A stretch of 64,000 bases of DNA from Thiobacillus sp. SCUT-2 (lineage in GTDB: Bacteria; Pseudomonadota; Gammaproteobacteria; Burkholderiales; Thiobacillaceae): contig NZ_CP141769.1 of the NCBI RefSeq assembly GCF_035621355.1, forward strand, positions 682,001 through 746,000. Direction: 5' to 3'. The notes beneath the pieces are model-generated. The model was not told the origin of the DNA. It made no database searches and saw only the letters and a program-made list of their open reading frames with translations. The translations under genes and the position numbers were made by a program. Positions 1-64,000 of this stretch are shown one piece after another. Positions within the stretch are counted from its first letter, which is position 1. Each line of letters begins with the position of its first letter.

Positions 1-126
1 CAGGTCAAGGAAGACGAGGGCAAGAACCCGTTCGAGGGCAAGAAGCGCGGCCCGCTCTCGGCGAGCGATGAGACGCGGCGGCGGCGCGAGAAGCGGATCC
101 GGCGCAAGGTCTACGGCTCGACCTGA
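1..126 (+). CDS. der: C-terminal end of a GTPase, probably Der (EngA)
   Basis: Only the last 41 codons are in the window, ending at TGA 124-126. The visible tail contains NPFEGKK followed by an Arg/Lys-rich stretch (RRRREKRIRRK). This resembles the basic C-terminal extension of the ribosome-assembly GTPase Der, where an NPF-x-x-K motif is followed by basic residues. No GTPase motif can be seen because the rest lies upstream. Context supports the call: in Betaproteobacteria der usually lies just upstream of hfq-hflX-hflK-hflC-hisZ-purA, and hflX begins about 3.9 kb downstream here. The identification rests on a short tail and on gene order. Confidence 0.5.
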   Translation, partial: QVKEDEGKNPFEGKKRGPLSASDETRRRREKRIRRKVYGST

Positions 127-197
127 GCCGGATGGGCGATGGTGTTTGCCGCGAATGGCGGGGCGTGGCTACGCGGGGCGTCCCGCCACGACCGCGC

Positions 198-449
198 TCA
201 ATCGAGCCAGCGCACCAGATAGAACAGCCTGAATCCTTCCGAGGAGCGCGACGGGCCGCTGGCGATCGCCGCGTGGCGGTGCTGCGCGGGATCGGCGTGC
301 GCGAGCGCCTCGGCCTCGGTGGCATGGACCTCGACCACGCCCTCCGGGAAGCGCTTGCGGGTCTTGCCGGACGGCGAATAGATCACCACCGGCGCCGTGC
401 CGACGATCTTGGATTCGACGTCCGTGAAGAGGCTGGTGGCCTGCGGCAT
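198..449 (-). CDS. Small hypothetical protein (83 aa)
   Basis: I do not recognise a named family. The 83-residue product has no signal peptide or membrane segment and starts MPQATSLFTDVESK. It lies 7 nt downstream of the 93-aa gene on the same strand, so the two are probably co-transcribed. It has a soluble mixed alpha/beta composition with a possible beta segment (GTAPVVIYSP). The frame has no strong rival on the other strand, but coding status rests on length and pairing with its neighbour. Confidence 0.55.
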   Translation of the reverse strand: MPQATSLFTDVESKIVGTAPVVIYSPSGKTRKRFPEGVVEVHATEAEALAHADPAQHRHAAIASGPSRSSEGFRLFYLVRWLD

Positions 450-456
450 GACGGGT

Positions 457-738
457 TCAGTGCGTCTTCTTCGAGATGCCGCTGATCTTGACGGCGTGGC
501 TGGTCGGCGTCTCGTCGGTGAAGTGGGGGCGTTCGTCGAGGGTGCGGCCGGTCAGCCTGGCGAGTTCGGTTTCGCGCGTCGAGATCACCATCAGGCAGTC
601 CTTGATGTTGAGGATGGTGGCTTCGGACAGCGGGCTGGGGTTGCCGTCGCGCGGCGCGGTGTCGCGCACGATGGAAGTCAGGGTCTTGCGCATCATGCGC
701 ATGAGGCGCTGCTCGTCGTGCAGGGCTTTTTCGTCCAT
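457..738 (-). CDS. Conserved small cytosolic protein (93 aa) of unknown function
   Basis: The product begins MDEKALHDEQRLMRMMRKTL and is helical and charged, with no membrane segment. A GGAG site lies upstream of the ATG at 738. Small proteins with this look (a Met/Arg-rich N-terminal helix, then LSEATILNIKDCL and a REtELaRLtGR helix ending in a RPHF segment) occur in beta- and gammaproteobacteria and are sometimes labelled segregation and condensation protein A. They are far shorter than true ScpA and should not be read as condensin parts. It heads a two-gene minus-strand unit and is divergent from the GalT-like gene across about 170 bp, where no other gene is seen. Confidence 0.65.
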   Translation of the reverse strand: MDEKALHDEQRLMRMMRKTLTSIVRDTAPRDGNPSPLSEATILNIKDCLMVISTRETELARLTGRTLDERPHFTDETPTSHAVKISGISKKTH

Positions 739-908
739 GGGGAGGCTCCGGAAAGCGGCAAAGAGTGTCCATTGTCGGCGCCGGATCGGCCTTCGTCAAC
801 GCAAGCCCTTGTCTGGCGAGGGGGATAAAAAGCCTGATGGGGTCATAAGCAGAATGAACAGCCTTCGTGCGGCCGCTGCTTTATGCTTCCGGGGCAAAGG
901 AGACCCCC

Positions 909-2006
909 ATGTCCGAACAGCCCAAGACCCCCGACGAGGTTCGGGAAATCCGCATCAATCCCGTTGTTCCCGCCGAATCCGTACTGGTCGCCACGGCGCG
1001 CAGCATGCGCCCGAAGAAGGCCGAGGAACTGGCACCGCGTGACACCCGCAAGCACGTCGAGACCTGCCCGTTCTGCCGCGGCAACGAAGACAAGACGCCG
1101 CCGGCGATCCTGGCCTGGCCGGAGCACGGCGACTGGCAGATCCGCATGGTGGAGAATCTCTATCCGGTGCTGGGCGACGACCGCGCCCAGGCGGGCTTTG
1201 CCTTCGGCCTGCAGCAGACGATCGACGGCTACGGCCGGCACGAGGTCATCATCGACCATTTCGAGCACGGCATCGCGATCCACGACATGGCCGAGAGCCA
1301 TCTGGCGGCGCTGTTCGGCGTCTACCAGACGCGCATGCGGCAGCTGTTCGAATCCGACGAGCGGCTGAAGTACGTGCTGGTGTTCAAGAACTTCGGCCCG
1401 GCCGCCGGCGCGTCGATCCCCCACACCCACAGCCAGGTCATCGCGATGCCGGTGGTGCCGGAGAACGTCGACGCCGAGGTGAGGAACAGCGCCGCCTACT
1501 ACGCCAAGCACCACCACTGCATCTTCTGTGCGCTGATCGACGAGGTGCTGACCTTCGAGGCGACGATCTACGACCGCAATTCCGGTGCAGTGCGGCGCAA
1601 GATCAACGTCGGGCAGTACGTCGTCGAGCGGGGCGAAAAGTTCATCGCCATCAAGCCCTTCGCCAGCCGCTACGAGTGGGAGGTGCATATCCTGCCGCTT
1701 GCGCACCAGGCCGATTTCCTGGACGTGCGCGGCGACGACCTTGTCGATCTGGCGCGGGTGCTGAAGCGCACCATGGCCCGGCTCGACGCGGTCATCGGCG
1801 GGGCGCAATACAATTTCTTCCTCCACTCGGTGCCGCACGGCGGCGCGGAGGCCGCCCACGTCCCCTACGCCGCGAGCTACCACTGGCACCTGGAAATCTG
1901 CCCCCGCACGTCCATTCCGACCGGGTTTGAACTGGGCTCCGGGCTGTTCGTCAACACGATCAATCCCGAACAGGCGGCGGAACGCCTGCGCGCGGTCGAA
2001 TTGTAG
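909..2006 (+). CDS. galT: GalT-like hexose-1-phosphate nucleotidyltransferase (HIT superfamily)
   Basis: The 365-aa product looks like a galactose-1-phosphate uridylyltransferase homologue, an enzyme that moves a nucleoside monophosphate between a sugar phosphate and a nucleotide sugar through a histidine-bound intermediate. The start at ATG 909 is preceded by a strong AAAGGAGA; an upstream in-frame start at 867 is less likely. Visible motifs are a CPFC zinc pair near residue 52, the active-site signature HTHSQ near residue 171 in place of the GalT HPHGQ, a second C-x-x-C (CIFC) near residue 205, and WHLEICPR near residue 326. HSHSQ-type signatures are known in GalT relatives such as ADP-glucose phosphorylase, so the true substrate is open. 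No galK or galE is adjacent. Confidence 0.75.
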   Translation: MSEQPKTPDEVREIRINPVVPAESVLVATARSMRPKKAEELAPRDTRKHVETCPFCRGNEDKTPPAILAWPEHGDWQIRMVENLYPVLGDDRAQAGFAFGLQQTIDGYGRHEVIIDHFEHGIAIHDMAESHLAALFGVYQTRMRQLFESDERLKYVLVFKNFGPAAGASIPHTHSQVIAMPVVPENVDAEVRNSAAYYAKHHHCIFCALIDEVLTFEATIYDRNSGAVRRKINVGQYVVERGEKFIAIKPFASRYEWEVHILPLAHQADFLDVRGDDLVDLARVLKRTMARLDAVIGGAQYNFFLHSVPHGGAEAAHVPYAASYHWHLEICPRTSIPTGFELGSGLFVNTINPEQAAERLRAVEL

Positions 2007-2056
2007 AAAATACCGTGCGTTAGAATAGCCGGTCTTCCCAAGCCCTGGCTGCAACG

Positions 2057-3874
2057 ATGGTGCCACCCGACGAATCCGATCCGCATGCCGCGTACGCCGG
2101 GCCCGACACGTCTCATGTCGATCGGCTGAACGCGCTGTGGAAGCTGTCGGTCCGGCCCGGGCTGTCCGATCCCGAGCGCATCCGGGCCATGCTGGCGATG
2201 GCGGCAGAGGTGCTGGACATGGATCTGGTGGTGCTGGGCGAGTTTGCCGAGCACTACACCGCGCGCTATGTCAGCGACCCGATGGGGATGTTTCCGGAAG
2301 GCACGGTGCTGGCAGTGGAAAAAGTGTTGTGCCATGAGGTGCATCTGTCGCGTCAACCAAGCCATATCCCCGATCTGCGCGAGGATCCGCGATACGTCGA
2401 TCATGTGCTGGTGAACAAATTGGGCCTGCGCACCTACTCCGGCCTTCCGGTCGCGGTCGGCGACAAGGGGGGGTGGGTGCTGGCTTTCTTGCGCCGGTAC
2501 CGGGAATTGCCTCCCGACGCGGTCGACATCGCCTATATGGATCTCATTGCCGACTGGCTCGGCAATGCCCTGCATCAATCCGCGCAGAAAGACCTGCTGC
2601 AGCGCATCGCCCTGACCGATCCGCTCACCGGCCTGCCCAACCGGCGTGCGGCCGAGGAACGCCTGCAGAAGGAGAGGGCACGCACGCTACGTGACGGCCA
2701 TGGCTTCGCGCTGGCGCTGGTCGATCTCGACCATTTCAAGACCGTCAACGACCGCTACGGCCATGCCGTCGGCGACGAAGTGCTCAAGGCGGTCGCGCGC
2801 CGGTTCGAGTCCGGCCTGCGCGAGGGGGACTGGGTCGCGCGCTGGGGGGGCGAGGAATTCCTGTTCGTGCTGCATGGCAGCACGGCGCAGGATGCCGTGG
2901 CGACGCTCGAGCGGCTGGCCGCGCTGACGCGTGCCACGCCGGTCCAGACGGCCGTCGGGCCCATTTCCCTGAGCTTTTCCGCCGGGGTGGCGGCGTTCGG
3001 TGCGAACGACCGCGACATGCTGCCGATGCTGGAGGAGATCGACACGGCCTTGTACCGGGCCAAGGCAGAAGGGCGCGACCAGGTTCATCTGGCCGCGCCG
3101 ACGCATGTGCAGTGGAACAGTGCCGTGTTGCGACAGGCCTTGGCCGAAAACCGCGTGCGGCAGGCCTCGCAGGTCATCGTCGACCTCGCCACCGGACAGC
3201 CTGTCGCCGACGAGGCGCTGGCGCGCATCGAGACCCCCACCGGCGAAATCGTCGAGGCACGCGACTTCGTCGACCTGGCCGAAGGCCTCGGGTTGATGGC
3301 CGAGGTCGACCGGCAGGTGATCCGCAACGTGATGCAGCGCTGCGTGGTCCGCATGGATCAGGGAGGATCGACCGATTTTGCGCATTTCGTGAACGTGTCG
3401 CCGCAGTTCCTGGCGCGGCGCGACCTGGTCGAGGAGATGCTGAATAATGCGCTGGGCTATTGCCAGACGTGCAGCGTGATGCTCGGGCCGGTCAAGCCGA
3501 TCGTGCTGGAATTGACCGAGCGCCAGCGCATCGTCAGCCTCGCCAAGCTGCGTGCCGACCTGCAGCCTTTCATCGACTTCGGCTTCCGGCTGGCATTGGA
3601 TGATTTCGGCAGCGGCTATTCCTCGTATCTGTATCTCGCGCACCTGCCGGTGAGCTTCCTCAAGATCGAAGGCTGGCTCGTGTCGAACATGCGGCAGGAC
3701 CGCAAGGTGGCCGGCATCGTCGAAAGCCTGGCGAGCTTCGCCCGCAAGGAAGGCGTGCTGACCGTGGCCGAGCACGTCGAGGATGCGGAAACGGCACGGA
3801 TGCTCGCCGACATGGGCGTGAACTACGGCCAGGGCTGGTATTTCGGCCGGCCGCAACTGGACGGCATGGACTAG
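2057..3874 (+). CDS. GAF-GGDEF-EAL cyclic-di-GMP signalling protein
   Basis: The soluble 605-aa protein has a GAF-like sensor region (about residues 25-175), a GGDEF domain (about 185-345) and an EAL domain (about 355-605). The cyclase signature is GGEEF near residue 265, and five residues upstream sits RxxD (REGD), an inhibitory I-site. In the EAL part the EAL motif reads DEALARIE rather than EALLRW, but NVSPQFL, ELTE, DDFGSGYSS, LKIE and AEHVE are present, so phosphodiesterase activity is possible though the domain is somewhat divergent. No membrane segment is seen. It starts 50 nt after the GalT-like gene with no clear Shine-Dalgarno. A TAGAAT -10-like element at 2021-2026 is followed by an inverted repeat (AGCCGG/CTGGCT). 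It sits where hfq is expected upstream of hflX. Confidence 0.88.
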   Translation: MVPPDESDPHAAYAGPDTSHVDRLNALWKLSVRPGLSDPERIRAMLAMAAEVLDMDLVVLGEFAEHYTARYVSDPMGMFPEGTVLAVEKVLCHEVHLSRQPSHIPDLREDPRYVDHVLVNKLGLRTYSGLPVAVGDKGGWVLAFLRRYRELPPDAVDIAYMDLIADWLGNALHQSAQKDLLQRIALTDPLTGLPNRRAAEERLQKERARTLRDGHGFALALVDLDHFKTVNDRYGHAVGDEVLKAVARRFESGLREGDWVARWGGEEFLFVLHGSTAQDAVATLERLAALTRATPVQTAVGPISLSFSAGVAAFGANDRDMLPMLEEIDTALYRAKAEGRDQVHLAAPTHVQWNSAVLRQALAENRVRQASQVIVDLATGQPVADEALARIETPTGEIVEARDFVDLAEGLGLMAEVDRQVIRNVMQRCVVRMDQGGSTDFAHFVNVSPQFLARRDLVEEMLNNALGYCQTCSVMLGPVKPIVLELTERQRIVSLAKLRADLQPFIDFGFRLALDDFGSGYSSYLYLAHLPVSFLKIEGWLVSNMRQDRKVAGIVESLASFARKEGVLTVAEHVEDAETARMLADMGVNYGQGWYFGRPQLDGMD

Positions 3875-4015
3875 AATGGGAGCCCGAATCGAAGAGGAGT
3901 GCCGGGCGCCAAATGCGGACCGAGTTGCCGTCCATGCACGATATTGCCGAAGTGCGCTGCCGAGCTGAAAGCACCGTCATCGTGAAGCGCCCGCCGGGCG
4001 TCCGGAGAATGGCGC

Positions 4016-5200
4016 TTGTTTGATCGGCACAAGGGTGGCGAGCGCGTCATTCTCGTCGCGATCGATTTCGGCGATCCGGACCATGCGGAAAGCGTGGCCG
4101 AACTGCGCCTGCTGGCGGCGGGCGCCGGCCTCGACATCCTCGGCGAGGTGCTGGGCAAGCGCAGCCGCCCGGATGCCGCACTGTTCGTCGGGAGCGGCAA
4201 GGCCGACGAGATCGCCGCGCTGGTCGCGGCGACCGAGGCGGACGTCGTCATCTTCAACCATGAGCTCTCCCCGGCGCAGGAACGCAACCTGGAGCGCCGC
4301 CTGCACTGCCGCGTGATCGATCGCGTCACCCTCATCCTCGACATCTTCGCGCGCCGGGCGCAATCCGCGGAAGGCAAGCTGCAGGTCGAACTGGCCCAGC
4401 TTCAGCACCTGTCGACGCGACTGGTGCGCGGCTGGACCCACCTGGAACGCCAGCGCGGGGGCGTCGGCATGCGGGGCCCCGGCGAGAAGCAGCTCGAGAC
4501 CGACCGCCGCCTGATCGGCGTGCGCGTCAAGGCCCTGCGCGATCGCCTCGCCAGGCTGGAGAAGCAGCGTCGCACCCAGCGGCGTTCGCGTGCGCGCCAG
4601 CAGGTGCTGTCGGTCGCCCTGGTCGGCTACACCAACGCCGGCAAGTCGACCCTGTTCAACGCCCTGACGCGGGCGGGGGCGTATGCCGCCGACCAGCTGT
4701 TCGCGACGCTCGACACCACCACGCGCAAGATCTACCTGCCGCGCCTCGCCGAAGCGGCAGGCGGCGATCCGGCAAGCGGGGAAGTCGTGATTTCGGACAC
4801 CGTTGGCTTCATCACCCGCCTGCCGCACGACCTGGTGGCCGCCTTCCGCGCCACCCTGGAAGCCACGGCCGAGGCGGACCTGCTCCTGCACGTGATCGAC
4901 TCGGCGAGTCCCGCGCGCGAGCGCCAGATGGAGGCGGTCGAGAAGGTCCTGAAGGAAATCGGCGCGGACGCCGTCCCGCAGCTCCGGGTCTACAACAAGC
5001 TCGATCTGACAGGCATTGCGCCGGGAGTGGGCCATGACGAATATGGTAAACTGCAGAGCGTGTACGTATCCGCGCGAACGGGCGCGGGGCTTGAACTCTT
5101 GCGCGATGCCCTGTCGGAAATCCTGGTGGCCCGGCGCGCCGACCACGACGCCGGAACGACGGACGACGACACTTCCCGACACACAGCTCTTTCTGCATAA
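4016..5200 (+). CDS. hflX: GTPase HflX (ribosome-associated)
   Basis: HflX is a GTPase that binds the 50S subunit and splits stalled or heat-damaged ribosomes. The 394-aa protein shows the glycine-rich N-terminal domain, the RGPGEKQLETDRR linker helix near residue 157, the P-loop GYTNAGKST near residue 204, DTVGF (G3) near 262 and NKLD (G4) near 327. The start is TTG at 4016, with GGAG at 4003-4006 nine bases upstream, and the reading MFDRHKGGER matches the usual HflX N-terminus. It leads the hflX-hflK-hflC-DUF2065-hisZ-purA series; hflK follows after 11 nt. The usual upstream hfq is missing. Confidence 0.95.
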   Translation: MFDRHKGGERVILVAIDFGDPDHAESVAELRLLAAGAGLDILGEVLGKRSRPDAALFVGSGKADEIAALVAATEADVVIFNHELSPAQERNLERRLHCRVIDRVTLILDIFARRAQSAEGKLQVELAQLQHLSTRLVRGWTHLERQRGGVGMRGPGEKQLETDRRLIGVRVKALRDRLARLEKQRRTQRRSRARQQVLSVALVGYTNAGKSTLFNALTRAGAYAADQLFATLDTTTRKIYLPRLAEAAGGDPASGEVVISDTVGFITRLPHDLVAAFRATLEATAEADLLLHVIDSASPARERQMEAVEKVLKEIGADAVPQLRVYNKLDLTGIAPGVGHDEYGKLQSVYVSARTGAGLELLRDALSEILVARRADHDAGTTDDDTSRHTALSA

Positions 5201-5211
5201 GCACACACGCT

Positions 5212-6408
5212 ATGGCCTGGAACGACCCCCAATGGGGCAGCAACGGTAATCGCAACAAGAACAGCGGGCCGCCCGATCTCGACGAGCTCTGGCGTCGCCT
5301 CAACCAGCGCCTCAACAGCATGTTCGGCGGCAAGGGCGGAGGCGGCGGAAGCGGCTTCCCGTCCGGCGGCGCAGGGGGCGGCAGCCTCCTCGGCATGGTG
5401 ATCGGGGCCCTCGTGCTGATCTGGATCGCCAGCGGCTTCTACATCGTCGACACCGGCCAGCGCGGCGTGGTGTTGCGCTTCGGCAAGTACGTCGAGACCA
5501 CCGAGCCCGGTCCGCGCTGGCATCTGCCGTGGCCGATCGAGTCGCGCGAGGTGGTCAACATCGACCAGGTCCGCACGGTCGAGATCGGCTACCGCAACAA
5601 CGTCCGGAGCAAGGTGCTGAAGGAGTCGCTGATGCTCACCGACGACGAGAACATCATCGATCTCCAGTTCGCGGTCCAGTACATCATCAAGGATCCCGAG
5701 GAATTCCTGTTCGTCAACCGCGCGCCCGAGGACACGGTGCTGCAGGTGGCGGAAACGGCAATGCGCGAAATCGTCGGCAAGAACAAGATGGATTTCGTGC
5801 TGTACGAGGGCCGTGCCGACATCGCGGCGCAGGCGAAGGCGCTGATGCAGCAGATTCTCGACCGCTACAAGACCGGCATCAGCATCAGCCAGGTGACCTT
5901 GCAGAACATCCAGCCGCCCGAGCAGGTGCAGGCCGCGTTCGACGATGCGGTCAAGGCGGGGCAGGATCGCGAGCGGCTGAAGAACGAGGCGGAAGCGTAT
6001 GCCAACGACGTGGTGCCTCGCGCGCGCGGCCTGGCGTCGCGCCTGAAGGAAGAGGCCGAGGGCTACAAGATGGCCGTGATCGCGAACGCCGAGGGCGAGG
6101 CCAGCCGCTTCGCGCAGATCTCGGCCGAGTACAAGAAGGCGCCGCAGGTGACCCGCGAGCGCATGTATCTCGATACCATGCAGACCGTGATGAACAACAC
6201 CAGCAAGGTCGTGGTCGACCAGAAGGGGGGCAACAGCCTCCTGTATCTGCCGCTCGACAAGTTGCAGCAGATCGTCAGCCAGCCCTACGCCGGCGCGCCT
6301 GAAGTGCTGGCCCAGCCGGCGCCGGCGCCGGCGGCTGCGCCGCAGGCACCGGCGGACCTGCGTTCGCGCGATGCCTTGCGGAGCCGTGACCGGGAGGACC
6401 GGCCATGA
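5212..6408 (+). CDS. hflK: FtsH modulator subunit HflK
   Basis: HflK and HflC form the periplasmic SPFH-family complex that encloses the membrane protease FtsH and tunes its activity. The 398-aa product has a Gly-rich N-terminal cytoplasmic stretch (FGGKGGGGGSG), one transmembrane helix at about residues 62-80, the SPFH domain (VDTGQRGVVLRFG onward), a charged coiled-coil region and an Ala/Pro-rich C-terminus. It overlaps hflC by 4 nt (ATGA), indicating translational coupling. Confidence 0.96.
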   Translation: MAWNDPQWGSNGNRNKNSGPPDLDELWRRLNQRLNSMFGGKGGGGGSGFPSGGAGGGSLLGMVIGALVLIWIASGFYIVDTGQRGVVLRFGKYVETTEPGPRWHLPWPIESREVVNIDQVRTVEIGYRNNVRSKVLKESLMLTDDENIIDLQFAVQYIIKDPEEFLFVNRAPEDTVLQVAETAMREIVGKNKMDFVLYEGRADIAAQAKALMQQILDRYKTGISISQVTLQNIQPPEQVQAAFDDAVKAGQDRERLKNEAEAYANDVVPRARGLASRLKEEAEGYKMAVIANAEGEASRFAQISAEYKKAPQVTRERMYLDTMQTVMNNTSKVVVDQKGGNSLLYLPLDKLQQIVSQPYAGAPEVLAQPAPAPAAAPQAPADLRSRDALRSRDREDRP

Positions 6409-7286
6409 GGAGGAATATCGGTTCCCTGCTGGTCGCGCTGGCGGTGATTCTCGTGCTGCTTTCCGGCAGCGTCTTCACCGTCGACCAGCGGCAGAACGCG
6501 CTGGTGTTCCAGCTGGGCGAGGTGGTCTCGGTGAAAACCAAGCCCGGCCTGTACTTCAAGCTGCCGCTGGTGCAGAACGTGCGCTATTTCGACACGCGCA
6601 TCCTGACGCTGGATGCGGCCGAGCCGGAGCGCTTCATCACGTCGGAAAAGAAGAACGTGCTCGTCGATTCCTACATCAAGTGGCGCGTGATCGACCCCCG
6701 GCAGTTCTATGTCTCGGTCGGCGGCAACGAAACGCGGGCGCAGATTCGCCTCAGCCAGACCGTGAACGACGGGCTGCGCGCCGAGTTCGGCAAGCGCACG
6801 ATCAACGACGTCGTGTCGGGGCATCGGGACGAGATCATGAATGTCATCCGGACCAAGGCCGACCAGGATGCACGGAAGATCGGCGTGCAGGTGGTCGACG
6901 TGCGGATCAAGCGGGTCGATCTGCCGGAAAGCGTGTCCGAGAACGTGTATCGGCGGATGGAGGCCGAGCGCAAGCAGGTCGCCAACGAACTGCGTTCGAC
7001 CGGCGCCGCCGAGGCGGAAAAGATCAAGGCGGACGCCGACAAGCAGAAGGAAGTGATCGTCGCCAAGGCTTATGGCGATGCCCAGCACGTCAAGGGTGAG
7101 GGCGATGCCAAGGCGGCCGCGATCTATGCCGCGGCGTACGGCCGGGATCCCGAGTTCTACGCGTTCTACCGCTCGATGCAGGCCTACCGCGAGAGCTTCA
7201 AGAGCAAGAGCGACGTGATGGTGCTCGATCCCAGCGCGGATTTCTTCAAGTACATGAAGAACCCGCGTGCCGCCGGCGGCAAATGA
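6405..7286 (+). CDS. hflC: FtsH modulator subunit HflC
   Basis: This is the partner of HflK in the FtsH-regulating complex. The 293-aa protein begins with an N-terminal membrane anchor (about residues 5-24), followed by the SPFH domain (VDQRQNALVFQLGEVV) and a coiled-coil region rich in Glu, Lys and Ala (about 190-245). The start codon overlaps the hflK stop, and its own stop overlaps the start of the DUF2065 gene, also by 4 nt. Confidence 0.96.
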   Translation: MRRNIGSLLVALAVILVLLSGSVFTVDQRQNALVFQLGEVVSVKTKPGLYFKLPLVQNVRYFDTRILTLDAAEPERFITSEKKNVLVDSYIKWRVIDPRQFYVSVGGNETRAQIRLSQTVNDGLRAEFGKRTINDVVSGHRDEIMNVIRTKADQDARKIGVQVVDVRIKRVDLPESVSENVYRRMEAERKQVANELRSTGAAEAEKIKADADKQKEVIVAKAYGDAQHVKGEGDAKAAAIYAAAYGRDPEFYAFYRSMQAYRESFKSKSDVMVLDPSADFFKYMKNPRAAGGK

Positions 7287-7471
7287 CGGGGGTCGACTGG
7301 CTGGCCGCTTTCGGCCTGCTGCTGGTGATCGAGGGCATCCTGCCGCTGGCGGCGCCGGCCGCGTGGCGGGAGGCCTTTCGCCACGTGCTCGAACTGCGGG
7401 ACGGTCAGTTGCGGTTTATCGGAGCCACCTCGATGCTGGGTGGCCTTTTTGTGTTGATGATGCTGAAGTGA
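7283..7471 (+). CDS. DUF2065 (YjeT-like) small inner-membrane protein
   Basis: The 62-aa product has two hydrophobic helices (about residues 5-23 and 43-61) separated by a short basic loop, the pattern of the DUF2065/YjeT family often found next to hflC. Its function is unknown. It overlaps hflC by 4 nt and is followed by hisZ after one base, so it is co-translated within the operon. Confidence 0.85.
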   Translation: MTGVDWLAAFGLLLVIEGILPLAAPAAWREAFRHVLELRDGQLRFIGATSMLGGLFVLMMLK

Positions 7472-9751
<2,280 letters not shown>

Positions 9752-9776
9752 TGCCCAAGATCAACAGCACAAAAGT

Positions 9777-9803
9777 AAAAAGCCGACACAGGGTCGGCTT
9801 TTT
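9777..9803. terminator. Bidirectional intrinsic terminator between purA and tRNA-Leu
   Basis: A GCCGAC/GTCGGC stem (9782-9787 with 9793-9798) has a 5-nt loop, is preceded by five A and followed by five T. It lies 26 nt after the purA stop and just downstream of the minus-strand tRNA-Leu, so it can end transcription from both sides. Confidence 0.88.
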
Positions 9804-9815
9804 ACTTGCAGCGTT

Positions 9816-9902
9816 TGGTGCCCAGAAGAGGACTCGAACCTCCACAGTGTTGCCACCGCTAGGACCTGAACCTAGTGCGTCTACCAATTCCGCCATCTGG
9901 GC
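9816..9902 (-). tRNA. tRNA-Leu (anticodon CAG)
   Basis: Reading the minus strand from 9902, the acceptor GCCCAGA pairs with TCTGGGC. The anticodon stem CTAGG/CCTAG encloses the loop TTCAGGT, giving anticodon CAG. A long variable arm typical of class II tRNAs and the TPsiC sequence GGTTCGAGTCC are present. The 3' CCA is encoded at 9816-9818. It is transcribed toward the terminator shared with purA and diverges from rnr. Confidence 0.96.
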
Positions 9903-9937
9903 AATGAAGGCGCGCATTTTAGAGAGCCCTAAATAAA

Positions 9938-12235
9938 TTGTCAACGAAGAAATCCCGCAATCGTGCAGGCAAGCACAAAATCCCGGCAATCCGCCTCGCC
10001 GACCCGTTCTACGAACGGGAGATCGAACGCTACGAGTCGCCGCTGCCGAGCCGCGAGTACATCCTGCAGCTTCTGACCGAGGCGGGCTGCCCCGTCGATG
10101 TCGATGCCTTCGCTGCGCAGCTGCATATCACCGAGGACGAGCGCGACCTGTTCCAGCGCCGTCTCGGCGCGATGCAGCGCGACGGCCAGCTGATGCTCAA
10201 CCGCAAGCGCCAGCTGTGCCTGCCGGACAAGCTCGACCTGATCAAGGGGCGCGTCGAGGGCCATCCCGACGGCTTCGGTTTCGTGGTGCCGGAAGAGGGC
10301 GGCGACGACCTCTTCCTGTCGCCCAAGGAAATGCACCGCGTGCTGCATGGCGACAAGGTGCTGGTGCGGGTGGCCGGCTTCGACAAGCGCGGCCGGCGCG
10401 AGGCCAAGATCGTCGAGGTGCTGGAGCACGTCAACAAGTTCGTCGTCGGCCGCTACTACCTGGAAGGCGGGGTCGGCTTTCTGATCGCGGAAAACCGCCG
10501 CATCAACCAGGACATCCTGGTGCCGGCCGAGAACGCGGCCGGCGCGAAATCCGGCCAGGTCGTCACGGTGGAGATCGTCACCCAGCCCGGCGCGCACAAC
10601 GAGGCAGTGGGCCGCGTCAGCGAGATCCTCGGCAGCTTCACCGGCCCCGGCATGGAAATCGAGATCGCGCTGAGGAAGCACGACCTGCCCTACGTGTTCC
10701 CGCCGGAGGTCGAGAAGCAGGCCGAAGGCTTGCCGAACAAGGTGCTCAAGAAGGACCTGGCCGGGCGCGAGGACATCCGCCACCTGCCGCTCGTCACCAT
10801 CGACGGCGAGACCGCGCGCGACTTCGACGACGCCGTGTACTGCGAGCCGCTCGGCCGCAGCGGCTACCGACTGGTGGTGGCGATCGCCGACGTCAGTCAT
10901 TACGTGCAGCCGAGGGACGCGCTCGACACCGAAGGCTACGCACGCGGCAACTCGGTGTACTTTCCGCGCCGCGTCATCCCCATGCTGCCGGAGGCGTTGT
11001 CCAACGGCCTGTGCTCGCTCAACCCCGAGGTCGACCGCCTGGCCATGGTGTGCGACATGCGCATCACCAGCGCCGGCAGCATCAAGGAATACCGCTTCTA
11101 CCCGGCGGTGATCCATTCGCATGCACGCCTCACCTACAACCAGGTGTGGGACTGGCTCTCCGGCGCCGCCAAGCCAGACAAGAAGCAGGCCGCGCTGATG
11201 CCGCACCTGGAAGCGCTCGACAAGCTGTTCCGGGTTCTGCTGAAGGCACGCGCCAAGCGCGGCGCCATCGATTTCGGCTCGACCGAGACGCAGATCATTT
11301 TCGACGACAACGGCAAGATCAAGGAGATCGTGCCGGTGGTTCGCAACGACGCCCACCGCATCATCGAGGAATGCATGCTGGCGGCCAACGTCTGCGCCTC
11401 CGATTACCTGCACGAGAACAAACAGCCCTCTCTGTTCCGCGTGCATGAAGGCCCGACGCCGGAAAAGCTCACTGCGCTGCGCGGCTTTCTCGCCGAATTC
11501 GGCCTCGACCTCGGCGGTGGCGACAAGCCGCACGCCAAGGATTACGCCGCGCTGCTGGAGAAGATCAAGGACCGTCCCGACCACGGCCTGCTGCAGACCG
11601 TGATGCTGCGCTCGCTCCGGCAGGCGATCTACAGCCCCGACAACAAGGGCCACTTCGGCCTGGCGTACGAGGCCTATACCCATTTCACCTCGCCGATCCG
11701 GCGCTATCCAGACCTGCTGGTGCACCGCGGCATCAAGGCGGTGCTCGCCGGCGAGAAGCTGCCCGCCAAGGGCCTGGCGGAAATCGGCACCCATTGCTCG
11801 ATGACCGAGCGCCGTGCCGACGACGCCACCCGCGACGTCGATGCCTGGCTGAAGACCTATTTCATGCAGGACCGCATCGGCGACGAATACGACGGCACCG
11901 TCAGCGCCGTCACCAGCTTTGGCATCTTCGTCGCGATCGACGACATCTTCATCGAGGGCTTGGTCCACGTCTCCGAACTCGGCCAGGACTACTTCCACTA
12001 TGACCAGGCCAAGCACATGATGCTCGGCGAACGGACAGGGAAAAAATATCGCCTTGGCGACCGCGTGCGCATCAAGGTGATGCGCGCCGACATCGAAACC
12101 AGCAAGATCGATTTCAGCCTGATCGAATGGGTCGACATGACACAGGAAGAACCCGCGGCGAAGCAGAAGTCCACCCAGGGGAAATCCGCCGGCGAGAAGG
12201 CGGCGAAGGGCAAGGCAGGCGGCAGGAAGAAATGA
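9938..12235 (+). CDS. rnr: Ribonuclease R (3'-5' exoribonuclease)
   Basis: RNase R degrades structured RNA 3' to 5' and takes part in mRNA, rRNA and tmRNA quality control. The 765-aa protein has an N-terminal helical region, cold-shock domains (GRVEGHPDGFGFVVPE near residue 100), the RNB catalytic domain with TIDGETARDFDDAVY near 286-300, an S1 domain (about 648-730) and a Lys/Ala-rich tail. The start is TTG at 9938: no ATG in this frame precedes conserved sequence, and no clear Shine-Dalgarno is visible. The stop overlaps the rlmB start, the usual rnr-rlmB pairing. Confidence 0.95.
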   Translation: MSTKKSRNRAGKHKIPAIRLADPFYEREIERYESPLPSREYILQLLTEAGCPVDVDAFAAQLHITEDERDLFQRRLGAMQRDGQLMLNRKRQLCLPDKLDLIKGRVEGHPDGFGFVVPEEGGDDLFLSPKEMHRVLHGDKVLVRVAGFDKRGRREAKIVEVLEHVNKFVVGRYYLEGGVGFLIAENRRINQDILVPAENAAGAKSGQVVTVEIVTQPGAHNEAVGRVSEILGSFTGPGMEIEIALRKHDLPYVFPPEVEKQAEGLPNKVLKKDLAGREDIRHLPLVTIDGETARDFDDAVYCEPLGRSGYRLVVAIADVSHYVQPRDALDTEGYARGNSVYFPRRVIPMLPEALSNGLCSLNPEVDRLAMVCDMRITSAGSIKEYRFYPAVIHSHARLTYNQVWDWLSGAAKPDKKQAALMPHLEALDKLFRVLLKARAKRGAIDFGSTETQIIFDDNGKIKEIVPVVRNDAHRIIEECMLAANVCASDYLHENKQPSLFRVHEGPTPEKLTALRGFLAEFGLDLGGGDKPHAKDYAALLEKIKDRPDHGLLQTVMLRSLRQAIYSPDNKGHFGLAYEAYTHFTSPIRRYPDLLVHRGIKAVLAGEKLPAKGLAEIGTHCSMTERRADDATRDVDAWLKTYFMQDRIGDEYDGTVSAVTSFGIFVAIDDIFIEGLVHVSELGQDYFHYDQAKHMMLGERTGKKYRLGDRVRIKVMRADIETSKIDFSLIEWVDMTQEEPAAKQKSTQGKSAGEKAAKGKAGGRKK

Positions 12236-12981
12236 GCGAGAAGGCCGCCGAGAAACTCATCTACGGGTTCCACGCCGTGCTGGCCCGGTTGCGCCACGAC
12301 CCGGCCGGCGTGCTGGAGATCTATCTCGACCTGACCCGCCGCGACGCGCGGGCGCGCGATCTCGTGCATCAGGCCAGGGACAACGGGGTCAAGCTGGCGC
12401 AGGTCGAGGCAGACCGTCTGGATCGCCTGGTCGGCAAGGCCGCCAAGCACCAGGGCGTGGTCGCGCGGGTCAGGCCAGTCGCGCTGTCGCATTCGCTCGA
12501 CGACATCCTCGACAGCGTCGAAGGCCCGCCGCTGCTGGTGCTGCTCGACGGCGTCACCGACCCCCACAACCTCGGCGCGATCCTCCGATCTGCCGACGCC
12601 TTCGGCGCGCACGCCGTCATCGCGCCCAAGGACAACGCCGTCGGCATCAACGCCACCGTGGAAAAGGTCGCCTCCGGCGCCGCGGAGACCGTGCCCTATC
12701 TCATGGTCACCAACCTCGCGCGCACCATCGAGGACCTCAAGGAACACAACATCTGGGTCATCGCCGCCGACATGGACGGCGAGCAGCCGCTGTCCGGCAT
12801 CGACTGCAAGACCGGGATCGCCTGGGTGCTCGGCGCCGAGGGCGCCGGCATCCGCCGGCTGGTCAAGCAGAGTTGCGACGAAGTCGCGCGCATTCCCATC
12901 GGCGGCACGGTGGAAAGCCTCAACGTGTCGGTGTCGGCTGCGCTGTGCCTGTATGAGACGGTGCGGCAGCGCAGCATCTGA
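12232..12981 (+). CDS. rlmB: 23S rRNA (guanosine-2251-2'-O)-methyltransferase RlmB
   Basis: RlmB methylates G2251 in the ribosomal P-loop of 23S rRNA. The 249-aa product has the N-terminal substrate-binding domain (IYGFHAVLARL) and the SpoU/TrmH knot domain with NLGAILRSADAFG near residue 113, GAEGAGIRRL near 201 and SLNVSVSAAL near 228, the three SAM-binding motifs. The ATG at 12232 overlaps the rnr stop (ATGA); an open frame extending upstream from 12127 is a reading artefact of the rnr tail. Confidence 0.95.
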   Translation: MSEKAAEKLIYGFHAVLARLRHDPAGVLEIYLDLTRRDARARDLVHQARDNGVKLAQVEADRLDRLVGKAAKHQGVVARVRPVALSHSLDDILDSVEGPPLLVLLDGVTDPHNLGAILRSADAFGAHAVIAPKDNAVGINATVEKVASGAAETVPYLMVTNLARTIEDLKEHNIWVIAADMDGEQPLSGIDCKTGIAWVLGAEGAGIRRLVKQSCDEVARIPIGGTVESLNVSVSAALCLYETVRQRSI

Positions 12982-13006
12982 GCCCTTCCGCCGTTTCGCA
13001 CCGTAT

Positions 13007-13034
13007 TTGACAAATATATAAGTACTTATATTAT
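13007..13034 (+). promoter_or_regulatory. Promoter with embedded operator for the toxin-antitoxin pair
   Basis: TTGACA (13007-13012) and TATTAT (13029-13034) are separated by 16 bp and lie just before the toxin ATG at 13043. A perfect 16-bp palindrome, ATATAAGTACTTATAT (13016-13031), fills the spacer and touches the -10. It is well placed for autorepression by the XRE antitoxin. The promoter and palindrome are seen directly; the regulator is inferred. The stretch is strikingly AT-rich for this genome. Confidence 0.75.
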
Positions 13035-13042
13035 TCGTTGTA

Positions 13043-13357
13043 ATGAAAGCGCTTAAATTCGTCGGCGGCAGCCTGGACGATCTGACGGATTTTCCGCTGG
13101 AGGCTCGGCGCGCTGCGGGGTTCGAGTTGTGGCAAATTCAGCGTGGCCTGCCGCCGCCCGACTTCAAGCCCATGCCTGCCGTTGGCGCGGGCGCTTATGA
13201 AATTCGGGTGCATGTCCTGGGCGAGTGGCGCGTCATCTACGTGGCAAAGTTCGAGGATGCCGTGTACGTCCTGCACGCTTTCCGCAAGAAAACGCAGAAG
13301 ACCCGCAAGGAAGATATCGACCTGGCCGCGCGTCGCTACAAGCTGATAGGAGATTGA
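13043..13357 (+). CDS. RelE/HigB-type toxin (phage Gp49-like family)
   Basis: The 104-aa basic protein matches the phage-derived Gp49-like/HigB branch of RelE toxins, ribosome-dependent mRNA interferases. Typical segments are FPLEARRAAGFELWQIQRG near residues 19-37, then YEIRVHVLGEWRVIYVAKFEDAVY and the C-terminal LHAFRKKTQKT with clustered Lys/Arg. In this type of module the toxin gene comes first, and the antitoxin follows after 3 nt. Function is inferred from family and pairing. Confidence 0.88.
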   Translation: MKALKFVGGSLDDLTDFPLEARRAAGFELWQIQRGLPPPDFKPMPAVGAGAYEIRVHVLGEWRVIYVAKFEDAVYVLHAFRKKTQKTRKEDIDLAARRYKLIGD

Positions 13358-13360
13358 ATC

Positions 13361-13645
13361 ATGAAAGAAAAAATCACCCGCTCCAGCGGCAATGTATTCA
13401 CCGACCTGGGTTTCCCACCGGAAGAGGCCGCCATCCTGGCGATGCGTGCGGACTTGATGGCGCAGTTGCGCCTGGCTGTCGAGAAGCGCAGCTGGACGCA
13501 AGTTGAAGCCGCCAAAGTGCTGGGCATCAGCCAGTCTCGCGTATCCGACTTGATGCGCGGCAAATGGGACAAGTTTAGCCTGGACATGCTGGTGACTCTC
13601 GCCACCCGTGCGGGACTGCATTGCGAGTTGAAGTTGGCGGCCTGA
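13361..13645 (+). CDS. XRE-family antitoxin (HigA-like)
   Basis: The 94-aa product has a helix-turn-helix (WTQVEAAKVLGISQSRVSDL, about residues 45-64) followed by MRGKWDKFSLDMLVTLATRAG, characteristic of HigA-type antitoxins paired with Gp49-like toxins. It would neutralise the toxin and repress the operon through the palindrome at 13016-13031. AGGAGA lies 7 nt upstream of ATG 13361, a stronger ribosome site than that of the toxin gene, in keeping with antitoxin excess. Confidence 0.9.
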   Translation: MKEKITRSSGNVFTDLGFPPEEAAILAMRADLMAQLRLAVEKRSWTQVEAAKVLGISQSRVSDLMRGKWDKFSLDMLVTLATRAGLHCELKLAA

Positions 13646-13701
13646 GTAGCGTGGTGAATGTGTCAATGCAAGACTCCCGTGCCCCTGTGCCATATACACA
13701 C

Positions 13702-14334
13702 ATGAAAAAACATCTAAACGTATTTTTCATTTGCAGTGTGCTGATGGCTGGTGCACTCACTCAGCTAGGTTGCAGCGAGCCAAAAGGCATGAATCGCATT
13801 GAGTCCATCGTGTTACGTGATGGCGATACAGCTGCTACGCTCGAGTTGCCTGCTGCCTACATGGCTAAAAAAGTTACTTCTGGATTCGCGCAATTTGACT
13901 GTCAATATCCAAATATGCAACCCACCGTGAATAAGGTGGAGGTGTCGGATATGACCGTTAATATTTTGTTGGGTCATAGCTTGAAAAGTCATGCTGAGAT
14001 GACAATCGAGCAAGCCCATAGCGACCGTTTTGACCCTAATAGACCGGGCGCAGTGTATCGGAATGGGACAAAGGGCGAATATCAGGTTTTTCTAAGTGGG
14101 AATCCAGTCAGTGATCCCAAAGGCTTCAGTACCTATTACTTGTTTAAAGCCAAAGATAACCAGTGGGTACAGGTCGAATGGAGCGATTGGAGTGAGATTT
14201 ATATGGTCGATCGACAAATGAACCCGGACGTTTCCGTTAGATATTGGTTTCGGAAATCAAAGGGTACAGATTTTATTCATGTAGATGAGATTGTTACTAA
14301 ATTCATCAAAGCCCACCTCAAGTTGCAGCATTAG
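13702..14334 (+). CDS. Putative lipoprotein of unknown function
   Basis: The 210-aa product starts MKKHLNVFFICSVLMAG and has a lipobox-like TQLGC, giving a mature N-terminal Cys at about residue 24, so it is probably an outer-membrane or periplasmic lipoprotein. The rest is polar, with no family I recognise. Base composition is clearly AT-richer than the flanking genes, and codons such as TTA, AAA and ATA are frequent, suggesting acquisition by transfer. The ATG at 13702 is chosen because it gives a proper signal peptide; the frame is also open 27 codons upstream. Confidence 0.75.
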   Translation: MKKHLNVFFICSVLMAGALTQLGCSEPKGMNRIESIVLRDGDTAATLELPAAYMAKKVTSGFAQFDCQYPNMQPTVNKVEVSDMTVNILLGHSLKSHAEMTIEQAHSDRFDPNRPGAVYRNGTKGEYQVFLSGNPVSDPKGFSTYYLFKAKDNQWVQVEWSDWSEIYMVDRQMNPDVSVRYWFRKSKGTDFIHVDEIVTKFIKAHLKLQH

Positions 14335-14395
14335 GCGTTTTAACGTGGGCGGCGCCGAGTCGAGGTCTTCGCGTTACAGGTACCTTCAGCAGGCA

Positions 14396-15244
14396 TCACT
14401 CTAGTTCCTGCAAGCGCAACAGTCGCGCCGCCTCTTCCTCCCGCGCGTCATCAATCTCCCGCATCACCCCGTCCAGATCGACCGGCGGCATTTCGCATTC
14501 GAACCGCCCCGTGAGTTCGGCTTCGGGATGCAGTCCACCATGTTCATACAGCGCCCAGATTTCCTCGGCGTATTGCGTGTCCAATACCGACGGTGCGAAC
14601 TGGCCGAAATAGGTCCGCAGGTTGTTCACGTCGCGCGCCAGCATCGCCTGGGCGTGGTTGTTGCCGGCGGCGTCAACCGCCTGCGGCAGGTCGATGATCA
14701 CCGGGCCGTCCGCGCCGACGAGGATGTTGAACTCGGACAGGTCGCCGTGGACGACGCCGGCGCATAGCATGCGCACGACTTCGCCGATCAGGGTGCGGTG
14801 GTGGGCGAGGGCTTCGTCTTCGGTGAACGACCCGTCGTTGAGGCGGGGCGCGGCGTTGCCGTCGGCGTCGGCCACCAGTTGCATCAGCAGGACGCCTTCG
14901 TGGAAGTTGTACGGCGTGGGTACGCGCACGCCGGCGGCGGCAAGCCGATACAGCGCGTCGACCTCGGCGCTTTGCCACGCGGCCTCCTGCATCTCGCGGC
15001 CGTATTTGCTGCCCTTGGCCATGGCGCGTGCCTGGCGGCTGTTCTTGGTCTTGCGGTTTTCGGTGTAGTCGACGGCTTGGCGGAAGCTGCGCTTGTGGGC
15101 TTCCTTGTAGACCTTGGCGCAGCGGATCTCGTCGCCGCGATGCACGACGAAGACCGTGGCTTCCTTGCCGCTCATGAGCTGGCGCACGACGCCGTCGATG
15201 AGGCCATCTTCGAGCAGGGGTTCGAGGCGTTTGGGAATTTTCAT
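14396..15244 (-). CDS. RIO1-family serine protein kinase
   Basis: The 282-aa protein has the RIO kinase fold: a nucleotide-binding lysine in IRCAKVYKE near residue 44, the catalytic loop VVHGDLSEFNIL near 165 and the metal-binding IIDLPQAVD near 180. RIO kinases act in ribosome biogenesis in archaea and eukaryotes; bacterial members are poorly understood. It is the last gene of a minus-strand run with ycaO and the SenB-like gene, but a repeat-containing gap of about 90 nt separates it from ycaO. The start ATG at 15244 reads MKIPKRLEPLLEDGLIDGVV, typical of the family. Confidence 0.9.
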   Translation of the reverse strand: MKIPKRLEPLLEDGLIDGVVRQLMSGKEATVFVVHRGDEIRCAKVYKEAHKRSFRQAVDYTENRKTKNSRQARAMAKGSKYGREMQEAAWQSAEVDALYRLAAAGVRVPTPYNFHEGVLLMQLVADADGNAAPRLNDGSFTEDEALAHHRTLIGEVVRMLCAGVVHGDLSEFNILVGADGPVIIDLPQAVDAAGNNHAQAMLARDVNNLRTYFGQFAPSVLDTQYAEEIWALYEHGGLHPEAELTGRFECEMPPVDLDGVMREIDDAREEEAARLLRLQELE

Positions 15245-15277
15245 GACCGGTGGCGTTGGCGAGGCCTGGGGGATGCA

Positions 15278-15307
15278 GGCCCTTCGACAGGCTCAGGGCG
15301 AACGGTG
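15278..15307. repeat. REP-like intergenic repeat
   Basis: The core CCTTCGACAGGCTCAGGGCG with its flanking AACGG matches a short imperfect palindrome that is scattered between genes in many proteobacteria. Only one copy is in this window. It lies between ycaO and the RIO kinase gene. Confidence 0.6.
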
Positions 15308-15333
15308 GTGAGGTTCGAGGGGCAACGAACAAC

Positions 15334-17046
15334 TCACCCCCGTACCTTCCGATACGCCTCCAGCAAGCGCCGATGCATCGCGCTGCCCTCGAAGTCGTCG
15401 CCAAGCGTCGTCAACCCGAAAAAGCGCTCGTCCTGGTTGAACAGCGCGAATGCCTGTTCCAGCGTGTCGCGCCCATACATCAGCGCCAGCGCGGGCTCGA
15501 AGGGGCTGGGGTCGCCGAGCCGGACGAGGTCGGCGATGCAGCGGTAGACCTTGAGGCGCGCTTCGCTGCGCTGGCCATACTGGGCGATCCAGGTGCAGCC
15601 TTCGAGAATGGCGTCGTCGTCGCCCAGGGCCAGCGCGAGCAGCAGTTTCAGTTCGCCGACGCGCAGGTCGGTCCAGGGCGAATCGGCGTCGGGCGCAAGG
15701 CCGATCAGGACCGATACCAGGCGATCGTCCGCCAGTTCGAGTTCGGTCATCAGATCGAACAGCGCGGCGCATTCGGCGTCGACGAGCTTCGGCAGGCGCG
15801 CGAGCGCCGGGCGGATCAGGTTGCCGACGCTGTTGTTCTCGAATTCGAGTTCTTCCACCGGGTAGATCTCGGATACGCCGGGCACCAGGATGCGGCAGGC
15901 GTAGACGCCGAGGTGTTCGAAATCGGCGATGTAGATCTCGCGGCCGTCGGCGTGCAGGGCCTCGACCGACCACGCGTAGTCCTCTTCGGTGGTGGTGCCG
16001 AAGTTCCAGTCGACGAAGTCGAAGTCGGGGGTGTCGCGCAGGAACTGCCAGGAAATCACGCCGCTGGAATCGACGAAGTGGATCTCCAGGTTCTGCGGGT
16101 CGGCGATTTCGGCCTGGTCGAAGCCGGGCGCAGGAAAGCCTGCCAGCGATTCGAGCGCGCGGCCCTGCAGCAGTTCGGTCAAGGCGCGCTCCAGCGCCAC
16201 CTCGAAGCGCGGATGCGCGCCGAAGCTGGCGAAGCAGCCCTGGTCGTGCGGATGCAGCAGGGTGACGTTCATCACCGGGTACTTGCCGCCGAGCGAGGCG
16301 TCCTTCACCAGGATGCCGAAGCCGGCCTCGCGCAGGCCATGGATGCCGGCGGCGATGTGCGGGTAGCGGGCGATCACGTCTTCCGGCACGTCGGGCAGGC
16401 ACAGGCCTTCCTCGATGATGCGGAACTTGATGTGGCGTTCGAAAATTTCGGACAGCGCCTGGGTGCGTGCTTCCTTCAGCGTGTTGCCGGCCGACATGCC
16501 GTTGCTGACGTAGAGGTTGCCGATGAGATTGACCGGGAAATACACGGTCTGGCCGTCGGCGAGGCGCTGGTAGGGGATGGCGCAGATGCCGCGTTCGGCG
16601 TTGCCGGAGTTGAGGTCGACCAGCTGGTCGGCACGCACGCCGGCGTCGGGATTGTAGAAGCCGTGCAGGTCGGGGGTGAGCAGGGCTTGCGGCCAGGCGT
16701 CGCTGTCCGGAACAAACCAGCGTTCGTCTGGATGATGGACGTAGTTGCGGTTGGCGATGTTCTTGCCCAGATAGAAGTGGGTCCAGAAGTAGTTGGTCGA
16801 CAGCCGCTCGAAGAATTCGCCCAGCGCGCTCGCCCGCGCCGCCAGTTCCGAGGCGCCCTTGCCGTTGGTGAACAAGAGCGGGCAGTCGCGGTCGCGGATG
16901 TGCACCGACCACACACCTTCCACCGGGTTGAGCCAGGAGCGCTCCTCGATGTGGAAGCCGATCGTTTCGAGCTTGGCGTGCAGGGTGGCGATCGACGCTT
17001 CGAGCGAGGCGTCCTTGCCAGGGATGAAATGTTCGGTGACTTGCAT
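15334..17046 (-). CDS. ycaO: YcaO-domain protein (E. coli YcaO orthologue)
   Basis: YcaO proteins bind ATP and activate amide backbones by phosphorylation. The E. coli protein is linked to beta-methylthiolation of ribosomal protein S12 by RimO, while others make azoline peptides or thioamides. The 570-aa product begins MQVTEHFIPGKDASLEASIA and keeps the ortholog landmarks: NPVEGVWSVHIRD, FTNGKGASELAARASALGE, IGNLYVSNGMSAGNTLKEA, ERHIKFRIIEEGL, and a TPR-like C-terminal half. The same frame stays open upstream through the neighbouring gene, but the family N-terminus and length (586 aa in E. coli) place the start at 17046. No precursor peptide or tailoring enzyme is adjacent. Confidence 0.9.
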   Translation of the reverse strand: MQVTEHFIPGKDASLEASIATLHAKLETIGFHIEERSWLNPVEGVWSVHIRDRDCPLLFTNGKGASELAARASALGEFFERLSTNYFWTHFYLGKNIANRNYVHHPDERWFVPDSDAWPQALLTPDLHGFYNPDAGVRADQLVDLNSGNAERGICAIPYQRLADGQTVYFPVNLIGNLYVSNGMSAGNTLKEARTQALSEIFERHIKFRIIEEGLCLPDVPEDVIARYPHIAAGIHGLREAGFGILVKDASLGGKYPVMNVTLLHPHDQGCFASFGAHPRFEVALERALTELLQGRALESLAGFPAPGFDQAEIADPQNLEIHFVDSSGVISWQFLRDTPDFDFVDWNFGTTTEEDYAWSVEALHADGREIYIADFEHLGVYACRILVPGVSEIYPVEELEFENNSVGNLIRPALARLPKLVDAECAALFDLMTELELADDRLVSVLIGLAPDADSPWTDLRVGELKLLLALALGDDDAILEGCTWIAQYGQRSEARLKVYRCIADLVRLGDPSPFEPALALMYGRDTLEQAFALFNQDERFFGLTTLGDDFEGSAMHRRLLEAYRKVRG

Positions 17047-17141
17047 GGGGAAAACCTGGGGAGGAAAGAGAGCCCGCGCGATGCGTCCAACGGGGCTCGG
17101 GGCAGGGGAAATGCCGGCCATTGTGGCACGGACGCGGCCGT

Positions 17142-18101
17142 TCAGGCCGGGATTTGTTCGAATTCCGCCACCGCCTGCCGCAGCCGGCTGGCCTCCTGCT
17201 CCGGGCGCATCAGGCCGCGGCGGGCACGGGCATGGCTGGCCAGCGCCGCATGGAATACGGCGTCGTTCTCGGCCATGGCCAGCAGTTCGGCGAGTTGCCG
17301 TTCGTCTCCCACCGGGAAATAGCCCGGATAGTCCTCGCCCAGCATGCCGATATTGCCCGGCATGCGGGAGGCCAGCACCGGCACATCGGCCGCCAGCGCC
17401 TCGCAGATCACGTTGGCGCCGCCTTCCATGACTGAGCTGATGACCATGAGGTGCGCGCGCGACAGGTGCTTCAGCACGGTCTTGTGCGGCACCTGGCCGA
17501 GCCAGTGCCAGCGCGGCAGCTTGGCCTGCGCCATCTCGGCTGTTTCCGCCATGTCCCCGGACAGGGCGCTGCCGAGGTGGGTGACCTGGATGCGCGAATG
17601 CTCGGGCAGGTAGGCGGTAGCGAGTGCGACGCGGAACGGGTCCTTTTCCTCGCGCAGATGACCGATCACCAGCACCTCGAAGGTTTCCGAGGAGGTCGGT
17701 CGGCGGGGTATGTCGGGCGACGACTGGTAGATCACCCGTGTCTTGGCGGCCAGGTGCGGGGCCAGTTCGTCGGGGCCGCGATCCTGCAGCACGATGATGC
17801 GGTGCGCGAGCTCGAGCGCCTGCCGGGCATCGGCATCCTCGTGGATGTCGCGATAAAGGTCGGTGCCGGTGAGGGTGACGATCAGCGGGCGGCTCGGGAA
17901 ACGCCCGGCGAACGCACGGATCGAGGCGAAGCTGCGGCGGGCGTGCAGCGCCAGCATGAGGTCCGCCGGGCGCCCGTCCCATTCGACCTGCACCCGCACC
18001 GTGTGGCCGGCGTCGCGCAGGAAGCGTGCATAGCGCGCGGCCGTGTGCCAGTTGCCGTTGCGGTGCTCGCGGCCGTAGGGGGTGATGAGGGCGATGCGCA
18101 T
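17142..18101 (-). CDS. senB: SenB-like selenosugar synthase / TIGR04348-type glycosyltransferase
   Basis: The 319-aa GT-B glycosyltransferase starts MRIALITPYGREHRNGNWHT and contains LALHARRS, the acceptor-region LTGTDLYRDI near residue 76 and EGGANVICEALAADVPVLAS near 226. These features match my recollection of the TIGR04348 group, whose characterised member SenB makes a selenosugar from selenophosphate and a UDP-sugar on the way to selenoneine. Neither senA (selenoneine synthase) nor senC/selD is in the window, so the biochemical role here is uncertain. It is upstream of ycaO on the same strand (95-nt gap) and divergent from the SpoU methyltransferase across 44 bp. Confidence 0.7.
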   Translation of the reverse strand: MRIALITPYGREHRNGNWHTAARYARFLRDAGHTVRVQVEWDGRPADLMLALHARRSFASIRAFAGRFPSRPLIVTLTGTDLYRDIHEDADARQALELAHRIIVLQDRGPDELAPHLAAKTRVIYQSSPDIPRRPTSSETFEVLVIGHLREEKDPFRVALATAYLPEHSRIQVTHLGSALSGDMAETAEMAQAKLPRWHWLGQVPHKTVLKHLSRAHLMVISSVMEGGANVICEALAADVPVLASRMPGNIGMLGEDYPGYFPVGDERQLAELLAMAENDAVFHAALASHARARRGLMRPEQEASRLRQAVAEFEQIPA

Positions 18102-18145
18102 GCTGTGGAGTGTAGCCCGCGCGGCGATTCGCGGATAATCGCGGC

Positions 18146-18931
18146 ATGACCGAGACCGCCATCACCTCGCGCGACAACCCGATCTTCAAGCGGCTGAAGA
18201 AGCTGGGCGAGTCGGCGCGCGCGCGCCGCGACGCGCACATGACGCTGCTCGACGGCGAGCACCTCCTTGAGGCCTACCTCGATGCCGGCGGCACGCCGCG
18301 TACCGTCGTGCGCGCGGCCTCGCTCGCAGCCGACCGGCTGGCCGCCCACGCGCGGCGTTGCCCGCAGGCGAAATGGCTGGTGCTCCCCGACGCGCTGTTC
18401 GCCGAGCTGGCACCCGTCGCGACGCCCACCGGACTGCTGGCCGAGGTGGCGTGGCTCGCGCCGTCCCCCTTTGCGGGGACGCCGCTCGTGATCGTTCTGG
18501 AGGACATCCAGGACCCCGGCAATCTCGGCGCCATGCTGCGCACCGGCGCTGCCGCCGGCGCGACCCTGGCGGTGCTGTCGAAGGGCTGCCACGACCCCTG
18601 GTCGCCGAAGGCGCTGCGCGGTGGGCAGGGGGCGCAGTTCGTCCTGCCGGTGCAGGCGGGCGTCGACCTGCAGGCCTGGCTCGCCGGCTTTGACGGACAG
18701 TGCGTCGCGCTGGCGCTGGGGGAGCGAAGCCGCGATTTCTACACGCTCGACCTGCGGGGCCCGCTTGTCCTCGTCGCCGGCAACGAAGGCGCGGGCCTGT
18801 CGGCGGCCATCTGCCGCGCGGCCGGCACCTGCGCGCATATTCCGATGGCGGGGCGGATCGAATCGCTGAACGCGTCCGCGGCGCTGGCGGTGGCCGTGTT
18901 CGAGGCGGTGAGGCAGCGCAGAACCCGGTAG
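18146..18931 (+). CDS. TrmH/SpoU-family RNA 2'-O-methyltransferase
   Basis: The 261-aa protein has an N-terminal RNA-binding domain (ITSRDNPIFKRLKKL) and the SpoU knot domain: IQDPGNLGAMLRTGAAAG near residues 121-138, GNEGAGLS near 212 and RIESLNASAALAVAVF near 237. It resembles the YsgA/TsnR group; the target nucleotide cannot be told from sequence. The -10-like GATAAT (18134-18139) ends 6 nt before the ATG, which would place transcription start at or beside the start codon, and there is no Shine-Dalgarno, so the mRNA may be leaderless. Confidence 0.9.
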   Translation: MTETAITSRDNPIFKRLKKLGESARARRDAHMTLLDGEHLLEAYLDAGGTPRTVVRAASLAADRLAAHARRCPQAKWLVLPDALFAELAPVATPTGLLAEVAWLAPSPFAGTPLVIVLEDIQDPGNLGAMLRTGAAAGATLAVLSKGCHDPWSPKALRGGQGAQFVLPVQAGVDLQAWLAGFDGQCVALALGERSRDFYTLDLRGPLVLVAGNEGAGLSAAICRAAGTCAHIPMAGRIESLNASAALAVAVFEAVRQRRTR

Positions 18932-18948
18932 ACGCGAGCCGCCGGGGT

Positions 18949-20961
18949 TCAGGCGTCGCTGAACGCTTCCGGCGAGCGGCGCTCCAGCAGCGCCGGAATC
19001 TGCTGCGCGGGGACCGGCGGGCTGACCAGATAGCCCTGGGCGATGGGGCAGCCGAGCCGGCGCAGGCACTCGAGCTGCGCCATGTCCTCCACCCCCTCGG
19101 CGACCGCCGACAGGCCCAGGCCCTTGCAGAGCGCGAGGATCGAGCCGATGAGCGCCTCGTTGACGGCGGCGTGTGGCAATTCCTTGACGAAGTAGCGGTC
19201 GATCTTCAGGACGTCGAGCGGGAAGCGCTTGAGATGGGCGAGCGACGAATAGCCGGTGCCGAAATCGTCGATCGCCACCACGACGCCCAGCGCCTTCAGC
19301 GCCTCGATGCGTTCGATCGCGCTGTCGATGTCTTCCATGAAGATGTTCTCGGTCAGTTCGAGGTGCAGCGATCGCGCCGGCAGCCCCGATTGCGCGAGCG
19401 CGCCGCGAACCGTCGCGAGGAGCGCGTCGTGCCAGAACTCCTTGCTGGAGAGGTTGATCGCGACGTCCAGGCGGGATCCGGCGGCGTGCCAGCTGGCTGC
19501 CTGGCGGCACGCCGTGAGCAGGAGCGCGCGGCCGACGCCGACGATCTCGCCGGTGTCTTCGAGCAGCTCGAGGAACGCGGCAGGGGCGAGCAGGCCGCGG
19601 CGCGGATGGTTCCAGCGGATCAGCGCCTCGACGCCTTCGATCCGCCCCGAGGCGAGGTTGAGCTGCGGCTGGTAGTGGAAGGTGAATTCGTTCCGTTCCG
19701 CCGCATAGTGCAGTTCGGTCTCGAGCTGAAGCCGTTCCGCAGCCGCCGCGTTCATCCCCGCGTCGTAGAGCTGGAAGCGGCCGCGGCCGGCGCGCTTGGC
19801 ATGGGCCATCGCCGTATCCGCGTTGCGCAGGAGGCGGGCGGCGTCGCCGCCGTCGTTCGGGTAGACGCTGATGCCGATGGTGCAGCCGGAGAACAGCTCC
19901 TGCCCGCCGATCTGATAGGGTGCGTTCAGGGTCGCCAGGATCTTCTCGACGATATGGAGGATCTGGTTGAGCCGGCGGGCATCGACGACGACGGCGAATT
20001 CGTCGCCGCCGAGCCGCGCGACGATGTCTTCGGCCCGCATGCTGCCGCGCAGGCGCCGCGCCACTTCGCAGATCAGGGCGTCGCCGCTGCCATGGCCGAG
20101 CGTGTCGTTGACGCGCTTGAAGCGGTCCAGGTCGACGACCATCACGCCCACCAGGTCATTGCGGCGCTGCGCGCGTGCCAGCGACTGTTCCAGGCGGTCG
20201 GCCAGCAGCATGCGGTTGGGCAGCGCGGTCAGCGTGTCGTGGGTGGCGAGGTGCTCGCGGTCGCGGCTGACCCGCCTGATGTAGTACACGATCACCGCCG
20301 CGACCACGGTGCCGAGTAGCAGCGCGAGGCCCGACAGCAGCGACATCCAGAAGCGTGCCTTGTCGTCCGCTTCGCGGGCCTTGAGGCTGGCGGCCAGCGC
20401 ATGCTGCTGGGTTTCGGCGTCGAGCGCCGCGAGGGTGTCGAGCACGGCGTTCTGCGCCTGGGTGGCGCGGGCGAGCGCCTGCCCGTCGCCAATGCGGTCG
20501 AAATCGTTGCGGAGGCGATCGACCACCCGGCTCTGCAGCGGCTTGGCGATGCTCGTCAGGGCGCCCTGGCGGACGAGCAGCTGGCGTTCGCGCAGGTTGA
20601 GCGGCATCTCCAGCAGCGCCATGCGCGCATTGGCGAACGCCGTCCCGAACGCGTTGAACTGCAGAAAGAGGTCGTCGCGCTCGAACGGGTCCCGGCTCTC
20701 GGCCAGCCGGAACATGCACAGCGTCCGCTCGCGCGCGGCGGTCATCATCGCCTTGGTGAGGCGCAGCTTGCGCATGTGGATGTCGACGACGGTGCCGAGA
20801 TTGTCGGTCGTCGTCTGCAGTTGCCGCAGGCCGATGGTGGTGACGAACAGGATCAGCAGCACCTGGACGACGAAACCCGCGAGCAGCGCGCGCTGCCAGT
20901 TCGCGGTCAGAACCGGATGCTTCGCGGACAGCGCGAGGGGGAGGCGGGCAGGAGACAGCAT
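18949..20961 (-). CDS. Membrane-bound GGDEF-EAL protein
   Basis: The 670-aa product has an N-terminal transmembrane helix (about residues 24-46), a helical periplasmic sensor region (about 47-206), a second transmembrane helix (about 207-230), a GGDEF domain and an EAL domain (about 419-660). GGDEF is intact near residue 320, with an RxxD I-site five residues upstream. The EAL domain has VEALIRW, INLSSKEF, ELTEN, DDFGTGYSS, LKIDRYF and AEGVE, so both activities are plausible. It is convergent with the SpoU gene (17-nt gap). The 279 bp behind its start, up to ppsR, hold no gene, only a GC-rich hairpin. Confidence 0.92.
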   Translation of the reverse strand: MLSPARLPLALSAKHPVLTANWQRALLAGFVVQVLLILFVTTIGLRQLQTTTDNLGTVVDIHMRKLRLTKAMMTAARERTLCMFRLAESRDPFERDDLFLQFNAFGTAFANARMALLEMPLNLRERQLLVRQGALTSIAKPLQSRVVDRLRNDFDRIGDGQALARATQAQNAVLDTLAALDAETQQHALAASLKAREADDKARFWMSLLSGLALLLGTVVAAVIVYYIRRVSRDREHLATHDTLTALPNRMLLADRLEQSLARAQRRNDLVGVMVVDLDRFKRVNDTLGHGSGDALICEVARRLRGSMRAEDIVARLGGDEFAVVVDARRLNQILHIVEKILATLNAPYQIGGQELFSGCTIGISVYPNDGGDAARLLRNADTAMAHAKRAGRGRFQLYDAGMNAAAAERLQLETELHYAAERNEFTFHYQPQLNLASGRIEGVEALIRWNHPRRGLLAPAAFLELLEDTGEIVGVGRALLLTACRQAASWHAAGSRLDVAINLSSKEFWHDALLATVRGALAQSGLPARSLHLELTENIFMEDIDSAIERIEALKALGVVVAIDDFGTGYSSLAHLKRFPLDVLKIDRYFVKELPHAAVNEALIGSILALCKGLGLSAVAEGVEDMAQLECLRRLGCPIAQGYLVSPPVPAQQIPALLERRSPEAFSDA

Positions 20962-21240
20962 GCGGGTTTCGATCGACCGGGGTGCGCGCCCGCCGCCGAC
21001 CGGGCGGAAGACGCGGGGTGGCCTGAGCGGGTGCGGTGCGTCAGGCCGGCAAGGCGGTCGGTCGGCACTCGGGCCCCGCCTGCGGGGCGCCGCGGCGCCG
21101 GCGGAAAAAAGACGATCGGGTCACTCCTGACGTATGGGCAAGGGGGCGCGAGGACAGCGGAGTCAGTCGCGCCGAATCGCTTGTTCAATCGGGTGCGGCG
21201 CGGAAAACTTGAGGGCTGCTGCCCCGCGCTGCCCGTAGGG

Positions 21241-22017
21241 TCAGGAATGGCGCAGGTGGGCCGCGATTTCCTCCACCGACATGCGGGTGGTGTCGATGAC
21301 GGGCAGGCCATGACGGCGGAAGAAGCGTTCGGCGGCGCCGAGTTCCAGCCGGCACTGGTCAAGGCTGGCGTAGCGGCTGTCGGGGTAGCGCGCCTGGCGC
21401 AGTGCAGCCAGGCGCTCGGCCGAGAGGGTCAGCCCGCGCAGGCGCGGCAGGTGGGCGGTGAGCAGGGCGGGGAGGTCGCCCTGCTCGAGGTCGTCCGGTG
21501 TGAGGGGGTAGTTGGCCGCGCGCATCCCGTATTGGAGCGCGAGATAGAGCGCGGTCGGCGTCTTGCCGACACGCGACACCCCGACCAGGATCAGGTCGGC
21601 CTGGTCGAGGCGCTCCGGGTTGAGCCCGTCGTCCAGATTCAAGGCGAAGTTGACCGCGTCGATGCGCGTCTCGTAATCGGGGGCCATGCCGTGGGTATGG
21701 CCGCCGCTCGGGGTGGCGATCTGGCCGAGCGCGGCGCCGACGGCGGGGGCGACCAGGTCGAAGATGTCGAAGGTCTGGATGCCGGCGTCGCGCAGGACGG
21801 CGCGCAGCTGCGGGTCGGTCAGGCTGGAGAACACGAGCGGCCGGGGCGTGTCGAGAATGCGGCCGACCGCCTGCCGCACTTTGTCCACGCTGTCGACGAA
21901 GGGCAGTGTAATCAGGCTACACTCAAGACGAGGAAACTGCGCCATCACGCTCTTGGCGACGGATTCGACCGTCACGCCCGTGTGGTCGGAGACGCAAAAC
22001 ACGCTGTAACCGTTCAT
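21241..22017 (-). CDS. ppsR: PEP synthase regulatory protein PpsR (DUF299 kinase/pyrophosphorylase)
   Basis: PpsR inactivates PEP synthase by ADP-dependent phosphorylation of a threonine beside the catalytic histidine and reactivates it by Pi-dependent dephosphorylation. The 258-aa protein begins [20 protein letters not shown] and has the P-loop [15 protein letters not shown] near residue 142 and the NYPLTPDDL segment. ATG 22017 is chosen because AGGTGA (22028-22023 on the minus strand) lies 5 nt upstream; an in-frame GTG at 22026 is possible. It diverges from its target ppsA with only 11 bp between start codons. Confidence 0.93.
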
Positions 22018-22028
22018 GGAGTTCACCT

Positions 22029-24368
22029 ATGTCAGCTGAGTATATTGTGCCGCTGGACGCGCTTTCGATGGCGGATGTGCCGCGGGTGGGCGGCAAGAAT
22101 GCCTCGCTCGGCGAAATGATCCGCCATTTGTCCGGGGCCGGGGTCAAGGTGCCGGGCGGCTTCGCCACGACTGCCCAGGCGTTCTGGGACTTTCTCGACC
22201 ACAACGACCTGCGCGCGCGGATCAACGCGCGGCTGGCGGCGCTCGACGTCGCCGACGTGGTGGCGCTTGCGAAGGCGGGTGCCGAGATCCGCGCCTGGGT
22301 CGAGGCCGCCGCACTGCCGCCCGCGCTGGAGGCCGGCCTGCGCAGCGCCTACGCGGCGCTCGGCGACAACGTGTCGGTCGCGGTGCGCTCGTCGGCGACC
22401 GCCGAGGATCTGCCCGACGCATCGTTCGCCGGCCAGCAGGAGACCTACCTGCACGTGCGGGGCGCGGACGCCGTCGCGCTGAACGTGAGGAAGGTGTTCG
22501 CCTCGCTCTACAACGACCGCGCGATCGCCTATCGCGTGCACCACGGCTTCGAGCACGCCGACGTCGCGCTGTCGGCCGGCATCCAGCGCATGGTGCGGTC
22601 GGACATCGCCTGCTCCGGCGTGCTGTTCACGCTGGATACCGAATCGGGCTTTCGCGACGTGGTCTTCATCACGGCGGCCTACGGGCTGGGCGAAACCGTG
22701 GTGCAGGGCGCGGTCAACCCGGACGAGTTCTACGTGCACAAGCCGATGCTCGCGCAGGGCTTCCCCGCGGTCGTGCGGCGCGGGCTCGGCAGCAAGGCGG
22801 TGCGCATGGTGTGGCGCGACGGCCGGACCGTGACCGAGGAGACGCCGGTCGAGCTGCGGCGGCGGTATGCGCTGACCGACGCCGAGGTACTCGAACTCGC
22901 CAGGCAGGCGGTGCTGATCGAGCAGCACTACGGGCGGCCGATGGACGTCGAATGGGCGAAGGATGGCGAGACGGGCGAGCTGTTCATCGTGCAGGCGCGC
23001 CCCGAGACCGTGAAGGCGCGCGGCGTCGGCGGCGTCGAGCGCTACGTGCTGAAGGAGACCGGCGAGGTGCGCATCACCGGCCGCGCGATCGGCCAGAAGA
23101 TCAGCAGCGGCACGGTGCGGGTGATCGCCAGCCCGGCTGAGATGAACCATGTCCAGGCGGGCGACATCCTGGTCACCGACATGACCGACCCCGACTGGGA
23201 GCCGGTGATGAAGCGCGCCGCGGCCATCGTCACCAATCGCGGCGGGCGGACCTGCCATGCGGCCATCATCGCGCGCGAGCTGGGCATTCCCGCCGTCGTC
23301 GGCGCGGGCCAGGCAACCACGGCGCTGAAGGACGGCGAGTTTGTGACGGTGTCGTGCGCCGAAGGCGATACCGGGCGGGTGTACGCCGGCAAGCTCGCCT
23401 TCGAGGTGGAGACGCTGGCGGGCGGGGCGCTGGCCGAGCCGCCCGTCAAGCTGATGATGAACGTCGGCAATCCCGAGCGCGCCTTCGAATTCGCCCAGAT
23501 TCCCAACCACGGCGTCGGGCTCGCGCGGCTGGAGTTCATCATCGCCCGCATGATCGGCGTGCATCCGCTCGCGCTGCTCGACTATGCCGCGCAAGCACCT
23601 GACCTGCGCGCCGAGATCGACGCCCGTACCGCCGGTTATGCCGATCCGGTGACGTTCTACGTGGACAAGCTGGCCGAGGGAATCGCTACCCTGGCCGCGG
23701 CCTTCTGGCCGCAGCCGGTGATCGTGCGGCTGTCCGATTTCAAGTCGAACGAATATGCGAACCTTCTGGGCGGGGACCGCTACGAGCCGAAGGAGGAAAA
23801 CCCCATGCTCGGCCTGCGCGGTGCGGCGCGCTACGTGTCGCAGCGGTTCCGGCCGGCGTTCGAGCTCGAGTGCCGCGCGCTGAAGAAGGTGCGCGAGACG
23901 CTCGGCTTCACCAACGTCGAGGTGATGATCCCGTTCGTGCGCACCGTCGACGAATGTGCGGCGGTGGTCGGCCTGCTGGCCGGGAACGGCCTCAGGCGCG
24001 GCGAACGCGGGCTGCGCGTGGTGATGATGTGCGAGATCCCGTCCAACGTGCTGCTCGCCGACGATTTCCTGGCGCACGTCGACGGCTTCTCGATCGGCAG
24101 CAACGACCTGACGCAGCTGACGCTGGGCATCGACCGTGATTCGGGCCTGGTGGCCGAGAGCTTCGACGAGCGCAACCCGGCGGTGAAGAGGCTGCTCGCC
24201 GACGCGATCGCCGCCTGCCGGCGGCACGGCAAGTATGTCGGCATCTGCGGCCAGGGGCCGAGCGACCACCCGGACCTCGCCGACTGGCTGGTGGCGCAGG
24301 GGATCGGCTCGATCTCGCTCAATCCCGACACCGTGGCCGCCACCTGGCGGCGGCTGGCCGGGCGCTGA
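22029..24368 (+). CDS. ppsA: Phosphoenolpyruvate synthase PpsA
   Basis: PpsA converts pyruvate, ATP and water to PEP, AMP and Pi for gluconeogenesis. The 779-aa protein has the N-terminal ATP-binding domain ([26 protein letters not shown]), the phosphohistidine domain with [17 protein letters not shown] (catalytic His about residue 410 and the regulatory Thr two positions before it) and the C-terminal PEP/pyruvate barrel ([23 protein letters not shown]). GGAG at 22018-22021 lies 7 nt upstream of the ATG, within the initiation region of the divergent ppsR. Neighbourhood with ppsR indicates post-translational control. Confidence 0.96.
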
Positions 24369-24397
24369 GCGGGGCGGCTCATCGAGCCGGCCTGTCA

Positions 24398-26930
<2,533 letters not shown>

Positions 26931-27002
26931 TCCGCGAAGGACGCGAAGAAAACCCGGGTTCTGCCTTGGCTCGACCGTGCGTCCCTTCGCGTCCTTCGCG
27001 GA
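26931..27002. repeat. Palindromic intergenic element, copy 1 (18-nt perfect arms)
   Basis: TCCGCGAAGGACGCGAAG at 26931-26948 is exactly complementary to 26985-27002, enclosing a 36-nt loop that itself contains AACCCGGGTT. The left arm starts immediately after the kdsA stop codon. The same two arms recur at 63379-63452. The element probably forms a stable hairpin in the kdsA-eno transcript and may act in processing or partial termination, although no T-run follows. Confidence 0.85.
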
Positions 27003-27019
27003 CGAGAACTGAATTCTGA

Positions 27020-31884
<4,865 letters not shown>

Positions 31885-31908
31885 ACCAAGAACAAACAGG
31901 GAAGAGAC

Positions 31909-32778
31909 ATGCAAAAAGTCAAGAAAGCCGTGTTCCCGGTTGCCGGCCTCGGCACCCGGTTTCTGCCGGCGACCAAGGCCAGCCCGAAGGAGATGCTGCC
32001 CATCGTCGACAAGCCGCTGATCCAGTATGCGGTCGAGGAGGCGATGGACGCGGGCATCACCGACATCATCTTCATCAGCAGCCGCACCAAGCGCACCGTC
32101 GAGGACCATTTCGACAAGGCCTACGAACTGGAGACCGAACTCGCGGCGCGCGGCAAGAATCGCGTGCTCGACCTCGTCCAGTCGATCCGCCCCGCCGGCG
32201 TCAATTTCATCTACATCCGCCAGGCCGAGGCACTCGGCCTGGGCCATGCGGTGCTGTGCGCGCAGCCGGTGGTCGGCAACGAGCCGTTCGCCGTCATCCT
32301 CGCCGACGACCTCATCGACGGCAACCCGCCGGTCATGAAGCAGATGGTCGACCAGTACGACTACTACCAGTGCTCGGTGCTCGGCGTGCAGCAGGTCGCG
32401 CCCGAGGAAACCGCATCCTACGGCATCGTCGACGCGACGCCGATGGCGGAACGCATCTCGCGCGTCAACGCCATCGTCGAGAAACCCAAGCCCGAGGACG
32501 CGCCCTCGACCCTGGGCGTGGTGGGACGCTACATCCTGACGCCGCGCATCTTCCATCACATCCAGAACCTGAAGCCGGGCGCGGGCGGCGAACTGCAGCT
32601 CACCGACGCCATTGCCGCGCTGCTGAAGGAGCAGCAGGTGCTGGCCTACGCCTACGACGGCATCCGCTACGACTGCGGCAGCAAGCTCGGCTACCTGCAG
32701 GCGACCGTCGAATATGCCTTGAAGCACAGCGAAGTCAGCGAAGGCTTCAGCGCCTACCTCAAGTCGCGCGTCTGTTGA
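31909..32778 (+). CDS. galU: UTP-glucose-1-phosphate uridylyltransferase GalU
   Basis: GalU makes UDP-glucose for cell-envelope glycans. The 289-aa protein has the nucleotide-binding signature [20 protein letters not shown] near residues 13-32, then [21 protein letters not shown] and [21 protein letters not shown] lies upstream of the ATG. It follows ligA by 24 nt and ends the plus-strand series. Confidence 0.95.
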
Positions 32779-32838
32779 GGCACATGCCGCCGGGATTGCC
32801 GGGCGGGCCTGTGTCTGCCTGAGCCGAACCGGTTCTGC

Positions 32839-33393
32839 TCATTCGTCCTGCCAGGCATCGGCCTGGGGCGCCGGGATCATGCGCGGAATCCGTGCCTTGC
32901 AATTGGGGTACGCCTGCGCGACCGTCACGACCACGTAGCGCCGCGCCGTCGGCCAGACATCGGCATGCGCGGCAGCCTCCTCGACGATGCGCGCGCGACC
33001 GTTCACCCGCATGCGCGTCCGCTGCTGGAAATCGACGAACAGCAGGCCGACATGCGGATTCGCCAGAATATTGCCGAGTGAGTTGTAGAGCCTGTTGCCG
33101 GAGAAATCGGGGAATACCAGCGTACGTTCGTCCTGCACCCGCAGCAGGGGATAGGGCTCGCCCGAGGCATTGGGTTCGCGTCCGCGAAAGCTGCAGTCGC
33201 ATTCCCCGCGTGCATTGGCCGTGGCCAGAAAGAAGAACGGCTGGCTTTCCAGGAAAGTTGCCAGCGCAGGCGTCAGGCGGTCGCGCAGCATGGCCGCCAG
33301 CCGCGCCCCGTCCCACGTCGGCCCGCCGTGGAAGCGGCGTTGTGCCTCGATTTCGCCCGGGTGCAGCAGGGGCGGGGTGCCCGTATCGTGCAT
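32839..33393 (-). CDS. Pyridoxamine 5'-phosphate oxidase-fold flavoprotein
   Basis: The 184-aa protein has the split-barrel FMN-binding pattern: PFFFLATANARGECDCSFRG, LVFPDFSGNRLYNSLGNI, and VGLLFVDFQQRTRMRVNGRA. Such proteins bind FMN or F420-like cofactors and often reduce or detoxify small molecules. It follows the DUF1348 gene by 22 nt, with GGAGG upstream of its ATG, and is probably in the same TetR-controlled unit. Substrate unknown. Confidence 0.85.
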   Translation of the reverse strand: MHDTGTPPLLHPGEIEAQRRFHGGPTWDGARLAAMLRDRLTPALATFLESQPFFFLATANARGECDCSFRGREPNASGEPYPLLRVQDERTLVFPDFSGNRLYNSLGNILANPHVGLLFVDFQQRTRMRVNGRARIVEEAAAHADVWPTARRYVVVTVAQAYPNCKARIPRMIPAPQADAWQDE

Positions 33394-33415
33394 GGTTTCT
33401 TGCCTCCGATGACAC

Positions 33416-33883
33416 CTACAAGCCCAGGTCGCTCAGCCCTGGATGCTCGTCCGGACGACGGCCCAGCGGCCAGAAGAACTTGCGGTCGGCGTCCCTGATC
33501 GGCAGGTCGTTGATGCTCGCATGGCGGTGCGTCATGAATCCCTGTTCGTTGAACGCCCAGTTCTCGTTGCCGTAGGAGCGGTACCACTGGCCCGAGTCGT
33601 CGTGCCATTCGTAGGCGAAGCGCACTGCGATGCGGTTGCCGCCGCAGGCCCACAGTTCCTTGATCAGACGATAGTCGAGTTCACGCGCCCACTTGCGTTC
33701 GAGAAAGCGCTGCACTTCCGCGCGGCCGGCCGGGAATTCGGCGCGGTTGCGCCAGCGCGTGTCTTCCGTGTACACCAGCACCACGCGCGCGGGGTCGCGC
33801 GTGTTCCAGGCGTCCTCGGCCATGCGCACCTTCTGTCGGGCACTGTCCTCGGTGAAGGGGGGAAGGGGCGGTTTGGTTTCCAT
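33416..33883 (-). CDS. DUF1348 (NTF2-like, SnoaL-fold) protein
   Basis: The 155-aa product belongs to the DUF1348 family of NTF2-like proteins, with [38 protein letters not shown] and WFRSYGNE-like [16 protein letters not shown] segments. Its role is unknown; the family often appears with redox enzymes under TetR control. ATG 33883 with GGGAGAT upstream is chosen over an open extension that would run through the operators. It is divergent from tetR with both palindromes in between. Confidence 0.88.
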
Positions 33884-33901
33884 GGGATCTCCCGGGTTGG
33901 G

Positions 33902-33919
33902 GTAGACAGGTCTGTCTAC
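33902..33919. promoter_or_regulatory. TetR operator O1 (near-perfect palindrome)
   Basis: GTAGACAGGTCTGTCTAC is an inverted repeat with a single innermost mismatch. It lies 19-36 bp from the DUF1348 start codon, in the minus-strand promoter zone, and matches the second palindrome at all but one base. Confidence 0.85.
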
Positions 33920-33938
33920 ATGGGCCCAGTCTAGTCGG

Positions 33939-33958
33939 TGTAGACAGATCTGTCTACA
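33939..33958. promoter_or_regulatory. TetR operator O2 (perfect 20-bp palindrome)
   Basis: TGTAGACAGATCTGTCTACA is fully self-complementary and runs into the tetR -10-like TACAAT (33955-33960). Its centre is 38 bp from that of O1. The placement fits autorepression of tetR, while O1 controls the divergent DUF1348-flavoprotein pair. Confidence 0.88.
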
Positions 33959-33966
33959 ATGCCGGC

Positions 33967-34530
33967 ATGACACCCGATCCCCAGGGCTCCGGCACGCCTT
34001 CCGCCCGCGACCGCATCCTGCACACCGCGCACGATCTCTTCTACCGCGACGGCATACGCGCCACCGGCATCGACCGCGTCATCGCCGAGTCGGGCGTGGC
34101 CAAGCTCACCTTCTACCGGCATTTCCCCAGCAAGAACGACCTGATCCGCGCCTATCTGGACTATCGCCACCAGCGCTGGCTGGCCTGGTTCGCGGGCGCG
34201 CTGGCGCGGCACGGCGGCGGGGCGGACGCCATCGTACCGGCGGTGGGGGAGTGGCTGCGCGATCCGGGCTACCGCGGCTGCGCCTTCATCAACAGCGTGA
34301 GCGAACTCGCCGGCAGCCTGCCCGAGGTCGTCGACATCACACGCGCGCACAAGGCCGACGTGGCCGCTGCCATCGCCGCCGTGCTGCCGGCCTCGCGCCA
34401 GCGCGCCAAGCTGGCGCAGGCGATCGCGCTGGCCATCGACGGCGCCATCGTGCGCGCGCAGTTCGACACCACGCCCGACGTGGCGCTGGATGCACTGAAG
34501 CGCATCGTCAAATCGCTGCTGGCGGAATAG
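33967..34530 (+). CDS. TetR/AcrR-family transcriptional regulator
   Basis: The 187-aa repressor has an N-terminal helix-turn-helix ([38 protein letters not shown], about residues 14-63) and a helical ligand-binding domain. The -10-like TACAAT ends 6 nt before the ATG and no Shine-Dalgarno is visible, so the mRNA is probably leaderless. It likely controls itself and the divergent DUF1348/flavoprotein genes through the two palindromes. Its 3' end overlaps the convergent nnr gene by 23 nt. Confidence 0.93.
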
Positions 34531-35935
34531 AAGGCTCGCTGCCGTGCCGCCAGACGGCGGCTTCGAGTGCGTCGCCCGGCGCCATGCCCTGCGCGAGCAA
34601 GGCCACGACGATCCCGGTTAGACGGTCGCCCGAACCTGCCTGGGCGAGATGCGGGCCGCCGGTCGTGTTGATCGCATAGCGGCCCTGCGGGTGCGTGACG
34701 ACGGTGCCTGCGCCCTTGAGGGCGACGTGGGCGCGGAAACGGCGGGCGAGCATGCTTGCCGCGGCAATCCGGTCGGCCTGCACGTCGTACGTGCCGCATG
34801 CGAGCAGACGCGCGGCCTCGCCGGGGTGCGGGGTCAGCAGCGTCGGCGCGGTGCGTCGCGCCGCCATTTCGCTCAGGGCCGGATCGCCCGCCAGCAGGTT
34901 GAGGGCATCGGCATCCAGGACCAGCGGACAGGTCGAGGCGAGCGCGGTTTCGAGCAGTACGCGTGCCTGCGCGGCCTGGCCCAGGCCCGGGCCGAGTGCC
35001 AGCACGTCGAGCGGCGCGGCGACCAGACGTTCCGGCGGCGCAAACATCAGGCGCGGCTCGCCATAGTCGACCGCTACGCGCGCATCGAGCACGCCCAGCG
35101 TGACCGCACCTGCGCCGTACGCCAGCGCCGCACGTCCGGCGATGAGCGCCGCGCCGACCATGCCTTGCGCACCGCCGACCACGCCGGCATGGCCGAAGAC
35201 GCCCTTGTGGCTGTTGCGCGGCCGCGGCGGCAGGCGATGGCGCGCTTCCAGCCGGGTCAGCGCGCTGCCGGCGACGGCCGGCAGCATGTCCGGTTCGACG
35301 CCCAGCGCGTCGAGATGGAGGGTGCCGGCATGGTCCGGTCCGTCGGCGGTCAGCAGCCCCGGCTTCAAGCCGAGAAAGGTCAGCGTGTGGTCGGCACGCA
35401 CGGCGCAGCCACGGACCTGGCCGGTGTCGCCGTCGAGGCCGCTGGGCACGTCGAGCGCCAGCCGGGGGCAGGCCATGGCGTTGGCGAGCCCGATCCAGCG
35501 CGCGTCCTCGCCTTCGATCGCGCGCACCAGACCGACTCCGTAAAGCCCGTCGACCACCAGCCCGAAGGATTGCCCCGCCGGGACGTCCGTGAGCGCGTTT
35601 CCTCCCGCGTCGCGCCAGTCGGCCCAGGCGCGCGCGGCATCGGGCGGCAGGCGGGCCGGATCGGCGCGGCTCACGACGACCACGCGAAATCCCTGGGCGG
35701 CAAGCAGCCGAGCGGTCACGAGGGCGTCGCCGCCGTTGTTGCCGGGGCCGGCGAGGACCAGGATCGGCTCGCCGGTATCCCGGGCGAGCATGCAAGCCAG
35801 ATCGGCCGCGGCGGCGCCGGCGCCCGCCATCAGCGGACGGCCGGGATGGGCGGCGGTCCAGCGGTGCTCGATTTCGCGAAGGTCGGCAGCGGCGAACAGC
35901 GGCGGCGAGACGAGCGTGAACGGATCGATCGGCAT
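34508..35935 (-). CDS. nnr: Bifunctional NAD(P)H-hydrate epimerase/dehydratase
   Basis: This enzyme repairs hydrated NAD(P)H by epimerisation and ADP-dependent dehydration. The 475-aa protein has the YjeF N-terminal epimerase domain (GPGNNGGDALVTARLL near residue 60; DGLYGVGL; DVPSGLDGDTG) and the ribokinase-like dehydratase domain (HKGVFGHAGVVGG; TPHPGEAARLL; AGSGDRLTGI, usually AGTGDVLAGI). ATG 35935 gives MPIDPFTLVSPPLF; an in-frame TTG at 35944 is less likely. Confidence 0.93.
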   Translation of the reverse strand: MPIDPFTLVSPPLFAAADLREIEHRWTAAHPGRPLMAGAGAAAADLACMLARDTGEPILVLAGPGNNGGDALVTARLLAAQGFRVVVVSRADPARLPPDAARAWADWRDAGGNALTDVPAGQSFGLVVDGLYGVGLVRAIEGEDARWIGLANAMACPRLALDVPSGLDGDTGQVRGCAVRADHTLTFLGLKPGLLTADGPDHAGTLHLDALGVEPDMLPAVAGSALTRLEARHRLPPRPRNSHKGVFGHAGVVGGAQGMVGAALIAGRAALAYGAGAVTLGVLDARVAVDYGEPRLMFAPPERLVAAPLDVLALGPGLGQAAQARVLLETALASTCPLVLDADALNLLAGDPALSEMAARRTAPTLLTPHPGEAARLLACGTYDVQADRIAAASMLARRFRAHVALKGAGTVVTHPQGRYAINTTGGPHLAQAGSGDRLTGIVVALLAQGMAPGDALEAAVWRHGSEPSIPPAAI

Positions 35936-36050
35936 CGGGGGCAAGCTCGAAGTGGGCGTGGGTGCATCTTAATCCGGCGGCCGGGGCGACTTGCAAGCGC
36001 GGCGACGGAATCTACACTTCGAAGCATCCGGATGTTTGCAGGACGCTGCC

Positions 36051-36293
36051 ATGGATATTCGTCATCGCAACCCCGGGGGGGCGCCGGTCGTGCAGTGCGC
36101 CGACGAAGACACCTGCACGGTGTTCAGCTGCGAAGTCTGTCTGGTGGAAATCCCCCCCGATGCAGTCAAGCTGATGGATGCGCAGGACTACGTCCATCAT
36201 TTCTGCGGCCTCGATTGCCTCGAAATCTGGCAGCGGCAGGCCGCCCACCCGCAACCGGCCCGTCCGGCGAGGCGCTTCGATCGGCTAAAATAG
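36051..36293 (+). CDS. Small Cys-rich zinc-ribbon-like protein (DUF3330-like)
   Basis: The 80-aa protein contains CEVC near residue 25 and FCGLDC near residue 49, a CxxC...CxxxC arrangement typical of small metal-binding ribbons, with VHHF between them. It resembles DUF3330 proteins, some of which travel on mercury-resistance transposons; no transposon or mer gene is present here. ATG 36051 is preferred, and the frame is open 20 codons further upstream. It ends 28 nt before purL, and its stop codon begins the purL leader hairpin. Confidence 0.7.
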
Positions 36294-36319
36294 CGTCTTT
36301 GCCCTGTTTGCAAAGACGC
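36293..36319 (+). promoter_or_regulatory. Hairpin directly upstream of purL
   Basis: GCGTCTTTG (36293-36301) pairs perfectly with CAAAGACGC (36311-36319) across a 9-nt loop and ends 2 nt before the purL ATG. A -10-like TAAAAT lies at 36286-36291 within GCTAAAATAGC, itself an inverted repeat. No Shine-Dalgarno is visible. The hairpin may control purL initiation or stabilise the 5' end; no T-run follows. Confidence 0.6.
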
Positions 36320-36321
36320 AC

Positions 36322-40278
<3,957 letters not shown>

Positions 40279-40299
40279 TGCGCGTTGATATGCGAAAAT

Positions 40300-40330
40300 A
40301 GCGGGCTTTGCCGAAATAACCCCGCTTTTT
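40300..40330 (+). terminator. Terminator-like hairpin between purL and ppc
   Basis: AGCGGG (40300-40305) pairs with CCCGCT (40321-40326) and is followed by a T-run ending at 40330. It could terminate purL transcripts, but it lies only 4 nt before the ppc ATG and takes up the space where a ribosome site would be, so it may instead be part of a ppc leader switch. Confidence 0.6.
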
Positions 40331-40334
40331 GCCC

Positions 40335-43154
40335 ATGAATGCACCCGAAACTCTCCTGACGGATGACCACCTGCGCGCGCAGGTCAAGCTGCTGGGCACG
40401 CTGCTCGGCCAGGTGCTGCTGCAGTTCGCCGGCGAAGACGTGTTCGAGGCCGTCGAAACGCTGCGCCGCGGCTTCGCCGAGCTGCATCAGCAGGAAGACC
40501 AGCAGCGGCGCAGCGAGCTGATGGCGATGATCGACGCGATGCCCGCCGCCAAGGTCGAGCTGGTGGTGCGCGCCTTCTCCGCCTATTTCAAGCTCGTCAA
40601 TGTCGCCGAGGAGAGCTTCGCGCACCGCAACCGCCGCCGCATGCTGTCGCACGGGCTGCCGCTGTGGGAAGGCTCGTTCGATCGTACCGTCGAGGAGCTG
40701 AAGGCGCAGGGGATTTCGGTCAACACGCTGCAGGGCATGGTCGACCGCCTGCACTATGCGCCGGTGTTCACCGCCCATCCGACCGAGGCGCGCCGCCGCG
40801 CGGTGATGGAGGGCATGCGCCGGGTGTTCCTGATCTGCGACCAGCTCTACAGCCCGACGCTCGGCGTGAACGACCAGCGCGAACTGGAAGCGCAGCTCGC
40901 CGCCGAGATCCAGGTGATGTGGCGCACCGACGAGCTGCGCTCCGCCAAGCTCGAGGTGCGCGACGAGGTGCGCAACGGTCTCTACTACGTGCGCGAGGCG
41001 CTGTTCGAGGCGGTGCCCAAGGCCTATTACTTCTTCGAGAAGGCGCTGCGCAAGCACTACGGCATGAACGCCGACGGCGTCGCGCCGATCGCCGTGCCGA
41101 GCTTCATCCGCTTCGGTTCGTGGATCGGCGGCGATCGCGACGGCAACCCCTTCGTGACGGCGGACGTCACCGAGTGGACGGTGCATACCCAGATGCAGGA
41201 GGCGCTGCTGGAATACCGTGCCCGTGTCCGCAGCCTGCGGCAGACGCTGACCCACAGCCGCGACTGGTGCACGCCGTCCGCGGCCTTCTCGGAGCGGCTG
41301 CGCGAGTACGAGGACGCGTTCGGCGACCAGGTGTTCCGCGGCACCGCGGTGCAGCTCTACAGCCGCGAACCCTACCGCCGCATGGCCGCGATCATGATGG
41401 CGCGGCTCGACGCCAACCTGTCCTACGTCCACCAATGCCTGGCCGACGTGCCGAGCTTCACCTCGCATCTCGCCTACGAGAACGCCGCGGCCTTCCTCGA
41501 GGACCTTTACCTGGTGCGCGATTCGCTGATCAGCCACGGCGACCGCATCGTCGCGACGCAGGACCTGCAGGCGCTGATCCGCCTGGTCGAGAGCTTCGGC
41601 TTCCACCTGCTGCAGCTCGACATCCGCCAGGAATCGACCGTGCATACGCGCACCGTTGCCGCGGTGCTGCAGCAGATCGACCCCGACTTCGACTACCTGG
41701 CCGCGAACGAGACCGACCGCCTGCAGCGGCTGTCGGCGTGGATCGGGCACATCGACCCCATCGAGCTCAACGACGTGTCGTTCGACGACGAGGCGCGCGA
41801 GGCGCTCGCGGTGTTCCGCCGCATGGCCAAGCTGCAGGCCGAGGTGGGCGACGAGGTGTTCGGCACCTACGTGATCTCGATGACGCACAGCGCCTCGCAC
41901 GTGATGGAGGTGATGCTGCTCGCGCGCCTGGTCGGCCTGTGCGGCCACACCGGCAGAGACTGGTTCTGCCGCATCCAGGTGGCGCCGCTGTTCGAGACGG
42001 TCGACGACCTGCAGCGCAGCCAGGCGATCCTCGACCAGCTGCTGTCGAACAAGATCTACCGCGGACTGGTGGCCGCCAACGGCAATCACCAGGAAGTCAT
42101 GCTCGGCTACTCGGATTCGTGCAAGGACGGCGGCATCCTGGCGTCGAACTGGAATCTGTACCAGGCGCAGCTGTCGATCATCGCGCTGACGCAGAAGTAC
42201 GGCGTCGAGTGCCGCCTGTTCCATGGCCGCGGCGGCACCGTCGGGCGCGGCGGCGGCCCGACCCACGACGCGATCCTGTCGCAGCCGCCCGGCACCGTGA
42301 ACGGCGAGATCAAGTTCACCGAGCAGGGCGAGATGCTCTACTACAAGTACAGCAATCCCGAGACCGCCAACTACGAAATCGGCATGGGCGTGACCGGCCT
42401 CCTGAAGGCGAGCGCGACCGCGCTGAAGAAATGCGAGGTGCGCTACCCGCAGGAATACCTCGACTGGATGCGCGACATCGCCGCGGCGGGCGAGACCGCC
42501 TACCGCGGGCTGATCGGGATGGAAGGCTTCATCGACTACTTCTACGAGAACACCCCGGTCAGCGAGCTCGGCACGCTCAACATCGGCAGCCGACCCTCGC
42601 ACCGCAAGAAGGCCGACCGCTCGTTGGGCTCGATCCGCGCGATCCCCTGGGTGTTCGGCTGGGCGCAGTCGCGCCACACGCTGCCGGCATGGTACGGCAT
42701 CGGCAGCGCGCTGAAGGGCTTCATCGAGGGCCAGCCCGACGGCCTCGCACACCTGCAGGCGATGTGCCGCGAGTGGCCCTTCTTCCGCGCGCTGCTGTCC
42801 AACGTGCAGATGGCGCTGACCAAGGCCGACATGGAGATCGCCGAGGAATACGCCGGCCTGTGCGAACATCCGAATGCGACGGCGATTTACCGGGCCGTGG
42901 CGGACGAGTTCGATCTGACCGTATCGACGGTGAAGCAGGTCGCGCAGATCGAGAACCTGCTCGAGGACAATCCCTCGCTGGCGCTGTCGATCTCGCGCCG
43001 CCGGCCCTACATGGACCCGATCAACCACATCCAGGTCCGGCTGCTGAAGCGCTATCGCTCCGAGAGCCTGTGGGAATCGGAACAGGATTCGTGGCTGACG
43101 CCGCTCAAGCGCTCGATCAACGCGATCGCCGCGGGGATGCGCAACACCGGCTGA
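40335..43154 (+). CDS. ppc: Phosphoenolpyruvate carboxylase
   Basis: PEP carboxylase adds bicarbonate to PEP to give oxaloacetate, refilling the TCA cycle. The 939-aa protein shows the catalytic FTAHPTEARRR (His about residue 148), GYSDSCKDGG with the active-site Lys near 596, FHGRGGTVGRGGGPTHDAIL and the conserved C-terminal ending NTG. The start at ATG 40335 follows a hairpin and T-run with no Shine-Dalgarno. The next gene begins 1 nt after the stop. Confidence 0.96.
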   Translation: MNAPETLLTDDHLRAQVKLLGTLLGQVLLQFAGEDVFEAVETLRRGFAELHQQEDQQRRSELMAMIDAMPAAKVELVVRAFSAYFKLVNVAEESFAHRNRRRMLSHGLPLWEGSFDRTVEELKAQGISVNTLQGMVDRLHYAPVFTAHPTEARRRAVMEGMRRVFLICDQLYSPTLGVNDQRELEAQLAAEIQVMWRTDELRSAKLEVRDEVRNGLYYVREALFEAVPKAYYFFEKALRKHYGMNADGVAPIAVPSFIRFGSWIGGDRDGNPFVTADVTEWTVHTQMQEALLEYRARVRSLRQTLTHSRDWCTPSAAFSERLREYEDAFGDQVFRGTAVQLYSREPYRRMAAIMMARLDANLSYVHQCLADVPSFTSHLAYENAAAFLEDLYLVRDSLISHGDRIVATQDLQALIRLVESFGFHLLQLDIRQESTVHTRTVAAVLQQIDPDFDYLAANETDRLQRLSAWIGHIDPIELNDVSFDDEAREALAVFRRMAKLQAEVGDEVFGTYVISMTHSASHVMEVMLLARLVGLCGHTGRDWFCRIQVAPLFETVDDLQRSQAILDQLLSNKIYRGLVAANGNHQEVMLGYSDSCKDGGILASNWNLYQAQLSIIALTQKYGVECRLFHGRGGTVGRGGGPTHDAILSQPPGTVNGEIKFTEQGEMLYYKYSNPETANYEIGMGVTGLLKASATALKKCEVRYPQEYLDWMRDIAAAGETAYRGLIGMEGFIDYFYENTPVSELGTLNIGSRPSHRKKADRSLGSIRAIPWVFGWAQSRHTLPAWYGIGSALKGFIEGQPDGLAHLQAMCREWPFFRALLSNVQMALTKADMEIAEEYAGLCEHPNATAIYRAVADEFDLTVSTVKQVAQIENLLEDNPSLALSISRRRPYMDPINHIQVRLLKRYRSESLWESEQDSWLTPLKRSINAIAAGMRNTG

Positions 43155-43155
43155 C

Positions 43156-43728
43156 ATGGACGGAGACGAGGGTTCCGCTCCTGATCGTCCGAAGTCCCGC
43201 GGACTGGCCGTCTCGATCGGCCTGAACGTCGTGCTGTTCCTGCTGGCGTGCGGCCTGATGCTGTATGCGTTCATGCTCAACGTCGACCTCGGCGACGTCA
43301 AGCGCAGCCTCTCCAAGGAAGCCGAGACGCGCCAGCAGACCGAGCAGTACCTGATCGAAACGCGCAATCGCCTCACCGAGAGCCTGCGCGAAATCGAGCA
43401 GCTGAAGGCGCAGGTCGCCTACAAGGAGGCCGACGCCGCGCAGGCTGCCGCCGCGGCCAAGCCGGCACTGCCGGTCGTCGTCTCCTTCCGCTCTTCGCTG
43501 CTGGGAAAGGGCCTGGTGGCGGAGATCGAGAACACCAGCGAGCGCTACCTCACCGTGATGCTCGCCGTGCGCAATCCGACGCTGGCGACGGCCAAGCGCT
43601 TCAAGCTGGATCTCGCACCGCGCGCCACGACCGGTTTCGGCCACCTCGAGGGCTGGCAGTTCGCTTCCGGCGACGAACTCAGCCTGTTCAACGACGACTT
43701 CAACGCGCTTAAGATCACCGTGCCCTGA
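43156..43728 (+). CDS. Single-pass membrane protein with coiled coil, function unknown
   Basis: The 190-aa product has a short basic cytoplasmic N-terminus, one transmembrane helix (about residues 17-38, SIGLNVVLFLLACGLMLYAF), a coiled coil (about 45-90) and a compact domain with a GHLEGWQFASGDELSLFND motif. I do not recognise a characterised family. It starts one base after the ppc stop and is probably co-transcribed with it. Confidence 0.75.
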   Translation: MDGDEGSAPDRPKSRGLAVSIGLNVVLFLLACGLMLYAFMLNVDLGDVKRSLSKEAETRQQTEQYLIETRNRLTESLREIEQLKAQVAYKEADAAQAAAAAKPALPVVVSFRSSLLGKGLVAEIENTSERYLTVMLAVRNPTLATAKRFKLDLAPRATTGFGHLEGWQFASGDELSLFNDDFNALKITVP

Positions 43729-43807
43729 AGGCACGGCGGCGCATCCAGGCCCGCGCGGCAAGCCTCGGGCGCCGCACTGGATTTCCCGCCCCGGCTGTGA
43801 TAAAAAA

Positions 43808-43826
43808 GACTTCACTGTCTGAAGTC
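43808..43826 (+). promoter_or_regulatory. Hairpin upstream of hemN
   Basis: GACTTCA pairs with TGAAGTC around a 5-nt loop, ending 11 nt before the hemN ATG and preceded by an AT-rich GATAAAAAA stretch. It could be the 5' structure of the hemN transcript. No FNR-type site was seen nearby. Confidence 0.45.
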
Positions 43827-43837
43827 TGGGTGCCCCG

Positions 43838-45208
43838 ATGACCGCCACCACGCTGGAACTGCTCCAGAAATACAGCGTACCCGGCCCGCGCTACACGTCC
43901 TATCCGACCGCGCCGTATTTCAGCAAGGCCTTCGGCGAGGCCGACTGGCTCGACGCATTGAATGCGCCGGCGGCCGACCGGGGGCTCTCCTTGTACGCCC
44001 ATATCCCGTTCTGCGACTCGCTCTGCTACTACTGCGGCTGCAACATGGTGGCGACGCGGGACTATCGCAAGACCCAGCCCTATCTGGCCGCGCTGGACCG
44101 GGAGATGGCGCGCACCGCCGAGCACGTCGACCCGGCGCGCCTGGTGCACCAGCTGCATTGGGGCGGCGGCACGCCGACCTATCTGAACCCCGACGACATC
44201 CGCCGGCTGATGGCGATGATGCGCACGCACTTCAAGGTGGCCGACGATGCCGAAATCAGCTGCGAGGCCGATCCACGCGAGCTGACGCGCGCCCATCTGG
44301 AGGCCTTGCGCGAATCCGGCTTCAACCGCATCTCGTTCGGCGTGCAGGACATGGATCCGGCGGTGCAGCAGGCGGTCAACCGCATCCAGCCCGAGGCGCT
44401 GATCCAGCAGGTGATCGACTGGTCGCGCGAACTCGGGTTCGCCAGCATCAACCTGGACCTGATCGTGGGCCTGCCGAAGCAGACGGTCTCCAGCTTCCGC
44501 CGCACGCTCGAACGCGTGACCCAATGGTCGCCGGACCGGCTGGCCGTGTTCTCGTACGCCCATGTGCCGTGGCTGAAGAAGCACCAGAACCTGATCCGCG
44601 AGGCCGAGCTGCCGGACGCGGCCACCCGCCTCGACCTGCAGCAGGCGGTCAACGAAATCCTCGGCACGGCAGGCTACGTCAACATCGGTCTCGACCATTT
44701 CGCGCGGCCGGAGGACGAACTGGTGCGCGCGCAGCAGAACAAGACCTTGTGGCGGAATTTCCAGGGCTACACGACGCACAAGGACTGCGACATTCTCGCG
44801 TTCGGCGTATCCAGCATCAGCCAGACCGCCGACGTGTACATGCAGAACGACAAGAGCCTCAAGCGCTACGAGGACCGCATCGCCCGAGACGGCTTCGCCG
44901 TCGAACGCGGCGTGAAGCTCAGCCGCGACGACCAGATCCGCCGCGACGCGATCACCCGCGTGATGTGCGATCTGGAGCTCGACTTTGCAGCCTTCGGCCG
45001 GGAGTGGGACATCGTCTTCAGCGACTATTTCGCCGAGCCCCTGGCCGACCTGCGGCCCCTCGCCGACGACGGGCTGGTCGAAATCGAGGCGGAGCGCATT
45101 CGCGTCACGCCGCGCGGGCGCCTGTTCCTCCGCAACATCGGCATGTGCTTCGACCGCTACCTCAAGGAAGCCGCCAGCCAGCAGCCGCGTTATTCCCGGA
45201 CCGCCTGA
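43838..45208 (+). CDS. hemN: Oxygen-independent coproporphyrinogen III oxidase HemN
   Basis: HemN is a radical-SAM enzyme that decarboxylates coproporphyrinogen III to protoporphyrinogen IX without oxygen. The 456-aa protein has PGPRYTSYPTAP near the N-terminus, the cluster motif CDSLCYYCGC (Cys59, Cys63, Cys66, with Cys68 following), HWGGGTPTYL, and the HemN C-terminal domain. The first Tyr-rich segment and CGC context mark true HemN rather than HemW. It supplies haem when oxygen is low, which suits the cbb3 oxidase genes 6 kb away. Confidence 0.95.
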   Translation: MTATTLELLQKYSVPGPRYTSYPTAPYFSKAFGEADWLDALNAPAADRGLSLYAHIPFCDSLCYYCGCNMVATRDYRKTQPYLAALDREMARTAEHVDPARLVHQLHWGGGTPTYLNPDDIRRLMAMMRTHFKVADDAEISCEADPRELTRAHLEALRESGFNRISFGVQDMDPAVQQAVNRIQPEALIQQVIDWSRELGFASINLDLIVGLPKQTVSSFRRTLERVTQWSPDRLAVFSYAHVPWLKKHQNLIREAELPDAATRLDLQQAVNEILGTAGYVNIGLDHFARPEDELVRAQQNKTLWRNFQGYTTHKDCDILAFGVSSISQTADVYMQNDKSLKRYEDRIARDGFAVERGVKLSRDDQIRRDAITRVMCDLELDFAAFGREWDIVFSDYFAEPLADLRPLADDGLVEIEAERIRVTPRGRLFLRNIGMCFDRYLKEAASQQPRYSRTA

Positions 45209-45247
45209 CTCCGTGTCGGACGCGCCACGGCGGCAGGCCGCGTCGTG

Positions 45248-45277
45248 TTGACAAATCGGCGGTGACTTCGGGATAGT
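45248..45277 (+). promoter_or_regulatory. Putative promoter of the MASE1-GGDEF gene
   Basis: TTGACA (45248-45253) and GATAGT (45272-45277) are 18 bp apart, about 75 nt before the gene's ATG. A 14-codon open frame (45310-45354) in the leader overlaps the start codon and could couple translation. Confidence 0.55.
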
Positions 45278-45350
45278 CTGCCGTTAACAAGATGGCGGAG
45301 CGCGACACTATGAGGCAAGCGGAACGGGCCCGGCGCGGCGCTCGAAACGC

Positions 45351-46877
45351 ATGACGCCGGGCGACCGATCAGGCGTCGACCCGCGTCCTGCGCAGCTGTC
45401 CCGGTATCGCCTGCTTGTTCCGCTGGCCGCGGGCCTGGGGTATTACCTGAGCGCCAGGCTTGGCGTGGCCGCCTCGGCCATGTCGGAGGGCATTTCCATC
45501 TTCTGGCTGCCCAACGGCATCCTGCTGGCCGCCCTGCTGATGGCGCCGCGACGCACATGGCCGCTGTACATGCTGGCGGCCGTGCTCGCGGAGATCGCCG
45601 CCGACCTGCCTACATTCACGCTTGCCCAGGCGCTCGGCTTCGCCGCCGTCAACGTGTTCGAGTGCACGCTGGCGGCCATGCTGCTGCAGCGGTTCGCCCG
45701 CCCCTTCGTGCTCGACCGCTTGCGCCATGTCGTGCTGTTCGGCGTGTTTGCACTGGTCGTGGCGGCCGGGCTGGCCGCCCTGCTGGGGGCGCTCATCTAT
45801 TCGCAGACCGTCGCCACCGCCACCTCGTTCTGGACCTTCTGGATGATCTGGTGGCTGGGCGACGGCCTGGGGGTGCTGCTCGTCACGCCGCTCCTGCTGA
45901 GCTGGCTGCAGGGCAGCGGCGAGCCGACCGAACGCCGCCATCTGGAAGCGATGGCGCTGTTCGTGTCGACCCTGCTGCTGACGATCTGGGTGTTTACCCA
46001 CGCTCCCGACAGCACTGACATTCCCCGACGCCCCTTCCTGCTGGTGCCGCTGTCGCTCTGGGCGGCGGTCCGCTTCGGCGTGCGGGGAGCGGCCAGCATC
46101 GGATTGCTGGTTGCGGCCATCGGCATCGCCGCGAGCCTCCATGGCATGGGTCCGCTGGTGGTGGCGACGCCGGAGCATACGAGCCTGCTGCTGCAGGAGT
46201 TCCTGGCGGTGCAGGCGCTGTCGTCCCTTGTGCTGGCCGCCTTGCTGCAGGAGGTGCGCACCACGCACGGGGCACTCAATCGCTTGAACCGCGAACTTGA
46301 GGCGCGGGTGGAGGCGCGCACCCGCGAACTGCAGCAGGCCATCCAGCATCTCGAGGAGCTGGCTTCGACCGACCCGCTCACGGGCGCCAGCAACCGCCGT
46401 CATTTCCTCGAGGTGGCGCGGACCGAGATCAGCCGTGCCAGGCGTCAGGGCTCTCCCCTGTCGGTGGTCATGTTGGACATCGATTTCTTCAAGGCGATCA
46501 ACGATCGCTTCGGCCACGAGATCGGCGACAAGGTGCTGGCGGGGCTGGCCGCCACCGTGCATACGTCCCTGCGTGGGGGCGACATCTTTGCCCGTCTGGG
46601 CGGCGAGGAGTTCATTCTCATGCTGCCGGGGCAGGGCATCGACGAGGCGTATCAGCTGGCCGAGCGCCTGCGGGTGCGGGTCGCGTCGATGGAGGTGCCC
46701 GATTGTCCGGCAGGCATCACCATCAGCGCCGGGGTGGCGGGCCTGCAGGATGCCGGCGACGAGATCGGCACCCTGCTGCGGCGGGCCGACCAGGCGCTCT
46801 ACGAGGCCAAGCACCGGGGCCGCAACCGGACCTGCATCGCGGAAACGGGTCTGGGGCCGACCGTTGCGGACGCGTAG
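45351..46877 (+). CDS. MASE1-GGDEF diguanylate cyclase
   Basis: The 508-aa protein has an N-terminal multi-pass membrane sensor of the MASE1 type (about residues 20-305, with FWLPNGILLAALLM and WWLGDGLGVLLVTPLLL), a short coiled coil (about 310-335) and a GGDEF domain (about 340-500). The active site is intact (RLGGEEFILM), with an RxxD I-site (RGGD) five residues upstream. It is predicted to make c-di-GMP at the membrane in response to an unknown signal. It is convergent with the cbb3 cluster, with a 3-nt gap. Confidence 0.92.
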   Translation: MTPGDRSGVDPRPAQLSRYRLLVPLAAGLGYYLSARLGVAASAMSEGISIFWLPNGILLAALLMAPRRTWPLYMLAAVLAEIAADLPTFTLAQALGFAAVNVFECTLAAMLLQRFARPFVLDRLRHVVLFGVFALVVAAGLAALLGALIYSQTVATATSFWTFWMIWWLGDGLGVLLVTPLLLSWLQGSGEPTERRHLEAMALFVSTLLLTIWVFTHAPDSTDIPRRPFLLVPLSLWAAVRFGVRGAASIGLLVAAIGIAASLHGMGPLVVATPEHTSLLLQEFLAVQALSSLVLAALLQEVRTTHGALNRLNRELEARVEARTRELQQAIQHLEELASTDPLTGASNRRHFLEVARTEISRARRQGSPLSVVMLDIDFFKAINDRFGHEIGDKVLAGLAATVHTSLRGGDIFARLGGEEFILMLPGQGIDEAYQLAERLRVRVASMEVPDCPAGITISAGVAGLQDAGDEIGTLLRRADQALYEAKHRGRNRTCIAETGLGPTVADA

Positions 46878-46880
46878 GCA

Positions 46881-47180
46881 TCAGCAGCAGCCGCTTCCGT
46901 CGTCGCGCTTGGGGCAGCCTTCGGGCCGCTTGCGCGGCGGCAGCGGGCAGCGGTTGATCTCGTCCGCGCTACGCTGGAAGTAGCAGGTCAGGGCGCTGGA
47001 CGCGATGCCCAGCAGCCAGAACACGAAGAAGCCGACGGTGTAGGCGGCGATGCGCTGACCGATCAGGGCTTCGCCGCGGTACATGAGCTGCAGCGGGTCG
47101 AACAGCGTCGTGAAAACGATGTCCGCCACCCCCGCGACGAGGAAGGACGGCCACAGGATATGGATGAGGCGCTGCATCAT
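46881..47180 (-). CDS. Two-TM protein with Cys-rich tail, end of the cbb3 cluster
   Basis: The 99-aa product has two hydrophobic helices (about residues 9-27 and 43-66) and a basic tail that ends with CPKRDDGSGCC, preceded by another Cys in NRCPLPP. No known family is recognised. It is the last gene of the minus-strand cco run, 25 nt after the DUF3149 gene. The Cys tail could bind metal, possibly copper or haem handling for the oxidase; that is inference from position. Confidence 0.7.
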   Translation of the reverse strand: MMQRLIHILWPSFLVAGVADIVFTTLFDPLQLMYRGEALIGQRIAAYTVGFFVFWLLGIASSALTCYFQRSADEINRCPLPPRKRPEGCPKRDDGSGCC

Positions 47181-47205
47181 GGCGTGCTTCTCCTCTGCCG
47201 GGTGC

Positions 47206-47340
47206 TCATTCCTCGGGCGTGTTCATCTTCCGCTTGTACCAGACCATCAGCGCGATTGCCATGCCGATGATGAACAGGATGGTGAAGAGGCTCAGCAGGC
47301 CGATCGGGCTGCGGAACAGCAAGTCAAGGATGGCGTTCAT
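47206..47340 (-). CDS. DUF3149 single-TM peptide
   Basis: This 44-aa frame, MNAILDLLFRSPIGLLSLFT onward, has one transmembrane helix and a short basic/acidic tail ending NTPEE. It matches the DUF3149 pattern found near cbb3 oxidase and related respiratory genes in Betaproteobacteria. It overlaps the end of the ccoH gene by 17 nt. Its role is unknown; a small oxidase-associated subunit or assembly factor is plausible. Confidence 0.8.
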   Translation of the reverse strand: MNAILDLLFRSPIGLLSLFTILFIIGMAIALMVWYKRKMNTPEE

Positions 47341-47869
47341 TCAAGTCTCCCTGGTGTGGTTGAACGACGGGGGCGGATGACAGTGCGACCGCCTTCGCGA
47401 ACGGCGAATAGACCACGCCCGCGAGGCGCCAGGTCGACGCCGCATCGACCAGCTGCGCATGCCATTTTCCGGCGGGCAGTGGCGGAAGTGCCGCGCGATA
47501 GCGGTCGCCGCCGGCCCGATGCAGCACGAGCGTGTGATCCATGCCCTGGTGGGTCGGATGGGCGAGTGTCAGCACCAGTTCGGCGGGGTAGCCCGTCGGA
47601 TGTCCGGCGAGCGTCAGCAGCAGGACGCCGTCCTCGCTCTCGAGGGTGGCGACGAGGCCCTGCGCGCGCGCGGCGTCGTCGCGCTCCAGCGTCTGGTTGA
47701 TCGCCAGGCCTTCCTTGTAATAGTCGCCGACGACCAGGCCGTCGGCGGTTCGGGCCGCGATCCACAGCGTGGTCAGGCCGGCGACGACCGCGGTGGCGGG
47801 CAGGCTCATCAGGAACCACGGCCAGGGCTCGCGGTACCAGGGTTTGGCGTGCGGAGAGGAACGGGTCAT
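47324..47869 (-). CDS. ccoH: CcoH/FixH cbb3 oxidase assembly protein
   Basis: FixH-type proteins help assemble cbb3 cytochrome oxidase and stay associated with the complex. The 181-aa protein has an N-terminal anchor (REPWPWFLMSLPATAVVAGL; about residues 13-36), the conserved VVGDYYKEGLAIN just after it, and a periplasmic beta-rich domain (FixH core). It lies 18 nt downstream of ccoG on the minus strand. Confidence 0.88.
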   Translation of the reverse strand: MTRSSPHAKPWYREPWPWFLMSLPATAVVAGLTTLWIAARTADGLVVGDYYKEGLAINQTLERDDAARAQGLVATLESEDGVLLLTLAGHPTGYPAELVLTLAHPTHQGMDHTLVLHRAGGDRYRAALPPLPAGKWHAQLVDAASTWRLAGVVYSPFAKAVALSSAPVVQPHQGDLNERHP

Positions 47870-47887
47870 GGCGCCTTCCTTTGCGTA

Positions 47888-49300
47888 CTAGCGGTTGAAG
47901 AATTTGGTCGCGGCGTCGGTGCGGATGCCGGGGTCGTCGAGCGCGCGCACCGTGATCGTGACCGGGATGGAGCGCCCCTTCAGCTCCGCCGGATCGGCGA
48001 TCAGGCTCAGCGGCAGGTCGATGGTCTGCAGGGGGCCGGCGGCAATGTCCCGGGCGCCGGCCGCGACTTGCAGGCCGGCGATTCCGGTGGCCTCGATCGC
48101 ATAGCGGTGCGGCTGGCCGTCCTTGTTGATGATCTGCAGCCGGTAGACGTTTTCGATCAGGCCCTCGTCGGTTTCCTTCGACAGGGCGGCGCGGTCGCGC
48201 ACGACGCCGATCGTGAGCGGTACGCGGGTGGCGAGGCTGTAGACGAAGGCGCCGGCGATCAGCGTCAGCAGCACCGTGTAGATGATCGTGCGCGGGCGCA
48301 GGACGTGCCGGACGATGCCGGCATCCGGATATTTCCCCTTCACCACGTTTTCCGTCGTGTAGCGGATCAGCCCGCGCGGGTAGCCCATCTTGTCCATGAT
48401 CTGGTCGCAGCCGTCGATGCAGGCCGCGCAGCCGATGCATTCGTACTGCAGGCCGTTGCGGATGTCGATGCCGGTCGGGCAGACCTGGACGCAGACGCTG
48501 CAGTCGACGCAGGTGCCGAGCCCGGCCGCCTTGTAGTCGGTCTTCTTGCTGCGCGGCCCGCGCGGCTCGCCAATGGAGCTGTCGTAGGTGACGGTCAGCG
48601 TGTCGGAGTCGAACATCACGCTCTGGAAGCGCGCGTAGGGGCACATGTACTTGCACACCTGCTCGCGCATGAAGCCGGCGTTGCCCCAGGTCGCGAAGGC
48701 ATAGAACAGGATCCAGAAGGTTTCCCACGGTCCCAGGCTGCCGCTGATCGTCTCCGCCGCCAGCGTCTGGATCGGCGTGAAATAGCCGACGAAGGTGAAG
48801 CCGGTCCACAGCGCGATGGCGAACCAGACCGCGTGTTTGAGTCCGCGCTTCCTCAGCTTGGTGGCGTTCCAGGGCGAGGCGTCGAGCTTCCTGCGCGCGA
48901 CGTGGTCGCCCTCCAGCCAGTTCTCCACCCACATGAAGATCTCGGTGTACACCGTCTGCGGGCACGCGTAGCCGCACCACAGGCGGCCGGCGACGGCGGT
49001 GAACAGGAACAGCGACAGCGCCGACAGGATCAGCAGCCCGGTGAGATAGACGAAATCCTGCGGCCAGAACACCAGCCCGAAGATGTAGAACTTGCGCGCG
49101 GCGAGGTCGAACAGCACCGCCTGGCGGTGGTCCCACTGCAGCCAGGGCAGGCCGTAGTAGAGCGTCTGCGTGAGCAGCACCAGCGCGATGCGCCAGTTGG
49201 CGAATACCCCGTGCACCGCGCGCGGCTGGATCTTCTGCCGGATCGCGTAGAGCTGCTGCTCGGTTGCCGCGTCGGCGGCGGGTTTGTTGTCGTCGGTCAC
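47888..49300 (-). CDS. ccoG: CcoG/FixG cbb3 oxidase copper-handling ferredoxin
   Basis: CcoG is a membrane iron-sulfur protein thought to reduce copper for the CuB site of cbb3 oxidase. The 470-aa protein has several transmembrane helices in its N-terminal half (including WCGYACPQTVYTE), two 4Fe-4S motifs (CVDCSVCVQVCPTGI and CIGCAACIDGC, about residues 255-300), and a C-terminal Ig-like FixG domain. It is downstream of ccoNOQP after a strong hairpin. Confidence 0.95.
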   Translation of the reverse strand: MTDDNKPAADAATEQQLYAIRQKIQPRAVHGVFANWRIALVLLTQTLYYGLPWLQWDHRQAVLFDLAARKFYIFGLVFWPQDFVYLTGLLILSALSLFLFTAVAGRLWCGYACPQTVYTEIFMWVENWLEGDHVARRKLDASPWNATKLRKRGLKHAVWFAIALWTGFTFVGYFTPIQTLAAETISGSLGPWETFWILFYAFATWGNAGFMREQVCKYMCPYARFQSVMFDSDTLTVTYDSSIGEPRGPRSKKTDYKAAGLGTCVDCSVCVQVCPTGIDIRNGLQYECIGCAACIDGCDQIMDKMGYPRGLIRYTTENVVKGKYPDAGIVRHVLRPRTIIYTVLLTLIAGAFVYSLATRVPLTIGVVRDRAALSKETDEGLIENVYRLQIINKDGQPHRYAIEATGIAGLQVAAGARDIAAGPLQTIDLPLSLIADPAELKGRSIPVTITVRALDDPGIRTDAATKFFNR

Positions 49301-49321
49301 TGCGTTCGTCCGTGAAGGTCT

Positions 49322-49363
49322 GGGCCGCTGGAGCGCACTGCCGGCAATGCGCTCTAGCGGCCC
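49322..49363 (-). other. Strong hairpin between ccoP and ccoG
   Basis: Sixteen-nucleotide arms, 49322-49337 and 49348-49363, pair with a single G/T mismatch around a 10-nt loop. It begins 46 nt after the ccoP stop on the transcribed strand and has no T-run. It may stabilise the upstream ccoNOQP message, cause pausing, or set a lower level of ccoG expression. Confidence 0.6.
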
Positions 49364-49409
49364 GCCGGGCGTGCCCGGCGAGATCCGCTTGTTGCCTACC
49401 GCCTGCGGC

Positions 49410-50330
49410 TCACTTCTGCTGCGACAGCCCGTACACGTAGGCCGCCAGCAGGTGGAGCTTGGCCTCCTTGTTGGACGTCGTGCCGAGCGTCTGGGTCATC
49501 GCCGGCATGACGCCGTTGCGTCCCTTGCTGATGGTCTCGATGATCGTCGCCTCGCTGCCGCCGTAGAGCCACACCTTGTCGGTGAGGTTGGGCGCGCCCA
49601 TCGCCTTCATGCCGGTGCCGTCGGGCATGTGGCAGGCAGCGCAGTTCTCGGCGAAGACGGTCTTGCCGGCGGCGGCGAGCGCGGCGTCATGCTTGCGGCC
49701 CGACAGCGACAGCACGTAGTTGGCGACCTGCCTGACCTTTTCCGCGCCGAGCGTGTCGCCCCATGCCGGCATCATGGCGGTGCGGCCGTTGGTGATCGTC
49801 GCCTTGATGGTCTCGGGATCGCCGCCGTAGAGCCAGTCGTTGTCGGTCAGGTTGGGGAAGCCCTTGGCGCCCTGGGCGTCGGAGCCGTGGCACTGCGAGC
49901 AGTAGGTCAGGAAGAGGTGCTTGCCGATGGCGCGGGCGTTCGGGTCGGCGGCCACCGTGGCGATGTCCTCCTGCATGTACTTGGCGTACATCGGCTGGAA
50001 CTTCGCCTCCGCCGCCTTCACCTCGGCCTGGTATTCGCCCCTGGAGGTCCAGCCCAGCAGGCCGGCGAAGTTGCCGAGGCCCGGCCACAGCGCCAGATAG
50101 CCGAGCGCGAAGATCATGGTGCCGTAGAAGAGCCCCAGCCACCAGCGCGGCAGGGGATTGTTGAGGTCCCGCAGATCGCCGTCCCAGGTGTGCTCCATGA
50201 GTTCGGCCTTCTCGCCCGGCGCGAACTTCTTGGTCGTCTGCGACTTGAGGAACACCCACGTGCCGATGATGCTGACCAGGGTGATGACGCTGATGTAGAT
50301 GGGCCAGAAGCCGCTCGTGAAATCGCTCAT
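49410..50330 (-). CDS. ccoP: cbb3-type cytochrome c oxidase subunit III (CcoP, dihaem)
   Basis: CcoP carries two c-type haems that pass electrons toward the CcoN active site. The 306-aa protein has two N-terminal membrane segments (FWPIYISVITLVSIIGTWVF; WWLGLFYGTMIFALGYLAL) and two haem-binding motifs, CSQCH near residue 141 and CAACH near 228. The ATG overlaps the ccoQ stop by 4 nt. Confidence 0.95.
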   Translation of the reverse strand: MSDFTSGFWPIYISVITLVSIIGTWVFLKSQTTKKFAPGEKAELMEHTWDGDLRDLNNPLPRWWLGLFYGTMIFALGYLALWPGLGNFAGLLGWTSRGEYQAEVKAAEAKFQPMYAKYMQEDIATVAADPNARAIGKHLFLTYCSQCHGSDAQGAKGFPNLTDNDWLYGGDPETIKATITNGRTAMMPAWGDTLGAEKVRQVANYVLSLSGRKHDAALAAAGKTVFAENCAACHMPDGTGMKAMGAPNLTDKVWLYGGSEATIIETISKGRNGVMPAMTQTLGTTSNKEAKLHLLAAYVYGLSQQK

Positions 50331-50497
50331 TGCTTGTCTCCTTTTTGGGCGGGCTTGTCGTCGTCATCCTCGAAGGGGAGTCTGGCGTCTTCCTCGAAGC
50401 GCTGCTTGTTGCGCGCGCTGAAGGCCCACCAGACGATGCCGATGAAGACCCCGACGAAGATCGCCGTGACGATGCCGCTGATCGTTCCGCTGTCCAT
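50327..50497 (-). CDS. ccoQ: cbb3 oxidase subunit IV (CcoQ)
   Basis: The 56-aa product, MDSGTISGIVTAIFVGVFIG onward, has one membrane helix followed by WWAFSARNKQRFEEDARLPF, the standard CcoQ layout. CcoQ stabilises the core CcoN-CcoO assembly. It lies 6 nt after ccoO and overlaps ccoP by 4 nt, giving the usual NOQP order. Confidence 0.93.
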   Translation of the reverse strand: MDSGTISGIVTAIFVGVFIGIVWWAFSARNKQRFEEDARLPFEDDDDKPAQKGDKQ

Positions 50498-50503
50498 GTG
50501 CGC

Positions 50504-51109
50504 TCAGTTCGCCGGGGCGTGGGTGCCCAGCACCTGCAGGTAGGCGATCAGCGCCTGGAGCTCGGTCTTGTCCTTGAGCTCGGTGGGCGCCTCGGCGATC
50601 TCCTGCTGCGTGTAGCCGTGGCCGACGAGGTTGAGCGTGCGCATCTTGGCCTGGATGCCGGTGTCCTGCAGCGGCCGGTCGAGCCAGGGGTAGGCCGGCA
50701 TGATCGACTCCGGCACGACGTCGCGCGGGTTCATCAGGTGCGCGGCCTGCCAGGCGTCCGAGTAGCGGCCGCCGACGCGCGCGAGGTCGGGGCCGGTGCG
50801 CTTGGACCCCCACAGGAAGGGACGGTCGTACACGTATTCGCCGGCGACCGAGTAGTGGCCGTAACGCTCGGTCTCGGCGCGGAACGGGCGGATCATCTGC
50901 GAGTGGCAGCCGACGCAGCCCTCGCGGATGTAGATGTCGCGCCCCATCAGCTGCAGTGCCGAGTAGTGCTTGAGGCCCTCCACCGGCGTGGTGGTCGAGG
51001 TCTGGAAGAACAGCGGCACGATCTGCACCAGGCCGCCGACGCTGACGATGAGGATGGTCAGGACGATCAGGAGACCGAGGTTCTTTTCGATGCTTTCATG
51101 CGTAATCAT
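50504..51109 (-). CDS. ccoO: cbb3-type cytochrome c oxidase subunit II (CcoO, monohaem)
   Basis: The 201-aa subunit has an N-terminal membrane anchor (about residues 12-32) and a haem c site [13 protein letters not shown] with Cys65, Cys68 and His69. AGGAG lies 7 nt before the ATG. It receives electrons from CcoP and passes them to CcoN. It is separated from ccoN by about 105 nt holding a repeat and a hairpin. Confidence 0.95.
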
Positions 51110-51149
51110 AGAGGGCTCCTTAACGTGAGCTCGCGCAGCGAGGCTGCGT

Positions 51150-51187
51150 CCCCCTCTCCCGCGTGCGGGGGAGGGCAGGGGTGGGGG
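51150..51187. repeat. GC-rich intergenic repeat between ccoN and ccoO
   Basis: A CCCCTCTCCCGC-GT-GCGGGGGAGGG hairpin-type sequence is followed by CAGGGGTGGGGG. Elements of this CCCTCTCCCGC...GCGGGAGAGGG form are scattered between genes in many proteobacterial genomes. Only one copy is in the window. Confidence 0.65.
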
Positions 51188-51189
51188 AA

Positions 51190-51214
51190 ACGGTCATGGC
51201 GAATTTCATGACCG

Positions 51215-51215
<1 letters not shown>
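51190..51215 (-). other. Hairpin at the end of ccoN
   Basis: ACGGTCATG (51190-51198) pairs perfectly with CATGACCGT (51207-51215) across an 8-nt loop and touches the ccoN stop codon. It lacks a T-run. Together with the adjoining repeat it may tune the ccoN to ccoO ratio by processing or pausing. Confidence 0.55.
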
Positions 51216-52657
<1,442 letters not shown>

Positions 52658-52705
52658 GCACGTCTCCCAGGTTTGATAAGTCGATTAGTACATGCGAATC
52701 TGGTG

Positions 52706-52755
52706 ATGCGTTTCGCATATGAAGATAAATATATCCGGTTAGTCGGGTGTGTCAA
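52706..52755 (-). promoter_or_regulatory. ccoN promoter with downstream palindrome
   Basis: On the minus strand TTGACA (52755-52750) and TATATT (52733-52728) are 16 bp apart. Just downstream, ATGCGTTTCGCAT (52706-52718) is an inverted repeat placed about where transcription starts. A TTGAT half-site lies nearer the gene, but no full FNR/ANR box was found. Confidence 0.6.
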
Positions 52756-52876
52756 GTTGCCGCACGACGCAAGGCCGATGTCGCGCCGCCGGGTGTTGTT
52801 TGCACGCGAACGCTGACGGCTCCCCTTTTTTATGCCAGATTCAGACTTGGTATAGCTCAGGTCGTATGCAATTGAA

Positions 52877-53530
52877 ATGCATCATGTTTCCAGCCTCGTC
52901 CGCACCCGCGTCTGCCTCATCCGCCACGGCGAGACGGATTGGAACGTCGAGAAGCGCATTCAGGGCCACACGGACGTGCCGCTGAACGAGACGGGGCGCG
53001 CGCAGGCGCTGGCGATGGCGTTCAACGCCGCGCACCAGCGGTTCGACGCGATCTACAGCAGCGATCTCGCGCGTGCGGTCGAAACCGCGCAGGCCCTCGC
53101 GCAGCGCGAGGGCCAGGCGGTCCGGCTGCTGCCCACGTTGCGCGAACGACATTTCGGCCTCTTCCAGGGGTTGACCGCGGCGGAGGCCGCCTCGCGCCAT
53201 CCGGCGGCGCATGCGCACTATGTCGCGCGCGACCTCGACTACGACTTCGGGACGGGCGAGTCGCTGCGCCGTTTTGCCGCCCGCGTTGGCGAGGCGATCG
53301 ACTGGCTGCTGCGGCATCACGCCGGACAGACCGTTGCCGCGGTGAGCCACAGCGGCGTGCTCGACATCGTGTATCGCCGCGCGACCGGACGGCCGCTCTC
53401 CGCGCCGCGCGATTTCAAGATTCCCAACTGCGCGCTCAACTGGTTCCATTTCGACAGCCAGGGCTGGCATCTCGAGGCGTGGGGCGACCGCCACCATTTG
53501 CACGAGGTGCTGATGGAGCCGCCGGAATGA
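52877..53530 (+). CDS. Histidine phosphatase superfamily protein
   Basis: The 217-aa protein has the catalytic LIRHGETDWN near residues 14-23 (His17), a conserved DAIYSSDLARAVETAQ, LRERHFGLFQG, and the second active-site His in AAVSHSGVLDIV. It resembles the GpmB/CobC branch of phosphatases, so its substrate is not clear. Its stop overlaps the gpmA start (ATGA). Confidence 0.88.
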   Translation: MHHVSSLVRTRVCLIRHGETDWNVEKRIQGHTDVPLNETGRAQALAMAFNAAHQRFDAIYSSDLARAVETAQALAQREGQAVRLLPTLRERHFGLFQGLTAAEAASRHPAAHAHYVARDLDYDFGTGESLRRFAARVGEAIDWLLRHHAGQTVAAVSHSGVLDIVYRRATGRPLSAPRDFKIPNCALNWFHFDSQGWHLEAWGDRHHLHEVLMEPPE

Positions 53531-54249
53531 GCGAAGCGGGCCGCTGGATCGTGCTGCTGCGTCATGGCCACAGCGAATGGAACCTGTCCGACCGATTCAC
53601 CGGCTGGACCGACATTTCCTTGACGGAGATCGGGGTTGCCGAGGCGGTCGCGGCGGGGCGCCGGCTGGCGCAGGCCGGCTACGCGTTCGACGAGGTGCAT
53701 GGCTCGGTGCTGCGGCGCGTCCGCCAGACCGCCGACGCGCTGCTCGCCGCGATGGGGACACCGGACGTTCCCTTGTTCACGACCTGGCGCCTCAACGAGC
53801 GTCACTACGGCGCGCTGCAGGGCCTGAACAAGCGCGAGATCTTCGCCACGTGGGGCGAGCAAGCCTCGCGCCGCTGGTGGCGCGGCTACTATGCGCCGCC
53901 GCCGCCGCTCGCCGACGACGATCCGCGCCATCCGCGCTTCGATCCGCTGTTCGCCGGGATCGACCGGGCCGACCTGCCGGCAAGCGAGAGCCTGCGCGAC
54001 TGCCAGCAGCGCATGCTGCCCTACTGGAACGAGGTGCTGCGGCCGCGGCTGATGGCCGGGCGGCGGCTGCTGGTCATCAGCCACGGCAACACCTTGCGCG
54101 GCCTCGTGATGCATCTCGACGGGCTGTCGGCCGAGGCGATGGAGAAGGTGGAGATCGCCTCCGGGGTGCCGCTGGTCTACCGCTTCGACGCGGCGGGTCG
54201 CGTGATCGGCCACGCGTGGCTCGAAGGCGACGCCGCGCGCGTCTCCTGA
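53527..54249 (+). CDS. gpmA: 2,3-bisphosphoglycerate-dependent phosphoglycerate mutase
   Basis: This enzyme interconverts 3- and 2-phosphoglycerate through a phosphohistidine. The 240-aa product shows VLLRHGHSEWNLSDRFTGWT (His13), GSVLRRVRQTAD, WRLNERHYGALQGLNK, and the second His in VISHGNTLRG. It is coupled to the preceding phosphatase gene and meets ald end to end: the two stop codons abut as TGATCA. Confidence 0.93.
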   Translation: MSEAGRWIVLLRHGHSEWNLSDRFTGWTDISLTEIGVAEAVAAGRRLAQAGYAFDEVHGSVLRRVRQTADALLAAMGTPDVPLFTTWRLNERHYGALQGLNKREIFATWGEQASRRWWRGYYAPPPPLADDDPRHPRFDPLFAGIDRADLPASESLRDCQQRMLPYWNEVLRPRLMAGRRLLVISHGNTLRGLVMHLDGLSAEAMEKVEIASGVPLVYRFDAAGRVIGHAWLEGDAARVS

Positions 54250-55332
54250 TCAGCCGAAGCCGAGGTCCTGCGCCAGTCCGGCGTGGAGGATGCGGCCGCC
54301 CTGGACGTGCAGCCCGGCCTTGAGCCCGGGGTCGGCATCGAGCGCGCCGAGCCCCTGCGCGGCCAGCGCCTGCACGTAGGGCAGCGTGGCGTGGGTGAGC
54401 GCCTTGGTCGACGTGCGCGCGACGGCGCCGGGCATGTTGGTGACGCAGTAGTGCACGATGCCGTCGGCGACGAAGAAGGGATCGCTGTGGGTGGTGGGGC
54501 GCGAGGTCTCGGCGACGCCGCCCTGGTCGATGGCGACGTCGACCAGCACGGCGCCCTGCGGCATGCGCGCGAGCGCGGCGCGGCTGATCAGGCGCGGTGC
54601 GTGGCGGCCGGGAATCTGGGCGGCGCCGATCACGATGTCGGCGTGTTCGAGGCTGTCGCCGATCGCGTCGGGCGAGGAGAAGCGGGTTTCCACCCGCGCC
54701 CCGAACAGCGCCTCGGCGCGGGCGAGCGTGTCGGGCTGGCGATCGATCAGCGTCACGCGGGCGCCCAGCCCGACCGCGGTGCGCGCGGCGCTCATCCCGA
54801 CCGTGCCCGCACCGATGATGAGCACGCGCCCCGGCGGCACGCCGGGCAGGCCGGTGATCAACTTGCCGCTGCCGCCGTGCGAGGTGTGCAGGCCGAGCGC
54901 GCCCATCTGCGGCGCCAGCCGGCCGGCGATGTCCGACATCGGCTGCAGCAGCGGCAGGCCGCCGCCCGCCCGGGTGACGGTTTCGTAGGCGATCGCGGTG
55001 ACGCCGCGCGCCATCAGCTCGCGCGCGAGATCCGGCGCGGCGGCAAGGTGCAGGTAGCAGAACAGCAGCTGGCCTTCGCGCAGCCAGCCGAGTTCGACCG
55101 GTTGCGGTTCCTTGACCTTGACCACGAGGTCCGCGGCCCATGCCTCGGCCGACGTGGCGACGACGGTGGCGCCCGCTGCACGGTAGGCGTCGTCGCTGAA
55201 TCCGGATGCGGCGCCGGCCCCGCTTTCGACGCTGACGCGCTGCCCGGCTGCGGTGAGGATGTGCGCGCCCTCGGGCGTGAGTGCGACGCGGTATTCGTGG
55301 TTCTTGATTTCCCGGGGGATGCCGATGTGCAT
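54250..55332 (-). CDS. ald: Alanine dehydrogenase
   Basis: Ald catalyses the NAD-linked interconversion of L-alanine and pyruvate plus ammonia. The 360-aa protein begins MHIGIPREIKNHEYRVALTP, with VKVKEPQPVELGWL, the NAD-binding IIGAGTVGMSAARTAVGLGA near residue 170, and the nearby conserved RPTTHSDPFFV and HYCVTNMPGAV. It is convergent with gpmA with no spacer. Confidence 0.95.
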   Translation of the reverse strand: MHIGIPREIKNHEYRVALTPEGAHILTAAGQRVSVESGAGAASGFSDDAYRAAGATVVATSAEAWAADLVVKVKEPQPVELGWLREGQLLFCYLHLAAAPDLARELMARGVTAIAYETVTRAGGGLPLLQPMSDIAGRLAPQMGALGLHTSHGGSGKLITGLPGVPPGRVLIIGAGTVGMSAARTAVGLGARVTLIDRQPDTLARAEALFGARVETRFSSPDAIGDSLEHADIVIGAAQIPGRHAPRLISRAALARMPQGAVLVDVAIDQGGVAETSRPTTHSDPFFVADGIVHYCVTNMPGAVARTSTKALTHATLPYVQALAAQGLGALDADPGLKAGLHVQGGRILHAGLAQDLGFG

Positions 55333-55399
55333 GGAGGCCTCGCGGAGGTGGGGACGCGTGCAGCATACCCCAGGCCCGCGGCCCGCTTGAAGGGGCGCG

Positions 55400-56668
55400 C
55401 TATCGCGGCGGCGCGGTGCGGCGCTCGAAGCGGTAGTAGGCGGGCAGGACGTGTTCGAGGCGGACCTCGCGCATGCCCCAGCGGATCGCGAGGCGGCCGA
55501 CGGTGCGGTAGGGACCGATCATGGTCGGCGCCGCCTGCACGTCGTAGAGGCCGGGCGCGAGCAGGCGGGCCGCGACCGTCAGGCCGCCGTCGCGGGCCTG
55601 CGTGGCGACGCCGGCGAACGGGCGCGCCAGCGGCTCGCCGATGAAGAGGCCCTGCCCGGGCATCTGGACGCTCTTCCAGTAGGCCTCGATCAGGGTTTCG
55701 CCCTGCAGGTAGTGCGCCATGACGACGGCGGGAACCGGAAACTTGGCGGGGAAGTTGCACGGCTCGACCACCGCGCCGTAGCTGCCGGTGGCGCCGGCCT
55801 CCAGCCAGGCGAGGCTGCTCATCTGACTACCGCCGAAGAGTTCGCCGCCGGCCGAGGTGAGGTGGTCGCCAATGGCGCCCGGCAGGAAGCCGTCGCTGTC
55901 GAGCGCGGGCACCCGGGCCAGCCCGGTGAAATAGAACATCACGTCGTGGCGGTCGCGCAGTGCCTCGCCTTCGACGATTTCGACGGGGATCGCGCGCTGC
56001 AGCTGCGTGCGCGCCGCAGCGTAGCCGGCGGCGCGCACGTTGCGATTCTTGTCGGGGGTGCTGACGAGGTAGGCGGTGCCGGTGGGGTTGCTGCCGTCGG
56101 ACGCGACGCCGCGGTCGATGAGCTGCTTCGCCTCTGCCACGCTCGCCGCGGCGAGGCTCATGGTCGGCCGCATCCCGTATCTGGCGTAGGGCCGCGCGGC
56201 GCTGCTGTCGAAGTAGGGGCTCGCCTGCGTCGGCTGGCAGGTGCTGGCGCAATAGGCGGGGCTGAAGCCGAACGCGAAGGCGGAGGTGATCGACATGCAG
56301 TCGACGCGCCAGGGGCGCGCCCAGGTCAGGGCATAGGCCTGGACGGCCTTGGGCGTGACGCGGTCCACGCGCCGCTTGAGCGCGGCGAATTCCTCGCGCG
56401 CGAGCGCGCTCTGGCCGGGCTTGAAGCGGACGTGGATCAGGTTCTCCGCCGGGATGCCGCGCTTCTGCATGTAGTAGGCGGCAATCGCCACGCTGTCGGG
56501 ATCGTCGTCGTTGACGATGACGCCGAGCTGCGTCGCGTCGAGAGCGGGCTGCGGAAAACCGGTGACGACCGGCGCGGTCGGCGCGGCCAGCGCCGCCGCC
56601 TGCAGCAGCAGGCACGCCAGCGCGGCCGCGATGCGGCGCACGGTCAGCGCGCGAGGCGGCGCACGCAT
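55400..56668 (-). CDS. Secreted protein of the TIGR03790 type, function unknown
   Basis: The 422-aa product has an N-terminal signal peptide ([21 protein letters not shown], cut near residue 28), then [26 protein letters not shown] and a Cys-containing middle (YCASTCQP). It matches the layout of the TIGR03790 family, which has no established function. Its start overlaps the end of pyrD by 25 nt, so it is translated in the pyrD transcript. Confidence 0.75.
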
Positions 56669-57657
56669 TCGCGCACCAGCGCCGGCCCGCGGTATATGAG
56701 CCCGGAATACAGCTGCACCAGGGAGGCGCCCGCGTCGATCTTTTCCTGCGCGTCGTCTGCGGACAGGATGCCGCCGACGCCGATGATCGGCACCTCGCCC
56801 TTGAGGTGGCGCGCCAGTTCGCGGATCACCCGCGTGGAGGCCGCGCGCACCGGTGCGCCGGACAGGCCGCCGGTCTCTTCCGCGTGCGGCAGGCCGGCGA
56901 CGGCGTCGCGCGCGATCGTGGTGTTGGTCGCGATCACCGCGTCGATGCGGTGCATCATCAAGAGCGCCGCGATCGCCGCGATCTGCGCGTCGTCGAGGTC
57001 GGGCGCGATCTTCAGCGCGACCGGCACGTAGCGGCCATGCCGCTGCGCGAGTTCGGATTGCCGCAGCTTGATCGCGGACAGCAGCGCGTCGAGCGCCTCG
57101 TCGCGCTGCAGTTCGCGCAGGTTCTGCGTGTTGGGCGAGGAGATGTTCACCGTGACGTAGCTCGCGTGCGCGTAGACCTTGTCCAGGCAGGCGAGGTAGT
57201 CGTCGACCGCGTGCTCGTTGGGCGTGTCCTTGTTCTTGCCGATGTTGATGCCGAGCACGCCCTTGAATGCGCTCGCCTCGACGTTGCGCACGAGATTGTC
57301 GACGCCGCGGTTGTTGAAGCCCATGCGGTTGATGATGGCCTCGGCCCGCGGCAGGCGGAACAGGCGCGGGCGCGGATTGCCGGGCTGCGCGCGCGGCGTC
57401 ACGGTGCCGATCTCGAGGAAACCGAAGCCGAGCGCCGCCAGGGCGTCGATGTGGGCGCCGTCCTTGTCGAGGCCGGCCGCCAGCCCGACGGCGTTGGGGA
57501 AGTCGATGCCCATCACGCGTGCCGGCCGGCCTTGCGTTCGCGGCAGCAGCGCAAGCAGGCCCAGGCGCCGCGCGAGATCGAGCCCCGAAAGCGTGAGGCC
57601 ATGCGCTGTCTCGGGGTCGAGGCTGAAGAGGGCGGGGCGGAGCAGCGGATAAAGCAT
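56644..57657 (-). CDS. pyrD: Dihydroorotate dehydrogenase (quinone), class 2
   Basis: PyrD oxidises dihydroorotate to orotate in pyrimidine synthesis, feeding electrons to quinone at the membrane. The 337-aa protein has the class 2 N-terminal membrane-associating helix ([20 protein letters not shown]), [40 protein letters not shown] with the catalytic Ser, and [15 protein letters not shown]. It is divergent from the DD-carboxypeptidase gene. Confidence 0.96.
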
Positions 57658-57811
57658 GGCGCGAGACGGGGCGGAAACTGCCCGGGAGTTTAACAGGGGA
57701 TGGACGCAGGACTGCCGTCCGGCGGCCGCTCGATGTTATCCTGAACCTCTGCGCAGGATAGCTGTCTCTTCGCTTCGATCGACCCGTGTTCTTTCAATCG
57801 CCAACTTGCCC

Positions 57812-58969
57812 ATGACTACACCGCACTTCCTGCAACGCCTCGCCCTGTCCTTCACCGTGCTGATCGCGTCGGTCGCCTGGAGTGCGCCGCTCGTCCCGCC
57901 GCCCCCGGAAATCGCGGCCAAGTCCTACGTCCTGATGGACGCGGCGAGCGGCGACGTCCTGGCCCAGCATGACGGCGACACGCGCCTGCCGCCGGCCAGC
58001 CTGACCAAGATGATGACCGCCTACATCGCGACGCTGGAGATGCAGCGTGGACGGATCCATCCGGGCGACATGGTCACGATCAGCGAAAAGGCCTGGCGTA
58101 CCGGCGGCTCGAAGATGTTCGTCGAGGTCGGCAAGCAGGTCTCGGTCGACGACCTGTTCCACGGCATCATCATCCAGTCGGGCAACGACGCCAGCATCGC
58201 GATGGCCGAACACATCGCCGGCAGCGAGGACGCCTTCGTTTCGCTGATGAACGCCGAGGCGCAGCGCCTCGGAATGCGCAATACCCATTTCACCGACGCG
58301 ACCGGCCTGCCCCATCCGGATCATTACTCCAGCGCCCACGACATGGCGATCCTGGCGCGCGCGATCATCAACGCGGACCCGGCGCACTACGCGATCTACA
58401 AACAGAAGTACTTCCTGTGGAACGGCATCAACCAGCCCAACCGCAACCTGCTGCTGTGGCGTGACGATGCCGTCGACGGGCTGAAGACCGGCCACACCGA
58501 AGAGGCCGGTTACTGCCTCGTCGCCTCCGCGAAGCGCGGGAACGAGCGCCTGATCGCCGCCGTGTTCGGCACCGACAGCGAAGCGGCGCGCGCCGCCGAA
58601 ACGGCCAAGCTGCTGACCTACGGCTTTCGTTTCTTCGACAGCCGGACGTTCTACAACAAGGGTGCCGTGGTGACCGACGTGCCCGTATGGAAGGGCGCAG
58701 CGCGCAGCGTCAAGGCCGGCGTCAACGATGTCGTGGCCGTCAGCGTGGCCGCGGGCGAGGCCGACAAGCTCGTCGCCCTGGCGATTCCCAAGCCCACGTT
58801 GATCGCGCCGGTGAAGCAGGGCGACGTGATCGGCAAGGTGGAGATCCGCGCGGGCGACAAGGTGATCAAGCAGGTCGATCTCGTCGCGACGGAAAGCGTC
58901 GAGCAGGGCGGCTTCTTCCGCCGCATATGGGACAGCATCCGGCTGTTCTTCAGGGGGCTGTTCGGCTGA
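57812..58969 (+). CDS. dacC: D-alanyl-D-alanine carboxypeptidase (PBP5/6 family)
   Basis: This low-molecular-mass penicillin-binding protein trims the terminal D-Ala of peptidoglycan stem peptides. The 385-aa product has a signal peptide (about residues 1-25), the active-site SLTK with Ser63 and Lys66, SGN near residue 126, KTG near 228, a C-terminal PBP5 beta domain, and an amphipathic terminal helix (GFFRRIWDSIRLFFRGLFG) for membrane attachment. The family symbol dacA is equally possible. Upstream (57738-57759) lies an ATCCTG/CAGGAT inverted repeat. Confidence 0.93.
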   Translation: MTTPHFLQRLALSFTVLIASVAWSAPLVPPPPEIAAKSYVLMDAASGDVLAQHDGDTRLPPASLTKMMTAYIATLEMQRGRIHPGDMVTISEKAWRTGGSKMFVEVGKQVSVDDLFHGIIIQSGNDASIAMAEHIAGSEDAFVSLMNAEAQRLGMRNTHFTDATGLPHPDHYSSAHDMAILARAIINADPAHYAIYKQKYFLWNGINQPNRNLLLWRDDAVDGLKTGHTEEAGYCLVASAKRGNERLIAAVFGTDSEAARAAETAKLLTYGFRFFDSRTFYNKGAVVTDVPVWKGAARSVKAGVNDVVAVSVAAGEADKLVALAIPKPTLIAPVKQGDVIGKVEIRAGDKVIKQVDLVATESVEQGGFFRRIWDSIRLFFRGLFG

Positions 58970-58987
58970 CCGACGCGTGCATGTACG

Positions 58988-59019
58988 AAGGGCGACCGCC
59001 CGGATGAGGGGTCGCCTTT
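58988..59019 (+). terminator. Terminator-like hairpin after the DD-carboxypeptidase gene
   Basis: AAGGGCGACC (58988-58997) pairs with GGTCGCCTTT (59010-59019), with one G-T wobble, 18 nt after the stop. The following T-run is weak. Confidence 0.55.
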
Positions 59020-59084
59020 CGTGTGGCCCGTGCATGGCCCCTTGGCCTGCAATCGACCGGTGAAACCAGTCGTCGGGCCGGTCA

Positions 59085-59570
59085 TCACAGGGGAGCCTTC
59101 AGCTTGCGGCCGCCCGTGATGGAAAACCCTTCGCGCTCATAAAACAGCAGCGTCCGGTCGAATTGCGGCAGCGGCGGAGTCGTGACCTCCAGACGGCTCC
59201 AGCCGCGGGTCGAGCCAAAATCCCTGGCTTGACGGACCAGGCGTCGGCCCAGTTCCTGCGAGCGGAATCCAGGACGAACATAGAGTTCGGGGATCGTGCC
59301 GAATGCCCCTTCAGCGTATAGCGCATAGCTCTCGATCAGGGTGATGAACCCGACGGGCCCGTCGTTTTCCCCACAGGCGACGAAGACGAAGTACTTCTCC
59401 CGACTGATGAAATCAGCGAGTCTCTCCGTCGTCGCGGCCAGATCAAAGTTGAACGCCTGAATGCCGGTGCTCGCCATGATCTCGGACAGCAATTCGCCGA
59501 CCATTGCAGCGACCTGCGAAGCATCGCGGGTGCAGGCCCGTCTGATCGTGAATTCGGTGTGCATCTTCAT
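59085..59570 (-). CDS. GNAT-family N-acetyltransferase
   Basis: The 161-aa product has the GNAT fold: an N-terminal TIRRACTRDASQVAAMV, PVGFITLIESYALYAEGAFG, and the acetyl-CoA loop region ELYVRPGFRSQELGRRLVRQ near residue 93, with FYEREGFSI near the end. Substrate unknown. ATG 59570 (MKMHTEF) is chosen; the frame is open for another 24 codons upstream. Confidence 0.85.
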   Translation of the reverse strand: MKMHTEFTIRRACTRDASQVAAMVGELLSEIMASTGIQAFNFDLAATTERLADFISREKYFVFVACGENDGPVGFITLIESYALYAEGAFGTIPELYVRPGFRSQELGRRLVRQARDFGSTRGWSRLEVTTPPLPQFDRTLLFYEREGFSITGGRKLKAPL

Positions 59571-59678
59571 GTGGCCCAAGGTTGCCGGTAACCGGCGCGC
59601 GAAAGGAAGCGAGGCCGACCGAATCATGTTCGGCGGGGCCACGCGCAGGCGCGACCGCGCGGGATGGCAGGCCTGAGC

Positions 59679-60026
59679 CTACGCTTGCCTGACGATGTCG
59701 ACCGAGATCTCCACAGCCGGGATCGATCCGCGGTTCTCGAGCCAGTGCAGGGTGTTCCTGTCCTCGGGCCAGCCCACGCCCGGGCCATAGTCGGTCGCGA
59801 CGCCATCTCGATGGTCGGTGATCGTACCTTGCAGGATGTAGACCACACCGGGTCTGTCCTTATGGTCGTGAATCGGGCCGAAGACGCCTCCAGGCTCGAT
59901 GGTCACCATACGCATCCGAAGCTGGCGCCCGGCCATGCCCTCGATCTCCGAACCGAGATCAACCGTCGCAAGCAGGTTCACCGTCACCCCCCTCGTCTCC
60001 GGTGCCGCCTGTTCGTTGCTCATCAT
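59679..60026 (-). CDS. Cupin-domain protein
   Basis: The 115-aa protein has one cupin barrel with the metal-site pattern GPIHDHKDRPGVVYILQG and a later HWLENRGSIPAVEIS. The second cupin motif is diverged. AGGAGG lies before the ATG. It may bind a metal or a small ligand. It is upstream of the GNAT gene on the same strand (108-nt gap). Confidence 0.82.
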   Translation of the reverse strand: MMSNEQAAPETRGVTVNLLATVDLGSEIEGMAGRQLRMRMVTIEPGGVFGPIHDHKDRPGVVYILQGTITDHRDGVATDYGPGVGWPEDRNTLHWLENRGSIPAVEISVDIVRQA

Positions 60027-60350
60027 GCCCTCCTCTCCATGGTCCAGCGTCTGACGTCATTCATGTAGCCCCTGAGGGCCGGACGTTCTTCAATATAGAG
60101 GCAGGCCATCCCCGCCACCAGCCGATCGATTGATAAAAGGCGATTATCGCGCCAGGCTTCGATCGTGCGCCATGAAGAAGGAGACCGCGCCGGGTCGGCG
60201 CTGTCCCCGCCACGATGGGCCGCTCAGGCCGGGAAGCTTGGTCTCATGCGTAGCAGGCGGGCTGTGCGAGGCCGGGCGCAGGCCTCGCGAGCCGTCACGG
60301 AAACGACAAGGGCCGCAATTGCGGCCCTTGTCGTGGCGATGCCCTGATGC
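60027..60350. other. 324-bp intergenic stretch
   Basis: This gap between the cupin start and the end of the E2-E3 gene holds no convincing gene. A short plus-strand frame (from 60172, MKKETAPGRR) runs into antisense sequence and has no supporting motif. A GATAA...TTATC inverted repeat lies near 60134-60150, and the terminator palindrome lies at its far end. Confidence 0.6.
60304..60333 (-). terminator. Terminator of the pyruvate dehydrogenase operon
   Basis: A perfect 30-bp palindrome, with 15-nt arms starting CGACAAGGGCCGCAA, lies 17 nt after the stop of the E2-E3 gene and is followed on the minus strand by TTT. It would form a long hairpin at the end of the operon transcript. Confidence 0.8.
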
Positions 60351-63300
60351 TTACTTCTTCGCCGTCCGCCGCAGGCGGTTCAGCAAGCGCCGCGCCAGTT
60401 CGCCGAACAGCTCGGTCTGCGTCGGATGCGGGAAGATGGCCTTGGCGACCTGCGTGAGCGTCATTTCGCCCGCGACCATCATGACGCCGATGCCGATCAG
60501 GGTGTCGGTGTGGTCGGCGAGGAAGTGCACGCCGATGATGCGGCCGGTCGCCTTGTCGGCGACGAGCTTGATCATGCCCTCGGTCTCGCCGGTGATCATC
60601 GCCTTGGCGTCGATGCTCATCGGCATCTTGGCTTCCACCGCGTCGATGCCCTTGGCCTTGGCCTGCGCGACCGAGAGGCCGACGAAGCCGGCCTGCGGAC
60701 GCGAGAAGGTGACGCCGCAGTCCTTGTCCTGGTCGTAGATGCTGCCATGGCCGAGCAGGTTGTCGGCGGCGACGCGGCCCTGCGTCGCGGCGGTGTGGGC
60801 GAGCATGTAGCCGCCGATGACGTCGCCGACCGCGTAGACGTGCGGGGCGCTCGTCTGGCAGCGCGCATTGACCTTGATTGCCGCACCGTCGAGCTCGACG
60901 CCGACCTTGTCGAGGTTGAGGCGGCTGGTGTCGGGGCGCTTGCCGGTGGCCATCAGGACGACGTCGCAGTCGAACACCGACTCGACGCCTTCCTTGTTCG
61001 CATAGCGCAGCTTCATCGCGCCCGGCGTGCCGGAGACTTCGTTGATCGCGGCATGGGTGACGACGGTGATTTCCTTCTCAAGCGAGGCGATCAGCGTCTT
61101 GGCGATTTCCTCTTCGACCTCGGCAAGGATGCGCTCGTTGCGCTCGAGCATCAGCACCTCGGCGCCGAAGTCGCGGAAGATCTGCGCCATCTCGACGCCG
61201 ATCACGCCGCCGCCGACGATGCCGAGCTTCTTCGGCGGGGAGGCGAGGTTCCAGATCGTGTCGGAGGTGACCACGCCGCCCGTCGCCAGGTTCTCGCGCG
61301 CGCCGGGGATCGGCGGCACGAAGGCGGGTGCACCCGTGGCGATGACGGCCGCGCCGAAGCTCAGCTGACTGACGACGCCGTCGGGGGCGGTGATCTTCAG
61401 CGTGTGGGCGTCGATGAACTCGCCGAAGCCTTCGATCACGTTGATCTTCATGCCCTTGTCGGCCTTGAGCGCCATTTCGCCGCGCGCCTGCTGCACCCAG
61501 CGGCGGTGCTTCTCGACCTGTCCCCAATTGAGCTTGGGCGCGTTCGTGCCGTCCACGCCCATCTCGGCGTCGTGCGCGCGGTTGCGGATGTTGTCCGCCG
61601 CCGCACGCCAGGCCTTCGAGGGGATGCAGCCGCGCCACAGGCATTCGCCGCCGGGGAAGGGCTCGTTGTGCACCATCGCGACCTTGATGCCATGGTCGGC
61701 CAGGTCGCGCGCGCAGTCCTCGCCGCCGGGGCCGCCGCCGACCACCACGACCGGGTAATCCCAGTTGCCTTCGGGGATGGGCGAAACGGGCGCGCTCGTG
61801 GTTGCAGCGGTGCCGACGGATTCAGCCGCCGCCGCGCCGCCCGCCATCCAGGCGTCGGGCGCCTCGATGGTCTGCTTCAGCGTGGTGAGATATAACGCCA
61901 CGTCGGCGCCATTGAGCACGCGGTGGTCGCCGGTGATCGTGAAGGGCGTGCCCTGCGGGCCGTTCGCGGCGATCGCCAGGATCGCGGCGATGCCGGGTGT
62001 GGGGATCGCGGTGAAGTGCGCCACGCCCAGCATGCCCATGTTGGAGATCGTGAAGGTCGGGTTGGCGTACTCGGCCGGCGCGAGCTTGCGCACGCGTGCA
62101 CGCTCGACGAGGCCGGTCCAGTCGCCCTGCAGCGCTTCCAGCGAGCGCTTTTCGATGCCATGCAGGATAGGCACCACCAGCCCGCCATCGTTCGACATCA
62201 CGGCGACGCCGAAGTCGTGGTTCGTGCGCTCGACCAGCTTGTCGACCGGCTGGTAGGCCCAGTTCATGCGCGGGAATTTCGCCATCGCGACCGAACAGGC
62301 CTTGGCGATCGCCACCGTCACCGAGACCTTCTTGGCCTTGGCGGCGGCAGTGAGCTTGGCGGTGTCGATGTTCACCGTGACGTTGAAGGTCGGCAGCGTG
62401 AGCGAGGCGGTCATCGCGTGGCTGACGGCCTTTTCCATCGAGGTCATGGCGCGGCCCTGACCGGGCACGTCGACCTGCGGCAGCGAGTGCGCGACTTCGG
62501 CCATCGACGGGCGCGCGCGCGCCACGTCGGCGGCGACGATCACACCCGACGGCCCGCTGCCGGCGAGACCGGCGAGGTTGACGCCAAGCTGCGCGGCGAC
62601 CTTGCGGGCGTAGGGCGAAGCCGGGCGGCCCGGCACGCGCGCCACCGGCGGCTGGCTGCCGCCGATGGCGACCGGCGCCGGCGCGGCCTTGGGCACGGGA
62701 ATGGTGGGCTGTTTGTCGGCGGGGTGCGGCGCGACCTTGTGGGTGTCCTTGACCTTGTGCTCGGCGGAGATCGTCACGCCGGTGTCGTTCGCTTTCGACG
62801 CGTCGTCGACGATGAAGGCCATCGGGTGGCCGACCTCGACCACGCTGCCGACGTCGGCGATCGGGCCGGAGAGGAAGCCTTCCTGGAACACCTCGACGTC
62901 CATGATGGCCTTGTCGGTCTCGACCGTGGCGACGATGTCGCCGCGGCGGATGCTGTCGCCGGGCTGCTTCTCCCAGGTCACGACGACGCCTTCGGTCATG
63001 GTGTCCGACAGTTGCGGCATCACGATCGGCGTGCCGGCGTGATGCGGGATCATCTCGGTCTGCGCCTTCTCGGCGACCACCTCGCCGGCTGCGATCGCGA
63101 CGTCGCCCGGGGTATCGGAGATGTAGCCGAGCGCACCGCCGACCGGGATCGTCGCGCCGACGTCGGCGATCGGGCCCGCCAGATAGCCGGCCTTGAACAC
63201 CTCGACGTCCATGATGGCCTTGTCGGTCTCGACCGTGGCGACGATGTCGCCGCGCTCGACCTTGTCGCCCGGCTGCTTCTCCCAGGTGACGACGACGCCC

Positions 63301-63353
63301 TCGGTCATGGTGTCCGAGAGCTGGGGCATCGTGATGGCGTAATGTTGGGACAT
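60351..63353 (-). CDS. Fused pyruvate dehydrogenase E2 (acyltransferase) and E3 (lipoamide dehydrogenase)
   Basis: One 1000-aa chain carries two enzymes of the pyruvate dehydrogenase complex. Residues 1-505 form E2: lipoyl domain 1 (Lys45 in ETDKA), lipoyl domain 2 (Lys148 in the same motif), an Ala/Pro linker, the subunit-binding domain (about 244-282) and the catalytic core with GDHRVLNGAD (His477; Asn replaces the usual Asp). After a linker (506-530), residues 531-1000 form E3: FAD motif VVVVGGGPGGEDCARDL, redox disulfide Cys571/Cys576 in GGECLWRGCIPSK, NAD motif LGIVGGGVIGVEM, and the C-terminal HPTQTE. There is no frameshift or internal stop. It follows the E1-beta gene, with a palindromic repeat between, and ends at a terminator. 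The E2 motif indicates a pyruvate-type acyltransferase, but other 2-oxo acids cannot be excluded. Confidence 0.92.
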   Translation of the reverse strand: MSQHYAITMPQLSDTMTEGVVVTWEKQPGDKVERGDIVATVETDKAIMDVEVFKAGYLAGPIADVGATIPVGGALGYISDTPGDVAIAAGEVVAEKAQTEMIPHHAGTPIVMPQLSDTMTEGVVVTWEKQPGDSIRRGDIVATVETDKAIMDVEVFQEGFLSGPIADVGSVVEVGHPMAFIVDDASKANDTGVTISAEHKVKDTHKVAPHPADKQPTIPVPKAAPAPVAIGGSQPPVARVPGRPASPYARKVAAQLGVNLAGLAGSGPSGVIVAADVARARPSMAEVAHSLPQVDVPGQGRAMTSMEKAVSHAMTASLTLPTFNVTVNIDTAKLTAAAKAKKVSVTVAIAKACSVAMAKFPRMNWAYQPVDKLVERTNHDFGVAVMSNDGGLVVPILHGIEKRSLEALQGDWTGLVERARVRKLAPAEYANPTFTISNMGMLGVAHFTAIPTPGIAAILAIAANGPQGTPFTITGDHRVLNGADVALYLTTLKQTIEAPDAWMAGGAAAAESVGTAATTSAPVSPIPEGNWDYPVVVVGGGPGGEDCARDLADHGIKVAMVHNEPFPGGECLWRGCIPSKAWRAAADNIRNRAHDAEMGVDGTNAPKLNWGQVEKHRRWVQQARGEMALKADKGMKINVIEGFGEFIDAHTLKITAPDGVVSQLSFGAAVIATGAPAFVPPIPGARENLATGGVVTSDTIWNLASPPKKLGIVGGGVIGVEMAQIFRDFGAEVLMLERNERILAEVEEEIAKTLIASLEKEITVVTHAAINEVSGTPGAMKLRYANKEGVESVFDCDVVLMATGKRPDTSRLNLDKVGVELDGAAIKVNARCQTSAPHVYAVGDVIGGYMLAHTAATQGRVAADNLLGHGSIYDQDKDCGVTFSRPQAGFVGLSVAQAKAKGIDAVEAKMPMSIDAKAMITGETEGMIKLVADKATGRIIGVHFLADHTDTLIGIGVMMVAGEMTLTQVAKAIFPHPTQTELFGELARRLLNRLRRTAKK

Positions 63354-63378
63354 GCTTGGATCCTAAATTCTTTGCTTA

Positions 63379-63452
63379 TCCGCGAAGGACGCGAAGGAAC
63401 GCGAAGTCATTCTCTTCGGGTTTCCTTCGCGCCTCTTCGCGTCCTTCGCGGA
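63379..63452. repeat. Palindromic intergenic element, copy 2
   Basis: The arms at 63379-63396 and 63435-63452 are identical to those of the element at 26931-27002. The 38-nt loop differs and contains a further GCGAAGGA/TCCTTCGC-like pairing. It lies between the E1-beta gene and the E2-E3 gene on the minus strand. Confidence 0.85.
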
Positions 63453-63465
63453 CCAAAAAAGGTTT

Positions 63466-64000
63466 TTACGCCTTGCCGAACATCTTCAGCACGGCCTTCA
63501 CCACGTCCTCGTGATCGGGGATCGTCGCCTTTTCCAGCGTGTGGTTGTAGGGCTGCGGCACCAGGGCGGAGTGCACGCGCACCGGCGCGGCATCGAGCTC
63601 GAAGAAGCATTCCTCGTTGATGATCGCGATCACCTCGGAGCCGACGCCGACCGGGGCTTCGTCTTCCTCGGCGATGACGGCGCGGTGGGTCTTGCTGACC
63701 GACGCCTTGATGCCGGCGCGGTCGAGCGGGGCCAGCGAGTAGAGGTCGACGACCTCGGCCGAGATGCCGTACTGCTTGTCGAGGATCTCGGCGGCCTTGA
63801 GACACCAGTGCACCGAGATGTTGTAGCCGAACAGCGTGACGTCGGTGCCGGCGCGCGCGACTTCCGAGCCTTCCAGCGGATGGAAGTATTCGCCGTCCGG
63901 GACCTCGCCCTTCATGTTGTACATCAGCTCGTGCTCGTTGATGAACACGGGGTCGTCGCAGCGGATCGCCGACTTCAAGAGGCCGTAGGCCTGCTTCGGG
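63466..64000 (-). CDS. pdhB: Pyruvate dehydrogenase E1 component, beta subunit (3' part)
   Basis: The gene runs off the window edge; about 178 C-terminal codons are visible. The reading GLLKSAIRCDDPVFINEHEL, YNISVHWCLKAAEIL, EVVDLYSLAPLDR, and the C-terminal VPQPYNHTLEKATIP are typical of the transketolase C-terminal domain of E1-beta. Its presence shows that the complex uses heterotetrameric E1 (alpha-beta), rather than the single-chain AceE common in Betaproteobacteria. Confidence 0.92.
   Translation of the reverse strand, partial: PKQAYGLLKSAIRCDDPVFINEHELMYNMKGEVPDGEYFHPLEGSEVARAGTDVTLFGYNISVHWCLKAAEILDKQYGISAEVVDLYSLAPLDRAGIKASVSKTHRAVIAEEDEAPVGVGSEVIAIINEECFFELDAAPVRVHSALVPQPYNHTLEKATIPDHEDVVKAVLKMFGKA

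Follow-up and report, generated by a model that had tools for sequence, protein, structure and literature searches.

A one-chain E2-E3 fusion of pyruvate dehydrogenase in Thiobacillus, and its possible use as an E3 station for other complexes

The sulfur oxidiser Thiobacillus sp. SCUT-2 encodes the acyltransferase (E2) and the dihydrolipoyl dehydrogenase (E3) of its pyruvate dehydrogenase (PDH) complex, which is of the E1α/E1β type, as one chain. The gene was found in a window of 64,000 nucleotides, which is the whole stretch of DNA analysed. The domains, catalytic motifs, conservation and operon, the single E3 and subunit-binding domain (PSBD) and the losses in SucB (its PSBD) and SucA (a segment) were read in the sequence. 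On balance, we lean towards a reading in which the PSBD of the fusion is free for E1 and the Thiobacillus PDH particle acts as an E3 station for 2-oxoglutarate dehydrogenase (OGDH) and the glycine-cleavage H protein (GcvH).

The lipoyl arms would take up acetyl groups at E1, deliver them to the E2 core and be re-oxidised by the E3 attached covalently behind that core. As an attached E3 needs no docking site, the E3-binding domain would be left open to hold E1, and the usual competition between E1 and E3 would end. The same particle would re-oxidise the lipoyl groups of OGDH and of GcvH.

The textbook PDH complex consists of three separate enzymes. With two of them on one chain in many members of one class, assembly of the particle must differ. 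The fusion could leave the E3-binding domain available to E1, and it seems to have rewired OGDH, a second central complex, in Thiobacillus. E3 sharing between separate 2-oxoacid dehydrogenase complexes thereby becomes directly testable.

Fusion gene and operon

The reading frame runs on the minus strand from 63353 to 60351 of the window, from an ATG start to a TAA stop, and is uninterrupted. The first-pass annotation had described this 1000-codon frame correctly and left the strand unmentioned. The order along the chain is lipoyl domain, lipoyl domain, PSBD, E2 core, E3. All domains scored above their Pfam cut-offs: two Biotin_lipoyl, E3_binding (residues 244-277), 2-oxoacid_dh (302-503), Pyr_redox_2 (534-859) and Pyr_redox_dim (881-986). 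The features are:

60303..60334, minus strand: perfect inverted repeat, terminator-like, just past the stop codon (read from the sequence by eye)
60351..63353, minus strand: E2-E3 fusion gene, 1000 aa plus stop (sequence and Pfam)
60354..61760, minus strand: E3 (dihydrolipoyl dehydrogenase) half, residues 532-1000 (Pyr_redox_2 and Pyr_redox_dim)
60411..60428, minus strand: HPTQTE motif (sequence; invariant in 20/20)
61626..61643, minus strand: redox disulfide C571-LWRG-C576 (sequence; invariant in 20/20)
61761..61844, minus strand: E2-E3 junction, residues 504-531, Ala/Pro-rich (sequence; low pLDDT)
61845..62450, minus strand: E2 acyltransferase core, residues 302-503 (Pfam 2-oxoacid_dh, 139 bits)
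62523..62624, minus strand: peripheral subunit-binding (E3_binding) domain, residues 244-277 (Pfam E3_binding, 45.6 bits; in 20/20 fusions)
62808..63032, minus strand: lipoyl domain 2, residues ~108-182, lipoyl-lysine K148 (bounds from model strands; K148 invariant in 20/20)
63123..63335, minus strand: lipoyl domain 1, residues 7-77, lipoyl-lysine K45 (Pfam Biotin_lipoyl; K45 invariant in 20/20)
63466..64000, minus strand: E1β gene (complete length 327 aa), 3' part only, extending past the window (Transketolase_C; full gene from locus L009)

The motifs agree with the Pfam domains, and the annotated content of two lipoyl domains, subunit-binding domain, acyltransferase core and full E3 is supported. 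The sequence contains two ETDKA motifs (K45 and K148), DHRVLNG (H477), GGGPGG, C571-x4-C576, GGGVIG and HPTQTE (H976). We take ETDKA to mark the lipoylation sites, GGGPGG the FAD motif, GGGVIG the NAD motif and HPTQTE the catalytic base for the partner subunit. The catalytic and lipoyl motif residues were invariant in an alignment of 20 proteins (the fusion and 19 relatives with 55-84% identity to it), and all 20 contained the complete domain set (matches at E 0.01).

The fusion is preceded by the E1 genes, giving the operon E1α-E1β-(E2·E3). E1α (333 aa) lies before E1β, with the full genes read from locus L009. Of 80 loci, 66 showed the order E1α-E1β-fusion, five had E1β alone and nine had neither gene; in these nine, the available sequence begins at most 122 bases upstream of the fusion or within it.

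E2 half, E3 half and subunit-binding domain

The E2 half resembles a canonical PDH E2 in its lipoyl domains, PSBD, acyltransferase core with DHR and operon with E1α and E1β. It passed the Pfam cut-offs for all three domain types, and its gene adjoins both E1 genes. It differs in the C-terminal E3 and in a shortened core (202 residues against 224 profile positions). DHR was preceded by 14 residues in all 79 fused loci measured vs 26 in 34 ordinary E2 proteins (30 SucB and 4 others), i.e. 12 residues fewer, and a second shortened segment lies early in the fused core. With 279.6 bits, the E2 half stays below the cut-off of the NCBIfam equivalog TIGR01349 (445) and is therefore not filed as this equivalog.

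The E3 half has Pyr_redox_2, Pyr_redox_dim, the CxxxxC and the His-Glu motif, and its structure model matches solved E3 structures across ~460 columns. It shares the FAD, NAD, disulfide and HPT motifs and the fold with canonical Lpd. In contrast to the CLNVGC of canonical Lpd, the fused E3 reads CLWRGC, forms its own clade and scores 365.2 bits, below the cut-off of 408.8 for NCBIfam TIGR01350 (lipoamide dehydrogenase). The other fused frames among the matches listed also scored under this cut-off. The E3 presumably works within the fusion.

An E3 with an N-terminal lipoyl domain is known from Neisseria and other bacteria. In that type, too, a single chain carries both a lipoyl domain and E3, but it has no E2 catalytic core, unlike the fusion with its full E2.

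Despite the attached E3, the E3-binding domain is retained, as the first-pass annotation had remarked; it is the sole PSBD in its genome (E ≤ 0.01). The available part of one source describes bacterial E2 as binding E1 and E3 mutually exclusively (PMC2880790), so a PSBD relieved of E3 could still serve E1. Most likely, this is what the retained domain now does, and it would bind E1 and no longer E3.

In the PSBD-E3 contact, Arg135 and Arg139 form a zipper with Asp344 and Glu431 of E3. The PSBD positions were matched by eye to what we take to be the B. stearothermophilus numbering. The Arg135 equivalent is kept in 20/20 fusion PSBDs. The Arg139 equivalent is Ala or Gly in 20/20, but it is Arg in only two of the seven unfused PSBDs read. 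At the position of Glu431 (B. stearothermophilus), 20/20 fused E3s have Ala or Ser and 6/8 unfused E3s adjoining E2 or sucA have Glu, while Glu occurs in 8/23 of all unfused relatives and one free Lpd above the cut-off (L130) has Ala. The Asp344 position is Asp in 12/20 fused E3s and in only 1/8 unfused E3s adjoining E2 or sucA. These changes are only suggestive. Loss of the Arg156 equivalent (R in 1/20) was set aside as evidence, since Val is also found at this position in another PSBD chain, 1w4i.

The only E3 found and its probable partners

The genome is 99.91% complete. It contains one Pyr_redox_dim domain (E ≤ 1), which is the fused one, two E2 cores and one TIGR01350 match (E ≤ 1e-60). 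Apart from the fused one, no E3 resembling known families was found in the genome. An 846-aa frame matches the E3 half weakly (28%, residues 647-871) and is without Pyr_redox_dim. The genome also carries sucA (898 aa) and sucB (375 aa) with no adjoining lpd, plus gcv genes, with names assigned partly by eye.

A free Lpd was found in 30 of 32 fusion genomes with sucA vs 3 of 23 without it (Fisher p 7e-10, shared ancestry ignored). In 29 of the 30, it lies within 3 kb of sucA. Both sucA-bearing fusion genomes without a free Lpd belong to Thiobacillus. The 55 genomes tested were 54 of the 78 class carriers and G011.

The SucB PSBD and the SucA N-terminal segment are parts that are known to dock E3 elsewhere. 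The E3-binding domain was found in 0/30 Thiobacillus SucB (from 30 of the 36 Thiobacillus genomes) and in 3/3 non-fusion relatives. The N-terminal segment of SucA, of ~40 residues, was missing in 9/9 Thiobacillus read; the anchor pattern missed G331, where the motif was read by eye, and G090, which yielded no frame, was dropped. In another fusion genome (G043), the SucB PSBD is also missing and the SucA segment is kept.

OGDH probably borrows the fused E3, because the fusion carries the only E3 found in the genome and the docking parts of OGDH are gone; use by GcvH is probable as well. One E3 common to several complexes is ordinary in itself, according to the available parts of PMC5178258 and PMC6270654. 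The PSBD is described in the accessible part of PMC9974300 as preserved across prokaryotic E2o, to which Thiobacillus SucB would be a bacterial exception.

Four of 36 Thiobacillus genomes (G005, G013, G016, G029) have another free Lpd above the cut-off, adjoining a lipoate-protein gene. Read by eye, its neighbours encode an OsmC-like protein and a GcvH/LbpA-like lipoate protein, and for three of the four loci the listed frames also include a rhodanese. With these neighbours, a role of this Lpd as the E3 of PDH or OGDH is not evident.

Alternatively, the fusion could serve PDH alone, with a Thiobacillus OGDH that is partial or decaying, e.g. a decarboxylase/transferase without E3, as in autotrophs whose TCA cycle is not run in full. 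The neighbouring Lpd gene, the PSBD and the SucA segment are all missing together, and 23 of the 55 fusion genomes are without any sucA match. However, a SucB match was found in 35/36 Thiobacillus genomes (some fragmentary), and all 30 SucB examined retain the lipoyl and catalytic domains. Median pN/pS was 0.12 for the E2 core, 0.23 for E3 and 0.25 for sucB (13 hand-picked pairs each), indicating that purifying selection acts on both halves of the fusion and on sucB. By reasoning, a lipoyl domain without E3 would also stall after a single use. We consider a decaying OGDH unlikely.

More doubtful still is an OGDH whose E3 is recruited by an unrecognised MRPS36-like adaptor, or whose lipoyl group is re-oxidised by an unrelated dihydrolipoyl oxidase. 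The eukaryotic E2o is likewise without PSBD, with an Ala/Pro-rich loop instead, and MRPS36 was proposed as its E3 adaptor (PMC9974300, available part). Thiobacillus OGDH differs from it in being bacterial and in occurring together with a fused E3. Further Pyr_redox_dim proteins exist in other Thiobacillus genomes, but the SCUT-2 genome gave no second match. An adaptor must still bring the fused E3, which makes it a variant of the E3-station reading.

The E3-station reading can be taken further, though only tentatively. PDH, OGDH and glycine cleavage may all run via one E3 built into the PDH core. OGDH, without its own Lpd gene, PSBD and E1o docking segment, would then work only through lipoyl arms that reach the PDH particle, and the two would make up an obligate bacterial supercomplex of PDH and OGDH. 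Genome content fits such a dependence on a PDH-only part (sole E3, sole PSBD, SucB without PSBD, no lpd by sucA). In ordinary cores, the E2 C-terminus takes part in trimer-trimer contacts. As it runs into E3 in the fusion, a chain that combines a trimeric E2 with a dimeric E3 may form a cage held by E3 dimers and not a classical core.

The build would be unlike that of actinobacteria. In the available part of PMC10415282, OdhA joins the OGDH E1 and E2 (E1o-E2o) in a mixed PDH/ODH supercomplex and relies on E2p lipoyl groups. In both cases, a fusion ties OGDH to parts of PDH, but here it joins PDH E2 and E3, and E3 is what OGDH, equipped with a lipoyl domain of its own, would borrow.

Junction, spread and ancestry

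The first-pass annotation had named a stop or frameshift between residues 505 and 531 as grounds for refutation. None was found, and in 79 of the 80 related loci the DHR and FAD motifs lie in the same frame. In the 80th (L090), the junction is also read through, but the FAD motif is altered and a contig end cuts the locus. Of 65 loci uncut by contig ends, 63 had the four tested E2/E3 motifs, 63 had two ETDKA and 61 had everything. Since both flanks of the junction carry their motifs in a shared frame, an assembly artefact or chance frame was rejected as very unlikely. The annotated 1:1 ratio of E2 to E3 follows for the chains themselves.

Processing or internal re-initiation yielding free E2 and E3 in the cell is very improbable in view of the single frame, even though the 28-residue junction seems flexible (low pLDDT; 47 to 73 residues from DHR to the FAD motif across 79 loci). 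Single-chain structure models gave a pTM of 0.46 (20 sequences) and 0.61 (50 sequences) with low linker pLDDT, and a fixed E2-E3 geometry was unsupported.

The share of genomes with the fusion depended on the draw: 78 of 370 sampled within the class (Thiobacillus sp. SCUT-2 included) and only 3 of 397 drawn phylum-wide. The 17 matches of the phylum draw were the 3 fusions and 14 adjacent genes read through stops; broad phylum-wide occurrence was not seen. The 85 class matches comprised 78 one-frame fusions, 4 cases of ordinary neighbouring genes (G291, G175, G221, G107), 1 unfused E2 and 2 loci broken by contigs (G402, G418; counted neither fused nor unfused). A one-genome oddity was ruled out by the class count. 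The fusion had been called unusual, with commonness named as a refutation. This stood for the literature searchable here, where narrow phrase searches found no description of an E2-E3 fusion. It did not stand for the genomes of this one class, in which the fusion is common, though few genomes of the phylum draw have it.

No close relative was among the matches listed in a plasmid search, which was capped at 5000 records (20 listed places, 26-35% identical), and no PDB chain spanning both halves was among the matches listed (60 of 132). There was no sign of many independent fusions: a quick 39-row tree placed the 20 fused E3s in one clade (support 100), separate from the 19 unfused sequences, among which several branches are long. 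Separation of E2 and E3 does occur, since a single sampled genome (G245) has an unfused E2 of the fusion type.

Fusion frame and distribution

The first-pass annotation had claimed a single-chain pyruvate dehydrogenase (PDH) E2-E3 fusion. This held: the frame is uninterrupted, with no break between residues 505 and 531, the interval that had been named.

63353 to 60351, minus strand: E2-E3 fusion gene, 1000 residues
59085-60026 of the window, minus strand: cupin protein and GNAT acetyltransferase, ordinary neighbours downstream of the fusion

When the window protein was aligned with 19 other fusion proteins (55-84% identity to it), no variation was seen in the two lipoyl-lysines, the DHR and HPT motifs, the redox disulfide or the glycines of the FAD and NAD sites. 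Judged by sequence, this PDH E2·E3 fusion is well conserved. Of 123 related loci, 80 were retained, and the motifs flanking the E2-E3 junction shared one frame in 79 of them. The junction was also read through in the remaining locus (L090), which has an altered FAD motif and is cut by a contig end. Upstream of the fusion, E1α and E1β were found in 66 of the 80 loci, E1β only in five and neither in nine, where the available sequence begins ≤122 bases upstream of the fusion or within it.

Some fusion frames comprised only ~890-925 residues (e.g. in G370, G353, G083 and G131, locus L144). Their match to the model begins only at position 103-116, and they seem to have one lipoyl domain rather than two. 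In the fusion gene of L146 (G401), ~25 residues of the FAD-binding region were absent and one PGGE stretch passed straight into the next; the gap reflects either misassembly or a deletion flanked by short repeats.

In the class sample (370 genomes, each at least 90% complete), 85 genomes had a strong match and 78 a one-frame fusion; in a phylum-wide draw, the fusion was found in 3 of 397. The named relatives were Thiobacillus, Sulfuriferula and gammaproteobacteria such as Thiogranum and Acidiferrobacter, and many were metagenome bins. The closest named loci reached up to 92% identity (Thiobacillus). In a tree set against 19 unfused relatives, 20 fused E3 sequences formed one clade; a single origin of the fusion is therefore likely. 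Locus L124 (G245) carries a fusion-type E2 without E3, closed by a stop codon, with small HicAB-like genes directly upstream (by eye). Narrow phrase searches of the open-access literature found no described E2-E3 fusion.

E3 supply in fusion genomes

The Thiobacillus sp. SCUT-2 genome (single contig, 99.91% complete) contained one Pyr_redox_dim domain, one match to TIGR01350 (lipoamide dehydrogenase), one peripheral subunit-binding domain (PSBD) and two E2 cores. The second E2 is SucB, the E2o of 2-oxoglutarate dehydrogenase (OGDH), in an sdh-sucA-sucB region (gene names partly by eye) in which no lpd was found. Glycine-cleavage genes were present. An 846-aa frame matched the E3 half weakly and was without Pyr_redox_dim.

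Unfused E3 (free Lpd, TIGR01350 cut-off) and sucA were compared in 55 fusion genomes, 54 from the 78 of the class sample plus G011. sucA was found in 32. Free Lpd was associated with sucA (Fisher test, uncorrected for shared ancestry): it was over the cut-off in 30 of the 32 genomes with sucA vs 3 of the 23 without, and in 29 of the 30 it lay ≤3 kb from sucA. The two sucA genomes without free Lpd were both Thiobacillus. GcvP (glycine cleavage) was present in 54 of 55 genomes. As many as 20 additional genomes may therefore rely on the fused E3 for glycine cleavage, provided that no relative below the cut-off takes this role. One E3 common to several complexes is described as ordinary (PMC5178258, PMC6270654); the unusual point is that the E3 being shared belongs to the PDH core. 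The Sideroxydans genome paper places the E3 gene apart from the OGDH genes (PMC5178258).

Among 36 Thiobacillus genomes (database "same genus" label), four had a free Lpd over the cut-off, adjoining a lipoate-protein gene. These four loci, L196-L199 (G005, G016, G029, G013), carry a free Lpd-like gene with a CLHRGC disulfide next to OsmC-like and GcvH/LbpA-like lipoate protein genes, and among the frames listed a rhodanese in three of the four (by eye). This is perhaps a sulfur-oxidation lipoate module.

Docking parts of OGDH in Thiobacillus

In Thiobacillus, the fusion probably took over the E3 function for the entire cell, after which OGDH would have shed its own E3-recruitment parts. None of the 30 Thiobacillus SucB proteins examined had a PSBD, even at E ≤ 1; it was present in SucB of three non-fusion relatives. 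Exactly one PSBD per genome was found in 31 of 36 Thiobacillus genomes, and none in five drafts. Thirty of these PSBDs lay in frames of 796-1121 residues; the one in G008 fell in a short frame next to a copy that is fragmentary. Three fusion genomes having free Lpd contained two PSBDs each. The sucB gene was under purifying selection (median pN/pS 0.25, 13 pairs).

The interval from the N-terminal anchor of SucA (E1o) to its first conserved block was 36-38 residues in 9 of 9 Thiobacillus, with ~40 missing, and 76-83 residues in the five others measured. In a sixth, the motif was recognised by eye, and a seventh, yielding no frame, was dropped. In human OGDH, a proposal in PMC8146983 has the E1o N-terminal region bind E2o and E3 alike. 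On our reading, the segment missing in Thiobacillus would be the equivalent of this docking region. G043 (L190, L213), a fusion genome from a different family within the order to which Thiobacillus belongs, has SucB without PSBD and keeps the SucA N-terminal segment; it is possibly an intermediate stage. Actinobacterial OdhA, as presented in PMC10415282, is a direct precedent for PDH-OGDH dependence but is differently built.

PSBD-E3 contact and E2 core

We take the residues equivalent to Arg135 and Arg139 (PSBD) and Glu431 (E3) to act in the PSBD-E3 contact. In 20 of 20 fusions, the Arg139-equivalent was Ala or Gly, the Glu431-equivalent was Ala or Ser, and the Arg135-equivalent was retained. 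The Glu431-equivalent was Glu in six of eight unfused E3s encoded next to sucA or an E2 gene (Asn and Asp in the remaining two). An electrostatic zipper between E3 and charged side chains in helix 1 of the PSBD is described in PMC9974300. Erosion of the contact in fusions is only suggestive because Arg135 was kept and the unfused controls varied: Glu in only 8 of 23 across all unfused relatives, and Arg at position 139 in only two of seven PSBDs read. In bacterial E2, E1 binding and E3 binding are given as mutually exclusive (PMC2880790); with E3 tethered by the chain, each PSBD of the fusion would be available for E1.

The predicted model of core and E3 agreed with solved E3 structures across ~460 columns; the mutual placement of the two halves in it is not trustworthy (pTM 0.61). 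In the fused E2 core, 14 residues separated AIxA from DHR at every one of the 79 loci measured (L081, which did not match the pattern, was left out); the spacing was 26 residues in 34 ordinary E2 sequences (30 SucB and four others).
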